Below, one piece after another: positions 1-39,618 of a stretch of 39,618 nucleotides of DNA. Every line of letters begins with the position of its first letter. The first letter of the stretch is position 1. This stretch comes from Oscillospiraceae bacterium (GTDB taxonomy: Bacteria; Bacillota; Clostridia; Oscillospirales; Acutalibacteraceae), in the NCBI GenBank assembly GCA_015066095.1, contig SVPC01000003.1, positions 65,407-105,024 of the forward strand. Direction: 5' to 3'. The notes beneath the pieces were generated by a model, which ran no database searches, was not told the origin of the DNA, and saw only the letters and a program-made list of their open reading frames with translations. Position numbers and translations under genes: made by a program.

Positions 1-1
1 A

Positions 2-451
2 ATTGTTATGATGTTGCTTGAAAGCAAACTGCCAATTCACAACATTACAGTAATGGTACAAAAAGAAGCGGCAGAGCGTCTTTGCGCTACCGTTGGCAGT
101 CGTGAATCTGGTGCTGTAACCGTTGCTGTAAACTATTACGCAAAAGCTGAAATATTATTCGAAGTGGACCGATACAGTTTTATGCCTGCGCCAAATGTCG
201 ACTCGGCGGTTATAAAACTCAATATCCGTCAAACCCCCGAAATCAAGTTAAATGACGAGAAAAAGTTTTTTACACTTATAAAATCAGGCTTTGCACAAAG
301 AAGAAAAACCTTGGTTAATACCATATCAAACACCACCAATTACTCAAAAGAACAGTTACGCGAAGCACTGAAAAAGATAGGTCTTAGTGAAACTGTAAGA
401 ACAGAACAATTAACAATGCAAGAATTAGCAGACCTTTCTAATAATCTTTAA
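2..451 (+). CDS. rsmA: 16S rRNA dimethyladenosine transferase RsmA (KsgA), C-terminal part
   Basis: C-terminal 149 residues of RsmA, which dimethylates two adjacent adenines in the 3' terminal helix of 16S rRNA during 30S maturation. The reading frame is open to the window edge, so the N-terminal SAM-binding half lies outside; full-length family members are about 280 residues. Visible signatures are a VQKEAAERL stretch shortly after the truncation and the PAPNVDSAV motif, both typical of KsgA/Dim1 enzymes, followed by the small helical C-terminal domain (FAQRRKTLVN). It is the only plus-strand gene in the window and converges on addA. A hairpin begins at its stop codon. Confidence 0.95.
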   Translation: MVMMLLESKLPIHNITVMVQKEAAERLCATVGSRESGAVTVAVNYYAKAEILFEVDRYSFMPAPNVDSAVIKLNIRQTPEIKLNDEKKFFTLIKSGFAQRRKTLVNTISNTTNYSKEQLREALKKIGLSETVRTEQLTMQELADLSNNL

Positions 452-480
452 GGAGTGGCATTTGCCACTCCTTTTTATTT
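451..480 (+). terminator. Intrinsic terminator of rsmA, between convergent genes
   Basis: A perfect 10-bp stem (451-460 pairing with 463-472) with a 2-nt nominal loop is followed on the plus strand by CTTTTTATTTTA. It begins right at the rsmA stop codon. The T-tract overlaps the addA stop on the other strand. On the minus strand the downstream bases are less T-rich, so it is mainly an rsmA terminator and may act weakly on addA. Confidence 0.85.
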
Positions 481-3400
481 TACTGTAACGGTTTGAGATT
501 TTTCGAAAGAATAAATCACCTTTTCCTTAACCTTTAAACCGAAAATCTTTTCACAAGCGGTAGCATATAGGGATAACTGTTCACCGTAACTATCTGCTAA
601 ATCGCCTATATCCTCTACCCTATCTGTTTTAAAGTCAAGCACAACTATGCCGTCATCCTCAACAAAGCAAACATCCACCGCACCTTGAATAATAACATTT
701 TCATCTGCAATATTACAATCAGGGTCAATTTCATTTGCAGGGATTTCGGTCAAAAAGCGCATTTCACGTTGTAAATTGGAAGAACGCATCATACGTGCAA
801 AGATATCACTTGCAAAAAATCTTTCCAATGCCTTTTTATTTAGTGAATTACGCTCATTTTCGGTTATAAACTGCCATTCATACAGTCTTTCAATCTCTGT
901 ATCAATATCATTATACTTGGAAAAATCGAAAAACTGCATAACTTTATGCATTGCAGTACCTTTGGCGGTAGCCGTTATACCACTACTGCTCATAAATGAA
1001 GGACGTGCTGTAAAGGCGAATTTATCGCTTTCGGCTTTATTTGCAAGAATTGATACCGACATTTTTGAACGAATGTTTTTAAGACCATCAAACGGATATA
1101 CATATTTTACATTATTATTAAATACACCTATAAAATCTGCATCCGGTTCGAAAGTGGTTTGGTCATTACTTTCACAAATAACCGAAAAATCATCCGCATT
1201 ATATACCGCAACCTTAACTCTGCTTTCAGTATCAAGCGGTAGAACACCATCGTTACTTTCCCTTAATTTAGCACCGTCAGGGTGCAAAAGCAAACTAATC
1301 ATTAACCAATCAGTATAACAATTAGTGCGTGAAAAAACGCTGTAATCTATAAAGCCGTCGGTCGGTATTATAAGATTTTTATAGCTTTGCAATGCCTTTT
1401 CATAGTTATTAAGACTACATACAAACATAAGTTTATCCTGCGCGCGTGTCATTGCAACATACAAAAGGCGCAACTCTTCTTCAAGTGAGGCATTGCTGAT
1501 TTTATCCAGTATAACCTCGCGTGAAATGGTCGAATATTTTTGTTTGTCGTCTTCATCATAATATTTAATACCAAAGCCAAAATCATTTGAAAATGCGGTA
1601 GAATTACGGGTTTGGGAATTATTAAATGTAGAAGAAGCATCTGCAATAATGCAAATCGGAAACTGTAAGCCTTTGGAAGCGTGTATGCTCATAATTTTAA
1701 CCGAATCGTTACCAGCGGCACCGCCAGAAACACCTGCCGACTGTTGTGTAATATATTCGGCAAAAGCGGTTGGTGAAGAAATTTTATCACTCACAAAACC
1801 TGTGGCGTAATCGCAAAGCAAGAGTAAATTATTACGCCTTTGTTCTCCGTCTGCCATAGCAGAAACAATATTAAGATATTCGGTAGTTAAAATTATATTT
1901 GTAATAAGTTTCGGCAACGGTAAAGTGACACTATCTAAGCGTAAACGCTTTAATGTATCTAACAGTTTACAGCATTTTGAATTACCGTTTTGTGCCGAAA
2001 AGATAACCGCACCAAAAAGTGATGTATCGCGTTTAGGGGCTCTGATTTCTGCTAATTCATCCGTAGAAAATCCAAAAATCGGCGATAACATAACCGTTAG
2101 TAAATCTATATCTAATTGCGGATTGTCGATAACCCTTAATAATGCCAAAACAGTGGAAATTTCGGTGCTTTCGGCAAAATCGTTTATACTGATATTAACA
2201 GGTATACCCTGTTTTCTAAGTTCTTCAACGATAACACCTGCTTTATTTTTAACATTACGAAGTAAAATTGCAAAATCGCCGTATTTTGCGTTTCGTAAAT
2301 TATTCTTATCAACCCTTATATTAGGTGAAGAATGCATAGTTTCCTTAATGAAATCGGCAATTCTCCGCGCCTCAATTACAAGGTTGTCTTCGGCGTTTTT
2401 AGTGTCGATAATATCAACGCTAACTGCTAATTCGTCGGTTTTGGGGAAATCGGCAGTAGCAACCAATTCTTCATCACCGTCATAAACAATACCGCCGGTT
2501 TCGGTGTGCATAAACATTTTGAAAAAATAGTTAATATAATCACAAACAGCATTGCAAGAACGGAAATTGTTTTTAAGCACTATTTTTTTAGGGTCAGTTT
2601 CATTCGCGTTTTCTACATCAATATGCGAATTCTTTTTGCTTAAAAAGTTCAAGGGATTGGCACCGCGGAAAGCATAAATACTTTGCTTGACATCTCCTAC
2701 AACAAACAACTTTTCATCATTATTTGATAGAATATTAAACAAAAGATTTTGTAAATCGTTAGTATCCTGATACTCGTCAACCATAATTTCTTTATACTGT
2801 GCAATTATTTCGTTTGCCAATGGATTTACGGTCACAATGCCGTCTTTTTCACTACACAAAAGTTGTAGTGCGAGATGTTCGGTATTATGAAAAGTGAACA
2901 GGTTTTCTTGCTTATATGCTTCAAAAACATTGGTTTCATACTCTTTTACAATATTAATTAAGAGTTGAATAGGCGGGTAAAGTTTTTTGAACTGCGAATC
3001 GATAAATTCGCGCTCGGCATAAAAGAATTTTTTTAGTTTTTCAATTGATTTTGTAGGAATATAAGAATAAATATCTTTCGCCGCTACAACAGATGAGAAG
3101 GCATTCATTCCGTTTTTACGCGGTAATGGTAAAAAGGAAAAGTTTTGAAGTGCGCAGTAAAATTCGTCCCAGTCGCCTAAATCGAGTTTTGCTTCTAATG
3201 TAGCAACTTTCTCGGCTGCGTCCAAAAAAGCGGTTAAATAGGCATCTGAAGCCATTTCTACGGTAGTTATCAAATCAATAGCCCTACCAATTTGATTTTT
3301 CATGCTCTCAACGACAATTTTTGCCTTTTCAAAGGAATATTGATACCAGATATTTCGCCTATCAAAACCGTCTTTGTAATTATCTGCCAAAGAATCAAAC

Positions 3401-3969
3401 CACTTTGACGGAAACGGCATCTGTCTTGAAAATTCGTAAAGAGATAGTACAAGTTCGGCAAAATTTTTCTCATCAAATTCAGAGCCGACTACATCCAATA
3501 AATCATTAAACTGCTTATCACCGCTTTCAATATAGCGGTTAATAATCTCGTATAAAACCTCTTGGTTGATTTTATTGAGTACAGTATCCTCCCCTATTTT
3601 GAAATCGGGACTAATACCTAATTTTTCAAAATTTTCGCGCACTAAATCAATACAAAATGAGTCTATTGTGCAAATTTTTGCAGATTGAAGTAAAATCTTT
3701 TGTTTAAGCAACGAGGGATTATTGGGGTTATCACGGCAAACGCTGTCAAGACTTTTTTCGATTCTTGCACGCATTTCTGCCGCCGCGGCATTTGTAAAAG
3801 TAACAATCAATAATTCGTCTGCCTGAACGGGAGCAATATTATCACAAAGTTTTTTTATAACACGCTCAACCAATACCGCGGTTTTTCCGGAACCTGCCGC
3901 GGCGGCAACTAAAATATTACCGTTTTCTTCAATTGCGCGTTTTTGGGCTTTTGTAGGTTCAAATGCCAT
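475..3969 (-). CDS. addA: ATP-dependent helicase/nuclease subunit A (AddA/RexA)
   Basis: AddA is the UvrD-like helicase and nuclease subunit of AddAB, which resects DNA double-strand breaks for RecA loading in Firmicutes. The 1164-residue product shows a Walker A motif (AAAAGSGKT, about residues 22-30), the motif II box DEYQDT, the motif VI region LLYVAMTRAQDKL, and a C-terminal nuclease motif VVLDFKTDRV. These match the usual domain order and length. I chose ATG at 3969 rather than an upstream in-frame ATG at 3999, because a strong purine-rich ribosome site (GGGAGGGGGAG) lies just before it and homologues begin near this point. The start lies inside the 3' end of addB (11-nt overlap), indicating translational coupling. 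Confidence 0.96.
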   Translation of the reverse strand: MAFEPTKAQKRAIEENGNILVAAAAGSGKTAVLVERVIKKLCDNIAPVQADELLIVTFTNAAAAEMRARIEKSLDSVCRDNPNNPSLLKQKILLQSAKICTIDSFCIDLVRENFEKLGISPDFKIGEDTVLNKINQEVLYEIINRYIESGDKQFNDLLDVVGSEFDEKNFAELVLSLYEFSRQMPFPSKWFDSLADNYKDGFDRRNIWYQYSFEKAKIVVESMKNQIGRAIDLITTVEMASDAYLTAFLDAAEKVATLEAKLDLGDWDEFYCALQNFSFLPLPRKNGMNAFSSVVAAKDIYSYIPTKSIEKLKKFFYAEREFIDSQFKKLYPPIQLLINIVKEYETNVFEAYKQENLFTFHNTEHLALQLLCSEKDGIVTVNPLANEIIAQYKEIMVDEYQDTNDLQNLLFNILSNNDEKLFVVGDVKQSIYAFRGANPLNFLSKKNSHIDVENANETDPKKIVLKNNFRSCNAVCDYINYFFKMFMHTETGGIVYDGDEELVATADFPKTDELAVSVDIIDTKNAEDNLVIEARRIADFIKETMHSSPNIRVDKNNLRNAKYGDFAILLRNVKNKAGVIVEELRKQGIPVNISINDFAESTEISTVLALLRVIDNPQLDIDLLTVMLSPIFGFSTDELAEIRAPKRDTSLFGAVIFSAQNGNSKCCKLLDTLKRLRLDSVTLPLPKLITNIILTTEYLNIVSAMADGEQRRNNLLLLCDYATGFVSDKISSPTAFAEYITQQSAGVSGGAAGNDSVKIMSIHASKGLQFPICIIADASSTFNNSQTRNSTAFSNDFGFGIKYYDEDDKQKYSTISREVILDKISNASLEEELRLLYVAMTRAQDKLMFVCSLNNYEKALQSYKNLIIPTDGFIDYSVFSRTNCYTDWLMISLLLHPDGAKLRESNDGVLPLDTESRVKVAVYNADDFSVICESNDQTTFEPDADFIGVFNNNVKYVYPFDGLKNIRSKMSVSILANKAESDKFAFTARPSFMSSSGITATAKGTAMHKVMQFFDFSKYNDIDTEIERLYEWQFITENERNSLNKKALERFFASDIFARMMRSSNLQREMRFLTEIPANEIDPDCNIADENVIIQGAVDVCFVEDDGIVVLDFKTDRVEDIGDLADSYGEQLSLYATACEKIFGLKVKEKVIYSFEKSQTVTVK

Positions 3970-6900
3970 TATTCTCCCCCTCCCTGTCGATTGCTTCAAA
4001 TATTTCGGTATTACTCATAACCGGAACTCTAAAAGGAACTTTATTTTCAATACCGCAAACCGCTTTAAAATCACAATATTTACAAGCATTTGTTTCGCGG
4101 CCGTCTATAGGATTAACACATATATCGCCATTTGCAATTGAGTTGCCTGTTTTTTTCATTATCTGCTCTATATGGTCAAAAATCTTGGAAAATTCTTGCT
4201 CGGTTATGAATGAAGCGCGTTTTTTAGATAACGAGCCGTCTTTATTAAAGGAAATTTGTGGTACAAACTCACCTTTATTTTCTTTTTCCATTGCAAGAAT
4301 TAAATCTTTATCACCTTTAAGTAAGCCGTTCATTGCAAGACCGTCGTTGTTAAGGTCGCGTTTAGACGGCATATACAAAATTCCTGCGGCATTCGATTCG
4401 TCATTGTTTTGACCACGTACCAATGCGTAGAGATATATAAGCATTTGTAAATTCAGACCATACAAAATATCGGGCAATTTAAAGGTTTTTGTACCCGTTT
4501 TATAATCAACAATACGAATATACGCATCATATCGGTCTACACGGTCGATACTGCCATTTATAATGATTTTACCCTCGTCGTATAAAAACTCTAACGGCAG
4601 ACCGTCTTTTCCGCCGATTTTGAGTTCGAAATCGGTTGGTACAAAGTCCGACTGCGCAAATTCTTTAGCAATCTGACGGATGACTTCTTTTAATGTGCGG
4701 GATATTTTAGACACCAAAAAGCGGTGACGCGCCGTTTCAACTGAGCGGTAACCTGTAACCGAATCCAAATATTCATCTATATAAAAATCACATAATTCAT
4801 CCAACTGCTCACCGGATAAATCTTTAATGTTTTGGCGGTATTTATCAATGATTTTTTCAAGCACATAATGGACTATCGTACCGCGTTGCATTGCATCAAA
4901 ATCAGCAGGTTGCATTTTTTGAATTTTAAGCCCGTATTTGCAAAAATATGCGAATTTACAGTGATTAAAAACATCAAACTTCGAAGCCGATAAATACAAA
5001 TTATCACCGTATAACTTTTTAGCATTTTGTCTAGTAATGCTTTTTTCGTTAGAAACGGCAAAACTTTCAACACTTTTTATAAAATCGCTATTACTTGCGG
5101 TTTCAATAGCGGTTTTTAGTGTAGCAGAATCTTGCTCGTTATTAAATCTGCGGCAAAGTTCGGAATAAGCCGAAGCCAAAGTTTCGGGCGCATTTTGACT
5201 ATTCAAGTGGTCATAAGGCGCATAAACTTTGTTACATTTTAAAGACTCTGAAATAACTGTAACAAAAGCTGACGGGGTTAATTCCTCGCCTTTTAAAGTT
5301 TGCTTTGCATACGAAATATAAAGTTTTTCCACGGCAGAAGAAAGTTTACAGTAAATTAAATAGTTTTCATCAATTGCCGAATAAATCTCATTATCCGCAA
5401 TTTGTATATCTAAATTTATAAGGGCTTTGCGCTCTTTAATTGCAAAAACACTTGAATTGTTACTGTATCTTGGGAAAACACCTTGATTAGCACCTAAAAC
5501 AAACACAACTTTAGGAGCAGATAATAAAATAAGGTCGGCTTGTCCGTAAATAACTTGGTCAAGCATTTGAGGAATAATGCCGATTTCTTTAAGCGAAAGC
5601 GCAAGATTAAGTGCATCATAGTACTCTTTTGTGGTGAGTGATTGTGCACTAAAACACTTGACAATACTATCAAGCACATCCATAAACGAATCGTAACTTT
5701 GACGCAAAACATCGGCAGAAAATGTTTCTTTGTCACCATATTCAAGCGACAAGGTTTTAAGACTCTCGGTTGCGTTACATTGCTCAAACAATGTTATCAA
5801 AGCGCGTGACATATCGGTAGCATTATCTTTAAAGTTCTTCTTAAATTCTATAATTGGCAAAATGGCTTTTTTGCGCAAAGAATTAAGATGGCAGATTTCT
5901 TCTTTAATTTCATCTGTCATTTCCTTGTCGACAAATCCTCGGGTATCCATATCCCAATCATCAAGCCAAGTTTTGCCGTTTATATTCCATAAATAAGCAT
6001 AATTTTCTAATTTTGAAATTTCCTCAATTGAAAGTACACCTATCCCCGACTTATGAAAACGCAAAATATTTTCGGTAGAAAAATCGAGCGCTTTTATGGC
6101 AGACAATGCGGCAATAGATAACGGAAAAGATAAAAGCGGTATTTTTTTATCAAAAAAACATTCAACATTATTTTTATTACATGCATACTCGACTGCTTGT
6201 GCGTATTTTTCGCTATCACGCACAATTATAGCAAAATCGCGGTAACGGTAACCCTTTGTGCGTACCAATTTTCTTATTGTACTTGCTACAAAATCGGCTT
6301 CGTCATAAATAGTATTAGACTCGCAAATTGTAACTGTACCATCGCTTTCGTGCGTAGGCTTATTATCGGACAAGATACGCTCTATGTTAAACATATCTTG
6401 CGATTTATAATAAGACTGAGATAAAAAGATATGCTCGTTAATTTTAACATTGTGTCTTTTTGCATATTTTTCGATTTTTTTAGTAGCTAATCTGATATTA
6501 GTAAAAACATCATATTCCCTATTACAAGAAAGGTCGTTTGTGAGTGCTATATACACATTTTCTGCTTGAGAAAAAACACGGTCAATTATCTTAAACTGTT
6601 GACCTGTAAAGCCTTTAAAACCGTCGAAAAACACAGTTTTATTTTCGAAATATTTATAGTCTAGCAAACTTTCATAAACCTTTGCGAGCTTGTCCGCAGG
6701 GTCAATATAGCGTTCAGAAATCAGTGCATCATAGGTTTCAATAATCAGCTTTAATTCGATAAGTTTTTGTTTTAAATTTTGGCTTTCGGCTTTTTGTGCC
6801 GCATTTTCTAAATCAGAAGCGGTAATGCCGTTGATTTTAAACTCACCAACAGTATCAAGCATTGTACGAGCAAAAAACAAAGACTTTGCATATTTGCCCC

Positions 6901-7216
6901 ATAATTTAAGGTCAACGGATACCTGTTTTAAGGCTTTGTTCATAAAAATAACTTTGTCACTGTCCCCTAAAAGTTGGGAAGACATACCGCCGATTTTATT
7001 AAATATCTCATCATAAAGTCGTGAAAAACTTAATACTTGTACATTAAGCGCAAAAGAATTACCCAATGTATTTAAAACTCTTTTTTCGGTTTCAAAAGTA
7101 TATTGTTCGGGAACGATAATTACTGATTTACCGCCATTTTCCGATAATTCTTTAGCCTTTTGCAAAATAGTTTCGGTCTTGCCCGAAAGTGGCAAACCAA
7201 AAATAAACTGTAACAC
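3959..7216 (-). CDS. addB: ATP-dependent nuclease subunit B (AddB/RexB), GTG start
   Basis: AddB is the partner of AddA. It carries an inactivated helicase-like fold, a P-loop near the N terminus (GLPLSGKT, residues 7-14) and a RecB-family nuclease domain near the C terminus (RIVDYKTG). The 4Fe-4S cysteines of the family can be seen: a Cys in HCKFAYFCKYGL before the nuclease domain, and the CKYCDFKAVC cluster after it (C-x2-C-x5-C). The length of 1085 residues is slightly shorter than B. subtilis AddB. The start is GTG, preceded by AAAGGAG at 7-nt spacing. The 3' end overlaps addA. I see no clear promoter in the 54-nt gap after the bofA-like gene. Confidence 0.94.
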   Translation of the reverse strand: MLQFIFGLPLSGKTETILQKAKELSENGGKSVIIVPEQYTFETEKRVLNTLGNSFALNVQVLSFSRLYDEIFNKIGGMSSQLLGDSDKVIFMNKALKQVSVDLKLWGKYAKSLFFARTMLDTVGEFKINGITASDLENAAQKAESQNLKQKLIELKLIIETYDALISERYIDPADKLAKVYESLLDYKYFENKTVFFDGFKGFTGQQFKIIDRVFSQAENVYIALTNDLSCNREYDVFTNIRLATKKIEKYAKRHNVKINEHIFLSQSYYKSQDMFNIERILSDNKPTHESDGTVTICESNTIYDEADFVASTIRKLVRTKGYRYRDFAIIVRDSEKYAQAVEYACNKNNVECFFDKKIPLLSFPLSIAALSAIKALDFSTENILRFHKSGIGVLSIEEISKLENYAYLWNINGKTWLDDWDMDTRGFVDKEMTDEIKEEICHLNSLRKKAILPIIEFKKNFKDNATDMSRALITLFEQCNATESLKTLSLEYGDKETFSADVLRQSYDSFMDVLDSIVKCFSAQSLTTKEYYDALNLALSLKEIGIIPQMLDQVIYGQADLILLSAPKVVFVLGANQGVFPRYSNNSSVFAIKERKALINLDIQIADNEIYSAIDENYLIYCKLSSAVEKLYISYAKQTLKGEELTPSAFVTVISESLKCNKVYAPYDHLNSQNAPETLASAYSELCRRFNNEQDSATLKTAIETASNSDFIKSVESFAVSNEKSITRQNAKKLYGDNLYLSASKFDVFNHCKFAYFCKYGLKIQKMQPADFDAMQRGTIVHYVLEKIIDKYRQNIKDLSGEQLDELCDFYIDEYLDSVTGYRSVETARHRFLVSKISRTLKEVIRQIAKEFAQSDFVPTDFELKIGGKDGLPLEFLYDEGKIIINGSIDRVDRYDAYIRIVDYKTGTKTFKLPDILYGLNLQMLIYLYALVRGQNNDESNAAGILYMPSKRDLNNDGLAMNGLLKGDKDLILAMEKENKGEFVPQISFNKDGSLSKKRASFITEQEFSKIFDHIEQIMKKTGNSIANGDICVNPIDGRETNACKYCDFKAVCGIENKVPFRVPVMSNTEIFEAIDREGENNGI

Positions 7217-7270
7217 ACTATCACTCCTTTAAGATAAGTTTACAACATAAATAGTCCTATATTTGGGACA

Positions 7271-7531
7271 TTAAATGATTAAATTCAAAAACAAAAACAG
7301 CAAGACGGCAGGAACACCAAGAACCGAAGCACTCGAAACGGTATACCAATTAAGCGCTAATTTTATACCAATAAAATCCTTTAATAAATATATTATAAGA
7401 AAAGTTACTACGCCAAAAAAAGCATTAGACAAAATAAATTTTAAAAGTTTTCGTTCACGTGCCGCCAAAATAAAAATTATAAGAAAACACAAAATCATAA
7501 TGCCAAGAATAAAATATTTTAAAAATTCCAT
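7271..7531 (-). CDS. BofA-family small membrane protein (pro-sigma-K processing inhibitor family)
   Basis: An 86-residue protein with two or three hydrophobic segments. Near the C terminus it has a patch LNW...SASVLGVPAVLLFLFL that matches the BofA signature (LNW...GVPGVLLLL). In B. subtilis, BofA holds the SpoIVFB protease inactive in the forespore membrane until sigma-K is needed. In Clostridia the family is often next to recR; here it sits 54 nt before addB in the same direction, so it may be co-transcribed with addBA. Whether this organism sporulates cannot be told from the window, so the functional role is inferred from family alone. Confidence 0.75.
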   Translation of the reverse strand: MEFLKYFILGIMILCFLIIFILAARERKLLKFILSNAFFGVVTFLIIYLLKDFIGIKLALNWYTVSSASVLGVPAVLLFLFLNLII

Positions 7532-7571
7532 AAAATCACCATTTAATATTATGAAATTTTAAAATATAAAA

Positions 7572-7610
7572 TTCTTAAAAAATGCTGCCTCAAAGCGGAG
7601 ACAGCATTTT
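7572..7610 (-). terminator. Intrinsic terminator of the cohesin/dockerin operon
   Basis: A 13-bp stem (7579-7591 pairing with 7598-7610, one G-T wobble) with a 6-nt loop lies 6 nt past the stop of the cohesin gene. On the minus strand it runs into TTTTTTAAG. It separates the cohesin/dockerin operon from the bofA-like gene. Confidence 0.9.
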
Positions 7611-7615
7611 AAATT

Positions 7616-9076
7616 TTATTTTAAGACAGTATAATCGTTATCAATTTCCACTTCATCAAAATCATCGTCATCTTCTAAAACGAAGTCTTCCGGACGATTT
7701 AATGACTTTTTAACAAAATAAACGATTAACAAAACAAGTAATAAAAGAATTCCGACAATAAGAACAGTTAAAGCGATAATTATAACTTTACCGTTTGTAG
7801 AAAGTGAAGAAAAACGGGAAATCAATCCGTCAGTATCTTCCTTTTCTTTATTTGAAATATTTGCGAAATCAGGATATCTTTGTATTGTACCTTCGGAGCT
7901 ATCGTAGCGATATAGATTATAATTGTCAGCCGAGAAACAATATACATAATAAAAATCAGTCATATTTGTTGCTGAATCGGCGAAACATTCTACATCAAAT
8001 CCGCCTATCTGAACAGTGGAACTGTAAAGGCTTTCAGGAAGCGAATAATCATTTGGGAAAGCGTTGAAAATATAATAATTTTCACCCATAAAAACATACT
8101 TTAATTTCTCAAAAGCGTCCTGCTCAGCATCGTATAAATAAGGTTCCAATTTATCACTATCAGGTGCTTTTAAATAATAAAGTCTGAAATTACCGTTTTT
8201 ATCAACAGCTGTTTCAATATCATAACCATTAACTTTTGCAACTTCTATTGAAAAATCTTTAAAGATTATATCTTTTGGAATTACGGACGCAATTAAATAT
8301 ACACTATCGCCTATTGTGGTCTGCAAACCGCCAATATCGGTGTTTACACCTTCTTTGGCGCGGTTTACTTTAATGGTATATTTTTGTGTAGTACCATTTG
8401 CCGCTTCGACAGTAACTTTTACAGTATTGCTGCCAACCTTCAGTTTTGTATTACCATCAACCGATTTGATTTTAGCATTACTGTCTTCGGTTTCGGCGGT
8501 AACGATAACCTCTTCTACATTAAAAGGAACTTGGGTTTTATATGAATATTTTGTAGGAGAAAAAGCAGGGTCTAAAGCATATCCACCTACATTTAATGAT
8601 TTAAGTTTGGCGTTAGATGAAAATCCGGAATCCTTAACAGTCAAATTTGCCGATGCACCGCTAATTTTTTTAGTTTCAGCACCACTAACACTATTAACTG
8701 CATAAGTACAATCAGTAACAGTAATTGCGCTTGTACCACCCTTTAAAGCGGTAAATACAAAAGAATATGTAACATCTTTTTTACCTTCGGGTGATTCGAC
8801 AACATTCACGCGAACAACACCCGAACTATCATCAGTACCATTTCCGCTTTTAAACTTTAAAATTTCCTCATCATATTTTAGATAAAAAGAAATCGCATAC
8901 ATTTTAACATCCGGATTTATGCGAACAGAAATAGTGACATCTTTTCCAACTTGTGCATTTTTATTAAAATATAAAATCGCGCTTTTAGCCGCATTTGCAG
9001 AAAAAATCATACAACTAAAAATAACCGCAATAGAAGCAATTACCGAAAGTAACTTTGTCACAAATTTCATTTTCAT
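7616..9076 (-). CDS. Membrane-anchored cohesin-domain protein with cadherin-like domain
   Basis: A 486-residue surface protein. In order: a signal peptide (about residues 1-30); a cohesin-like domain (about 31-150; beta-rich, with VGKDVTISVRI and FYLKYDEEILKF resembling cohesin strands); a cadherin-like beta-sandwich domain (about 155-240; LNVGGYALDPAFSPTKYSY); an unassigned extracellular region (about 245-425); one membrane span (about 430-455); and a short very acidic cytoplasmic tail. Cohesins bind dockerins, and the gene just upstream in the same operon (7-nt gap) encodes a dockerin. The likely role is a single-cohesin anchor holding that partner at the outer membrane face. The cohesin call rests on pattern, not alignment; binding is inferred. 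Confidence 0.75.
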   Translation of the reverse strand: MKMKFVTKLLSVIASIAVIFSCMIFSANAAKSAILYFNKNAQVGKDVTISVRINPDVKMYAISFYLKYDEEILKFKSGNGTDDSSGVVRVNVVESPEGKKDVTYSFVFTALKGGTSAITVTDCTYAVNSVSGAETKKISGASANLTVKDSGFSSNAKLKSLNVGGYALDPAFSPTKYSYKTQVPFNVEEVIVTAETEDSNAKIKSVDGNTKLKVGSNTVKVTVEAANGTTQKYTIKVNRAKEGVNTDIGGLQTTIGDSVYLIASVIPKDIIFKDFSIEVAKVNGYDIETAVDKNGNFRLYYLKAPDSDKLEPYLYDAEQDAFEKLKYVFMGENYYIFNAFPNDYSLPESLYSSTVQIGGFDVECFADSATNMTDFYYVYCFSADNYNLYRYDSSEGTIQRYPDFANISNKEKEDTDGLISRFSSLSTNGKVIIIALTVLIVGILLLLVLLIVYFVKKSLNRPEDFVLEDDDDFDEVEIDNDYTVLK

Positions 9077-9083
9077 CTCTCCG

Positions 9084-10592
9084 TTAATTTAAAAGTTTTA
9101 AATTTAATAAATGTAACTTTACATTTTCCAAATCAGTTGTTGTGATTTTACCGTCACAATTAGTATCAGCACAGATAAAATCGTCATTTTTAAGAATATT
9201 GATATTTAGTAAATGTAATCTTATATTTGCAAGGTCGACAAGTGTAACTTTTTCGTCACCGTTTGTATCCCCTGTTATAATTTTGTTATGTGGTCCGTTT
9301 ACAACTGTTAATGTTCCATTTTTGTAAGAATATATTTTTAAAGAATATGCTTGCGTAAACCCTGTTTGTGATTTAACTGTGATTTTAATAACATTGTTTT
9401 CCCGGTTTAACGAAAAAGTATCATTCCCAACCAACTTTGCACCATCAGGCAGGTCGATATATACTCTTTCTTCACCACGCGAAATCATAGAATATTCATA
9501 AACATACCTATTAAAAGACGGGGTCAGCATATAACCTTCTAAATTGTTCAGGTAATAGTTATTTAAACTTGTAGTTTTTGAAGGTAAAGGCGAATTTGAG
9601 GATGGTAAAGAATCAAAAACAGGTATGTGAAATACCAATTTTGTGTCATTTATATTTTTGTAAAAACGGTGTAAAATTTTTGTGTAATTAACCGCTTCTT
9701 CAATATTTTGTGAAATTTGGAAAACGCGACCATCTATATCAAATACATTAAAGTTTTGATAATAGTAAGTGTTGTTATCAAGATGAGAAAAATCATTAAA
9801 ATATTTATAAGCACCGCTAATAATTGCTTTAGATTGCGTTGTCCAACCTTGTGAATATGCAAAATTGGCGGCATTATATAAAATTTCGGTTGCGGTATTT
9901 CCAATAGAATAAAATTTATAAAAATTATAAACTTTTTTATTTTTAACCTTAAAGCCATTTGTTAATTCAGAACCGTTGTTCCCATTTAAATTAAGAATTG
10001 TCGAAGCTAAGATTAAAGGATTTACATTAGTTTTTTGTGCGGCATCGAAAATTACTTCAGAATAACTGCGACCGGAATATTCATCATTGGAGTCAGAGAT
10101 GATGCCGCTGAGAAATGTGCCTTTAACAAAATTTTCAATACCTTTAACCGATATTGTATTATTCTCAAAACTGTGGTCTAGGAAAATAAAAATATTATCT
10201 TCATCTAAAAAGTTGCGCGGGTCTAAATAATAGGCAATTACTTCACGAGAAGCACCAAAGAATGTACCATCATTAGTGGAAATAAATTTGTTTTTATTCC
10301 AATCATAACATCCTTTTCTCATTGAGCGCCAAGAATTGTATTGTTTATTTGTAAGTTTGACAAATAAATCGTCTTGCATATTTAAAGATTCTTCAAATGT
10401 TAAAGGAACAAAATCTGCAACAAAATGCCAATTAGGATATTTTTCTTGCAACTCATTTAAAGCCGTAATATAACTTTTTGGAAATTTACCAATAACATTA
10501 TTTTGAGCAAAAATACCATTTTGATTAAATGAAACACAAAGCAAAATTACTAATGCCAATAATAATGACTCAATTTTTATTCGAAAAGACAT
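9084..10592 (-). CDS. Secreted glucosaminidase-like protein with C-terminal dockerin; catalytic Glu apparently lost
   Basis: A 502-residue secreted protein with an N-terminal signal peptide. Residues about 40-320 resemble the clostridial beta-N-acetylglucosaminidase (LytD/GH73-like) fold: IAYYLDPRNFL, PLILAS, GWTTQSKAIISGA. In this family the segment after LAS normally reads like RIKQEV and contains the catalytic Glu; here it is TILNLN, with Leu at that place. The downstream YNFYNIG motif is also altered by an insertion. A divergent cadherin-like domain follows (about 345-425). Last comes a type I dockerin: two calcium-loop repeats, DTNGDEKVTLVDL and DTNCDGKITTTDL, each followed by a helix ending in LHLLN. 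It is the first gene of a two-gene operon with the cohesin protein. It is probably a wall-binding pseudoenzyme; retained activity by a different residue is possible. Confidence 0.8.
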   Translation of the reverse strand: MSFRIKIESLLLALVILLCVSFNQNGIFAQNNVIGKFPKSYITALNELQEKYPNWHFVADFVPLTFEESLNMQDDLFVKLTNKQYNSWRSMRKGCYDWNKNKFISTNDGTFFGASREVIAYYLDPRNFLDEDNIFIFLDHSFENNTISVKGIENFVKGTFLSGIISDSNDEYSGRSYSEVIFDAAQKTNVNPLILASTILNLNGNNGSELTNGFKVKNKKVYNFYKFYSIGNTATEILYNAANFAYSQGWTTQSKAIISGAYKYFNDFSHLDNNTYYYQNFNVFDIDGRVFQISQNIEEAVNYTKILHRFYKNINDTKLVFHIPVFDSLPSSNSPLPSKTTSLNNYYLNNLEGYMLTPSFNRYVYEYSMISRGEERVYIDLPDGAKLVGNDTFSLNRENNVIKITVKSQTGFTQAYSLKIYSYKNGTLTVVNGPHNKIITGDTNGDEKVTLVDLANIRLHLLNINILKNDDFICADTNCDGKITTTDLENVKLHLLNLKLLN

Positions 10593-10620
10593 AAAAACAC
10601 CTAAATTAATTATATTATTT

Positions 10621-10649
10621 ATTATATAATTTTTCGAAGTTTATGTCAA
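10621..10649 (-). promoter_or_regulatory. Consensus sigma-A promoter of the dockerin/cohesin operon
   Basis: On the minus strand TTGACA (10644-10649) and TATAAT (10621-10626) are separated by exactly 17 bp. Predicted transcription start is near 10614, giving a leader of about 20 nt before the dockerin gene. It lies between the icd terminator and the dockerin gene, so the two-gene unit is transcribed independently. Confidence 0.88.
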
Positions 10650-10680
10650 CTATATAGTGTATATAAATGTCGAAATTCGC

Positions 10681-10732
10681 AAAAAAATCTCCCATATATC
10701 CGCATTTTGATAAAAAATGCATATATGGGAGA
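10681..10732 (-). terminator. Intrinsic terminator of the citrate/isocitrate operon
   Basis: A 12-bp outer stem (10688-10699 with 10721-10732) encloses an inner stem (GCATTTT with AAAATGC). On the minus strand it is followed by seven T residues (10681-10687). It begins 7 nt after the icd stop codon. Confidence 0.93.
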
Positions 10733-10738
10733 AAAAAG

Positions 10739-11887
10739 TTAAAGTTTTTTAATTGTTTCCATTAAATAATCACCGAATTGTGAGCATGTTGCACTGTTTT
10801 GACTGTCATCGACAACTATTTTTTTCTCGGTTTCGGTGCAAATGTTTAAAGCTTCACTTAATGTATTAGCCTTTTCAATGAAACCGATATGACGAAGCAT
10901 CATTTCGGTTGCCTTAAACATACTTGTAGGATTAGCGTAATCTCCTCTGCCTGCTTCAATAAGACGGGGTGCAGTGCCGTGAATAGGCTCGAACATAGCG
11001 TATTTATCACCGATATTTGCACTACCCGCTGTACCTACACCCCCTTGAATCTGAGCGGCTTCGTCTGTAATAATATCGCCGTATAAATTAGGCATTACAA
11101 ACACTTGGAAATTTGAACGGATATTTTCATTAACAAGGTTTGCGGTCATAATATCAATATACCATTCTTCTGCGGTAATTTCGGGATATTCCTTTGCAAT
11201 TTCGTGTGCTATTTGGGAGAACTTGCCGTCGGTTTTCTTCATAATATTTGCTTTGGTAACAATAGCAACATTGGTTTTACCATTTGCTTTTGCAAATTCG
11301 AAAGCGGCTCGGCAAATGCGCTTTGTACCGGCATTAGTTGTAACCTTAAAATCCATAGCAAGAGTTTCAGGTATTTCAATACCGCGACTGCCTAAAACAT
11401 ACTCACCCTCTGTGTTTTCGCGGTAGAAAGTCCAATCAATGCCAAGTTCGGGAACACATACGGGACGAACATTAGCATAAAGGTCCAATTCACGACGCAT
11501 TGCAACATTAGCACTTTCAAGAGTACCGCCTTTTAAAGTGGTGGTAGGTGCTTTTAAAATTACATTACAAGCCTTGATTTCAGCGAGTACATCGTCAGGT
11601 ATTGCCTTATTTTTAGCCATTCGGTTTTCGATTGTCAGACCTTCAATTACACGAAGTTCGACTTTTCCGTTTGCAATCTCGTCCTTTAAAATAAACTCTA
11701 AAAGTCGTTTGCTTTCTTTTGAGATTATAGGTCCTATACCATCTCCGTAACATATACCTATAATGATTTTTTCGAGTTTTTTATAGTCGATAGCACCGCT
11801 ATCGTTTTCCATTCTTTGCTGACGCTCGATTTGTTCTTCTAAAACCGCCTTAAATTGCTCTGTGGCGGCTTTTATATAATTTTCCAT
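10739..11887 (-). CDS. icd: Isocitrate dehydrogenase (isocitrate/isopropylmalate dehydrogenase family)
   Basis: A 382-residue beta-decarboxylating dehydrogenase that would convert isocitrate to 2-oxoglutarate. Visible family motifs are GDGIGP near residue 50, the substrate loop LYANVRPV, YRENTEGEY, the metal-binding NLYGDIITDEAA, and the nucleotide-binding EPIHGTAP followed by the NP of DYANPTSM. The dipeptide after HGTAP is Arg-Leu, neither the Lys-Tyr of E. coli NADP enzymes nor the Asp-Ile of NAD enzymes, so the cofactor is unclear. It has an N-terminal extension of about 40 residues. It is the last gene of the operon, 3 nt after aconitase, and context favours isocitrate over isopropylmalate or homoisocitrate as substrate. 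Confidence 0.88.
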   Translation of the reverse strand: MENYIKAATEQFKAVLEEQIERQQRMENDSGAIDYKKLEKIIIGICYGDGIGPIISKESKRLLEFILKDEIANGKVELRVIEGLTIENRMAKNKAIPDDVLAEIKACNVILKAPTTTLKGGTLESANVAMRRELDLYANVRPVCVPELGIDWTFYRENTEGEYVLGSRGIEIPETLAMDFKVTTNAGTKRICRAAFEFAKANGKTNVAIVTKANIMKKTDGKFSQIAHEIAKEYPEITAEEWYIDIMTANLVNENIRSNFQVFVMPNLYGDIITDEAAQIQGGVGTAGSANIGDKYAMFEPIHGTAPRLIEAGRGDYANPTSMFKATEMMLRHIGFIEKANTLSEALNICTETEKKIVVDDSQNSATCSQFGDYLMETIKKL

Positions 11888-11890
11888 AAC

Positions 11891-13816
11891 TTAACCTTCC
11901 TTTGTGTAAGCAAGTAAACCACCGGCTTTTAAAATAGCCTTTTGTCTTTCGGTAAAACTGCATATTAAAGTATAGGTTTCACCGTTTCTTTCATTCTTGA
12001 GTAAAATTTCACCCTTGTCCATACCGTCAAATACATTAGCAAGGGTCAAGGAGTCGCCCTCTGAAAGTTTATCATAATCATCTGAATCTTTAAAGGTAAG
12101 AGGCATAATACCTGCATTTATAAGGTTTGCAATATGAATACGTGCAAAACTTTTTGCAATAACCACTCTAACACCCAAATACATAGGTACAAGTGCTGCA
12201 TGTTCGCGAGAAGAACCTTGACCATAGTTAATACCACCAACAATAATTGACTGACTGAGTGCTTTTGCGCGTTCGGGGAATGTTGTATCACAAACCGAGA
12301 AACAGAACTGTGATAAATGCGGAATATTAGAACGATATGGTAAAATTTTGGCTCCTGCAGGCATTATGTGGTCGGTAGTAATATTGTCGCCGACTTTTAA
12401 CGCCAACTCTGCTGTAAGATTGTCTTCTTGTGGTAAAGACTTAGGGAAAGGCTTGATATTTGGACCACGCAAAATTTCAAGTGACTCTGCGTCTTCTACT
12501 TCGGCAGGTTCAATAACCGCACTGTCATCAATCTTAAAATATTCGGGCATAAAAATTTCTGGCATACTACCCAATTCTCTCGGGTCTGTTATATAACCGG
12601 TCAAAGCCGCAGCAACTGCAGTTTCGGGAGATACAAGATAAACACCTGCATCAGCAGTACCGCTTCTGCCTACAAAGTTACGGTTAAAAGTACGCAATGA
12701 AACACCTGCGGAGTTGGGCGAAAATCCCATACCGATACAAGGACCGCAAGCACATTCCAATAAACGCGCACCAGAAGCCAAAATATCACTTAAAGCACCG
12801 CAATCAGAAAGCATCGAAAGTACCTGTTTTGAGCCGGGAGAGATTGATAAACTAACCGATGGGTCGATAGTTTTGCCTTTCAAGAGTGCGGCAACCTTTA
12901 ACATATCAAACAAAGACGAATTAGTGCAAGAACCAATACAAACCTGGTCAACCTTTACACCTTTCAGTGACTCAACCTCAACGATATTATCAGGGCTGTG
13001 AGGACAAGCGATAAGTGGTTTTAATGTGTCGAGGTCAATATCGATAATACGGTCATAAACTGCATCAGGGTCGCTTGAAAGTTCTACATAGTCCTCTTCT
13101 CTGCCCTGTGATTTTAAAAACTCACGTGTTATTTCATCAGACGGGAAAATCGATGTGGTAGCACCGAGTTCTGTGCCCATATTGGTAATAGTAGCACGTT
13201 CAGGCACTGTAAGGGTTTTTATACCTTCACCGCCCCATTCAATTATTGCACCGACACCGCCTTTTACAGACAAAATACGTAATATTTCAAGGCTTATATC
13301 CTTTGCTGTTACAAAGGGATTTAACTTACCTGTAAGGTTTACTTTGTACATTTTAGGCATAGTGATATAATAGGCGCCGCCACCCATAGCAACCGCTACA
13401 TCAAGTCCTCCTGCGCCCATAGCCAACATACCGATACCGCCGCCTGTGGGCGTATGACTGTCAGAGCCTATGAGGGTTTTGCCTGGTTTGCCAAAACGTT
13501 CAAGATGTACCTGATGGCATATACCATTACCGGGACGCGAAAAGTAAATGCCATGTTTTTTACAAACAGATTGAATATAACGGTGGTCGTCGGCATTTTC
13601 GAAACCCGACTGCAAAGTATTGTGGTCAATATATGCCACACTGCGTTCGGTTTTAACACGGTCAAGACCCATTGTTTCAAACTCTAAATAAGCCATTGTA
13701 CCTGTTGCGTCTTGAGTAAGGGTTTGGTCTATTTTAAGGGCTACCTCACTGCCAACAGTTAAATCACCGGTTATGATATGTTCTTTTATTATTTTTTGAG
13801 CAATTGTTAAACCCAT
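11891..13816 (-). CDS. acnA: Aconitate hydratase
   Basis: A 641-residue single-chain aconitase that would isomerise citrate to isocitrate. The 4Fe-4S ligands are present: CIGSCTNSS (first Cys in the CxGSCT context) and the ACGPCIGMGFSP pair. The C-terminal swivel domain has GGINYGQGSSREHAAL, with the catalytic Ser/Arg region. At about 640 residues it belongs to the compact clostridial/archaeal-like class that resembles LeuC fused to LeuD rather than the roughly 900-residue AcnA/AcnB. It sits between a GntR regulator and icd with 2-3 nt gaps, which supports citrate rather than isopropylmalate or homocitrate as substrate. The symbol is assigned by function; the subclass is not certain. Confidence 0.92.
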   Translation of the reverse strand: MGLTIAQKIIKEHIITGDLTVGSEVALKIDQTLTQDATGTMAYLEFETMGLDRVKTERSVAYIDHNTLQSGFENADDHRYIQSVCKKHGIYFSRPGNGICHQVHLERFGKPGKTLIGSDSHTPTGGGIGMLAMGAGGLDVAVAMGGGAYYITMPKMYKVNLTGKLNPFVTAKDISLEILRILSVKGGVGAIIEWGGEGIKTLTVPERATITNMGTELGATTSIFPSDEITREFLKSQGREEDYVELSSDPDAVYDRIIDIDLDTLKPLIACPHSPDNIVEVESLKGVKVDQVCIGSCTNSSLFDMLKVAALLKGKTIDPSVSLSISPGSKQVLSMLSDCGALSDILASGARLLECACGPCIGMGFSPNSAGVSLRTFNRNFVGRSGTADAGVYLVSPETAVAAALTGYITDPRELGSMPEIFMPEYFKIDDSAVIEPAEVEDAESLEILRGPNIKPFPKSLPQEDNLTAELALKVGDNITTDHIMPAGAKILPYRSNIPHLSQFCFSVCDTTFPERAKALSQSIIVGGINYGQGSSREHAALVPMYLGVRVVIAKSFARIHIANLINAGIMPLTFKDSDDYDKLSEGDSLTLANVFDGMDKGEILLKNERNGETYTLICSFTERQKAILKAGGLLAYTKEG

Positions 13817-13818
13817 TT

Positions 13819-14463
13819 TTACTTATCCTTTCTAATGATATGCGTGTACGCGTTTTCAACGTGCTTTGTTGCATAATACTTTGCCTTTTCACAATCGCGC
13901 GAAGCAATAGCGTTAAAAATCAGTTTGTGTTCCTCAACCGATTCATTAGCGCGTGAGGTAGACTGTATTGATGCCTTACGATATTTTTGCACCTTTTTAT
14001 GTAAAGACAAAAGTATGTTATAAAAGGTAACGCTACCCGAAATTTGATATAGTATTTCGTGAAAACGATTATCCATCAATTTGATTTCTTCTGCATTATG
14101 CTTAGAAAGATAAAATTCTTGCAACTCTAAGGCATTTTTCAACTGTTCTATTTCTTCATCAGAGCAATTTTGCGCCGCTTTTTCTGCCGCCAAACCTTCA
14201 ATCTGTAAACGAATAGTAAAAATATCTTCCAAATCTTTTTCAGAAATACCTACAACAACGGAACCCTTGCCACTTTCTTTAATCAGGTTTTCTTGACTTA
14301 GTCTGCGCAAGGCTTCTCTTACAGGAGTGCGGCTGACGCCCATTATTTCACATAATTTATTTTCTGTCAGCACATCGCCGCGAGCATACTTGCCCGATAA
14401 AATATCAGTTTCAAGTGCATCATACACTTGGTCTGCAAGAGATACTGTTTTATGGTCTAACAT
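13819..14463 (-). CDS. GntR-family (FadR/FCD) transcriptional regulator
   Basis: A 214-residue regulator. The N-terminal winged helix-turn-helix (about residues 8-75) has LCEIMGVSRTPVREALRRL, the classic GntR recognition region. The C-terminal all-helical FCD domain (about 80-210) has the Asp and His residues expected to bind a metal that co-ordinates a carboxylate ligand (DNRFHEIL, EEHKLIFNA, KHVENAY). It lies inside the operon between the predicted citrate synthase and aconitase. A TTGTATA inverted repeat overlaps the operon promoter. The simplest inference is an autoregulated repressor answering a tricarboxylic or dicarboxylic acid such as citrate or 2-oxoglutarate; the ligand cannot be read from sequence. 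Confidence 0.9.
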   Translation of the reverse strand: MLDHKTVSLADQVYDALETDILSGKYARGDVLTENKLCEIMGVSRTPVREALRRLSQENLIKESGKGSVVVGISEKDLEDIFTIRLQIEGLAAEKAAQNCSDEEIEQLKNALELQEFYLSKHNAEEIKLMDNRFHEILYQISGSVTFYNILLSLHKKVQKYRKASIQSTSRANESVEEHKLIFNAIASRDCEKAKYYATKHVENAYTHIIRKDK

Positions 14464-14475
14464 AGAGTTTTCTCC

Positions 14476-15852
14476 TTAATCATTTAAAAATTTTCCACCA
14501 GAGAGTTCAAAAATTTTGTTTTCAAGTTCACTGTCAGAAAGTGTTGTCTGCCTACCATCTTCGTACTCACGGTCAATCCATTCTTTAAGAGCGATTACCA
14601 ACGGGTCTTTTTTATCTATCTTTTTATCTTCAGGTAAACGATAGTTGTTATTTATCCAATAAGCAATACCTGCAAGACCACTGGCTTTACCAACGAGTAC
14701 CGATGCGGGTCTGTTTAGTATTTTTTTGGTGTTGAATATGTTATATATTTCTTCATCCTTAAGTAGACCATCAGCATGAATTCCCGCGCGGGTCACATTA
14801 AAGTTTTTACCAACAAACGGTGTCATTGGCGGAATATTATAGCCAATATCATTTTTAAAGAAATCTGCAATTTCAGTAATTACAGTTGGGTCCATACCAT
14901 CAAACGAACCGCGAAGCGCTGCATATTCCATTACCATAGCTTCAAGCGGAACATTACCTGTTCGTTCCCCTAGTCCTAAAAGTGAACAGTTAACGCCCGA
15001 GGCACCATAAAGCCAAGCGGTAGCAGCATTTGCAACACCTTTATAAAAATCGTTATGACCGTGCCATTCCAATAGTTCACTCGGAACTTCAGAATAATGG
15101 TGCAAACCGTAAATTATACCGGGAACACTGCGCGGAAGCACAACCTCAGGATAAGGAACGCCATACCCCATAGTATCACAAGCACGAATTCTAACCGGGA
15201 TTCCTGCATCGCGTGACATTTCCATTAAAGCGTTTACAAACGGTACAACAAAACCATAAAAATCAGCACGTGTAATGTCTTCAAGGTGGCATCTTGGCAT
15301 AACTCCGGCTTCAAATGCTTCAGCAACCGTTGCTAAATATGTATCCATTGCTTGTTTACGGGTCATTTTAAGTTTGTTAAAAATATGATAGTCACTGCAC
15401 GAAACTAAAATACCTGTTTCGCGTATACCTAAATCTTTTACAAGTTTAAAATCTTCTTTTGTGGCGCGAATCCAAGTTGTGATTTCGGGGAATTTAAGAC
15501 CTAAAGCTTGACATTCTTCAATTGCTTTTCTATCTTTTTGGCTATAAACAAAAAATTCGGTTTGACGGATAAGTCCGTAAGGTCCGCCCAATTTCGAAAG
15601 CAATTTATAAATTTCAACAATCTGTTTTACAGAATATGGCTCTACCGATTGTTGTCCATCGCGTAATGAAGTGTCGGTTATCCAAATTTCTTCAGGCATA
15701 CCAATTGGCACTCGTCTGTGGTTAAAAGCAATACGCGGAACTTGGTCATAAGAATATAAATCGCGTTGCAAATTAGCCTGTGGTACATCCTGTAAAGAAT
15801 ATTTATATGCTCTCTGTTCAAGCAAGTTAGTTTTATCAGACAATTCAAACAT
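14476..15852 (-). CDS. Probable Re-type citrate synthase (isopropylmalate/homocitrate synthase family)
   Basis: A 458-residue HMGL-like TIM-barrel acyltransferase. Motifs: TDTSLRDGQQS near the N terminus (metal and substrate site), CHLEDITRADFYGFV, HGHNDFYKGVANA (metal-binding His pair) and GLGERTGNVPLEA. It lacks the C-terminal leucine-binding domain of standard LeuA. Re-citrate synthase, known from Clostridium kluyveri, belongs to this family and makes citrate from oxaloacetate and acetyl-CoA with opposite stereochemistry to the common enzyme. Being the first gene of an operon with aconitase and isocitrate dehydrogenase strongly supports that assignment. Homocitrate or citramalate synthase are alternatives. 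The start at 15852 is chosen because AAGGAG precedes it; an open upstream extension to 15933 runs through the promoter and is not translated. Confidence 0.82.
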   Translation of the reverse strand: MFELSDKTNLLEQRAYKYSLQDVPQANLQRDLYSYDQVPRIAFNHRRVPIGMPEEIWITDTSLRDGQQSVEPYSVKQIVEIYKLLSKLGGPYGLIRQTEFFVYSQKDRKAIEECQALGLKFPEITTWIRATKEDFKLVKDLGIRETGILVSCSDYHIFNKLKMTRKQAMDTYLATVAEAFEAGVMPRCHLEDITRADFYGFVVPFVNALMEMSRDAGIPVRIRACDTMGYGVPYPEVVLPRSVPGIIYGLHHYSEVPSELLEWHGHNDFYKGVANAATAWLYGASGVNCSLLGLGERTGNVPLEAMVMEYAALRGSFDGMDPTVITEIADFFKNDIGYNIPPMTPFVGKNFNVTRAGIHADGLLKDEEIYNIFNTKKILNRPASVLVGKASGLAGIAYWINNNYRLPEDKKIDKKDPLVIALKEWIDREYEDGRQTTLSDSELENKIFELSGGKFLND

Positions 15853-15863
15853 AAAATCACTCC

Positions 15864-15881
15864 TTGTATATATGTATACAA
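15864..15881. promoter_or_regulatory. Palindromic operator, probable GntR/FCD binding site
   Basis: A perfect 7-bp inverted repeat TTGTATA / TATACAA with a 4-bp centre, lying between the -10 box and the ribosome site of the citrate operon and touching the last base of the -10. FCD-type GntR regulators commonly bind short AT-rich TTGTATACAA-like palindromes, and a GntR gene is second in this operon. A bound dimer here would block transcription initiation. Binding is inferred. Confidence 0.7.
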
Positions 15882-15908
15882 TTATACCATTAAAAATGCA
15901 AATGTCAA
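15881..15908 (-). promoter_or_regulatory. Sigma-A promoter of the citrate/isocitrate operon
   Basis: On the minus strand TTGACA (15903-15908) and TATAAT (15881-15886) are spaced by 16 bp. Predicted start is near 15874, inside the palindromic operator, giving a leader of about 20 nt that contains AAGGAG. Four genes follow, ending at the terminator at 10681-10732. Confidence 0.87.
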
Positions 15909-15917
15909 GTAATATAA

Positions 15918-15965
15918 TAAAAAAATATCCCAAAATCCCCTATTTTAAAGGAATTTTTGGGATAT
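15918..15965 (-). terminator. Intrinsic terminator of the SLOG gene
   Basis: A long imperfect stem (15925-15940 with 15950-15965) begins 4 nt past the SLOG gene stop. On the minus strand it runs into a T-rich stretch TTTTTTTATT. It ends about 10 bp before the -35 box of the next operon, so it insulates the two units. Confidence 0.88.
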
Positions 15966-15968
15966 CAA

Positions 15969-16502
15969 TTAAATTTGTAAAGTTTCTTGTGCACAATTAA
16001 GGTTTTCAGCATAATCGGTATTAAGGTTAATTAGACACTTTCCTACTTTTTGGGCATACTTAATTGTATTTTTAGTGCCCCCTGATTGACCATCAAACCA
16101 GCAGATAACATAATCGCTATTATCTACCATATATTTATTTCGTTGCATAAAACAACCTGCCGTATATTCATCATTAAGGCAAACGCTTTCGTCACAAGCA
16201 AATAATATGTCATAAAAACGGGTGCGCCAGTTAGCAGCAAAGCCAAATTCTTGTTGTTTATACGGTAGACAAGCAACCAAAATAATGTCCGGGTATATGT
16301 TTTTAAGTGACATCACACATTCGGCCGCCAAAATATCAAACCCTTGCGCCATACCCGTATAAAACACGCGACAACCATCGTTAATTAAAGAAACAATTGT
16401 CTTTTTAATTCGTGTCATTAAAATATCAAATTTGTCATTACCTTTTTTAAGGTCAAAATTAAACTTTTCGGGCCGATACCCTGTAAAACATACTTTTTTC
16501 AT
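15969..16502 (-). CDS. SLOG-superfamily (YpsA/DUF1273-like) nucleotide-binding protein, predicted SOS-controlled
   Basis: A 177-residue Rossmann-like protein of the SLOG superfamily, related to DprA and YpsA. Motifs: CFTGYRPEKF at the N terminus; the glycine loop YTGMAQGFDILAAE; PYKQQEFGFAANW; then CFMQRNKYMVDNSDYVICWFDG and GGTKNTIKYA near the C terminus. SLOG domains bind nucleotides or nucleic acids, and the exact role of YpsA-like members is unsettled. I place the start at 16502 (ATGAAAAAAG) rather than ATG at 16508, because the -10 box ends at 16509 and the transcription start should fall at about 16502. The transcript is then probably leaderless, with no Shine-Dalgarno. It stands alone, with its own promoter and terminator. 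A LexA-type box in the promoter suggests induction by DNA damage. Confidence 0.83.
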   Translation of the reverse strand: MKKVCFTGYRPEKFNFDLKKGNDKFDILMTRIKKTIVSLINDGCRVFYTGMAQGFDILAAECVMSLKNIYPDIILVACLPYKQQEFGFAANWRTRFYDILFACDESVCLNDEYTAGCFMQRNKYMVDNSDYVICWFDGQSGGTKNTIKYAQKVGKCLINLNTDYAENLNCAQETLQI

Positions 16503-16508
16503 AAGCAT

Positions 16509-16537
16509 ATTATACCGAACAAATGTTCATTTGTCAA
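16509..16537 (-). promoter_or_regulatory. Sigma-A promoter of the SLOG gene
   Basis: On the minus strand TTGACA (16532-16537) and TATAAT (16509-16514) are separated by 17 bp. Only 6 nt separate the -10 from the ATG at 16502, so the expected start coincides with that codon. The whole spacer is filled by a LexA-like palindrome. Confidence 0.87.
16516..16529. promoter_or_regulatory. LexA (SOS/Cheo) box between -35 and -10
   Basis: CGAACAAATGTTCA matches the Bacillus LexA consensus CGAACRNRYGTTCG at 13 of 14 positions and contains a perfect GAAC-N4-GTTC core, the form also reported for Clostridium difficile. Its place in the promoter spacer is the classic repressor position. LexA itself is not encoded in the window. 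Confidence 0.78.
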
Positions 16538-16626
16538 GAATAAAATACATTTTAAACCAAAAAACGGCTCGCAAGGGAGACACTCCGCAAGGAAGTTGGT
16601 TTTGTTATTATAATTTATTAATGTTT

Positions 16627-16660
16627 AACGGGGCAAGGAGAAAATTCTCCTTGCCCCGTT
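16627..16660 (-). terminator. Strong hairpin after the LRR gene
   Basis: A perfect 16-bp GC-rich stem (16627-16642 with 16645-16660) lies 7 nt beyond the LRR gene stop. On the minus strand it is followed by AAACATTAAT, not by a T-tract, so it is a poor textbook terminator in that direction. It may act as an mRNA 3'-end stabiliser or a terminator with a weak tract. Between it and the SLOG promoter (16538-16626) I see only a short imperfect repeat and no gene. Confidence 0.55.
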
Positions 16661-16667
16661 TGTTGTG

Positions 16668-19600
16668 TTATTTGGTTTTTACATACTTGTAAGTAGACCA
16701 GCCGGAATAATACTTGGTTTTGCCAACTGTTTTATAGGTTCTGACTCTTACATAGTATGTTTTCTTAGCACTCAAGCTCTTTAACGTGTATTTCGTAGTT
16801 TTGTAACTTGAAATAGTCTTTGTGGTTGCTTTGCTGAATGATTTTGAGGTTGAGTACTGGATTTGATACCCAGTAACTTGTGTAGATTTCTTAGTAATTG
16901 CTACAGTGATACTCTTCTTACCTGCGGTGAGTTTGGACACTGTTGTCTTGGCAGGATTGATCTTAAAGGTCAAGGTCTTAGTGCCGGTGTAGTTGCCTTT
17001 ACCCTTGATCGTAACCTTGTACGTACCTACGTTCTTCCGACCGCTTGCATACGTAACGGTGTAATCCGTATTCTTTTTAAGTGTCTTACCAGCAGAGTCC
17101 TTTACCGTAACAGTCGGTGATTTCACCTTACCGTCATAGGTATAGGTCGTGGTAGACAACTTGAAGGTCTTAGCATACTTGATAGTGGTGTTACTTGCCA
17201 CCTTACCACAAACAGTACACTTCTTAACAATGCTACCGTTCTTGGTGAGTGTTGCTTTGGTAGTAGTTGTTTTGTAAGAATGTGTTGTGAGTTTTGCAAT
17301 GGTAGAAGTCTTAGTTCCCTTACATACAGAGCAGGTATAAGTCTTAACACCGGTGGCTTTGCAGGTTGCTTTCTTGGTTACCTTTCCGGAATCGTACTTA
17401 TGAGCGACCTTTGCGATAGTTTCGGTTTTGATGACCTCTTTGCACAAGGTGCACTTATACGTTTTCGTTCCGGTTGCTGTACAAGTTGCTTTCTTGGTTA
17501 CAGTACCACTATCAGACTTATGCGAAAGTTTGTTACCACTAGTCATACCGCAAACCTTACACGTCTTAGGTTCAGTGCAAGTGGCAACTGCGTAATCGTG
17601 TGAAATTGTTCTAATATCTCCACAGGTATTACAATCCGCATCGCATACCGCATCATAAACGTGATCCGGTACAGAACGTTCTTTACCACACAAATTGCAC
17701 ACAGTATCACAAGCATTATCATATTTATGCGGTATTTTACGTGTTTCAAAACAAATGTTGCACTCACCATCGCACTCATTTGTAAATGTATGCTCTATCG
17801 TGCGAATATGTCCACAAACATTACAGTCCGTATCGCAAGAGTTGATATATTTATGTTCATCCGGAATGCGAACTTCACTACACAAATTACAATCAGCATC
17901 ACAGTTATTGGTATAGGTATGAGCTTCGATATTTACGCGGCTCTTTTTGCACTCATTACACTCTATATCACATCCGCTTGAATATACATGCTCGGGCACA
18001 TCACGTTGTGCATTACATTCATTACAAAAGGCATCACAAGCGTTATCATAAATATGGGACGGAACTGTGCGGTTTTCTTCACAAACATTACAAGACTTAT
18101 CGCAATTATTATCATAAACATGTGCCGAAGGGGTACGTTCAAACCCGCAAGAATTGCAAAAAGCATCACAGGCATTTGTATATCTATGATCACCTATTTC
18201 ACGCTCCGAACCACACAAATTACAGGTGTCATCACAGTCGTTATCGTAAAGATGCAGAGCTTTTCGGAATTCTCCGCAAACATTACAGTCACGGTCACAT
18301 TCATCTCTATATGTATGCTCAATTGTCCTTATATTACCACAAACATTACAGTTAGTGTCACAATTATTATCCCAACTATGATTACCTGTAGCATCAATAA
18401 CAGTATTTTCAGTACGAGTAACATGACAAATGGAACACTCTTCGTGCTTATAACCATCAACACCGCAATTGTTTTCTTTATCAATTATCCATTTAAAATC
18501 GTGGTTGCCTGTTGCAGCTATCACTGTGTTTTCGTTGCGCTTTATATGGCATACCGTACACTCTTCGTGCTTATAACCATCAACTCCGCAGTTGTTTTCT
18601 TTGTCCGCTTTCCATTCGAAATCGTGTGGCGGTGTTCTTATTGCATCACAAATGTTGCAAATTTCATCACAGCTGTTATCGTATTTATGTTCACCTGTTG
18701 CAGCTATCACTGTGTTTTCGTTGCGTTTTATATGACATACCATACACTCTTCGTGCTTATAACCATCAACACCGCAGTCGTTTTCTTTATCCGTTTTCCA
18801 TTCGAAATCGTGTGGCGCAGTTCTTATTGCATCACAAATATTGCAAATTTCATCACATACATTATCGTAGGTATGATTAGCACTTCCAATACAACTGTTA
18901 TAATGCCAAGTCGCATTTAATAAATTTGAATTATAATTACGATAAATACTTATCTTCTTTTTTTGTGTTTCGCTACCTCTATAAAATACTGTTTCAAGGC
19001 TATCGCATTCACAAAATGCAGAATCGCCTATGCTCGTTACGCTATCAGGAATAGTTATACTTGTAAGGCTATCGCAATATCCAAATGCAGTATAGCCTAT
19101 AATTGTTACGCTATCGGGGATGGTTATACTTTCAAGGTTGATGCAATAGTAAAACGCATACCTGCCTATACTTGTTACACTATCAGGAATAGTTATACTT
19201 GTAAGGCTATAGCAACAACTAAATGCATGATCGCCTATACTTGTAACGCTATCAGGAATAGTTATACTTGTAAGGCTATCGCAATTACCAAATGCAGAAT
19301 TGCCTATACTTGTTACACTATCAGGAATAGTTATACTTGTAAGGCTATTGCAAGAGCAAAATGCATAATCGCCTATACTTGTTACACTATCAGGAATAGT
19401 TATACTTGTAAGGCTATCGCAACCATAAAATGCGAAACCGCCTATACTTGTTACGCTATCAGGAATAGTTATACTTGTAAGGCTATCGCATTCAGAAAAT
19501 GCATGATCGCCTATACTTGTTACACTATCAGGAATAGTTATACTTGTAAGGCTATCGCAACCACTAAATGCATAATCGACTATACTAGTTACGCTATCGG

Positions 19601-20588
19601 GGATTTCTATACTTGTAAGGCTATCGCAACCACTAAATGCAGAATTGCCTATACTTGTTACGCTATCGGGGATTTCTATACTTGTAAGGCTATAGCAACT
19701 ACTAAATACAGAATCGCCTATACTTGTTACACTATCAGGAATAGTTATACTTGTGAGGCTATCGCAATATCTAAATGCAGAATCGCCTATACTTGTTACG
19801 CTATCTGGGATTATATATTCTTGCGCCTTGTTACCTATAGGATACTGAATTAATTTTGTTTTATCTTTATTAAATAAAACTCCTCTTTCATCGCTGCTAT
19901 AATACTTGTTTTCATTATCAACTGTTATACTTGTAAGGCTATCGCAATCATAAAATGCATAATTGCCTATACTTGTTACACTATCAGGAATAGTTATACT
20001 TGTAAGGCTATCGCAATATTCAAATGCAGCATAGCCTATACTTGTTACGCTATCAGGAATAGTTATACTTGTAAGGCTATCGCAATAATAAAATGCATAA
20101 TCGCCTATACTTGTTACACTATCAGGAATAGTTATACTTGTAAGGCTATCGCACCATTCAAATGCAGCATAGCCTATACTTGTTACGCTATCAGGAATAG
20201 TTATACTTCTAAGGCTATCGCAATATCTAAATGCAGAATTGCCTATACTTGTTACGCTATCTGGGATAGTTATACTTTCAAGGTTGAAGCAATGGTCAAA
20301 CACATTCCTGCCTATACTTGTTACGCTATCTGGAATAGTTATACTTGTAAGGCTATCGCAATCATAAAATGCATAATCGCCTAAACTTGTAACCGGATAT
20401 CCATCAATTACTGCAGGTATAACCACAGTTGTATCGTTGCCATTATAGGATAAAATGTTAATCTCAGAATTAACAATTTCATAGTCAAACGAATTGTAGG
20501 ACAAGGCTCCCGCGTTATAAACACTGTTTGTTAAAAGTGATGTAAATAACATAACTATTGTTATTGATAGCAACAAAATTTTTTTCAT
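16668..20588 (-). CDS. Secreted BspA-type leucine-rich-repeat protein with Cys-rich repeat arrays and FN3-like C terminus
   Basis: A 1306-residue secreted protein. In order: signal peptide (about 1-28); a BspA-like LRR_5 array (about 45-545) of 19 units of 23 residues, 18 of them with the core IPDSVT, interrupted once by a non-repeat loop ([14 protein letters not shown]); an array of 14 CDxxCNxC units (about 568-1000), with three longer HEECxVC blocks within its first part; three KTYxCxxC units (about 1020-1105); a small beta domain (about 1135-1205); and a fibronectin type III-like domain (about 1210-1306). BspA-like LRRs mediate surface adhesion. The Cys arrays (three Cys plus one His per unit) could bind metal, but that is inference. 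There is no LPXTG or dockerin, so its anchoring is unknown. It is coupled to the 224-aa gene by a 1-nt gap; AAAAGGAG precedes the start. Confidence 0.88.
17550..18890 (-). repeat. Array of 14 Cys-rich repeats (CDxxCNxC) with three longer HEECxVC blocks
   Basis: In-frame coding repeats, each about 30 residues, of the pattern H-x-Y-x-N-x-C-D-x2-C-N-x-C-x3-R. The three right-hand blocks (18390-18890) are nearly identical at DNA level and include a second motif, [15 protein letters not shown]; the remaining units have diverged. Confidence 0.85.
18990..19816 (-). repeat. 69-bp tandem repeat array 1 (12 LRR units)
   Basis: Twelve head-to-tail 69-bp units, each encoding one 23-residue LRR. Many neighbouring units differ at only a few bases, mainly around the variable dipeptide and codon choices such as TCAGGA versus TCGGGG. 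This suggests recent expansion by slippage or unequal recombination. Confidence 0.9.
19924..20393 (-). repeat. 69-bp tandem repeat array 2 (6-7 LRR units)
   Basis: The same 69-bp unit as array 1, separated from it by about 110 bp of non-repeat coding sequence. Because the units nearly match across both arrays, recombination between them could delete or duplicate blocks while keeping the frame. Confidence 0.88.
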
Positions 20589-20589
20589 T

Positions 20590-21264
20590 TTAATTCTCCT
20601 TTTTACTTAGCGTCCAAAAATACATATCCAAAAGTTTCATAAAAGGATAATCAGTAGTTGACTTTATAACTATAGATTTATGATTATTTATGTCTTTTAT
20701 TAAATTATGGTTAGCATTTAACCATTTAAGCAATGAATCAATTCTGTTAGAGAATTTTCCATTATTATTAATTCCATAAAGTTTCATACTTTTATGAACG
20801 TTAATATCATAAGCAGGAACGCACCCATATACGCCAAGCAGAATTTTAGTAATCAAAGTATCACTAGGTTTAATACCAAGTGAAACATAATATTTTTCAA
20901 TTGTGTTATAGGCTTCAACTATTACTTTGCGATATTCACAACAATCTGTAAGGGGGTTAAGTTTAAAAAGTTTTATATTGTTATTATTAAAAAGTTGCTC
21001 AGTTAATTTTTCGTGAACTAAATAATCAAACTCCTGCAATAATTTTGAAGAACCTCGATACATACCCCAGCTTGCAAGATATCCAACTAAATGTAAAGCT
21101 AAAATTTTAGAATTTGCGCTTTTATAGCCGACTTTATAAACACCTGCAAATGCATTGTAGCAGTCTTCCCAAGACTTAAAACGAGTAGAACTTGCTAGAC
21201 ACTCGTCTGCAAAGCATTTAAAAACTTTTTTCACTTTATATTGAGCAATTGGATATTTTTTCAT
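20590..21264 (-). CDS. Conserved protein of unknown function (WGMYRGSS motif)
   Basis: A 224-residue soluble, probably helical protein with no signal peptide or membrane span. I cannot assign a function. Two notable patches are [19 protein letters not shown] (about residues 57-76) and [12 protein letters not shown] (about 147-158). The first resembles a motif I recall from scattered uncharacterised bacterial proteins; this was not checked. The stop is 1 nt before the LRR gene, so the two are translated from one message. GGGAGA precedes the start. Upstream lies a roughly 217-nt leader with switch-like structure. A regulator, immunity factor or accessory protein for the secreted LRR partner are possibilities, none supported directly. 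Confidence 0.75.
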
Positions 21265-21481
21265 TTTAGTCTCCCTAAAAAACCAAAAATTCGGCTACCG
21301 AAGTAACAGCACAAAAACGCAAACTCCGATAGTCGCCAAACTATATCGATACGAAAAACACATACTATGTACTCGAGCCGATGGAATTTGCATTTTTATC
21401 AAATTCAGGGCTCAAGAAAAAAGGGTATACTAACCTTATGCAATATGCATTTTTCGATTTTAAATATCATTATAACTTGGC
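21265..21481 (-). ncRNA. Structured 5' leader with possible terminator/antiterminator switch
   Basis: About 217 nt of untranslated leader between the predicted start (near 21481) and the 224-aa gene. A stem-loop spans 21372-21416: 8 bp (GGCTCAAG with CTCGAGCC on the plus strand, one wobble), then an inner 7 bp (GAATTTG with CAAATTC). A second small hairpin (21290-21302, TTCGG/CCGAA) is followed on the minus strand by TTTTTGGTTTTTT just before the ribosome site. The first stem shares bases (21376-21381) that can instead pair with 21291-21296 in the second hairpin, so the two folds exclude each other. It matches no riboswitch or T-box I know (no T-box sequence, no c-di-GMP or THF core). Confidence 0.5.
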
Positions 21482-21487
21482 TAGTAT

Positions 21488-21516
21488 ATTTTACCATATT
21501 TAATTTTTATTTTCAA
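21488..21516 (-). promoter_or_regulatory. Promoter of the unknown/LRR operon
   Basis: On the minus strand TTGAAA (21511-21516) and TAAAAT (21488-21493) have a 17-bp spacer; each box has one mismatch to consensus. Predicted start is near 21481, so the leader is unusually long for this window, where other leaders are 0-30 nt. Confidence 0.65.
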
Positions 21517-21699
21517 GACCAATGTTGAATGACACAATGTATATAAACTTTAACTGCCCACTGACATCTTTACACAGAAAATCCGGAAAAGTGTCATAGT
21601 GGGTTACACACTTTGAAAAGGTATGTAACAAAAAACAGCATAGCCAATAGCTATACCGCAAAACGCACATCAATTATTTAATTTTGATACAAGAGCCAC
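21517..21699. other. Non-coding stretch with an unexplained hairpin
   Basis: Together with the leader and promoter this is the only gene-free stretch over 300 bases (21265-21743). No convincing ORF or RNA gene is visible in this part. An inverted repeat pairs 21557-21566 with 21592-21603 (CCCACT..GACA with a 2-nt bulge). Its role is unknown. Confidence 0.5.
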
Positions 21700-21733
21700 C
21701 TTTGGGCACCTTCCTTACGGAGGGTGCCCAAAG
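21700..21733 (-). terminator. Hairpin at the end of the long operon, downstream of the transketolase genes
   Basis: An 11-bp stem (21700-21710 with 21723-21733) carries a small inner stem. It lies 10 nt beyond the transketolase stop. On the minus strand there is no T-tract after it; on the plus strand TTTTTT follows 7 nt later. It is flanked by a near-perfect 9-bp direct repeat (AAGAGCCAC at 21691 and AAGAGCCGC at 21731). It is probably the 3' end of the operon, but not a classical terminator in that direction. Confidence 0.5.
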
Positions 21734-21743
21734 AGCCGCTTTT

Positions 21744-22691
21744 TTATTTCTTCAATTCAATTGCCTTTAAAACTTTTTCTTTAATATTAACTGCGCGAAG
21801 TCCAAATTCATCGAGTAACTTTACGGCGGGACCAGAATGACCAAACTCATCATAAACACCAAGTTTTAATATCGGCACAGGATATTCCTCTGAAAGATAT
21901 TCTGCAACGGCACTGCCAAGACCGCCGATTACTGAATGTTCTTCAGCGGTAACAATAGCTCCTGTTTCTTTAGCGGCTTTAAGCACGATTTCTTTATCAA
22001 ACGGTTTAATTGTTGCTATATTTATAACTCGCGCATTTATTCCCTCTTCTTTTAACAAATCGTGGGCAATCAAAGCCTCATTAACCATAAGACCTGTTGC
22101 AATAATGGTAACATCATTACCAGTTTTAAGTTCCACACCTTTACCGATTTCAAATTTATAATCATCACCGAAAACTACCGGTACTGCGAGTCTGCCGAAT
22201 CGCAAATAAACAGGGCCATCGTGTTCAAGTGCAGCCTCAACCGCCAATGCAGCTTCGGTAACATCAGCAGGGTTAATGATAGTCATACCGGGAATGGTGC
22301 GCATTAAAGCGATATCCTCGTTACATTGGTGAGTCGCACCGTCTTCACCTACCGAAATGCCAGCATGTGTAGCGCCAATAATAACATTAAGGTGCGGATA
22401 ACCAATTGAATTTCTAACCTGTTCAAAAGCACGACCTGCGGCAAACATAGCAAACGAACTGCAAAACACCTTTTTACCAGTTGCAGCAATACCGGCGGCG
22501 ATACTCATCATATTTTGTTCGGCAATACCGCAATCGTAAAATCTTTCGGGAAACTCTTTTTTAAACTTGCCTGTCTGTGTAGCGGCGGCAAGGTCGGCAT
22601 CAAGAACGATAAAATCATCGCGTTTTTTACCTAAATCAACTAGTGCCTGACCGTAAGCGGCACGAGTAGCAACAGTTTTAATCTCAGACAT
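21744..22691 (-). CDS. Transketolase, C-terminal subunit
   Basis: A 315-residue protein covering the pyrimidine-binding and C-terminal domains of transketolase. Motifs: FYDCGIAEQNMMSIAAGIA, with the Glu that activates thiamine diphosphate; THAGISVGEDGATHQ; and the C-terminal EEHSVIGGLGSAVAEYL. It pairs with the N-terminal subunit encoded 12 nt upstream to make a functional split enzyme, which exchanges two-carbon ketol units in the pentose phosphate pathway. The split is typical of many Clostridia and archaea. It is the last gene of the long operon; GGGGGTAAGG precedes the ATG. Confidence 0.94.
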   Translation of the reverse strand: MSEIKTVATRAAYGQALVDLGKKRDDFIVLDADLAAATQTGKFKKEFPERFYDCGIAEQNMMSIAAGIAATGKKVFCSSFAMFAAGRAFEQVRNSIGYPHLNVIIGATHAGISVGEDGATHQCNEDIALMRTIPGMTIINPADVTEAALAVEAALEHDGPVYLRFGRLAVPVVFGDDYKFEIGKGVELKTGNDVTIIATGLMVNEALIAHDLLKEEGINARVINIATIKPFDKEIVLKAAKETGAIVTAEEHSVIGGLGSAVAEYLSEEYPVPILKLGVYDEFGHSGPAVKLLDEFGLRAVNIKEKVLKAIELKK

Positions 22692-22703
22692 AACCTTACC
22701 CCC

Positions 22704-23540
22704 TTAGTTTAATTCCTCAAATATTTTTTTGAGGTCACTCATAGCAACCTCATATTGTTCGTCATTAGGCGCTTTACCGTGCCAATCGCACGAGTTTTCC
22801 ATAAACGAAACACCTTTCCCCTTAGTGGTTTTTGCAACAATACATACGGGTTTATTAATATTTTCGGCATCTGCGACAGCCTTTTCAATTTGATTAAAAT
22901 CGTGACCGTCAATAGTGATAACATGCCAATTAAATGCTTCGAATTTTTTATCAATAGGATAAGGAGAATTTACTTCATCAATGGTGCCGTCAATTTGAAG
23001 ATTATTATAATCAACAAAAATTGTAAGGTTAGAAAGATTTTTGTTGGCGGCAAACATAGCGGCTTCCCAAACCTGTCCTTCTTCCAACTCACCATCGCCT
23101 AAAAGTGCATACACTTTATAATTATCGCAAAAATGTTTTGCCGATAATGCCATACCAACCGCACAAGAAATGCCCTGACCTAACGAGCCGGAAGACATAT
23201 CAACACCGGGGATATGTTTCATATCGGGATGACCTTGCAAAATACTGCCAATTTGACGTAAAGTAGTAAGTGATTCTACATCAAAAAAACCTCTGTTAGC
23301 CAAAACCGAATATAAAAGCGGCGCAGCATGGCCTTTAGAGAGCACAAAACGGTCTCTATCAGGTTTTTTGGGATTTTTAGGGTCGATGTTCATTTTTTCA
23401 AAATACAAATATGTAAGAATATCTGCACTTGAAAGAGAACCACCGGGATGACCTGCTTTTGCGGCATGGACACCTTCAATAATACCCATACGCACTTTAC
23501 AAGCCATTTTTTGAAGTTCTTTAATTTTAGAAACTTCCAT
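22704..23540 (-). CDS. Transketolase, N-terminal subunit
   Basis: A 278-residue protein carrying the thiamine-diphosphate-binding domain: AAKAGHPGGSLS near the N terminus, SKGHAAPLLYS, GSLGQGISCAVGMA and the cofactor motif GDGELEEGQVWEA through NNLQIDG. It forms an enzyme with the C-terminal subunit. I prefer the ATG at 23540, with GGAG 4 nt upstream, over the ATG at 23549, which almost touches its AAAGG. It lies 9-18 nt after the HAD gene. Confidence 0.94.
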   Translation of the reverse strand: MEVSKIKELQKMACKVRMGIIEGVHAAKAGHPGGSLSSADILTYLYFEKMNIDPKNPKKPDRDRFVLSKGHAAPLLYSVLANRGFFDVESLTTLRQIGSILQGHPDMKHIPGVDMSSGSLGQGISCAVGMALSAKHFCDNYKVYALLGDGELEEGQVWEAAMFAANKNLSNLTIFVDYNNLQIDGTIDEVNSPYPIDKKFEAFNWHVITIDGHDFNQIEKAVADAENINKPVCIVAKTTKGKGVSFMENSCDWHGKAPNDEQYEVAMSDLKKIFEELN

Positions 23541-23558
23541 TTTCTCCATCCTTTCAAA

Positions 23559-24392
23559 TTACTTGGTATGTATTTGTGTTAAATAATCAATAAAATCAGC
23601 AACTGCGCCATCTTCACAAGGTACAGTTATATAATGGGCAACCGCCTTAACATCATCAGGTGCACCTGCTGTAGCAGCAGCAATATCGGCATTTTTAAGC
23701 ATTGGTACATCATTATAAAAATCACCGATAGCGTATGATTTACCCTTTTGTATATTCAAAATTTTACATAACTCTTTAATGGCACTTGCTTTCGAAATAC
23801 CATTAGGTACTATTTCTAAAAAAGAGTGTCTTATATCATTGCAAACCATGAAAGTATCAATAAAGCGTGAAGAAAAATCGAAATTATCTGCAATTTGTTT
23901 TATTTTTTCAAACTCATTTGTATCTGTAGATAAGAAAATCACCTTATTCCAAAGAAGCTTATCCGCTTCTTTGAAACTTATCATAGGGGCCTTAAAACCC
24001 TCATATTCTTGATGAAAATCGCTTTCATTGTTTCTAATCAAAGTAAAAGATTTATTGCCCGAATGTATTTCACAACCTATATTTAAGTTAGCATCAATAA
24101 TGTATTTTAATAATTTGTGGTCACTTGAAGGAATAATCTCTTGATACAAAATTTTGTTATTTTCATAGTCATATATTAAACAACCATTGGCAACTACCGA
24201 TGGTGAGAATCGTTTAAGATTGTCCGTTATGCTAGAAATAGCGTTAGCACTTCTACCGGTTGCAACTGAAAATTTACCACCTTGACTAATAAAATATTCT
24301 ATTTTTTCGATATTTTTTGGGTTTATCCAACCGCTTGAAACCAATGTTTCATCAACATCACTTGCAATTAGACAACCGTCAAATATTCCCAT
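23559..24392 (-). CDS. Cof-type HAD phosphatase
   Basis: A 277-residue HAD-superfamily hydrolase of the IIB (Cof) class. Motif I is SDVDETL with the nucleophilic Asp; FSVATGRSANAI is motif II; AIGDFYNDVPMLKNADIAAA is the C-terminal motif IV. Such enzymes dephosphorylate sugar phosphates, nucleotides or flavin precursors, and the substrate is not evident. It overlaps rluD by 14 nt and is followed closely by the transketolase pair, so a sugar-phosphate substrate is plausible but inferred. Confidence 0.9.
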   Translation of the reverse strand: MGIFDGCLIASDVDETLVSSGWINPKNIEKIEYFISQGGKFSVATGRSANAISSITDNLKRFSPSVVANGCLIYDYENNKILYQEIIPSSDHKLLKYIIDANLNIGCEIHSGNKSFTLIRNNESDFHQEYEGFKAPMISFKEADKLLWNKVIFLSTDTNEFEKIKQIADNFDFSSRFIDTFMVCNDIRHSFLEIVPNGISKASAIKELCKILNIQKGKSYAIGDFYNDVPMLKNADIAAATAGAPDDVKAVAHYITVPCEDGAVADFIDYLTQIHTK

Positions 24393-25299
24393 TTTTGTTT
24401 AACTTCCTTAAATACTTATTAAAATATTCCGGTAATTCAGAATCAAATTCAACATATCTATTAGTTTCAGGGTGAATAAAACCGATTTTTTTAGCATGTA
24501 AACATTGACCTGAAAGTTCGGTAATCACCTTTTTGGGACCATAAACATCGTCCCCTGCGACCGGATGGCCGATATAAGCCATATGTACCCTAATTTGGTG
24601 CGTTCTGCCTGTTTCAAGCTGTAATTTCAAATGAGTAAACTCACCAAAGCGTTCTAAAACCTCATAATGGGTTACTGCGTTTCTTGAAGCGGTGTTTGTA
24701 ACCGCCATTTGTTTACGCTTTGTAGGATGTCTGCCAATCGGCGCATTTACTGTACCATTATCATCTTTAAAATTACCATAAACAATCGCCTCATATTCGC
24801 GTGTAAAGGAATGTTCCTTAATCTGCTGGGCTAAATGTATATGGGCATTATCATTTTTAGCTACAATTAAAAGTCCGCTGGTATTTTTGTCAATACGGTG
24901 TACTATACCTGGACGCATAACACCATTTATACCTGAAAGACTGTTTTTACAATGGAACATAAGGCCGTTAACAAGCGTATTTTCAAAGTTACCTGCCGCG
25001 GGATGTACCACCATACCTTTTGGTTTATTCACAACCAACAAATCATCATCTTCATACACAATATCAAGTTGTAAATCTTGCGGTAGAACATCATACTCTG
25101 TTGGATCAGGTATTAATACACAAACAGAATCGCCGTATTTGAGTTTAGCGTTCTTTTGAGCAGTTTTTCCACCAACAGTAACACAACCTTCAGTTATAAG
25201 TTTGGCAGCTCTGGAACGAGTAATATCTGCGATTTCGGCAACAAAAACATCTGCTCTTACCGAATTTTCACCCAAAAAATTTTCAATAATTTTATTCAT
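24379..25299 (-). CDS. rluD: 23S rRNA/tRNA pseudouridine synthase, RluD family
   Basis: A 306-residue pseudouridine synthase with an N-terminal S4 RNA-binding domain (about residues 12-75) and the catalytic motif GIVHRIDKNTSGLLIVAK containing the nucleophilic Asp. LETGRTHQIRVHMAYIGHPVAGDDVYG is also typical of RluA/RluD enzymes. It resembles B. subtilis YlyB, which also follows lspA. The start at 25299 overlaps the lspA stop (ATGAATAA); a longer in-frame extension to 25365 lies inside lspA and is not needed. The exact target uridine is unknown. Confidence 0.92.
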   Translation of the reverse strand: MNKIIENFLGENSVRADVFVAEIADITRSRAAKLITEGCVTVGGKTAQKNAKLKYGDSVCVLIPDPTEYDVLPQDLQLDIVYEDDDLLVVNKPKGMVVHPAAGNFENTLVNGLMFHCKNSLSGINGVMRPGIVHRIDKNTSGLLIVAKNDNAHIHLAQQIKEHSFTREYEAIVYGNFKDDNGTVNAPIGRHPTKRKQMAVTNTASRNAVTHYEVLERFGEFTHLKLQLETGRTHQIRVHMAYIGHPVAGDDVYGPKKVITELSGQCLHAKKIGFIHPETNRYVEFDSELPEYFNKYLRKLNKNGNI

Positions 25300-25804
25300 T
25301 ATTTTGGTTAGCTTGATAGAGTGCTCTTCTTTTTGCTTTTGCGTCTTTAATACTATCATAAACAAAGTATACGATTAAAAGAGATGCGCCTAAAACTATT
25401 GAACAGTCAGCAATATTAAATACCGGGAAAGACTGCCAAAAATCAAACTGCAAAAAGTCAACAACCTTGCCATCGCGGAAAACACGGTCAATCATATTTC
25501 CAAGACCGCCAAAAATCACAAAAGTTACCGCCCAAAAGACAAATTTGTTATTTCTGCCAAGTTTTAAAAGCAAGGTAAAGCAAACAATCATCAAAATAGC
25601 ACTCAATGACAAAATAAGCCATGTATAATCTTCAAAAACGCCCCAAGCGGCACCGGTATTAGTACGATATTTGAAATTTATCAAACCATTTAAAAAATCA
25701 GTTTGAACATTAAACTGTAAATTATTAACAACAAGATATTTAGTAAATTGGTCAAAAGCAAGAATCGCAAAACCGCAAAAAATCGCGAGTATATAACTAA
25801 ACAA
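25292..25804 (-). CDS. lspA: Lipoprotein signal peptidase (signal peptidase II)
   Basis: A 170-residue aspartic protease with four membrane spans that removes signal peptides from prolipoproteins. The catalytic pair is seen in GGLGNMIDRV (first Asp) and FNIADCSIVLGA (second Asp); NTGAAWG is another conserved family patch. It lies 19 nt after divIVA and overlaps rluD by 8 nt, the same lspA-rluD order as in B. subtilis (lspA-ylyB). Confidence 0.96.
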   Translation of the reverse strand: MFSYILAIFCGFAILAFDQFTKYLVVNNLQFNVQTDFLNGLINFKYRTNTGAAWGVFEDYTWLILSLSAILMIVCFTLLLKLGRNNKFVFWAVTFVIFGGLGNMIDRVFRDGKVVDFLQFDFWQSFPVFNIADCSIVLGASLLIVYFVYDSIKDAKAKRRALYQANQNNE

Positions 25805-25823
25805 AAATATTCACCTCGAAATA

Positions 25824-26558
25824 TTATTCTTCAACCGAATTTTCAACAACAAAACCGTTAGATTCGCTTGAAATAATCAAATCATCAGAAACAGGTTCCT
25901 CAAAGGTAGGAACATTAATAAAAGAATCAATATTAGGTAAAGCATCCACCTTGGCAGAAATTATTTCACTCAAAGCTTCAGGTTCCATTTCAACTGTGTC
26001 CGGTATTTCCTGTAAAATGCTTAAATGTTCTTTGTATTTAGCAGTAATTGAAGATTTAAAGGTAGCAATTTCAAGTTTTAATTTATCAAATAAAACTTGT
26101 TGTCTTTTAACAGAATCATCAGCCGCAGCCATAATACTGTTAGACTTGATTTTTGCTTTTTCAATCATTTGGTCAAGTTCGTTTTGTAAAGCTGCCTTGC
26201 GTTCATTAGCTTTCATTTCAAAAGCGTCAGCAAGTTCTTTTTCTTGCGCTGTAATAACATTAATATTTGTTTCGGCTTTGGCAACAATCTCTTCGCTTTT
26301 AACCTTTGCTTCGTTTACAATCTGGTCAGCAAGTTTCTGAGCATTCAAAAGAACATTTTGTATGCTTTCCTGTGAACTTTTAAAACCCTCAATTTCCTTA
26401 TTAAGACTTTCGATTTGTTGCTTGTAATCGTTTATGATTTTTTCAAACTGGTGATAATCGCCCTCAACCTTATCGAGAAAGATATCAACCTCTTCGGGTT
26501 TGAAACCTCGCATAGAACTTGAAAAAGTTACATTTTTAATATCAGACGCAGTAAACAT
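25824..26558 (-). CDS. divIVA: DivIVA-family cell division/polarity protein
   Basis: A 244-residue coiled-coil protein. The N-terminal domain has the DivIVA membrane-binding and dimer region (SSSMRGFKPEEVDIFLDKVEGDY, in which Phe and Arg of the GF/R patch insert into curved membranes). A long heptad-rich helix (about 30-180) and a short acidic tail follow. DivIVA gathers at septa and poles and recruits division or wall-synthesis partners. It sits in the sepF-ylmH-divIVA order common to Firmicutes. Confidence 0.93.
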   Translation of the reverse strand: MFTASDIKNVTFSSSMRGFKPEEVDIFLDKVEGDYHQFEKIINDYKQQIESLNKEIEGFKSSQESIQNVLLNAQKLADQIVNEAKVKSEEIVAKAETNINVITAQEKELADAFEMKANERKAALQNELDQMIEKAKIKSNSIMAAADDSVKRQQVLFDKLKLEIATFKSSITAKYKEHLSILQEIPDTVEMEPEALSEIISAKVDALPNIDSFINVPTFEEPVSDDLIISSESNGFVVENSVEE

Positions 26559-26578
26559 AATAACCTCCCATAATATCC

Positions 26579-27310
26579 CTAATAACTTTTATAGTTTAAA
26601 ACTATTCGTCCTTTTTTTGTTAGCGCTTCGCTTGATACGATAGCGAATTTTCCCTTGTGCCGTATAGAAATAATATCATCTTTTTGTACGGTTTTAGTGC
26701 ATTTTTGTGTAATTACCGAATTAACACTGACCAAACTATTTTCTATGAATTCTGTTGCGGTATTTCGCGAACAATTTGAAATTGCCGAAACAACACAATC
26801 AAGTCTTAAAGAAGCAACAGTAATAGAATTTTCACGCATTATAGCACTCTGCGGTAACGGTAAAGAAAAACCTTCTGCTATTTTGATACCGCAACGCCCC
26901 ACCTTATTAAGGTTTTCAATCACATATTTTGCAATATCTCGTCTTAGAAACAACACTGCTCTTCCCTGCTCGATTAAAATATCACCAACCGCCTCGCGTT
27001 TAAGCCCTAAACTTAAAACAGAGCCTAAAAAATCACGGTGCGTAAGTTCAAAAGTATGTGGAAAAGTTACAGTTACGGCAGTAATCGGATATAATGTCTC
27101 ATCACACCAATCAGGCAAACAACAAAGCATAACGCGCAGTGCCCCGTCAAAACCGCCAAACATTGAAAATTTTACATTTTGATTTTTAAGCCGTTTTGAA
27201 ACTAAAACAGACTCTTCTGCCGACAGAAAACCCATAAATTTAGGTGTATTGCTATTATATACGGCATTTGTTAAATCATTAAGCCTTGCTAAAAGTAAGT
27301 CAGTCTCCAT
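26579..27310 (-). CDS. ylmH: YlmH family S4-domain RNA-binding protein
   Basis: A 243-residue protein with the YlmH arrangement: an N-terminal domain with the FGGFDGALRVMLCCLPDW patch (about residues 52-69), a central RRM-like domain (THRDFLGSVLSLGLKREAVGDI), and a C-terminal S4 RNA-binding domain (about 160-225). B. subtilis YlmH has been linked to ribosome-associated quality control. The start codon overlaps the sepF stop by one base (TAATG), indicating coupled translation. Confidence 0.92.
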   Translation of the reverse strand: METDLLLARLNDLTNAVYNSNTPKFMGFLSAEESVLVSKRLKNQNVKFSMFGGFDGALRVMLCCLPDWCDETLYPITAVTVTFPHTFELTHRDFLGSVLSLGLKREAVGDILIEQGRAVLFLRRDIAKYVIENLNKVGRCGIKIAEGFSLPLPQSAIMRENSITVASLRLDCVVSAISNCSRNTATEFIENSLVSVNSVITQKCTKTVQKDDIISIRHKGKFAIVSSEALTKKGRIVLNYKSY

Positions 27311-27774
27311 TAAAAGTACATACGGTTTTCATCGAAGTCATCAAGCATGAGTTCGCCCGAAACATCAACCTCTGTAGGTACAATAATAAATGTAGAAACC
27401 GCAACTTTACGGATATTGCCGTGATTAGCGTAAGCAACACCGCTCAAAAAGTCGATAATTCTTCTTGAAACGTCGCGTTCACAAGCCTCAAGGTTTAAAA
27501 CAACAGTTTTACCGTTGTTAAGATGGTCGGCAATAGAGGTTACATCTTCAAAACGGTCAGGTTTAACAAGAATAACCATCATTTGATTTGCGTTAAAATT
27601 AACAGTTTTAGATTTATTACCGCCCAAAATTCTTGGCTGTGTTTCGCGTTTAGGTGGAGCAGATTCAAAAGTTTGTTTGCGTTTAGGAGCATCTTCTACT
27701 TCTTCTACCTCTTCTTCAAATTCATCCTCTTCGGGGATGTTCATAATGTTTTTAATACTGTCGAAAAGTCCCAT
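27310..27774 (-). CDS. sepF: Cell division protein SepF
   Basis: A 154-residue protein with an N-terminal amphipathic membrane anchor (MGLFDSIKNIMNI), an acidic variable linker (about 15-60) and the C-terminal SepF core (about 65-150; FEDVTSIADHLNNGKTVVLNLE, RRIIDFLSGVAYA). SepF tethers FtsZ filaments to the membrane and shapes the septum in Firmicutes. It is followed directly by ylmH, as in other Firmicutes. Confidence 0.95.
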   Translation of the reverse strand: MGLFDSIKNIMNIPEEDEFEEEVEEVEDAPKRKQTFESAPPKRETQPRILGGNKSKTVNFNANQMMVILVKPDRFEDVTSIADHLNNGKTVVLNLEACERDVSRRIIDFLSGVAYANHGNIRKVAVSTFIIVPTEVDVSGELMLDDFDENRMYF

Positions 27775-27802
27775 ATTAAATTCCTCACTTTATAAATTTA
27801 TT

Positions 27803-28513
27803 TTAAAGATAATTTCGTTTTCCGAACAAAGCAGTACCAACCCTTACAAGGTTAGCACCCTCCTCTATTGCAATATCGAAATCGTCCGACATTCCCATAG
27901 AGAGTATGTTCATATAACTATTATCTATCTTTTTATCTTTAATGTCAATAAACAGTTTATACATTTTCTTAAAAAATCCGCGAGTCTCATCTTCGGTCTG
28001 ACAAATCGGAGGTATAGTCATAAGTCCGCAAATACGCACCCCGTCCAATAAAGCAATTTCTTTAACTGCATCCAAGGTGTCTTTTGGTTTAAAACCCCAT
28101 TTAGAATCTTCACCACCAATGTTAACTTCAAGCAAGATATCCATAACTTTGCCGTGCTTTAAAGCCTGTTTGGAGATTTCCTTTGCAAGTTTTATTGAAT
28201 CAACCGACTCTATTAGTTCTACCCTTTCAATAACATCCTTTACTTTATTGGTTTGAAGATGACCGATAAAATGTTCATGTACAGGAAGTAGTTTATCGTG
28301 CTTTGCTAAAAGTTCCTGAACGCGGTTTTCAGCAACATAATTAATACCTTTATTTATTGCATAATTTATGGTGTCAATATCAACCGTTTTAGTGGCCGCC
28401 AAAAGAATAACATCTTTACTTACTTTGCCAGTCACCAATAGTGCTTTATTAAATTTTGAAATAACAGCGTTGAAATTTTGGTCAAATTCCTTAGCCGATA
28501 ATTTTTCCATCAT
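27803..28513 (-). CDS. PLP homeostasis protein, YggS/YlmE family
   Basis: A 236-residue alanine-racemase-like TIM barrel that binds pyridoxal phosphate without known catalysis and keeps PLP levels balanced. Motifs: LLAATKTVDIDTINYAINKG with the PLP Lys, VAENRVQE, HFIGHLQTNKVK, and the C-terminal SMGMSDDFDIAIEEGANLVRVGTALFG. The start overlaps the HlyD-like gene by 23 nt. Two adjacent ATGs (28513 and 28510) are equally possible. It sits directly upstream of sepF, as ylmE does in B. subtilis. Confidence 0.94.
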   Translation of the reverse strand: MMEKLSAKEFDQNFNAVISKFNKALLVTGKVSKDVILLAATKTVDIDTINYAINKGINYVAENRVQELLAKHDKLLPVHEHFIGHLQTNKVKDVIERVELIESVDSIKLAKEISKQALKHGKVMDILLEVNIGGEDSKWGFKPKDTLDAVKEIALLDGVRICGLMTIPPICQTEDETRGFFKKMYKLFIDIKDKKIDNSYMNILSMGMSDDFDIAIEEGANLVRVGTALFGKRNYL

Positions 28514-29693
28514 ATAAATTTTTCCCCTTCACCACTACTTGGTCATACAGTCGCAAATCACCGTCAACATCGGTTTTTTTGCAAAGAATAAAATCATCAC
28601 CGGTAAATACAATCTCAATCGGAACAAACTTAACCTGCATACCGCTTACAACATAAACACCTTTTTTACCGTCGACTACACGCAACGCTTTTTTAGGTAT
28701 GCGCAAACCGTTATACTCTTGTTTTATAACCTTCATAGCGCCGCTACGCATTGTTGCAAGTTCACTATTCATACTGCTACAAGAAAACAAAATTACAGCA
28801 TCGGTACCATCTGAAGAAAGGTTAATTTTTTTAACCTTAACGGGTAAATCTGGAGAGGCTTTTACAGTTGTGTGAATTGTAAGGCTATCGCCCTCTTTAA
28901 AATTGAGCGATTGGTCAAGACTAACTTTTGCTGCAATATACCACTCATAGTCTGAAACAATTTTACCCACAACATTATCACTAAACTTTTGTTTTGAAAG
29001 ATTACTTAAAAATTCGGGTGTAATTTTTGATAAATCAGATATATCGAAAGTTTGTTCATAACCGTCGGTTTTAGAAATGAAATATCCCGACTCATTAGAA
29101 GTAATTTTACCAATCGGGTTAGAAAGTGAAGACTCAAGGCTTTTAAGCTCGGCATTTAATGAACTTAATTGCGCAGAAAAATCAGCCGTTTCACCCAACA
29201 ACGCTTTACGACGGTTAAGCGAAGTTAAAAGTTCTTCACATTGTTCTTGTACATTATTAAAATCACCAAAAGATGAAGATAACACAAGTTCATTAAGTTT
29301 GCTGTCTACATTATGGTTGGCAACATCCAAATTACCTGCTTGTACATTGTTTTGTGAAATAATATCTTCAATATCGTCGATTTTTTTCTTGATTGTATCT
29401 ATATGGCTAAGAGTAATTGAAGCATCTTCATTATGATAAATATTTGCAATAACGCCGTTTTTTGCAACGCGATTGCCGTCGGGAGTAATAAAATGCAACA
29501 CACCTTCTTTATTGGTTTTTATAAGTGATTCATTACGAATTATTATTCCCGTAATATCGAAACCTTTACTCGTGGTGTGAAAATATGCACTTTCGGTAGA
29601 AATAGGTTTATAAAATACAGAAACCAATTGATTAATAATAAAAGTTAAAGCCAAAAAAATTACGATAATTTTAATGGGCGAAAACTTTTTCAT
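28491..29693 (-). CDS. HlyD-like membrane-fusion/adaptor protein of the sepF cluster
   Basis: A 400-residue protein with one N-terminal membrane segment (about residues 8-28), a lipoyl/barrel-sandwich-like half (GIIIRNESLIKTNKEGVLHFI), a coiled-coil hairpin (about 95-195) and a second barrel half with beta-barrel elements (about 205-400; SGYFISKTDGYE, LRIPKKALRV). This layout fits HlyD/RND-type adaptors. No transporter gene is next to it. It is placed where B. subtilis has ylmD, before yggS-sepF, which hints at an envelope or division role. That role is inferred from context only. Confidence 0.75.
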   Translation of the reverse strand: MKKFSPIKIIVIFLALTFIINQLVSVFYKPISTESAYFHTTSKGFDITGIIIRNESLIKTNKEGVLHFITPDGNRVAKNGVIANIYHNEDASITLSHIDTIKKKIDDIEDIISQNNVQAGNLDVANHNVDSKLNELVLSSSFGDFNNVQEQCEELLTSLNRRKALLGETADFSAQLSSLNAELKSLESSLSNPIGKITSNESGYFISKTDGYEQTFDISDLSKITPEFLSNLSKQKFSDNVVGKIVSDYEWYIAAKVSLDQSLNFKEGDSLTIHTTVKASPDLPVKVKKINLSSDGTDAVILFSCSSMNSELATMRSGAMKVIKQEYNGLRIPKKALRVVDGKKGVYVVSGMQVKFVPIEIVFTGDDFILCKKTDVDGDLRLYDQVVVKGKNLYDGKIIG

Positions 29694-29697
29694 AAAC

Positions 29698-30624
29698 CTA
29701 TTCCTCCTTTAAAAATTTATTAGTAAGTTTGGTAATCTCTTTTATTACATCCTGTTTATCAGGATAAAACCAATTAACGTTTTCCACGCGTCTAAACCAA
29801 GTAAGTTGTCGTTTAGCATAACGTCGCGTCTGCATTTTTAAGTTATCACTTGCCTCTTCCAAAGAGCAAGTACCGTCTAAATACGGGTACAGTTCTTTGT
29901 GGCCGATTGCTTGAAAAGCGCCTTTTTTGGTACGGTTTACTACATTTACTTTTGCTTCTTCCAATAAACCGTTTTTAAGCATTAAATCAACACGCAAATT
30001 TATGCGGTTATAAAGTTTTTCTCTGTCTTCAAAATTTATGCCGATAATAAGTGGACATAAATCACTTTCACTTTGTTTAGACAAAAGATTATGCTCAGTA
30101 ATTGTTTTACCGCTTGAGAGAAAAACTTCAAACGCTCTGATAATTCTACGGCGGTTATTCGGATGTAATCGCTTAGCGGAATCGGGGTCAAACCCGTTTA
30201 ATTCCTTAAGCATTTGTTCCCCGCCGACAGTATCGAACTTTTGTGATAATTCTTCACGCAAAGTGTTATCGGTTTCTTGCTCTAAAAATTCAATATTGTC
30301 AAGCAATGCCGAAATATAAAGCCCTGTACCACCGACAATTATCGGTAATTTGCCGCGCGAATCAATCTCTTTTATCTTTTCACGGGCAAGTTTCACATAG
30401 TCTGCAACCGAAAACTGTATGTCATTTTCCAAAAACTCGAACAAATGGTGCGGTACACCGCATTTTTCCGGTTCTCCAGGTGCAGCAGATGCGATATGAA
30501 TGCCTTTATAAATCTGCATAGAATCAGCACAGATTATTTCACCGTCAAACCGCTTTGCAAGTTCAATACTAACATCAGTTTTTCCCGAAGCCGTAGGACC
30601 TAAAATAAATACAGTTTTTATCAT
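29698..30624 (-). CDS. miaA: tRNA dimethylallyltransferase MiaA
   Basis: A 308-residue enzyme that adds a dimethylallyl group to A37 of tRNAs reading UNN codons. Motifs: P-loop GPTASGKTD, DSMQIYKG, GGTGLYISAL, and the C-terminal RYAKRQLTWFR. Its product is the substrate of MiaB, which is encoded at the head of the same operon. It overlaps mutL by 4 nt (ATGA). Length and motifs are standard. Confidence 0.96.
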   Translation of the reverse strand: MIKTVFILGPTASGKTDVSIELAKRFDGEIICADSMQIYKGIHIASAAPGEPEKCGVPHHLFEFLENDIQFSVADYVKLAREKIKEIDSRGKLPIIVGGTGLYISALLDNIEFLEQETDNTLREELSQKFDTVGGEQMLKELNGFDPDSAKRLHPNNRRRIIRAFEVFLSSGKTITEHNLLSKQSESDLCPLIIGINFEDREKLYNRINLRVDLMLKNGLLEEAKVNVVNRTKKGAFQAIGHKELYPYLDGTCSLEEASDNLKMQTRRYAKRQLTWFRRVENVNWFYPDKQDVIKEITKLTNKFLKEE

Positions 30625-32495
30625 TGAATTCTACCAAACATTTTTTCAAGTTCGCGTTTTTTAATTTCAAAAGCCACAGGCCTGCCGTGCGGACAGTACA
30701 TAATTTCTTTTGAATATAGCACTTTTTCAGCTAAATTTTGCATTTCGGTTGTGGAAATCTTAGTACCTGCTTTTATTGCCGCCTTACACGCAACAGTGTG
30801 GAATAAATCATCTTCTGCTTCTACCGATACACTGCCTTTTTTTATAATATTTTCAGCAATTTCGGATAAAATCAAAGCAATATCTTCCTTTAGGAGTGTA
30901 GACGGTAGAGCACGTACTGCAACCGTGAAATTACCGAAATCTTCAACCTCAAAACCTGCTATTTCCAAAAGTTCAGTATTATTAACTATCACTTCGTGTT
31001 CTTCGGTAGCAAGGCGGACCGTAACGGGTGTTAATAAAGATTGCACTTCGATTTTACGGGTGTTTTTGAGCCCATTAAACAAGATACGCTCGTGTGCGGC
31101 GTGTTTGTCGATTAAATAAACGCTTTCACCCATTTGTGCCACGATATATGTGCCAAACGCTTCACCAATTAAAATTACGTCTTCACGTTCGGGCTCGATA
31201 ATAGGCTCGACAGTTTTTTCTATCATAACATCAACGGGTGGTTTTTGTGGTTTTTCTAATTTTTCAACAGTTTTTTCTTCGATAACGGTTTCGACTTCTT
31301 TAGTTACTACCACTGTTTCCACAAACTTTGTAGGTTTCATAAAACCGAAATCTTGCTCAGAACGAAATACAAACGGTTTGCTTGTTTCTACAGTTTGCGG
31401 TTTTTCATTTACAGGTGTTTCAATAACCGCTTGTTTATATTCGGCGGTTGTCATACGCTCAAACTTATTGAAAGTAGGTGCAGAAACCTTAACCTCAGGA
31501 CGAGTATCACCACTTACCAAAGCATTTTTAACAGTTGCATACACACTGTCGAAAATTCTTTTTTCATCAGAAAAACGTACTTCGGTTTTTGCAGGGTGAA
31601 CATTAACATCCACCGTATTAAAAGGAACGGTTAAAAACAACACAAAGGCTGGGAATTTACCAACCATGGCACTGTTTTTATACGCTTGTTCAACCGCAGC
31701 AACAACCGTACCCGAACGAACAAGTCTGCCATTTAAAAATGTATACTGACCGTTACGAGTTGACTTACAAGCAAAAGGTTTGCAAACAAGACCTGTAACC
31801 TTTATACCTGCATTTTCGCCATTTGCTTCAACTAGCGAATTTGAAAATTCACGGCCTAAAACACTGTAAACGGTATTTTTAAGATTATTATCGCCAACGG
31901 TGGAAATCACCTGTTTACCGTCGCGGATAAATTTAAAAGAAATTTCGGGATGCGACAATGCAATACGCTCAACAACATTAGCACAAGCGTTACCCTCCGA
32001 AACATCTTTTTTCAAAAATTTCATACGCGCAGGTGTATTGAAAAACAAGTCCTTAATAATTATAGTCGTGCCGTCGGGACAACCTGCGTTTGTATATTCT
32101 ATCTCTTGTGAGCCCTCAATTTTATAATATGTTCCCGATTGTTCATCACGGGTTTTTGTTAGCATTTCTACCCTTGCTACCGAACAAACGGCTGCTAATG
32201 CTTCACCACGGAAGCCTAAAGTAGAAATTGAATTAAGGTCATCACCATTTGAAATTTTGCTTGTCGCGTGGCGCAAAAATGCCGTAGCAACTTGGTCGTT
32301 ATGTATACCACAACCGTTATCGGTAATGCGCATATAAGAAATACCGCCGTTTTTAATTTCAACAGTTATAATGTTAGCACCCGCGTCAATAGAATTTTCA
32401 ACAAGTTCTTTTATAACAGAAGCAGGTCTTTCAACCACTTCACCTGCAGCAATAAGTTCACAAACGTGTTTTTCGAGCAAATTAATTTTAGGCAT
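30621..32495 (-). CDS. mutL: DNA mismatch repair protein MutL
   Basis: A 624-residue GHKL ATPase that links MutS mismatch recognition to strand incision. The N-terminal ATPase motifs are ELVENSIDAGA, DNGCGI and GFRGEAL; a variable, charged linker occupies about 335-440. The C-terminal dimer/endonuclease domain has ACKAAIKAG, CPHGRPVAF and the final FGRIQ. The metal motif normally written DQHA-x2-E-x4-E reads DKHAAHERILFN here, so the last Glu is Asn and the first Gln is Lys. It probably still has endonuclease activity, given the other motifs, but that change is notable. Confidence 0.95.
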   Translation of the reverse strand: MPKINLLEKHVCELIAAGEVVERPASVIKELVENSIDAGANIITVEIKNGGISYMRITDNGCGIHNDQVATAFLRHATSKISNGDDLNSISTLGFRGEALAAVCSVARVEMLTKTRDEQSGTYYKIEGSQEIEYTNAGCPDGTTIIIKDLFFNTPARMKFLKKDVSEGNACANVVERIALSHPEISFKFIRDGKQVISTVGDNNLKNTVYSVLGREFSNSLVEANGENAGIKVTGLVCKPFACKSTRNGQYTFLNGRLVRSGTVVAAVEQAYKNSAMVGKFPAFVLFLTVPFNTVDVNVHPAKTEVRFSDEKRIFDSVYATVKNALVSGDTRPEVKVSAPTFNKFERMTTAEYKQAVIETPVNEKPQTVETSKPFVFRSEQDFGFMKPTKFVETVVVTKEVETVIEEKTVEKLEKPQKPPVDVMIEKTVEPIIEPEREDVILIGEAFGTYIVAQMGESVYLIDKHAAHERILFNGLKNTRKIEVQSLLTPVTVRLATEEHEVIVNNTELLEIAGFEVEDFGNFTVAVRALPSTLLKEDIALILSEIAENIIKKGSVSVEAEDDLFHTVACKAAIKAGTKISTTEMQNLAEKVLYSKEIMYCPHGRPVAFEIKKRELEKMFGRIQ

Positions 32496-32513
32496 TTTAG
32501 CACCTCTTTTCTT

Positions 32514-35114
32514 TTACAAATCTTTGGCGCGATTAGCAATATCAAATAAAATTTGCATTGCTTCAATAGGTGTTAGTGTATTAACATCAATCGCTTTTAG
32601 TTCTTTAAATATATCAAAAGAATTTTGCATTTCCATAGAAATTTGCATATCAGGGTTTTGGGAGGGTTTGTAAGTTACCACACCATTTTCTTCAGTTTCT
32701 TTTAATATTTCTTTAGCACGTTCAATAACCGAGTTTGGTATACCGCTTAACTTTGCAACCTCGATACCGTAACTGCGGTCCGCACCACCAGGGACTATTC
32801 TACGCAAAAAAGTAATATCATCACCGCGTTTTTTAACCGCGATATTATAATTTTTTACACCGCTCAACTGTTCTTCCATAGCGGTAAGTTCGTGATAATG
32901 GGTTGCAAATAACGCCTTAGCGCCAAGTTTACGCTTATCAGCAACATATTCGAGTACGCTTCTAGCAATTGACATACCGTCAAAAGTGGATGTACCTCTG
33001 CCTATTTCGTCTAAAATAAGCAAACTGTGTTTAGTCGCATTTTTAAGTATTGCGGCAACCTCACTCATTTCCACCATAAAGGTAGATTGACCCGAAGCCA
33101 AATCATCCGAAGCGCCGACACGGGTGAAAATTGCATCCACTATACCTATTTCGGCATATTCCGCCGGAACAAAACAACCCATCTGTGCCAAAAGAACAAT
33201 AAGCGCGGTTTGACGCATATATGTAGATTTACCTGCCATATTAGGACCTGTAATTATAGCACAACGGTTATCCGCCATATTTAGGAAAGTATCATTTGAT
33301 ACAAAGGGCATTTTGATAACCTGTTCAACAACAGGATGTCTGCCAGATTTAATATTGATATTACCACTGTTATTTATAATCGGACGGCAATAGTGATTTT
33401 CGGCAGATACAAAACTTAAAGACGCCAAAACATCAAGATTAGCAATTGCACTTGCAGTTTTTTGGAAACGTTTTACTTCATTTGCTACCTGTTTTCTGAT
33501 AGCATCAAAAAGTTCATACTCAACCTGAATTATCTTATCCTTTGCGGTAAGTACGCGTTTTTCAATCTCTTTAAGTTCTTCGGTGATAAAACGCTCTGCA
33601 TTAGTAAGTGTTTGTTTGCGTATATAATCTTCGGGCACTTTATCAAGAAAAGAATTAGTAACCTCTATATAATAACCGAAAACCTTATTGTAACGCACAC
33701 GAAGATTTTTAATACCCGTACGCTCTTTTTCTTTAGCCTCAATCTCAGCCAAAACCGATGTGCCGCAGTTCATATCGTGACGTAAAGTGTCAACAAGTTC
33801 ATTGTATCCGTCTTTAATAAGACCGCCCTCACGCACTGTGGATGGTGCTTCAGGGTTGATTGACTGCGTGATTAAATTTGTAATATCTTCCAGTGTGTCA
33901 ATATCGTCATAAATTGACCTAAGCATTTTACTGTTAACACCCGAAAGCAAGGCTTTCAGTTGGGGAAATTTCTCTGCAGTAACCGAAAGATTAAGCAAAT
34001 CTTTGGCATTGGCAGTACCGTAAACCACTTTTGTCATAATTCGCTCAATATCGCGGATACCGTAAAGTGATTCTATAATATCACCGCGCAAAATAAGGTT
34101 GGAAACAAGCTCATCCACCGCATTAAGACGGGCATTTATTGTAGTTAAATTTATAAGCGGTTGCAACACCCAGTTTCGCATAAGGCGTTTACCCATTGCA
34201 GTACGGGTTTTATCAAGCACCCACAAAAGTGAGCCTTTTTTTGCTTTCGAGCGCATAGTCTCGCATAGTTCAAGATTGCGAACGGCAGTAATATCCAACC
34301 GCATAAACTGATTATCAGTGTAAACATTAACTTCATTTACGGATATTTGACCGTTAACGCCCGTTTCGTAAAGATAATCAAGTATTGCACCAAATGCCGA
34401 AGAAATAGCTGAATCTTTTTCTATACCAAGATTTTCGACACTTATAATACCAAAATGCTTAACAACTAACGCTTCTGTATTTTTAGTATCGAAACAATTG
34501 TTTTCCCTTTCGGTTAGGACGCCGGTGAAATTTAGCCGTAAAAACTCGGCAACCAAGGGCGCTTTAATAAGAAAATCTTTTTGTATAAGTATTTCACGCG
34601 GAGAAAAGCGTGAAAGTTCGTCTATAATTTTATTTTGAAAACCGTCTTTGGAAAAATAAGTGGCGTGACATTCGCCTGTTGAAGCATCAGTAAAGCAAAG
34701 ACCGATATCACCGTTGGTTAATACAATACTTGCAAGGAAATTGTTTTTCCCCTCTTCAAGCATATTATCTTCCAAAACAGTACCGGGAGTTATTGTACGA
34801 ATTATTTCGCGCTTTACAAGACCTTTCGCTTTTTGTGGGTCTTCGGTCTGTTCGCAGATTGCAACCTTATAACCCTTGTCAATAAGACGAGCAATATAAG
34901 CCTCACAACTGTGATAAGGCACACCGCACATAGGTGCGCGTTCCTCTAGACCGCATTCTTTGCCTGTAAGCACCAAATCTAATTCTTCGGATGCTTTTTT
35001 AGCATCTTCAAAGAACATTTCATAAAAGTCGCCAACGCGGTAAAAGACTATGCTGTCTTCATTTTCAGCTTTTATTTGGTTGTATTGCTTCATCATTGGT
35101 GACAATTCAGCCAT
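32514..35114 (-). CDS. mutS: DNA mismatch repair protein MutS
   Basis: An 866-residue mismatch sensor. The N-terminal domain has the mismatch-reading Phe-x-Glu motif (GDFYEMF) and GVPYHSCEAYIARLI; the C-terminal ABC ATPase has Walker A (ITGPNMAGKST), the SDDLASGQSTFMVEM signature and Walker B (LLILDEIGRGTSTFDG), then FATHYHELT. Length and order are those of MutS1. It is followed 18 nt later by mutL, forming the mismatch repair pair. Confidence 0.97.
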   Translation of the reverse strand: MAELSPMMKQYNQIKAENEDSIVFYRVGDFYEMFFEDAKKASEELDLVLTGKECGLEERAPMCGVPYHSCEAYIARLIDKGYKVAICEQTEDPQKAKGLVKREIIRTITPGTVLEDNMLEEGKNNFLASIVLTNGDIGLCFTDASTGECHATYFSKDGFQNKIIDELSRFSPREILIQKDFLIKAPLVAEFLRLNFTGVLTERENNCFDTKNTEALVVKHFGIISVENLGIEKDSAISSAFGAILDYLYETGVNGQISVNEVNVYTDNQFMRLDITAVRNLELCETMRSKAKKGSLLWVLDKTRTAMGKRLMRNWVLQPLINLTTINARLNAVDELVSNLILRGDIIESLYGIRDIERIMTKVVYGTANAKDLLNLSVTAEKFPQLKALLSGVNSKMLRSIYDDIDTLEDITNLITQSINPEAPSTVREGGLIKDGYNELVDTLRHDMNCGTSVLAEIEAKEKERTGIKNLRVRYNKVFGYYIEVTNSFLDKVPEDYIRKQTLTNAERFITEELKEIEKRVLTAKDKIIQVEYELFDAIRKQVANEVKRFQKTASAIANLDVLASLSFVSAENHYCRPIINNSGNINIKSGRHPVVEQVIKMPFVSNDTFLNMADNRCAIITGPNMAGKSTYMRQTALIVLLAQMGCFVPAEYAEIGIVDAIFTRVGASDDLASGQSTFMVEMSEVAAILKNATKHSLLILDEIGRGTSTFDGMSIARSVLEYVADKRKLGAKALFATHYHELTAMEEQLSGVKNYNIAVKKRGDDITFLRRIVPGGADRSYGIEVAKLSGIPNSVIERAKEILKETEENGVVTYKPSQNPDMQISMEMQNSFDIFKELKAIDVNTLTPIEAMQILFDIANRAKDL

Positions 35115-35144
35115 TTTTTACTTCCTCTCTCGGGTATGAGATTA

Positions 35145-35549
35145 TTAGTGACAACCACCACAACTAGCACAACTACCGGTGCAACCGCTTTCAACAGTCA
35201 AGGTTTCGGGGTCTTCACCATCAAGTGACTTAGAAAGAACGATATTCACTTCGTTCATCATCTGGTCTAAATGCGCTTTTGCGGTGTTATATTCAACCAT
35301 AGGCGCACTTGCCATAATTTCACCGTAAATGGTGCGAAGTTCTTCGTTTAAAGTTTTGATTTTTTCTTCATCTTTATTTTCTTCACCGGCAGCCTTTTCA
35401 AGTTCCATTCTCTTAACATTGAAATTGCCGATAGCATTTTGCAATTCTTCATCATTATCGTTAGCAAGTTTAGCCTTTGCATAGCGGATAAAACGCTCAT
35501 CTTGCTGAATTGCTTTTCCTAATTCTCTGGCAGTCTTAATTACATCCAT
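35145..35549 (-). CDS. YlbF/YmcA-family protein with Cys-rich tail
   Basis: A 134-residue helical protein of the Com_YlbF family (residues about 1-110), ending in a short Cys-rich tail CTGSCASCGGCH. In B. subtilis, YlbF, YmcA and YaaT form an iron-sulfur complex that affects RNase Y-dependent RNA processing, competence, biofilm and sporulation. The C-terminal cysteines fit iron-sulfur or metal binding. It lies between miaB and mutS (16 and 30 nt gaps), a known neighbourhood in Firmicutes (ymcA-mutS). Confidence 0.85.
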   Translation of the reverse strand: MDVIKTARELGKAIQQDERFIRYAKAKLANDNDEELQNAIGNFNVKRMELEKAAGEENKDEEKIKTLNEELRTIYGEIMASAPMVEYNTAKAHLDQMMNEVNIVLSKSLDGEDPETLTVESGCTGSCASCGGCH

Positions 35550-35564
35550 TTTAAATACCTCTTT

Positions 35565-36968
35565 TTAAATTATTTTACCGAGAAGCCCGTTATCATAGGC
35601 TTCTACTTTAATATTTACAAATTCACCAAGCATACTCTTGTCGCCTTTAAACTCGATAACTGCAGTACCTTGAGTATGGCCTTGCATATAACCATCTCTT
35701 TCAGATACCGCGTCACACAAAACGCGGAAAGTTTTACCTATGAATTTTTGTATATTTTCTTCTGCTACTTTTTCCTGTACTTTTAAAAGTTCAGAGAACC
35801 ATCTACCCTTTTCCACGCGCGAAATCGGGTCATCCATTGTGGCGGCAGGCGTACCCTTTCGTTTGGAATAAATAAAAGTAAAAAGTGATGCGAATTTTAC
35901 TTCATTTACAAGACTTAAAGTTTCTTTAAAATCTTCATAAGTCTCACCCGGGAAACCAACGATAATATCACTTGTCAAATCAACATCCGGTATGCGTTCT
36001 TTAGCATTTTTTATAAGTTCCAAATACTGTTCGCGGTCGTAATAGCGATTCATAAGTTTTAGTATACGACTACTACCGCTTTGGAACGGCAAGTGCAAAT
36101 GACGGGTAACTTTTTTGCACTCTTTTATAGTGTCTAAAAGTTCGATAGTGCAGTCTTTTGGGTGGGAAGTCATAAACCTTATTACAAACTCACCCTCGAT
36201 ATCATTTATCATACGAAGCAGTTTTGCAAAGTTAACCCCGTGCGAACAACCTTTACCGTAAGAGTTAACATTCTGACCCAAAAGAGTAATATCTTTATAG
36301 CCGTCTTTTATCATTTGACGGGCTTCGGCAATAATTTTTTCAGGCTCACGGGAACGCTCTCTGCCGCGAACATACGGCACTATACAGTATGTGCAAAAAT
36401 TATTGCAACCGTACATAATGGGAAGCCAACCCTTAAATTTACCGTCGCGTTTTACGGGTACATCTTCAATGACTGTATTGTCTTCCATCGATAACTCAAA
36501 CACACGCTTACCGCCCGAAAGGCGTTTATAAATAAATTCAGGCAAACGATGTTCAACATGGGTGCCCAAAACAAAATCAACATACGGGTAACTTTTGCGG
36601 ATTTTTTCTGCAATATGTTCTTGCTGTGACATACAACCACAAACCGCAACAATTGTGTTTGGTCTGTCCTTTTTGATTTGCTTTGTCATACCGATATTAC
36701 CAAACACTCTGTCTTCTGCGTGTTCTCTGACAGCACAAGTTTTAAAGATAATAAAATCGGCATTATCAATATCGTCAATGAGTGTATAGCCCATCTCAAA
36801 AAGCATACCTTTAAGCCTTTCAGAATCGCTAACATTCTGTTGACAACCGAATGTTACAACACAGGCTTTCGGATTAGCACCATACACAGTAGGTAAAAGT
36901 GATAAAACACGTTTTGCATAGCCTAACTGCACGTCCAAAATTGTGTTAGGTGTTAAGTTTAATTCCAA
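35565..36968 (-). CDS. miaB: tRNA-2-methylthio-N6-dimethylallyladenosine synthase MiaB, TTG start
   Basis: A radical-SAM methylthiotransferase of about 467 residues that thiomethylates i6A37, the product of MiaA. It shows the UPF0004 cluster cysteines (TFGCQQN, FKTCAVREHAEDR, AVCGCMSQ), the radical-SAM motif CNNFCTYCIVPYVRGRERS and a C-terminal TRAM domain. I place the start at TTG 36968, because GGGAG lies 8 nt before it; an in-frame TTG at 36983 would consume that ribosome site, and no ATG exists nearby. It is the first gene of the 15-gene run. Confidence 0.93.
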   Translation of the reverse strand: MELNLTPNTILDVQLGYAKRVLSLLPTVYGANPKACVVTFGCQQNVSDSERLKGMLFEMGYTLIDDIDNADFIIFKTCAVREHAEDRVFGNIGMTKQIKKDRPNTIVAVCGCMSQQEHIAEKIRKSYPYVDFVLGTHVEHRLPEFIYKRLSGGKRVFELSMEDNTVIEDVPVKRDGKFKGWLPIMYGCNNFCTYCIVPYVRGRERSREPEKIIAEARQMIKDGYKDITLLGQNVNSYGKGCSHGVNFAKLLRMINDIEGEFVIRFMTSHPKDCTIELLDTIKECKKVTRHLHLPFQSGSSRILKLMNRYYDREQYLELIKNAKERIPDVDLTSDIIVGFPGETYEDFKETLSLVNEVKFASLFTFIYSKRKGTPAATMDDPISRVEKGRWFSELLKVQEKVAEENIQKFIGKTFRVLCDAVSERDGYMQGHTQGTAVIEFKGDKSMLGEFVNIKVEAYDNGLLGKII

Positions 36969-36998
36969 AATATAATCTCCCAATTTATATAATATATT

Positions 36999-37027
36999 AT
37001 TATACTATAAGATAATATATATTGCAA
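36999..37027 (-). promoter_or_regulatory. Promoter of the 15-gene miaB-to-transketolase operon
   Basis: On the minus strand TTGCAA (37022-37027) and TATAAT (36999-37004) are 17 bp apart. Predicted start is near 36992. No other clear promoter lies between it and 21744, as the gaps between genes are 30 nt or less; internal promoters inside genes were not searched fully. Confidence 0.7.
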
Positions 37028-37028
37028 G

Positions 37029-37070
37029 GAAAAAACAAAAAAATCACAGCAATTTTTACTGTGATTTTTT
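37029..37070 (-). terminator. Intrinsic terminator after gtrA
   Basis: A 12-bp AT-rich stem (37038-37049 with 37059-37070) is followed on the minus strand by TTTGTTTTTT. It is T-rich on both sides. It ends just before the -35 of the miaB promoter. Confidence 0.88.
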
Positions 37071-37111
37071 GAGTTATAAAATATTCTGCCTAAACGATTT
37101 TTAGTATAAAA

Positions 37112-37495
37112 CTACTTCACCTTTTTAAAGATAAAAAACTTACTAAAGAGAAAATTAAGAATTATAACTAAAATGTTTGATAAAACTTTTATTAAAAGCG
37201 AATCAAATTCAAACATATCAACAAAAACGAGCATAATCAAAATGTCAAGTACACCTGTGAAAACACGGCAACCGAAAAAAGAAACCATTTCTTTTAAAAA
37301 GGCGTTTTGGTGGCATTCAAAAACAAAAAGTTTATTTGTAATAAAAGCAAAAATAACCGAAATTAGCCATGCTAAAGTGGTAGAAACCGCCGTGGGTAAA
37401 TCAATTAAATCTAAAAAATAGAAAGATATTATATTTACCGCAGTTGTAAGACCGCCGAATAATAAATAAAGAAAAATTTCTTTAAACTTTTTCAT
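37112..37495 (-). CDS. GtrA-family membrane protein
   Basis: A 127-residue protein with four membrane spans and the GtrA-family pattern (YLLFGGLTTAVNI, FAFITNKLFVF, ILNFLFSKFFIF). GtrA proteins are proposed to flip or present polyprenyl-phosphate-linked sugars. It overlaps the glycosyltransferase by 14 nt, so the two act together, probably in envelope glycan or teichoic acid decoration. The substrate is unknown. Confidence 0.9.
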   Translation of the reverse strand: MKKFKEIFLYLLFGGLTTAVNIISFYFLDLIDLPTAVSTTLAWLISVIFAFITNKLFVFECHQNAFLKEMVSFFGCRVFTGVLDILIMLVFVDMFEFDSLLIKVLSNILVIILNFLFSKFFIFKKVK

Positions 37496-38435
37496 AATCT
37501 AATATCTCCGAAACATAAAAACGTGGGCGTTCTTTTGTTTCGATATAGGTTTTACCTACATATTGCCCAACTATACCGATAGAAAACAGTTGTACACCGC
37601 CCAAAAACCAAATAGAAATCATAAGAGAAGCCCAACCTCGATTAGTTTCATTAAGGAAATATGAAATCAAAACATAGGCTAATGCAATAATTGAACAAAT
37701 CATTATAACTAACCCTAAAAACATTATAAGTTTAATTGGTTTTATCGAAAGCGAAGTTATTCCTTCCCACGCAAAAGACAGCATTTTGCGTAAGGGGTAT
37801 TTTGTTTCACCCGCAGTTCTTTCTTTACGCGCATAATATACGCTGTCAGACTTAAAGCCTAAACGCGTAACAATACCGCGCAAGAAAATATTGCGTTCCT
37901 TATACTGCATAAGCGCCTTTACTGCAGTATTGCTCATAAGACGAAAATCCGCGTGATTATCAACAGTTTTAGCGCCTAAAAAGGACATAAGTTTATAAAA
38001 TACACCTGCGGTAAAACGCTTGAAAAACGAGTCGGTCTTTCGGTCGTTTCTGACACCATAAACCACCTCAAAACCATCATTATATTTATCAATCATTTGC
38101 TCAATAACAGAGGTATCATCCTGTAAATCGGCATCAATTGTAACCGTAATATCACTCTTATCCTGAGCATATTCAAGACCTGCTAAAAGTGCATTTTGAT
38201 GCCCTGCATTATTGCCCAAATTTACACCGAAGACATAGTTAGTCTTGTCGTGATGTTCTTTTATAATATCCCAAGTTTTATCACGACTACCGTCATTAAC
38301 AAGCACAAGGCCGCTATCATTAGTGATTTTGCCTTTTTTGAATAAATCATTTAAGACATCACTTAATTTTTCGATTGTCTGCGGTAAAACTTCTTGCTCA
38401 TTATAGCACGGAACAACAATTAAAAGTTTTCTCAT
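37482..38435 (-). CDS. Polyprenyl-phosphate glycosyltransferase (GT2, GtrB/DPM1-like)
   Basis: A 317-residue GT2 enzyme. The N-terminal catalytic domain has VVPCYNEQEVLP, LVNDGSRDKTW and the metal site DADLQDD; after a KRFTAGVFYKLMS linker there are two C-terminal membrane spans (about 230-290), with QYVGKTYIETKERP after the second. It would transfer a sugar from a nucleotide sugar to undecaprenyl phosphate on the cytosolic face; GtrA would move it out. AAAGGTG precedes the start. Confidence 0.92.
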   Translation of the reverse strand: MRKLLIVVPCYNEQEVLPQTIEKLSDVLNDLFKKGKITNDSGLVLVNDGSRDKTWDIIKEHHDKTNYVFGVNLGNNAGHQNALLAGLEYAQDKSDITVTIDADLQDDTSVIEQMIDKYNDGFEVVYGVRNDRKTDSFFKRFTAGVFYKLMSFLGAKTVDNHADFRLMSNTAVKALMQYKERNIFLRGIVTRLGFKSDSVYYARKERTAGETKYPLRKMLSFAWEGITSLSIKPIKLIMFLGLVIMICSIIALAYVLISYFLNETNRGWASLMISIWFLGGVQLFSIGIVGQYVGKTYIETKERPRFYVSEILDYEKV

Positions 38436-38463
38436 ATATTCACCTTTAAAATTTGATAATTCA

Positions 38464-38492
38464 ATTATACTATTATTATTTTATAAGGTCAA
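38464..38492 (-). promoter_or_regulatory. Promoter of the glycosyltransferase-gtrA operon
   Basis: On the minus strand TTGACC (38487-38492) and TATAAT (38464-38469) are 17 bp apart. The -35 abuts the pckG terminator. The leader to the ATG is about 22 nt. Confidence 0.75.
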
Positions 38493-38493
38493 T

Positions 38494-38523
38494 AAAAAAT
38501 CCCGTATTTCTACGGGATTTTTT
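38494..38523 (-). terminator. Intrinsic terminator of pckG
   Basis: A perfect 13-bp stem (38494-38506 with 38511-38523) with a TTTC loop on the plus strand starts 7 nt past the pckG stop. On the minus strand the last six bases of the stem are T, so the tract is within the stem, followed by ATTGACC. Confidence 0.88.
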
Positions 38524-38529
38524 AACATA

Positions 38530-39618
38530 TTACATTTTAGCAAGGTTTGCTTTAAGATTAGCAAGTTGTTCTTCGAGTTCTTTGGGGAGTTTGTCGCCAA
38601 ACTTCTTGTAGTGCTCGGTAATTTCAGCTGCTTCCTGTTCCCAGACAGCCTTGTCAACAGTAAGGATATCCTTAAGGGTTTCGATATCCATATCAAGGTC
38701 AGTAAGGTCGATATCTTCAGGCTTCGGAATGTAACCAATAGCAGTTTCAGTAGCGTCAGCCTTGCCTTCGCAACGGTCGATAATCCAGTTAAGAACGCGC
38801 ATATTGTCGCCGAAACCGGGCCATACGAAGTTGCCTTCGTCATCGGTACGGAACCAGTTAACGTTAAAGATTTTGGGAGCTTTGTCGCCAAGCTTTTCGC
38901 CCATTTCAAGCCAGTGCTTGAAGTAGTCACCCATGTGATAACCACAGAAAGGAAGCATAGCCATGGGGTCGCGACGAACAACGCCAACTGCACCTGCAGC
39001 TGCAGCAGTTGTTTCGGAAGCCATTGCTGAGCCTACAAATACACCGTTAACCCAATCTTTTGATTGATATACGAGCGGAGCGCACTTAGCACGACGGCCA
39101 CCGAAGATGATTGCAGAAATCGGCACACCTTCGCCCTTGTTAAATTCTTCAGAAATGCAGGGGCAATTTTCAGCAGGGGCTGTAAATCTTGAGTTGGGGT
39201 GAGCAGCATAAGTTGACTTGTCTGCCTTATCAAATTTAGAGGCATCCCACTTGTTACCGCGCCAGTCAATACAACCATCGGGTAAATCTTTATTAAGACC
39301 TTCCCACCAAACAGTGTTGTCTTCCAAAACGTGAGCAACGTTGGTGAAAATAGTGCCTTTCTTTGTGCTTTCAAGAGCGTTAAAGTTAGACTTTTCATTA
39401 GTACCGGGAGCAACACCGAAGAAACCGTTTTCGGGGTTAATTGCATAAAGACGACCATCAGGACCTATCTTCATCCAAGAAATATCGTCACCTACAGTCC
39501 AAATCTTGTAGCCCTTCTTGCGTAAATATTCAGGCGGAATAAGCATAGCAAGGTTGGTCTTACCACAAGCAGACGGGAAAGCAGCAGCAACGTACTTAAC
39601 TTCGCCCTGTGGATTTTC
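38530..39618 (-). CDS. pckG: Phosphoenolpyruvate carboxykinase (GTP), 5' end outside the window
   Basis: The C-terminal 362 residues of GTP-dependent PEP carboxykinase, which interconverts oxaloacetate and PEP with GTP/GDP. The reading frame is open to the window edge; the first visible residues include the family P-loop FPSACGKTNLAM (the reactive Cys loop), then VGDDISWMKIGPDGRLYAINPE (kinase-2 region) and, further on, FGGRRAKCAPLVYQS. Family members are about 600 residues, so about 40 percent is missing. Here it could supply oxaloacetate to the citrate operon, a link made from pathway knowledge. Confidence 0.96.
   Translation of the reverse strand, partial: ENPQGEVKYVAAAFPSACGKTNLAMLIPPEYLRKKGYKIWTVGDDISWMKIGPDGRLYAINPENGFFGVAPGTNEKSNFNALESTKKGTIFTNVAHVLEDNTVWWEGLNKDLPDGCIDWRGNKWDASKFDKADKSTYAAHPNSRFTAPAENCPCISEEFNKGEGVPISAIIFGGRRAKCAPLVYQSKDWVNGVFVGSAMASETTAAAAGAVGVVRRDPMAMLPFCGYHMGDYFKHWLEMGEKLGDKAPKIFNVNWFRTDDEGNFVWPGFGDNMRVLNWIIDRCEGKADATETAIGYIPKPEDIDLTDLDMDIETLKDILTVDKAVWEQEAAEITEHYKKFGDKLPKELEEQLANLKANLAKM

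Follow-up and report, generated by a model that had tools for sequence, protein, structure and literature searches.

In Bacillus subtilis, YpsA gives protection from peroxide, and division is blocked when YpsA is overproduced, in B. subtilis as well as in S. aureus (PMC6459960). Two residues of its predicted nucleotide site, G53 and E55, have been mutated, and a follow-up of 2020 described the mechanism of YpsA as unclear and speculated that it binds DNA, NAD, or ADP-ribose (PMC7376506). In its main text, the 2019 paper on YpsA never uses the term LexA and uses SOS twice. The LexA/SOS regulon of Firmicutes includes lexA, dinB, and small division inhibitors. To our knowledge, B. subtilis ypsA is not among the known SOS genes. 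We analyzed a gene encoding a YpsA-type SLOG protein in a 39,618-nucleotide stretch of the genome of an uncultured gut bacterium of the Clostridia, family Oscillospiraceae (GCA_015066095.1, contig SVPC01000003.1, positions 65,407–105,024; hereafter the window), where the original prediction had placed a LexA box in the promoter of a lone SLOG gene.

The protein consists of one Rossmann-like domain. Two conserved stretches in it, GMAxGFD and GGTxNT, are of a type that binds nucleotides in the SLOG superfamily. It matches the YpsA family PF06908 over residues 6–152 (80.2 bits, against a curated cut-off of 27.7), and its predicted structure has the fold of B. subtilis YpsA (PDB 2NX2), to which it is 22% identical in a structural alignment. 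Its score against the YpsA equivalog NF010181 is 53.2 bits, where 165 are required, and the protein is a relative rather than that equivalog itself. In our reading of the alignment, G53 of YpsA is kept as G54 and E55 is replaced by D56 in all eight rows. Besides this 22% identity and the change of E55 to D, the gene differs from its B. subtilis counterpart in having a promoter that contains a LexA box and is probably leaderless.

In a promoter scan, the SLOG promoter matched the consensus hexamers at 12 of 12 positions with a spacer of 17 nt, and the spacer holds a 14-mer with an exact GAAC-N4-GTTC core (Table 1). This 14-mer agrees at 13 of 14 positions with CGAACRNRYGTTYC, which we take to be the Firmicutes LexA consensus. 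The match had been described in the original prediction, as had the location of the box between consensus −35 and −10 elements, and both descriptions were confirmed; the range given there, 16509–16537, spans the promoter plus the box, and the box by itself occupies only 16516–16529. When we scored the window with a weight matrix, the SLOG box was the top LexA-like site at 18.4 bits, and the runner-up reached 10.2. The matrix was set by hand from the sites at lexA, at dinB, and at the small membrane ORFs (those of SLOG genes were left out, and we chose the copies per site), and it under-scores boxes with G or C in the spacer, such as that of L303, which scored 4.2 bits despite an exact core. 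By its sequence, the site qualifies as a putative SOS (LexA) operator, as it matches the organism's own LexA sites and is positioned to block the promoter.

Table 1. Features of the SLOG gene and its surroundings (coordinates are those of the window)
Feature	Position	Strand	Basis or remark
−35 hexamer TTGACA	16537–16532	minus	direct reading and promoter scan
17-bp promoter spacer AATGAACATTTGTTCGG	16531–16515	minus	script re-check
Putative LexA (SOS) box CGAACAAATGTTCA	16516–16529	read on plus	inside promoter spacer; motif as at lexA and dinB
−10 hexamer TATAAT	16514–16509	minus	direct reading and promoter scan
Probable start codon ATG, coinciding with predicted transcription start (A at 16502)	16500–16502	minus	TATAAT-N6-ATG; start choice inferred
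YpsA-type SLOG protein, 177 aa (179 aa from first ATG, 16508)	15969–16502	minus	
Terminator-like hairpin and U-run directly after SLOG stop codon	15924–15966	minus	−20.2 kcal/mol, z −3.7
Promoter of next downstream gene (homocitrate-synthase-like), TTGACA-16-TATAAT	15881–15908	minus	promoter scan
Strong hairpin, 15 pairs, between upstream BspA-like gene and SLOG promoter	16627–16660	unassigned	scan and reading

Judged by sequence, the SLOG gene stands alone as described: a hairpin and a U-run come after it, and the next gene carries a promoter of its own. The 3′ hairpin is absent from the list returned by a stricter terminator pattern scan. The hairpin upstream of the promoter lacks a U-run in the direction of the BspA-like and SLOG genes, and so read-through from the BspA-like gene into the SLOG gene is possible. 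Control of some other gene by the box is unlikely, because the SLOG ORF begins directly at the promoter and a separate promoter serves the downstream gene; the box most likely serves the SLOG gene alone. Elsewhere in the window, a 224-aa ORF (20590–21264, minus strand) lies just upstream of the gene for the BspA-like repeat protein and has no Pfam match over the cut-off.

Translation is likely, though not certain, to start at the second ATG (16502) and not at the first (16508), because the first would lie 5′ of the predicted transcription start. Alignments to 29 homologues started at residue 3 or later in 23 cases, at residue 1 in four, and at residue 2 in two. Judging from the spacing TATAAT-N6-ATG, the mRNA is probably leaderless. 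This layout is repeated in two orthologues (L016 and L024) despite their differing N-termini, and in a strict pattern scan of both strands of the window and 136 loci (970 kb in all, with the window's own gene counted twice), it preceded a frame of at least 40 aa only at these two genes and the gene studied here. The leaderless layout is not general, as the promoters of the remaining boxed genes of the genus lie 37–59 bases from the assigned start.

The genome (1.32 Mb in 28 contigs, 95.5% complete) contains one lexA gene, with CGAATAAATGTTCG just 5′ of its start. The core GAACN4GTTC occurs at eight places in the genome, and three of these read GAACAAATGTTC: they lie before the SLOG gene, before a dinB-like gene (where the site is GGAACAAATGTTCA), and before an ORF for a 58-aa small membrane protein. 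The concern that SOS genes in this genome might use a different LexA motif is not borne out, as lexA and dinB share the motif. Among the 30 lexA loci that we read, 19 belong to the genus, and 18 of these have a close match to CGAATAAATGTTCG (exact in 12). In a matrix scan of recA, we found no LexA box; the best upstream site scores 8.3 bits, lies inside the preceding coding region, and was rejected. Of the SOS genes that the original prediction named for comparison, lexA has the motif, in this genome and closely matched in 18 of 19 genus loci, and recA of this genome does not. We observed that recA (own genome C21:83884-84669) closely follows another coding region. The lack of a box at recA makes the SOS regulon of this genome unusual, and the regulon may leave recA out. 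Compared with the LexA/SOS regulon of Firmicutes, the operator motif is that of lexA and dinB of the same genome, whereas the target is a YpsA-type SLOG gene and recA is unboxed. The names nth, uvrC-like, dinB, homocitrate-synthase-like, and YihY-like used here come from inspection of translations.

The small ORF of this genome (L001, about 4984–5160; own genome C9) encodes 58 aa with one hydrophobic segment, as judged by eye. ORFs of 56–79 aa with an N-terminal hydrophobic segment and a basic tail lie right behind a perfect LexA box (L001, L070–L096); we saw them in 21 of 30 loci, a count that is no measure of box conservation because the loci were picked by their box. In plan they presumably resemble YneA or SosA, and the small membrane ORF is a candidate SOS-induced division inhibitor.

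We also observed a structured, apparently non-coding transcript with a strong promoter and a LexA box in the spacer (TTGACA-box-TATAAT; L222, L229, L231, L233, L244, and L253–L257). With a covariance model and stricter filters, it was found at 10 loci in 8 of 70 genus genomes, and the model did not detect it in this genome or in the window. Five of the loci were found via the box and five by the covariance model alone; of the latter, one has the exact core in the same place, at three others the core there has one mismatch, and the last has no core. No Rfam family exceeded its gathering score in the eight loci searched. The transcript is a candidate SOS-induced RNA.

For the genus survey, we searched 119 relatives, found a match in 103, and read 70 SLOG loci, 50 of which were the better matches of genus genomes. 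An upstream site of at least 12.9 bits was present in 9 of these 50 genes (L008, L016, L017, L018, L021, L022, L024, L033, and L105), and a tenth boxed gene among the 70 loci (L119) belongs to family f13. The box was absent from the other 41, including the six best-scoring homologues (L009–L014), and none of eight lower-scoring genus SLOG genes reached 12.8 bits. Eight of the nine boxed genus genes have the box in an identical promoter register (TTGAC.....AACA..TGTTCG.TATAAT by pattern check; seven were aligned), and the aligned boxed proteins are 45–49% identical to the SLOG protein studied here. Across the 70 loci, 11 of 14,000 upstream positions held a site of at least 12.8 bits, versus four of 216,186 others (Fisher p 4.6e-11), and 100 Markov shuffles gave a mean of 0.18 boxed genes and a maximum of 2, compared with the 10 observed. 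By the stricter count, the exact core occurred three times upstream and four times elsewhere. On a tree of 69 proteins (L123, which has a broken frame, was excluded), the box required 9 changes versus a shuffled average of 9.5. This absence of clustering indicates that the box has often been gained or lost within the genus.

The same homocitrate-synthase-like gene lies 3′ of the SLOG gene at L008 (the gene studied here), L009–L011, L013, L014, L016, and L024; at L012, the following gene was not readable. The box and the leaderless layout occur together at L008, L016, and L024. At L009–L014, which lack the box, the SLOG gene lies 4–27 bp behind a gene with an endonuclease III (nth)-like C-terminus. 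We rejected a distant box shared by the nth-like and SLOG genes, as these six loci contain no site of at least 9 bits; in the six best named loci (L137–L142, probably of the same genomes), sites about 2.2 kb before the gene reach at most 10.6 bits. The two wirings, by the box and by position behind the nth-like gene, both suggest a tie to DNA damage. At L027, a uvrC-like gene is next 3′ of the SLOG gene, and most other neighbours of genus SLOG genes have no evident link to repair. As a separate observation, L125 has a dinB-like gene 3′ of the SLOG gene and a perfect LexA box between the two.

In a sample of 394 genomes of the order, 194 had a strong YpsA/SLOG match. Outside the genus, we scanned 26 of the best loci (L262–L287), 11 of which belong to f13; 10 had a site of at least 11 bits, and all 10 were from f13. 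None of the 13 loci from other families exceeded 9 bits in the promoter region, nor did either of the two from other genera of f1, and in the 70-locus set, none of 11 genes from families other than f1 and f13 reached 12.8 bits. The plasmid locus L288 and the phage loci L289 and L290 had no core upstream. SOS control of every YpsA homologue was therefore rejected as a general rule. At one f14 locus (L284), an exact GAAC-N4-GTTC core with a low matrix score lies 48 bases ahead of the SLOG start, and f14 could be a third family with LexA control.

We surveyed 87 f13 genomes, found a match in 63, and read 71 loci, including L119. The exact core GAAC-N4-GTTC precedes the SLOG gene in all 25 genomes of the genus g110, where it lies between the −10 box and the ribosome site and its flanks have diverged: 19 of the sites read AGAACATTTGTTCT, and the other six represent five further versions in which the core is kept. 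In the 71 loci, the exact core was found 25 times upstream and not once in the other 146,674 bases. The lexA loci of g110 have box-like sites in nine of nine cases, five of them CGAACGTATGTTCC. Boxed SLOG genes were also found in g73 (2/2) and g16 (5/6). Four genes of g64 have an imperfect site in the same place as the other f13 sites, but these sites are unsure because the two g64 lexA loci read offer nothing better than 8.5 and 5.8 bits. In g121, none of the eight SLOG genes whose upstream DNA could be read has a box (L347, the ninth, has hardly any such DNA), and neither does any of the 13 read from other f13 genera. Second SLOG genes lack the exact core in g110 genomes (0/9; L357 has an 11.8-bit site without a core) and are unboxed in g16 genomes (0/3; one, L363, has only about 100 bases upstream). 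In 18 of 30 f13 loci, the neighbour on the upstream side is YihY-like, which suggests a chromosomal locus that is stable in f13. On a quick tree of 138 proteins (L339 was dropped as too short; of the g64 genes, L264, L269, and L333 counted as boxed and L303 as unboxed), the box label required 12 changes versus 36.8 when shuffled, a clustering that is mainly the f13 clade and is inflated by near relatives. The originally proposed check, conservation of the box before orthologues, thus gave a mixed picture: the box is present in 25 of 25 g110 genomes and 9 of 50 genus genes, and absent from the 41 that include the best-scoring homologues and from the eight readable g121 genes. Taken together, the comparisons support LexA control well, with a scattered occurrence in this genus and fixation in g110.

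Sequence and comparison provide the box, the promoter, the match to the local LexA motif, the conservation, and the predicted fold. We consider it likely that the LexA/RecA SOS response controls the SLOG gene and that the product of this gene is a nucleotide-binding effector that slows division or growth. In an undamaged cell, a LexA dimer on the box would cover the −35/−10 spacer and exclude RNA polymerase. Upon DNA damage, RecA filaments would trigger the self-cleavage of LexA, and with LexA gone, the otherwise consensus-strength promoter would fire. The short mRNA, probably monocistronic and leaderless, would yield the SLOG protein, which would act as a nucleotide-binding damage-response effector and slow division or growth, as overproduced YpsA does. 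Repression and induction, the leaderless start, and the biochemical role are what we infer. The YpsA literature and the correspondence of G54 and D56 favour a damage-induced nucleotide-binding effector, perhaps a checkpoint, and by analogy the protein possibly affects division. The evidence that runs counter to the proposal includes the missing box in 41 of 50 genus genes, in all eight readable g121 genes, in the 13 genes read from other f13 genera, and at recA, together with the lack of clustering of the box on the genus tree and the D in place of E55. The 58-aa membrane protein is the more typical candidate for an SOS division inhibitor, which speaks against a division role for the SLOG protein.

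A possible but doubtful alternative is that the gene is SOS-controlled and its product acts on DNA, as a DprA-like single-strand-binding or repair accessory factor rather than as a division or signalling effector. The original prediction called the protein YpsA/DprA-like; PF06908 and the structural alignment uphold the first half, but the likeness to DprA is at the level of the fold only, with a PF02481 score of 17.2 bits, below the cut-off of 29.6. Unlike DprA and ShosA, which are DNA-binding or antitoxin SLOG proteins, it falls short of the DprA family and has no evident ShosT-like partner (no such toxin was evident by eye among the neighbouring ORFs). We regard as improbable an accessory role in defence or conflict, in which an SOS-controlled sensor of a nucleotide signal would be induced by damage that phages or plasmids cause. 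In its favour, the same fold is found in the SLOG domains of ThsA (Thoeris), of which one has been solved with 3′cADPR; the ShosA profile gives a partial match (E 5e-8, residues 110–177 only); and 84 phage and 45 plasmid records contain relatives. However, the locus is chromosomal, lies amid metabolic genes, is shared by different species, and is stable in f13; the neighbouring ORFs include no evident effector partner, and in contrast to ThsA, the protein lacks an effector domain, being single-domain and encoded alone. Most genus homologues lack the box, but it is very improbable that the box is a chance match (rejected on the three genome copies of the 12-mer, the matrix score, and the exact-core counts) or the site of another repressor, with the gene not damage-induced, given that the box is one base from the core at lexA, that GAACAAATGTTC recurs exactly before dinB and the small-membrane-protein ORF, and that the core is kept throughout g110 though its flanks diverged.

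A search of the open PMC library, outside which subscription papers and preprints lie, returned no report linking LexA to YpsA or SLOG proteins. Co-mention of LexA and SLOG gave nothing related; LexA with YpsA, SOS box with DprA-like, and LexA-binding with Ruminococcaceae gave no matches; and LexA with leaderless mRNA gave nothing on this combination among the matches listed. YpsA with DNA damage returned only the YpsA paper and a paper on pneumococcal diversity. Within that library, we thus found no earlier report of a LexA box at a gene of the YpsA-type SLOG kind.

Members of the YpsA/SLOG family are widespread, and the way in which the best-studied one works has been called unclear (PMC7376506). 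Sequence alone gives few clues to function, a regulator being one of them, and the putative LexA switch ties this poorly understood family to DNA damage. In a broader and tentative reading, the SOS response of this gut-Clostridia order might have a recurrent branch that has so far gone unnoticed, formed by YpsA-type SLOG proteins. These would be nucleotide sensors or enzymes that are induced by damage and hold growth or division in check; LexA would control them in two families or more, from differing operator positions, and in part of the genus their mRNA would be leaderless. If so, the leaderless mRNA might allow the SLOG protein to be synthesized when initiation on normal leaders is impaired. 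With LexA control predicted in two families, the role of the protein in DNA damage and the identity of its ligand become testable questions.
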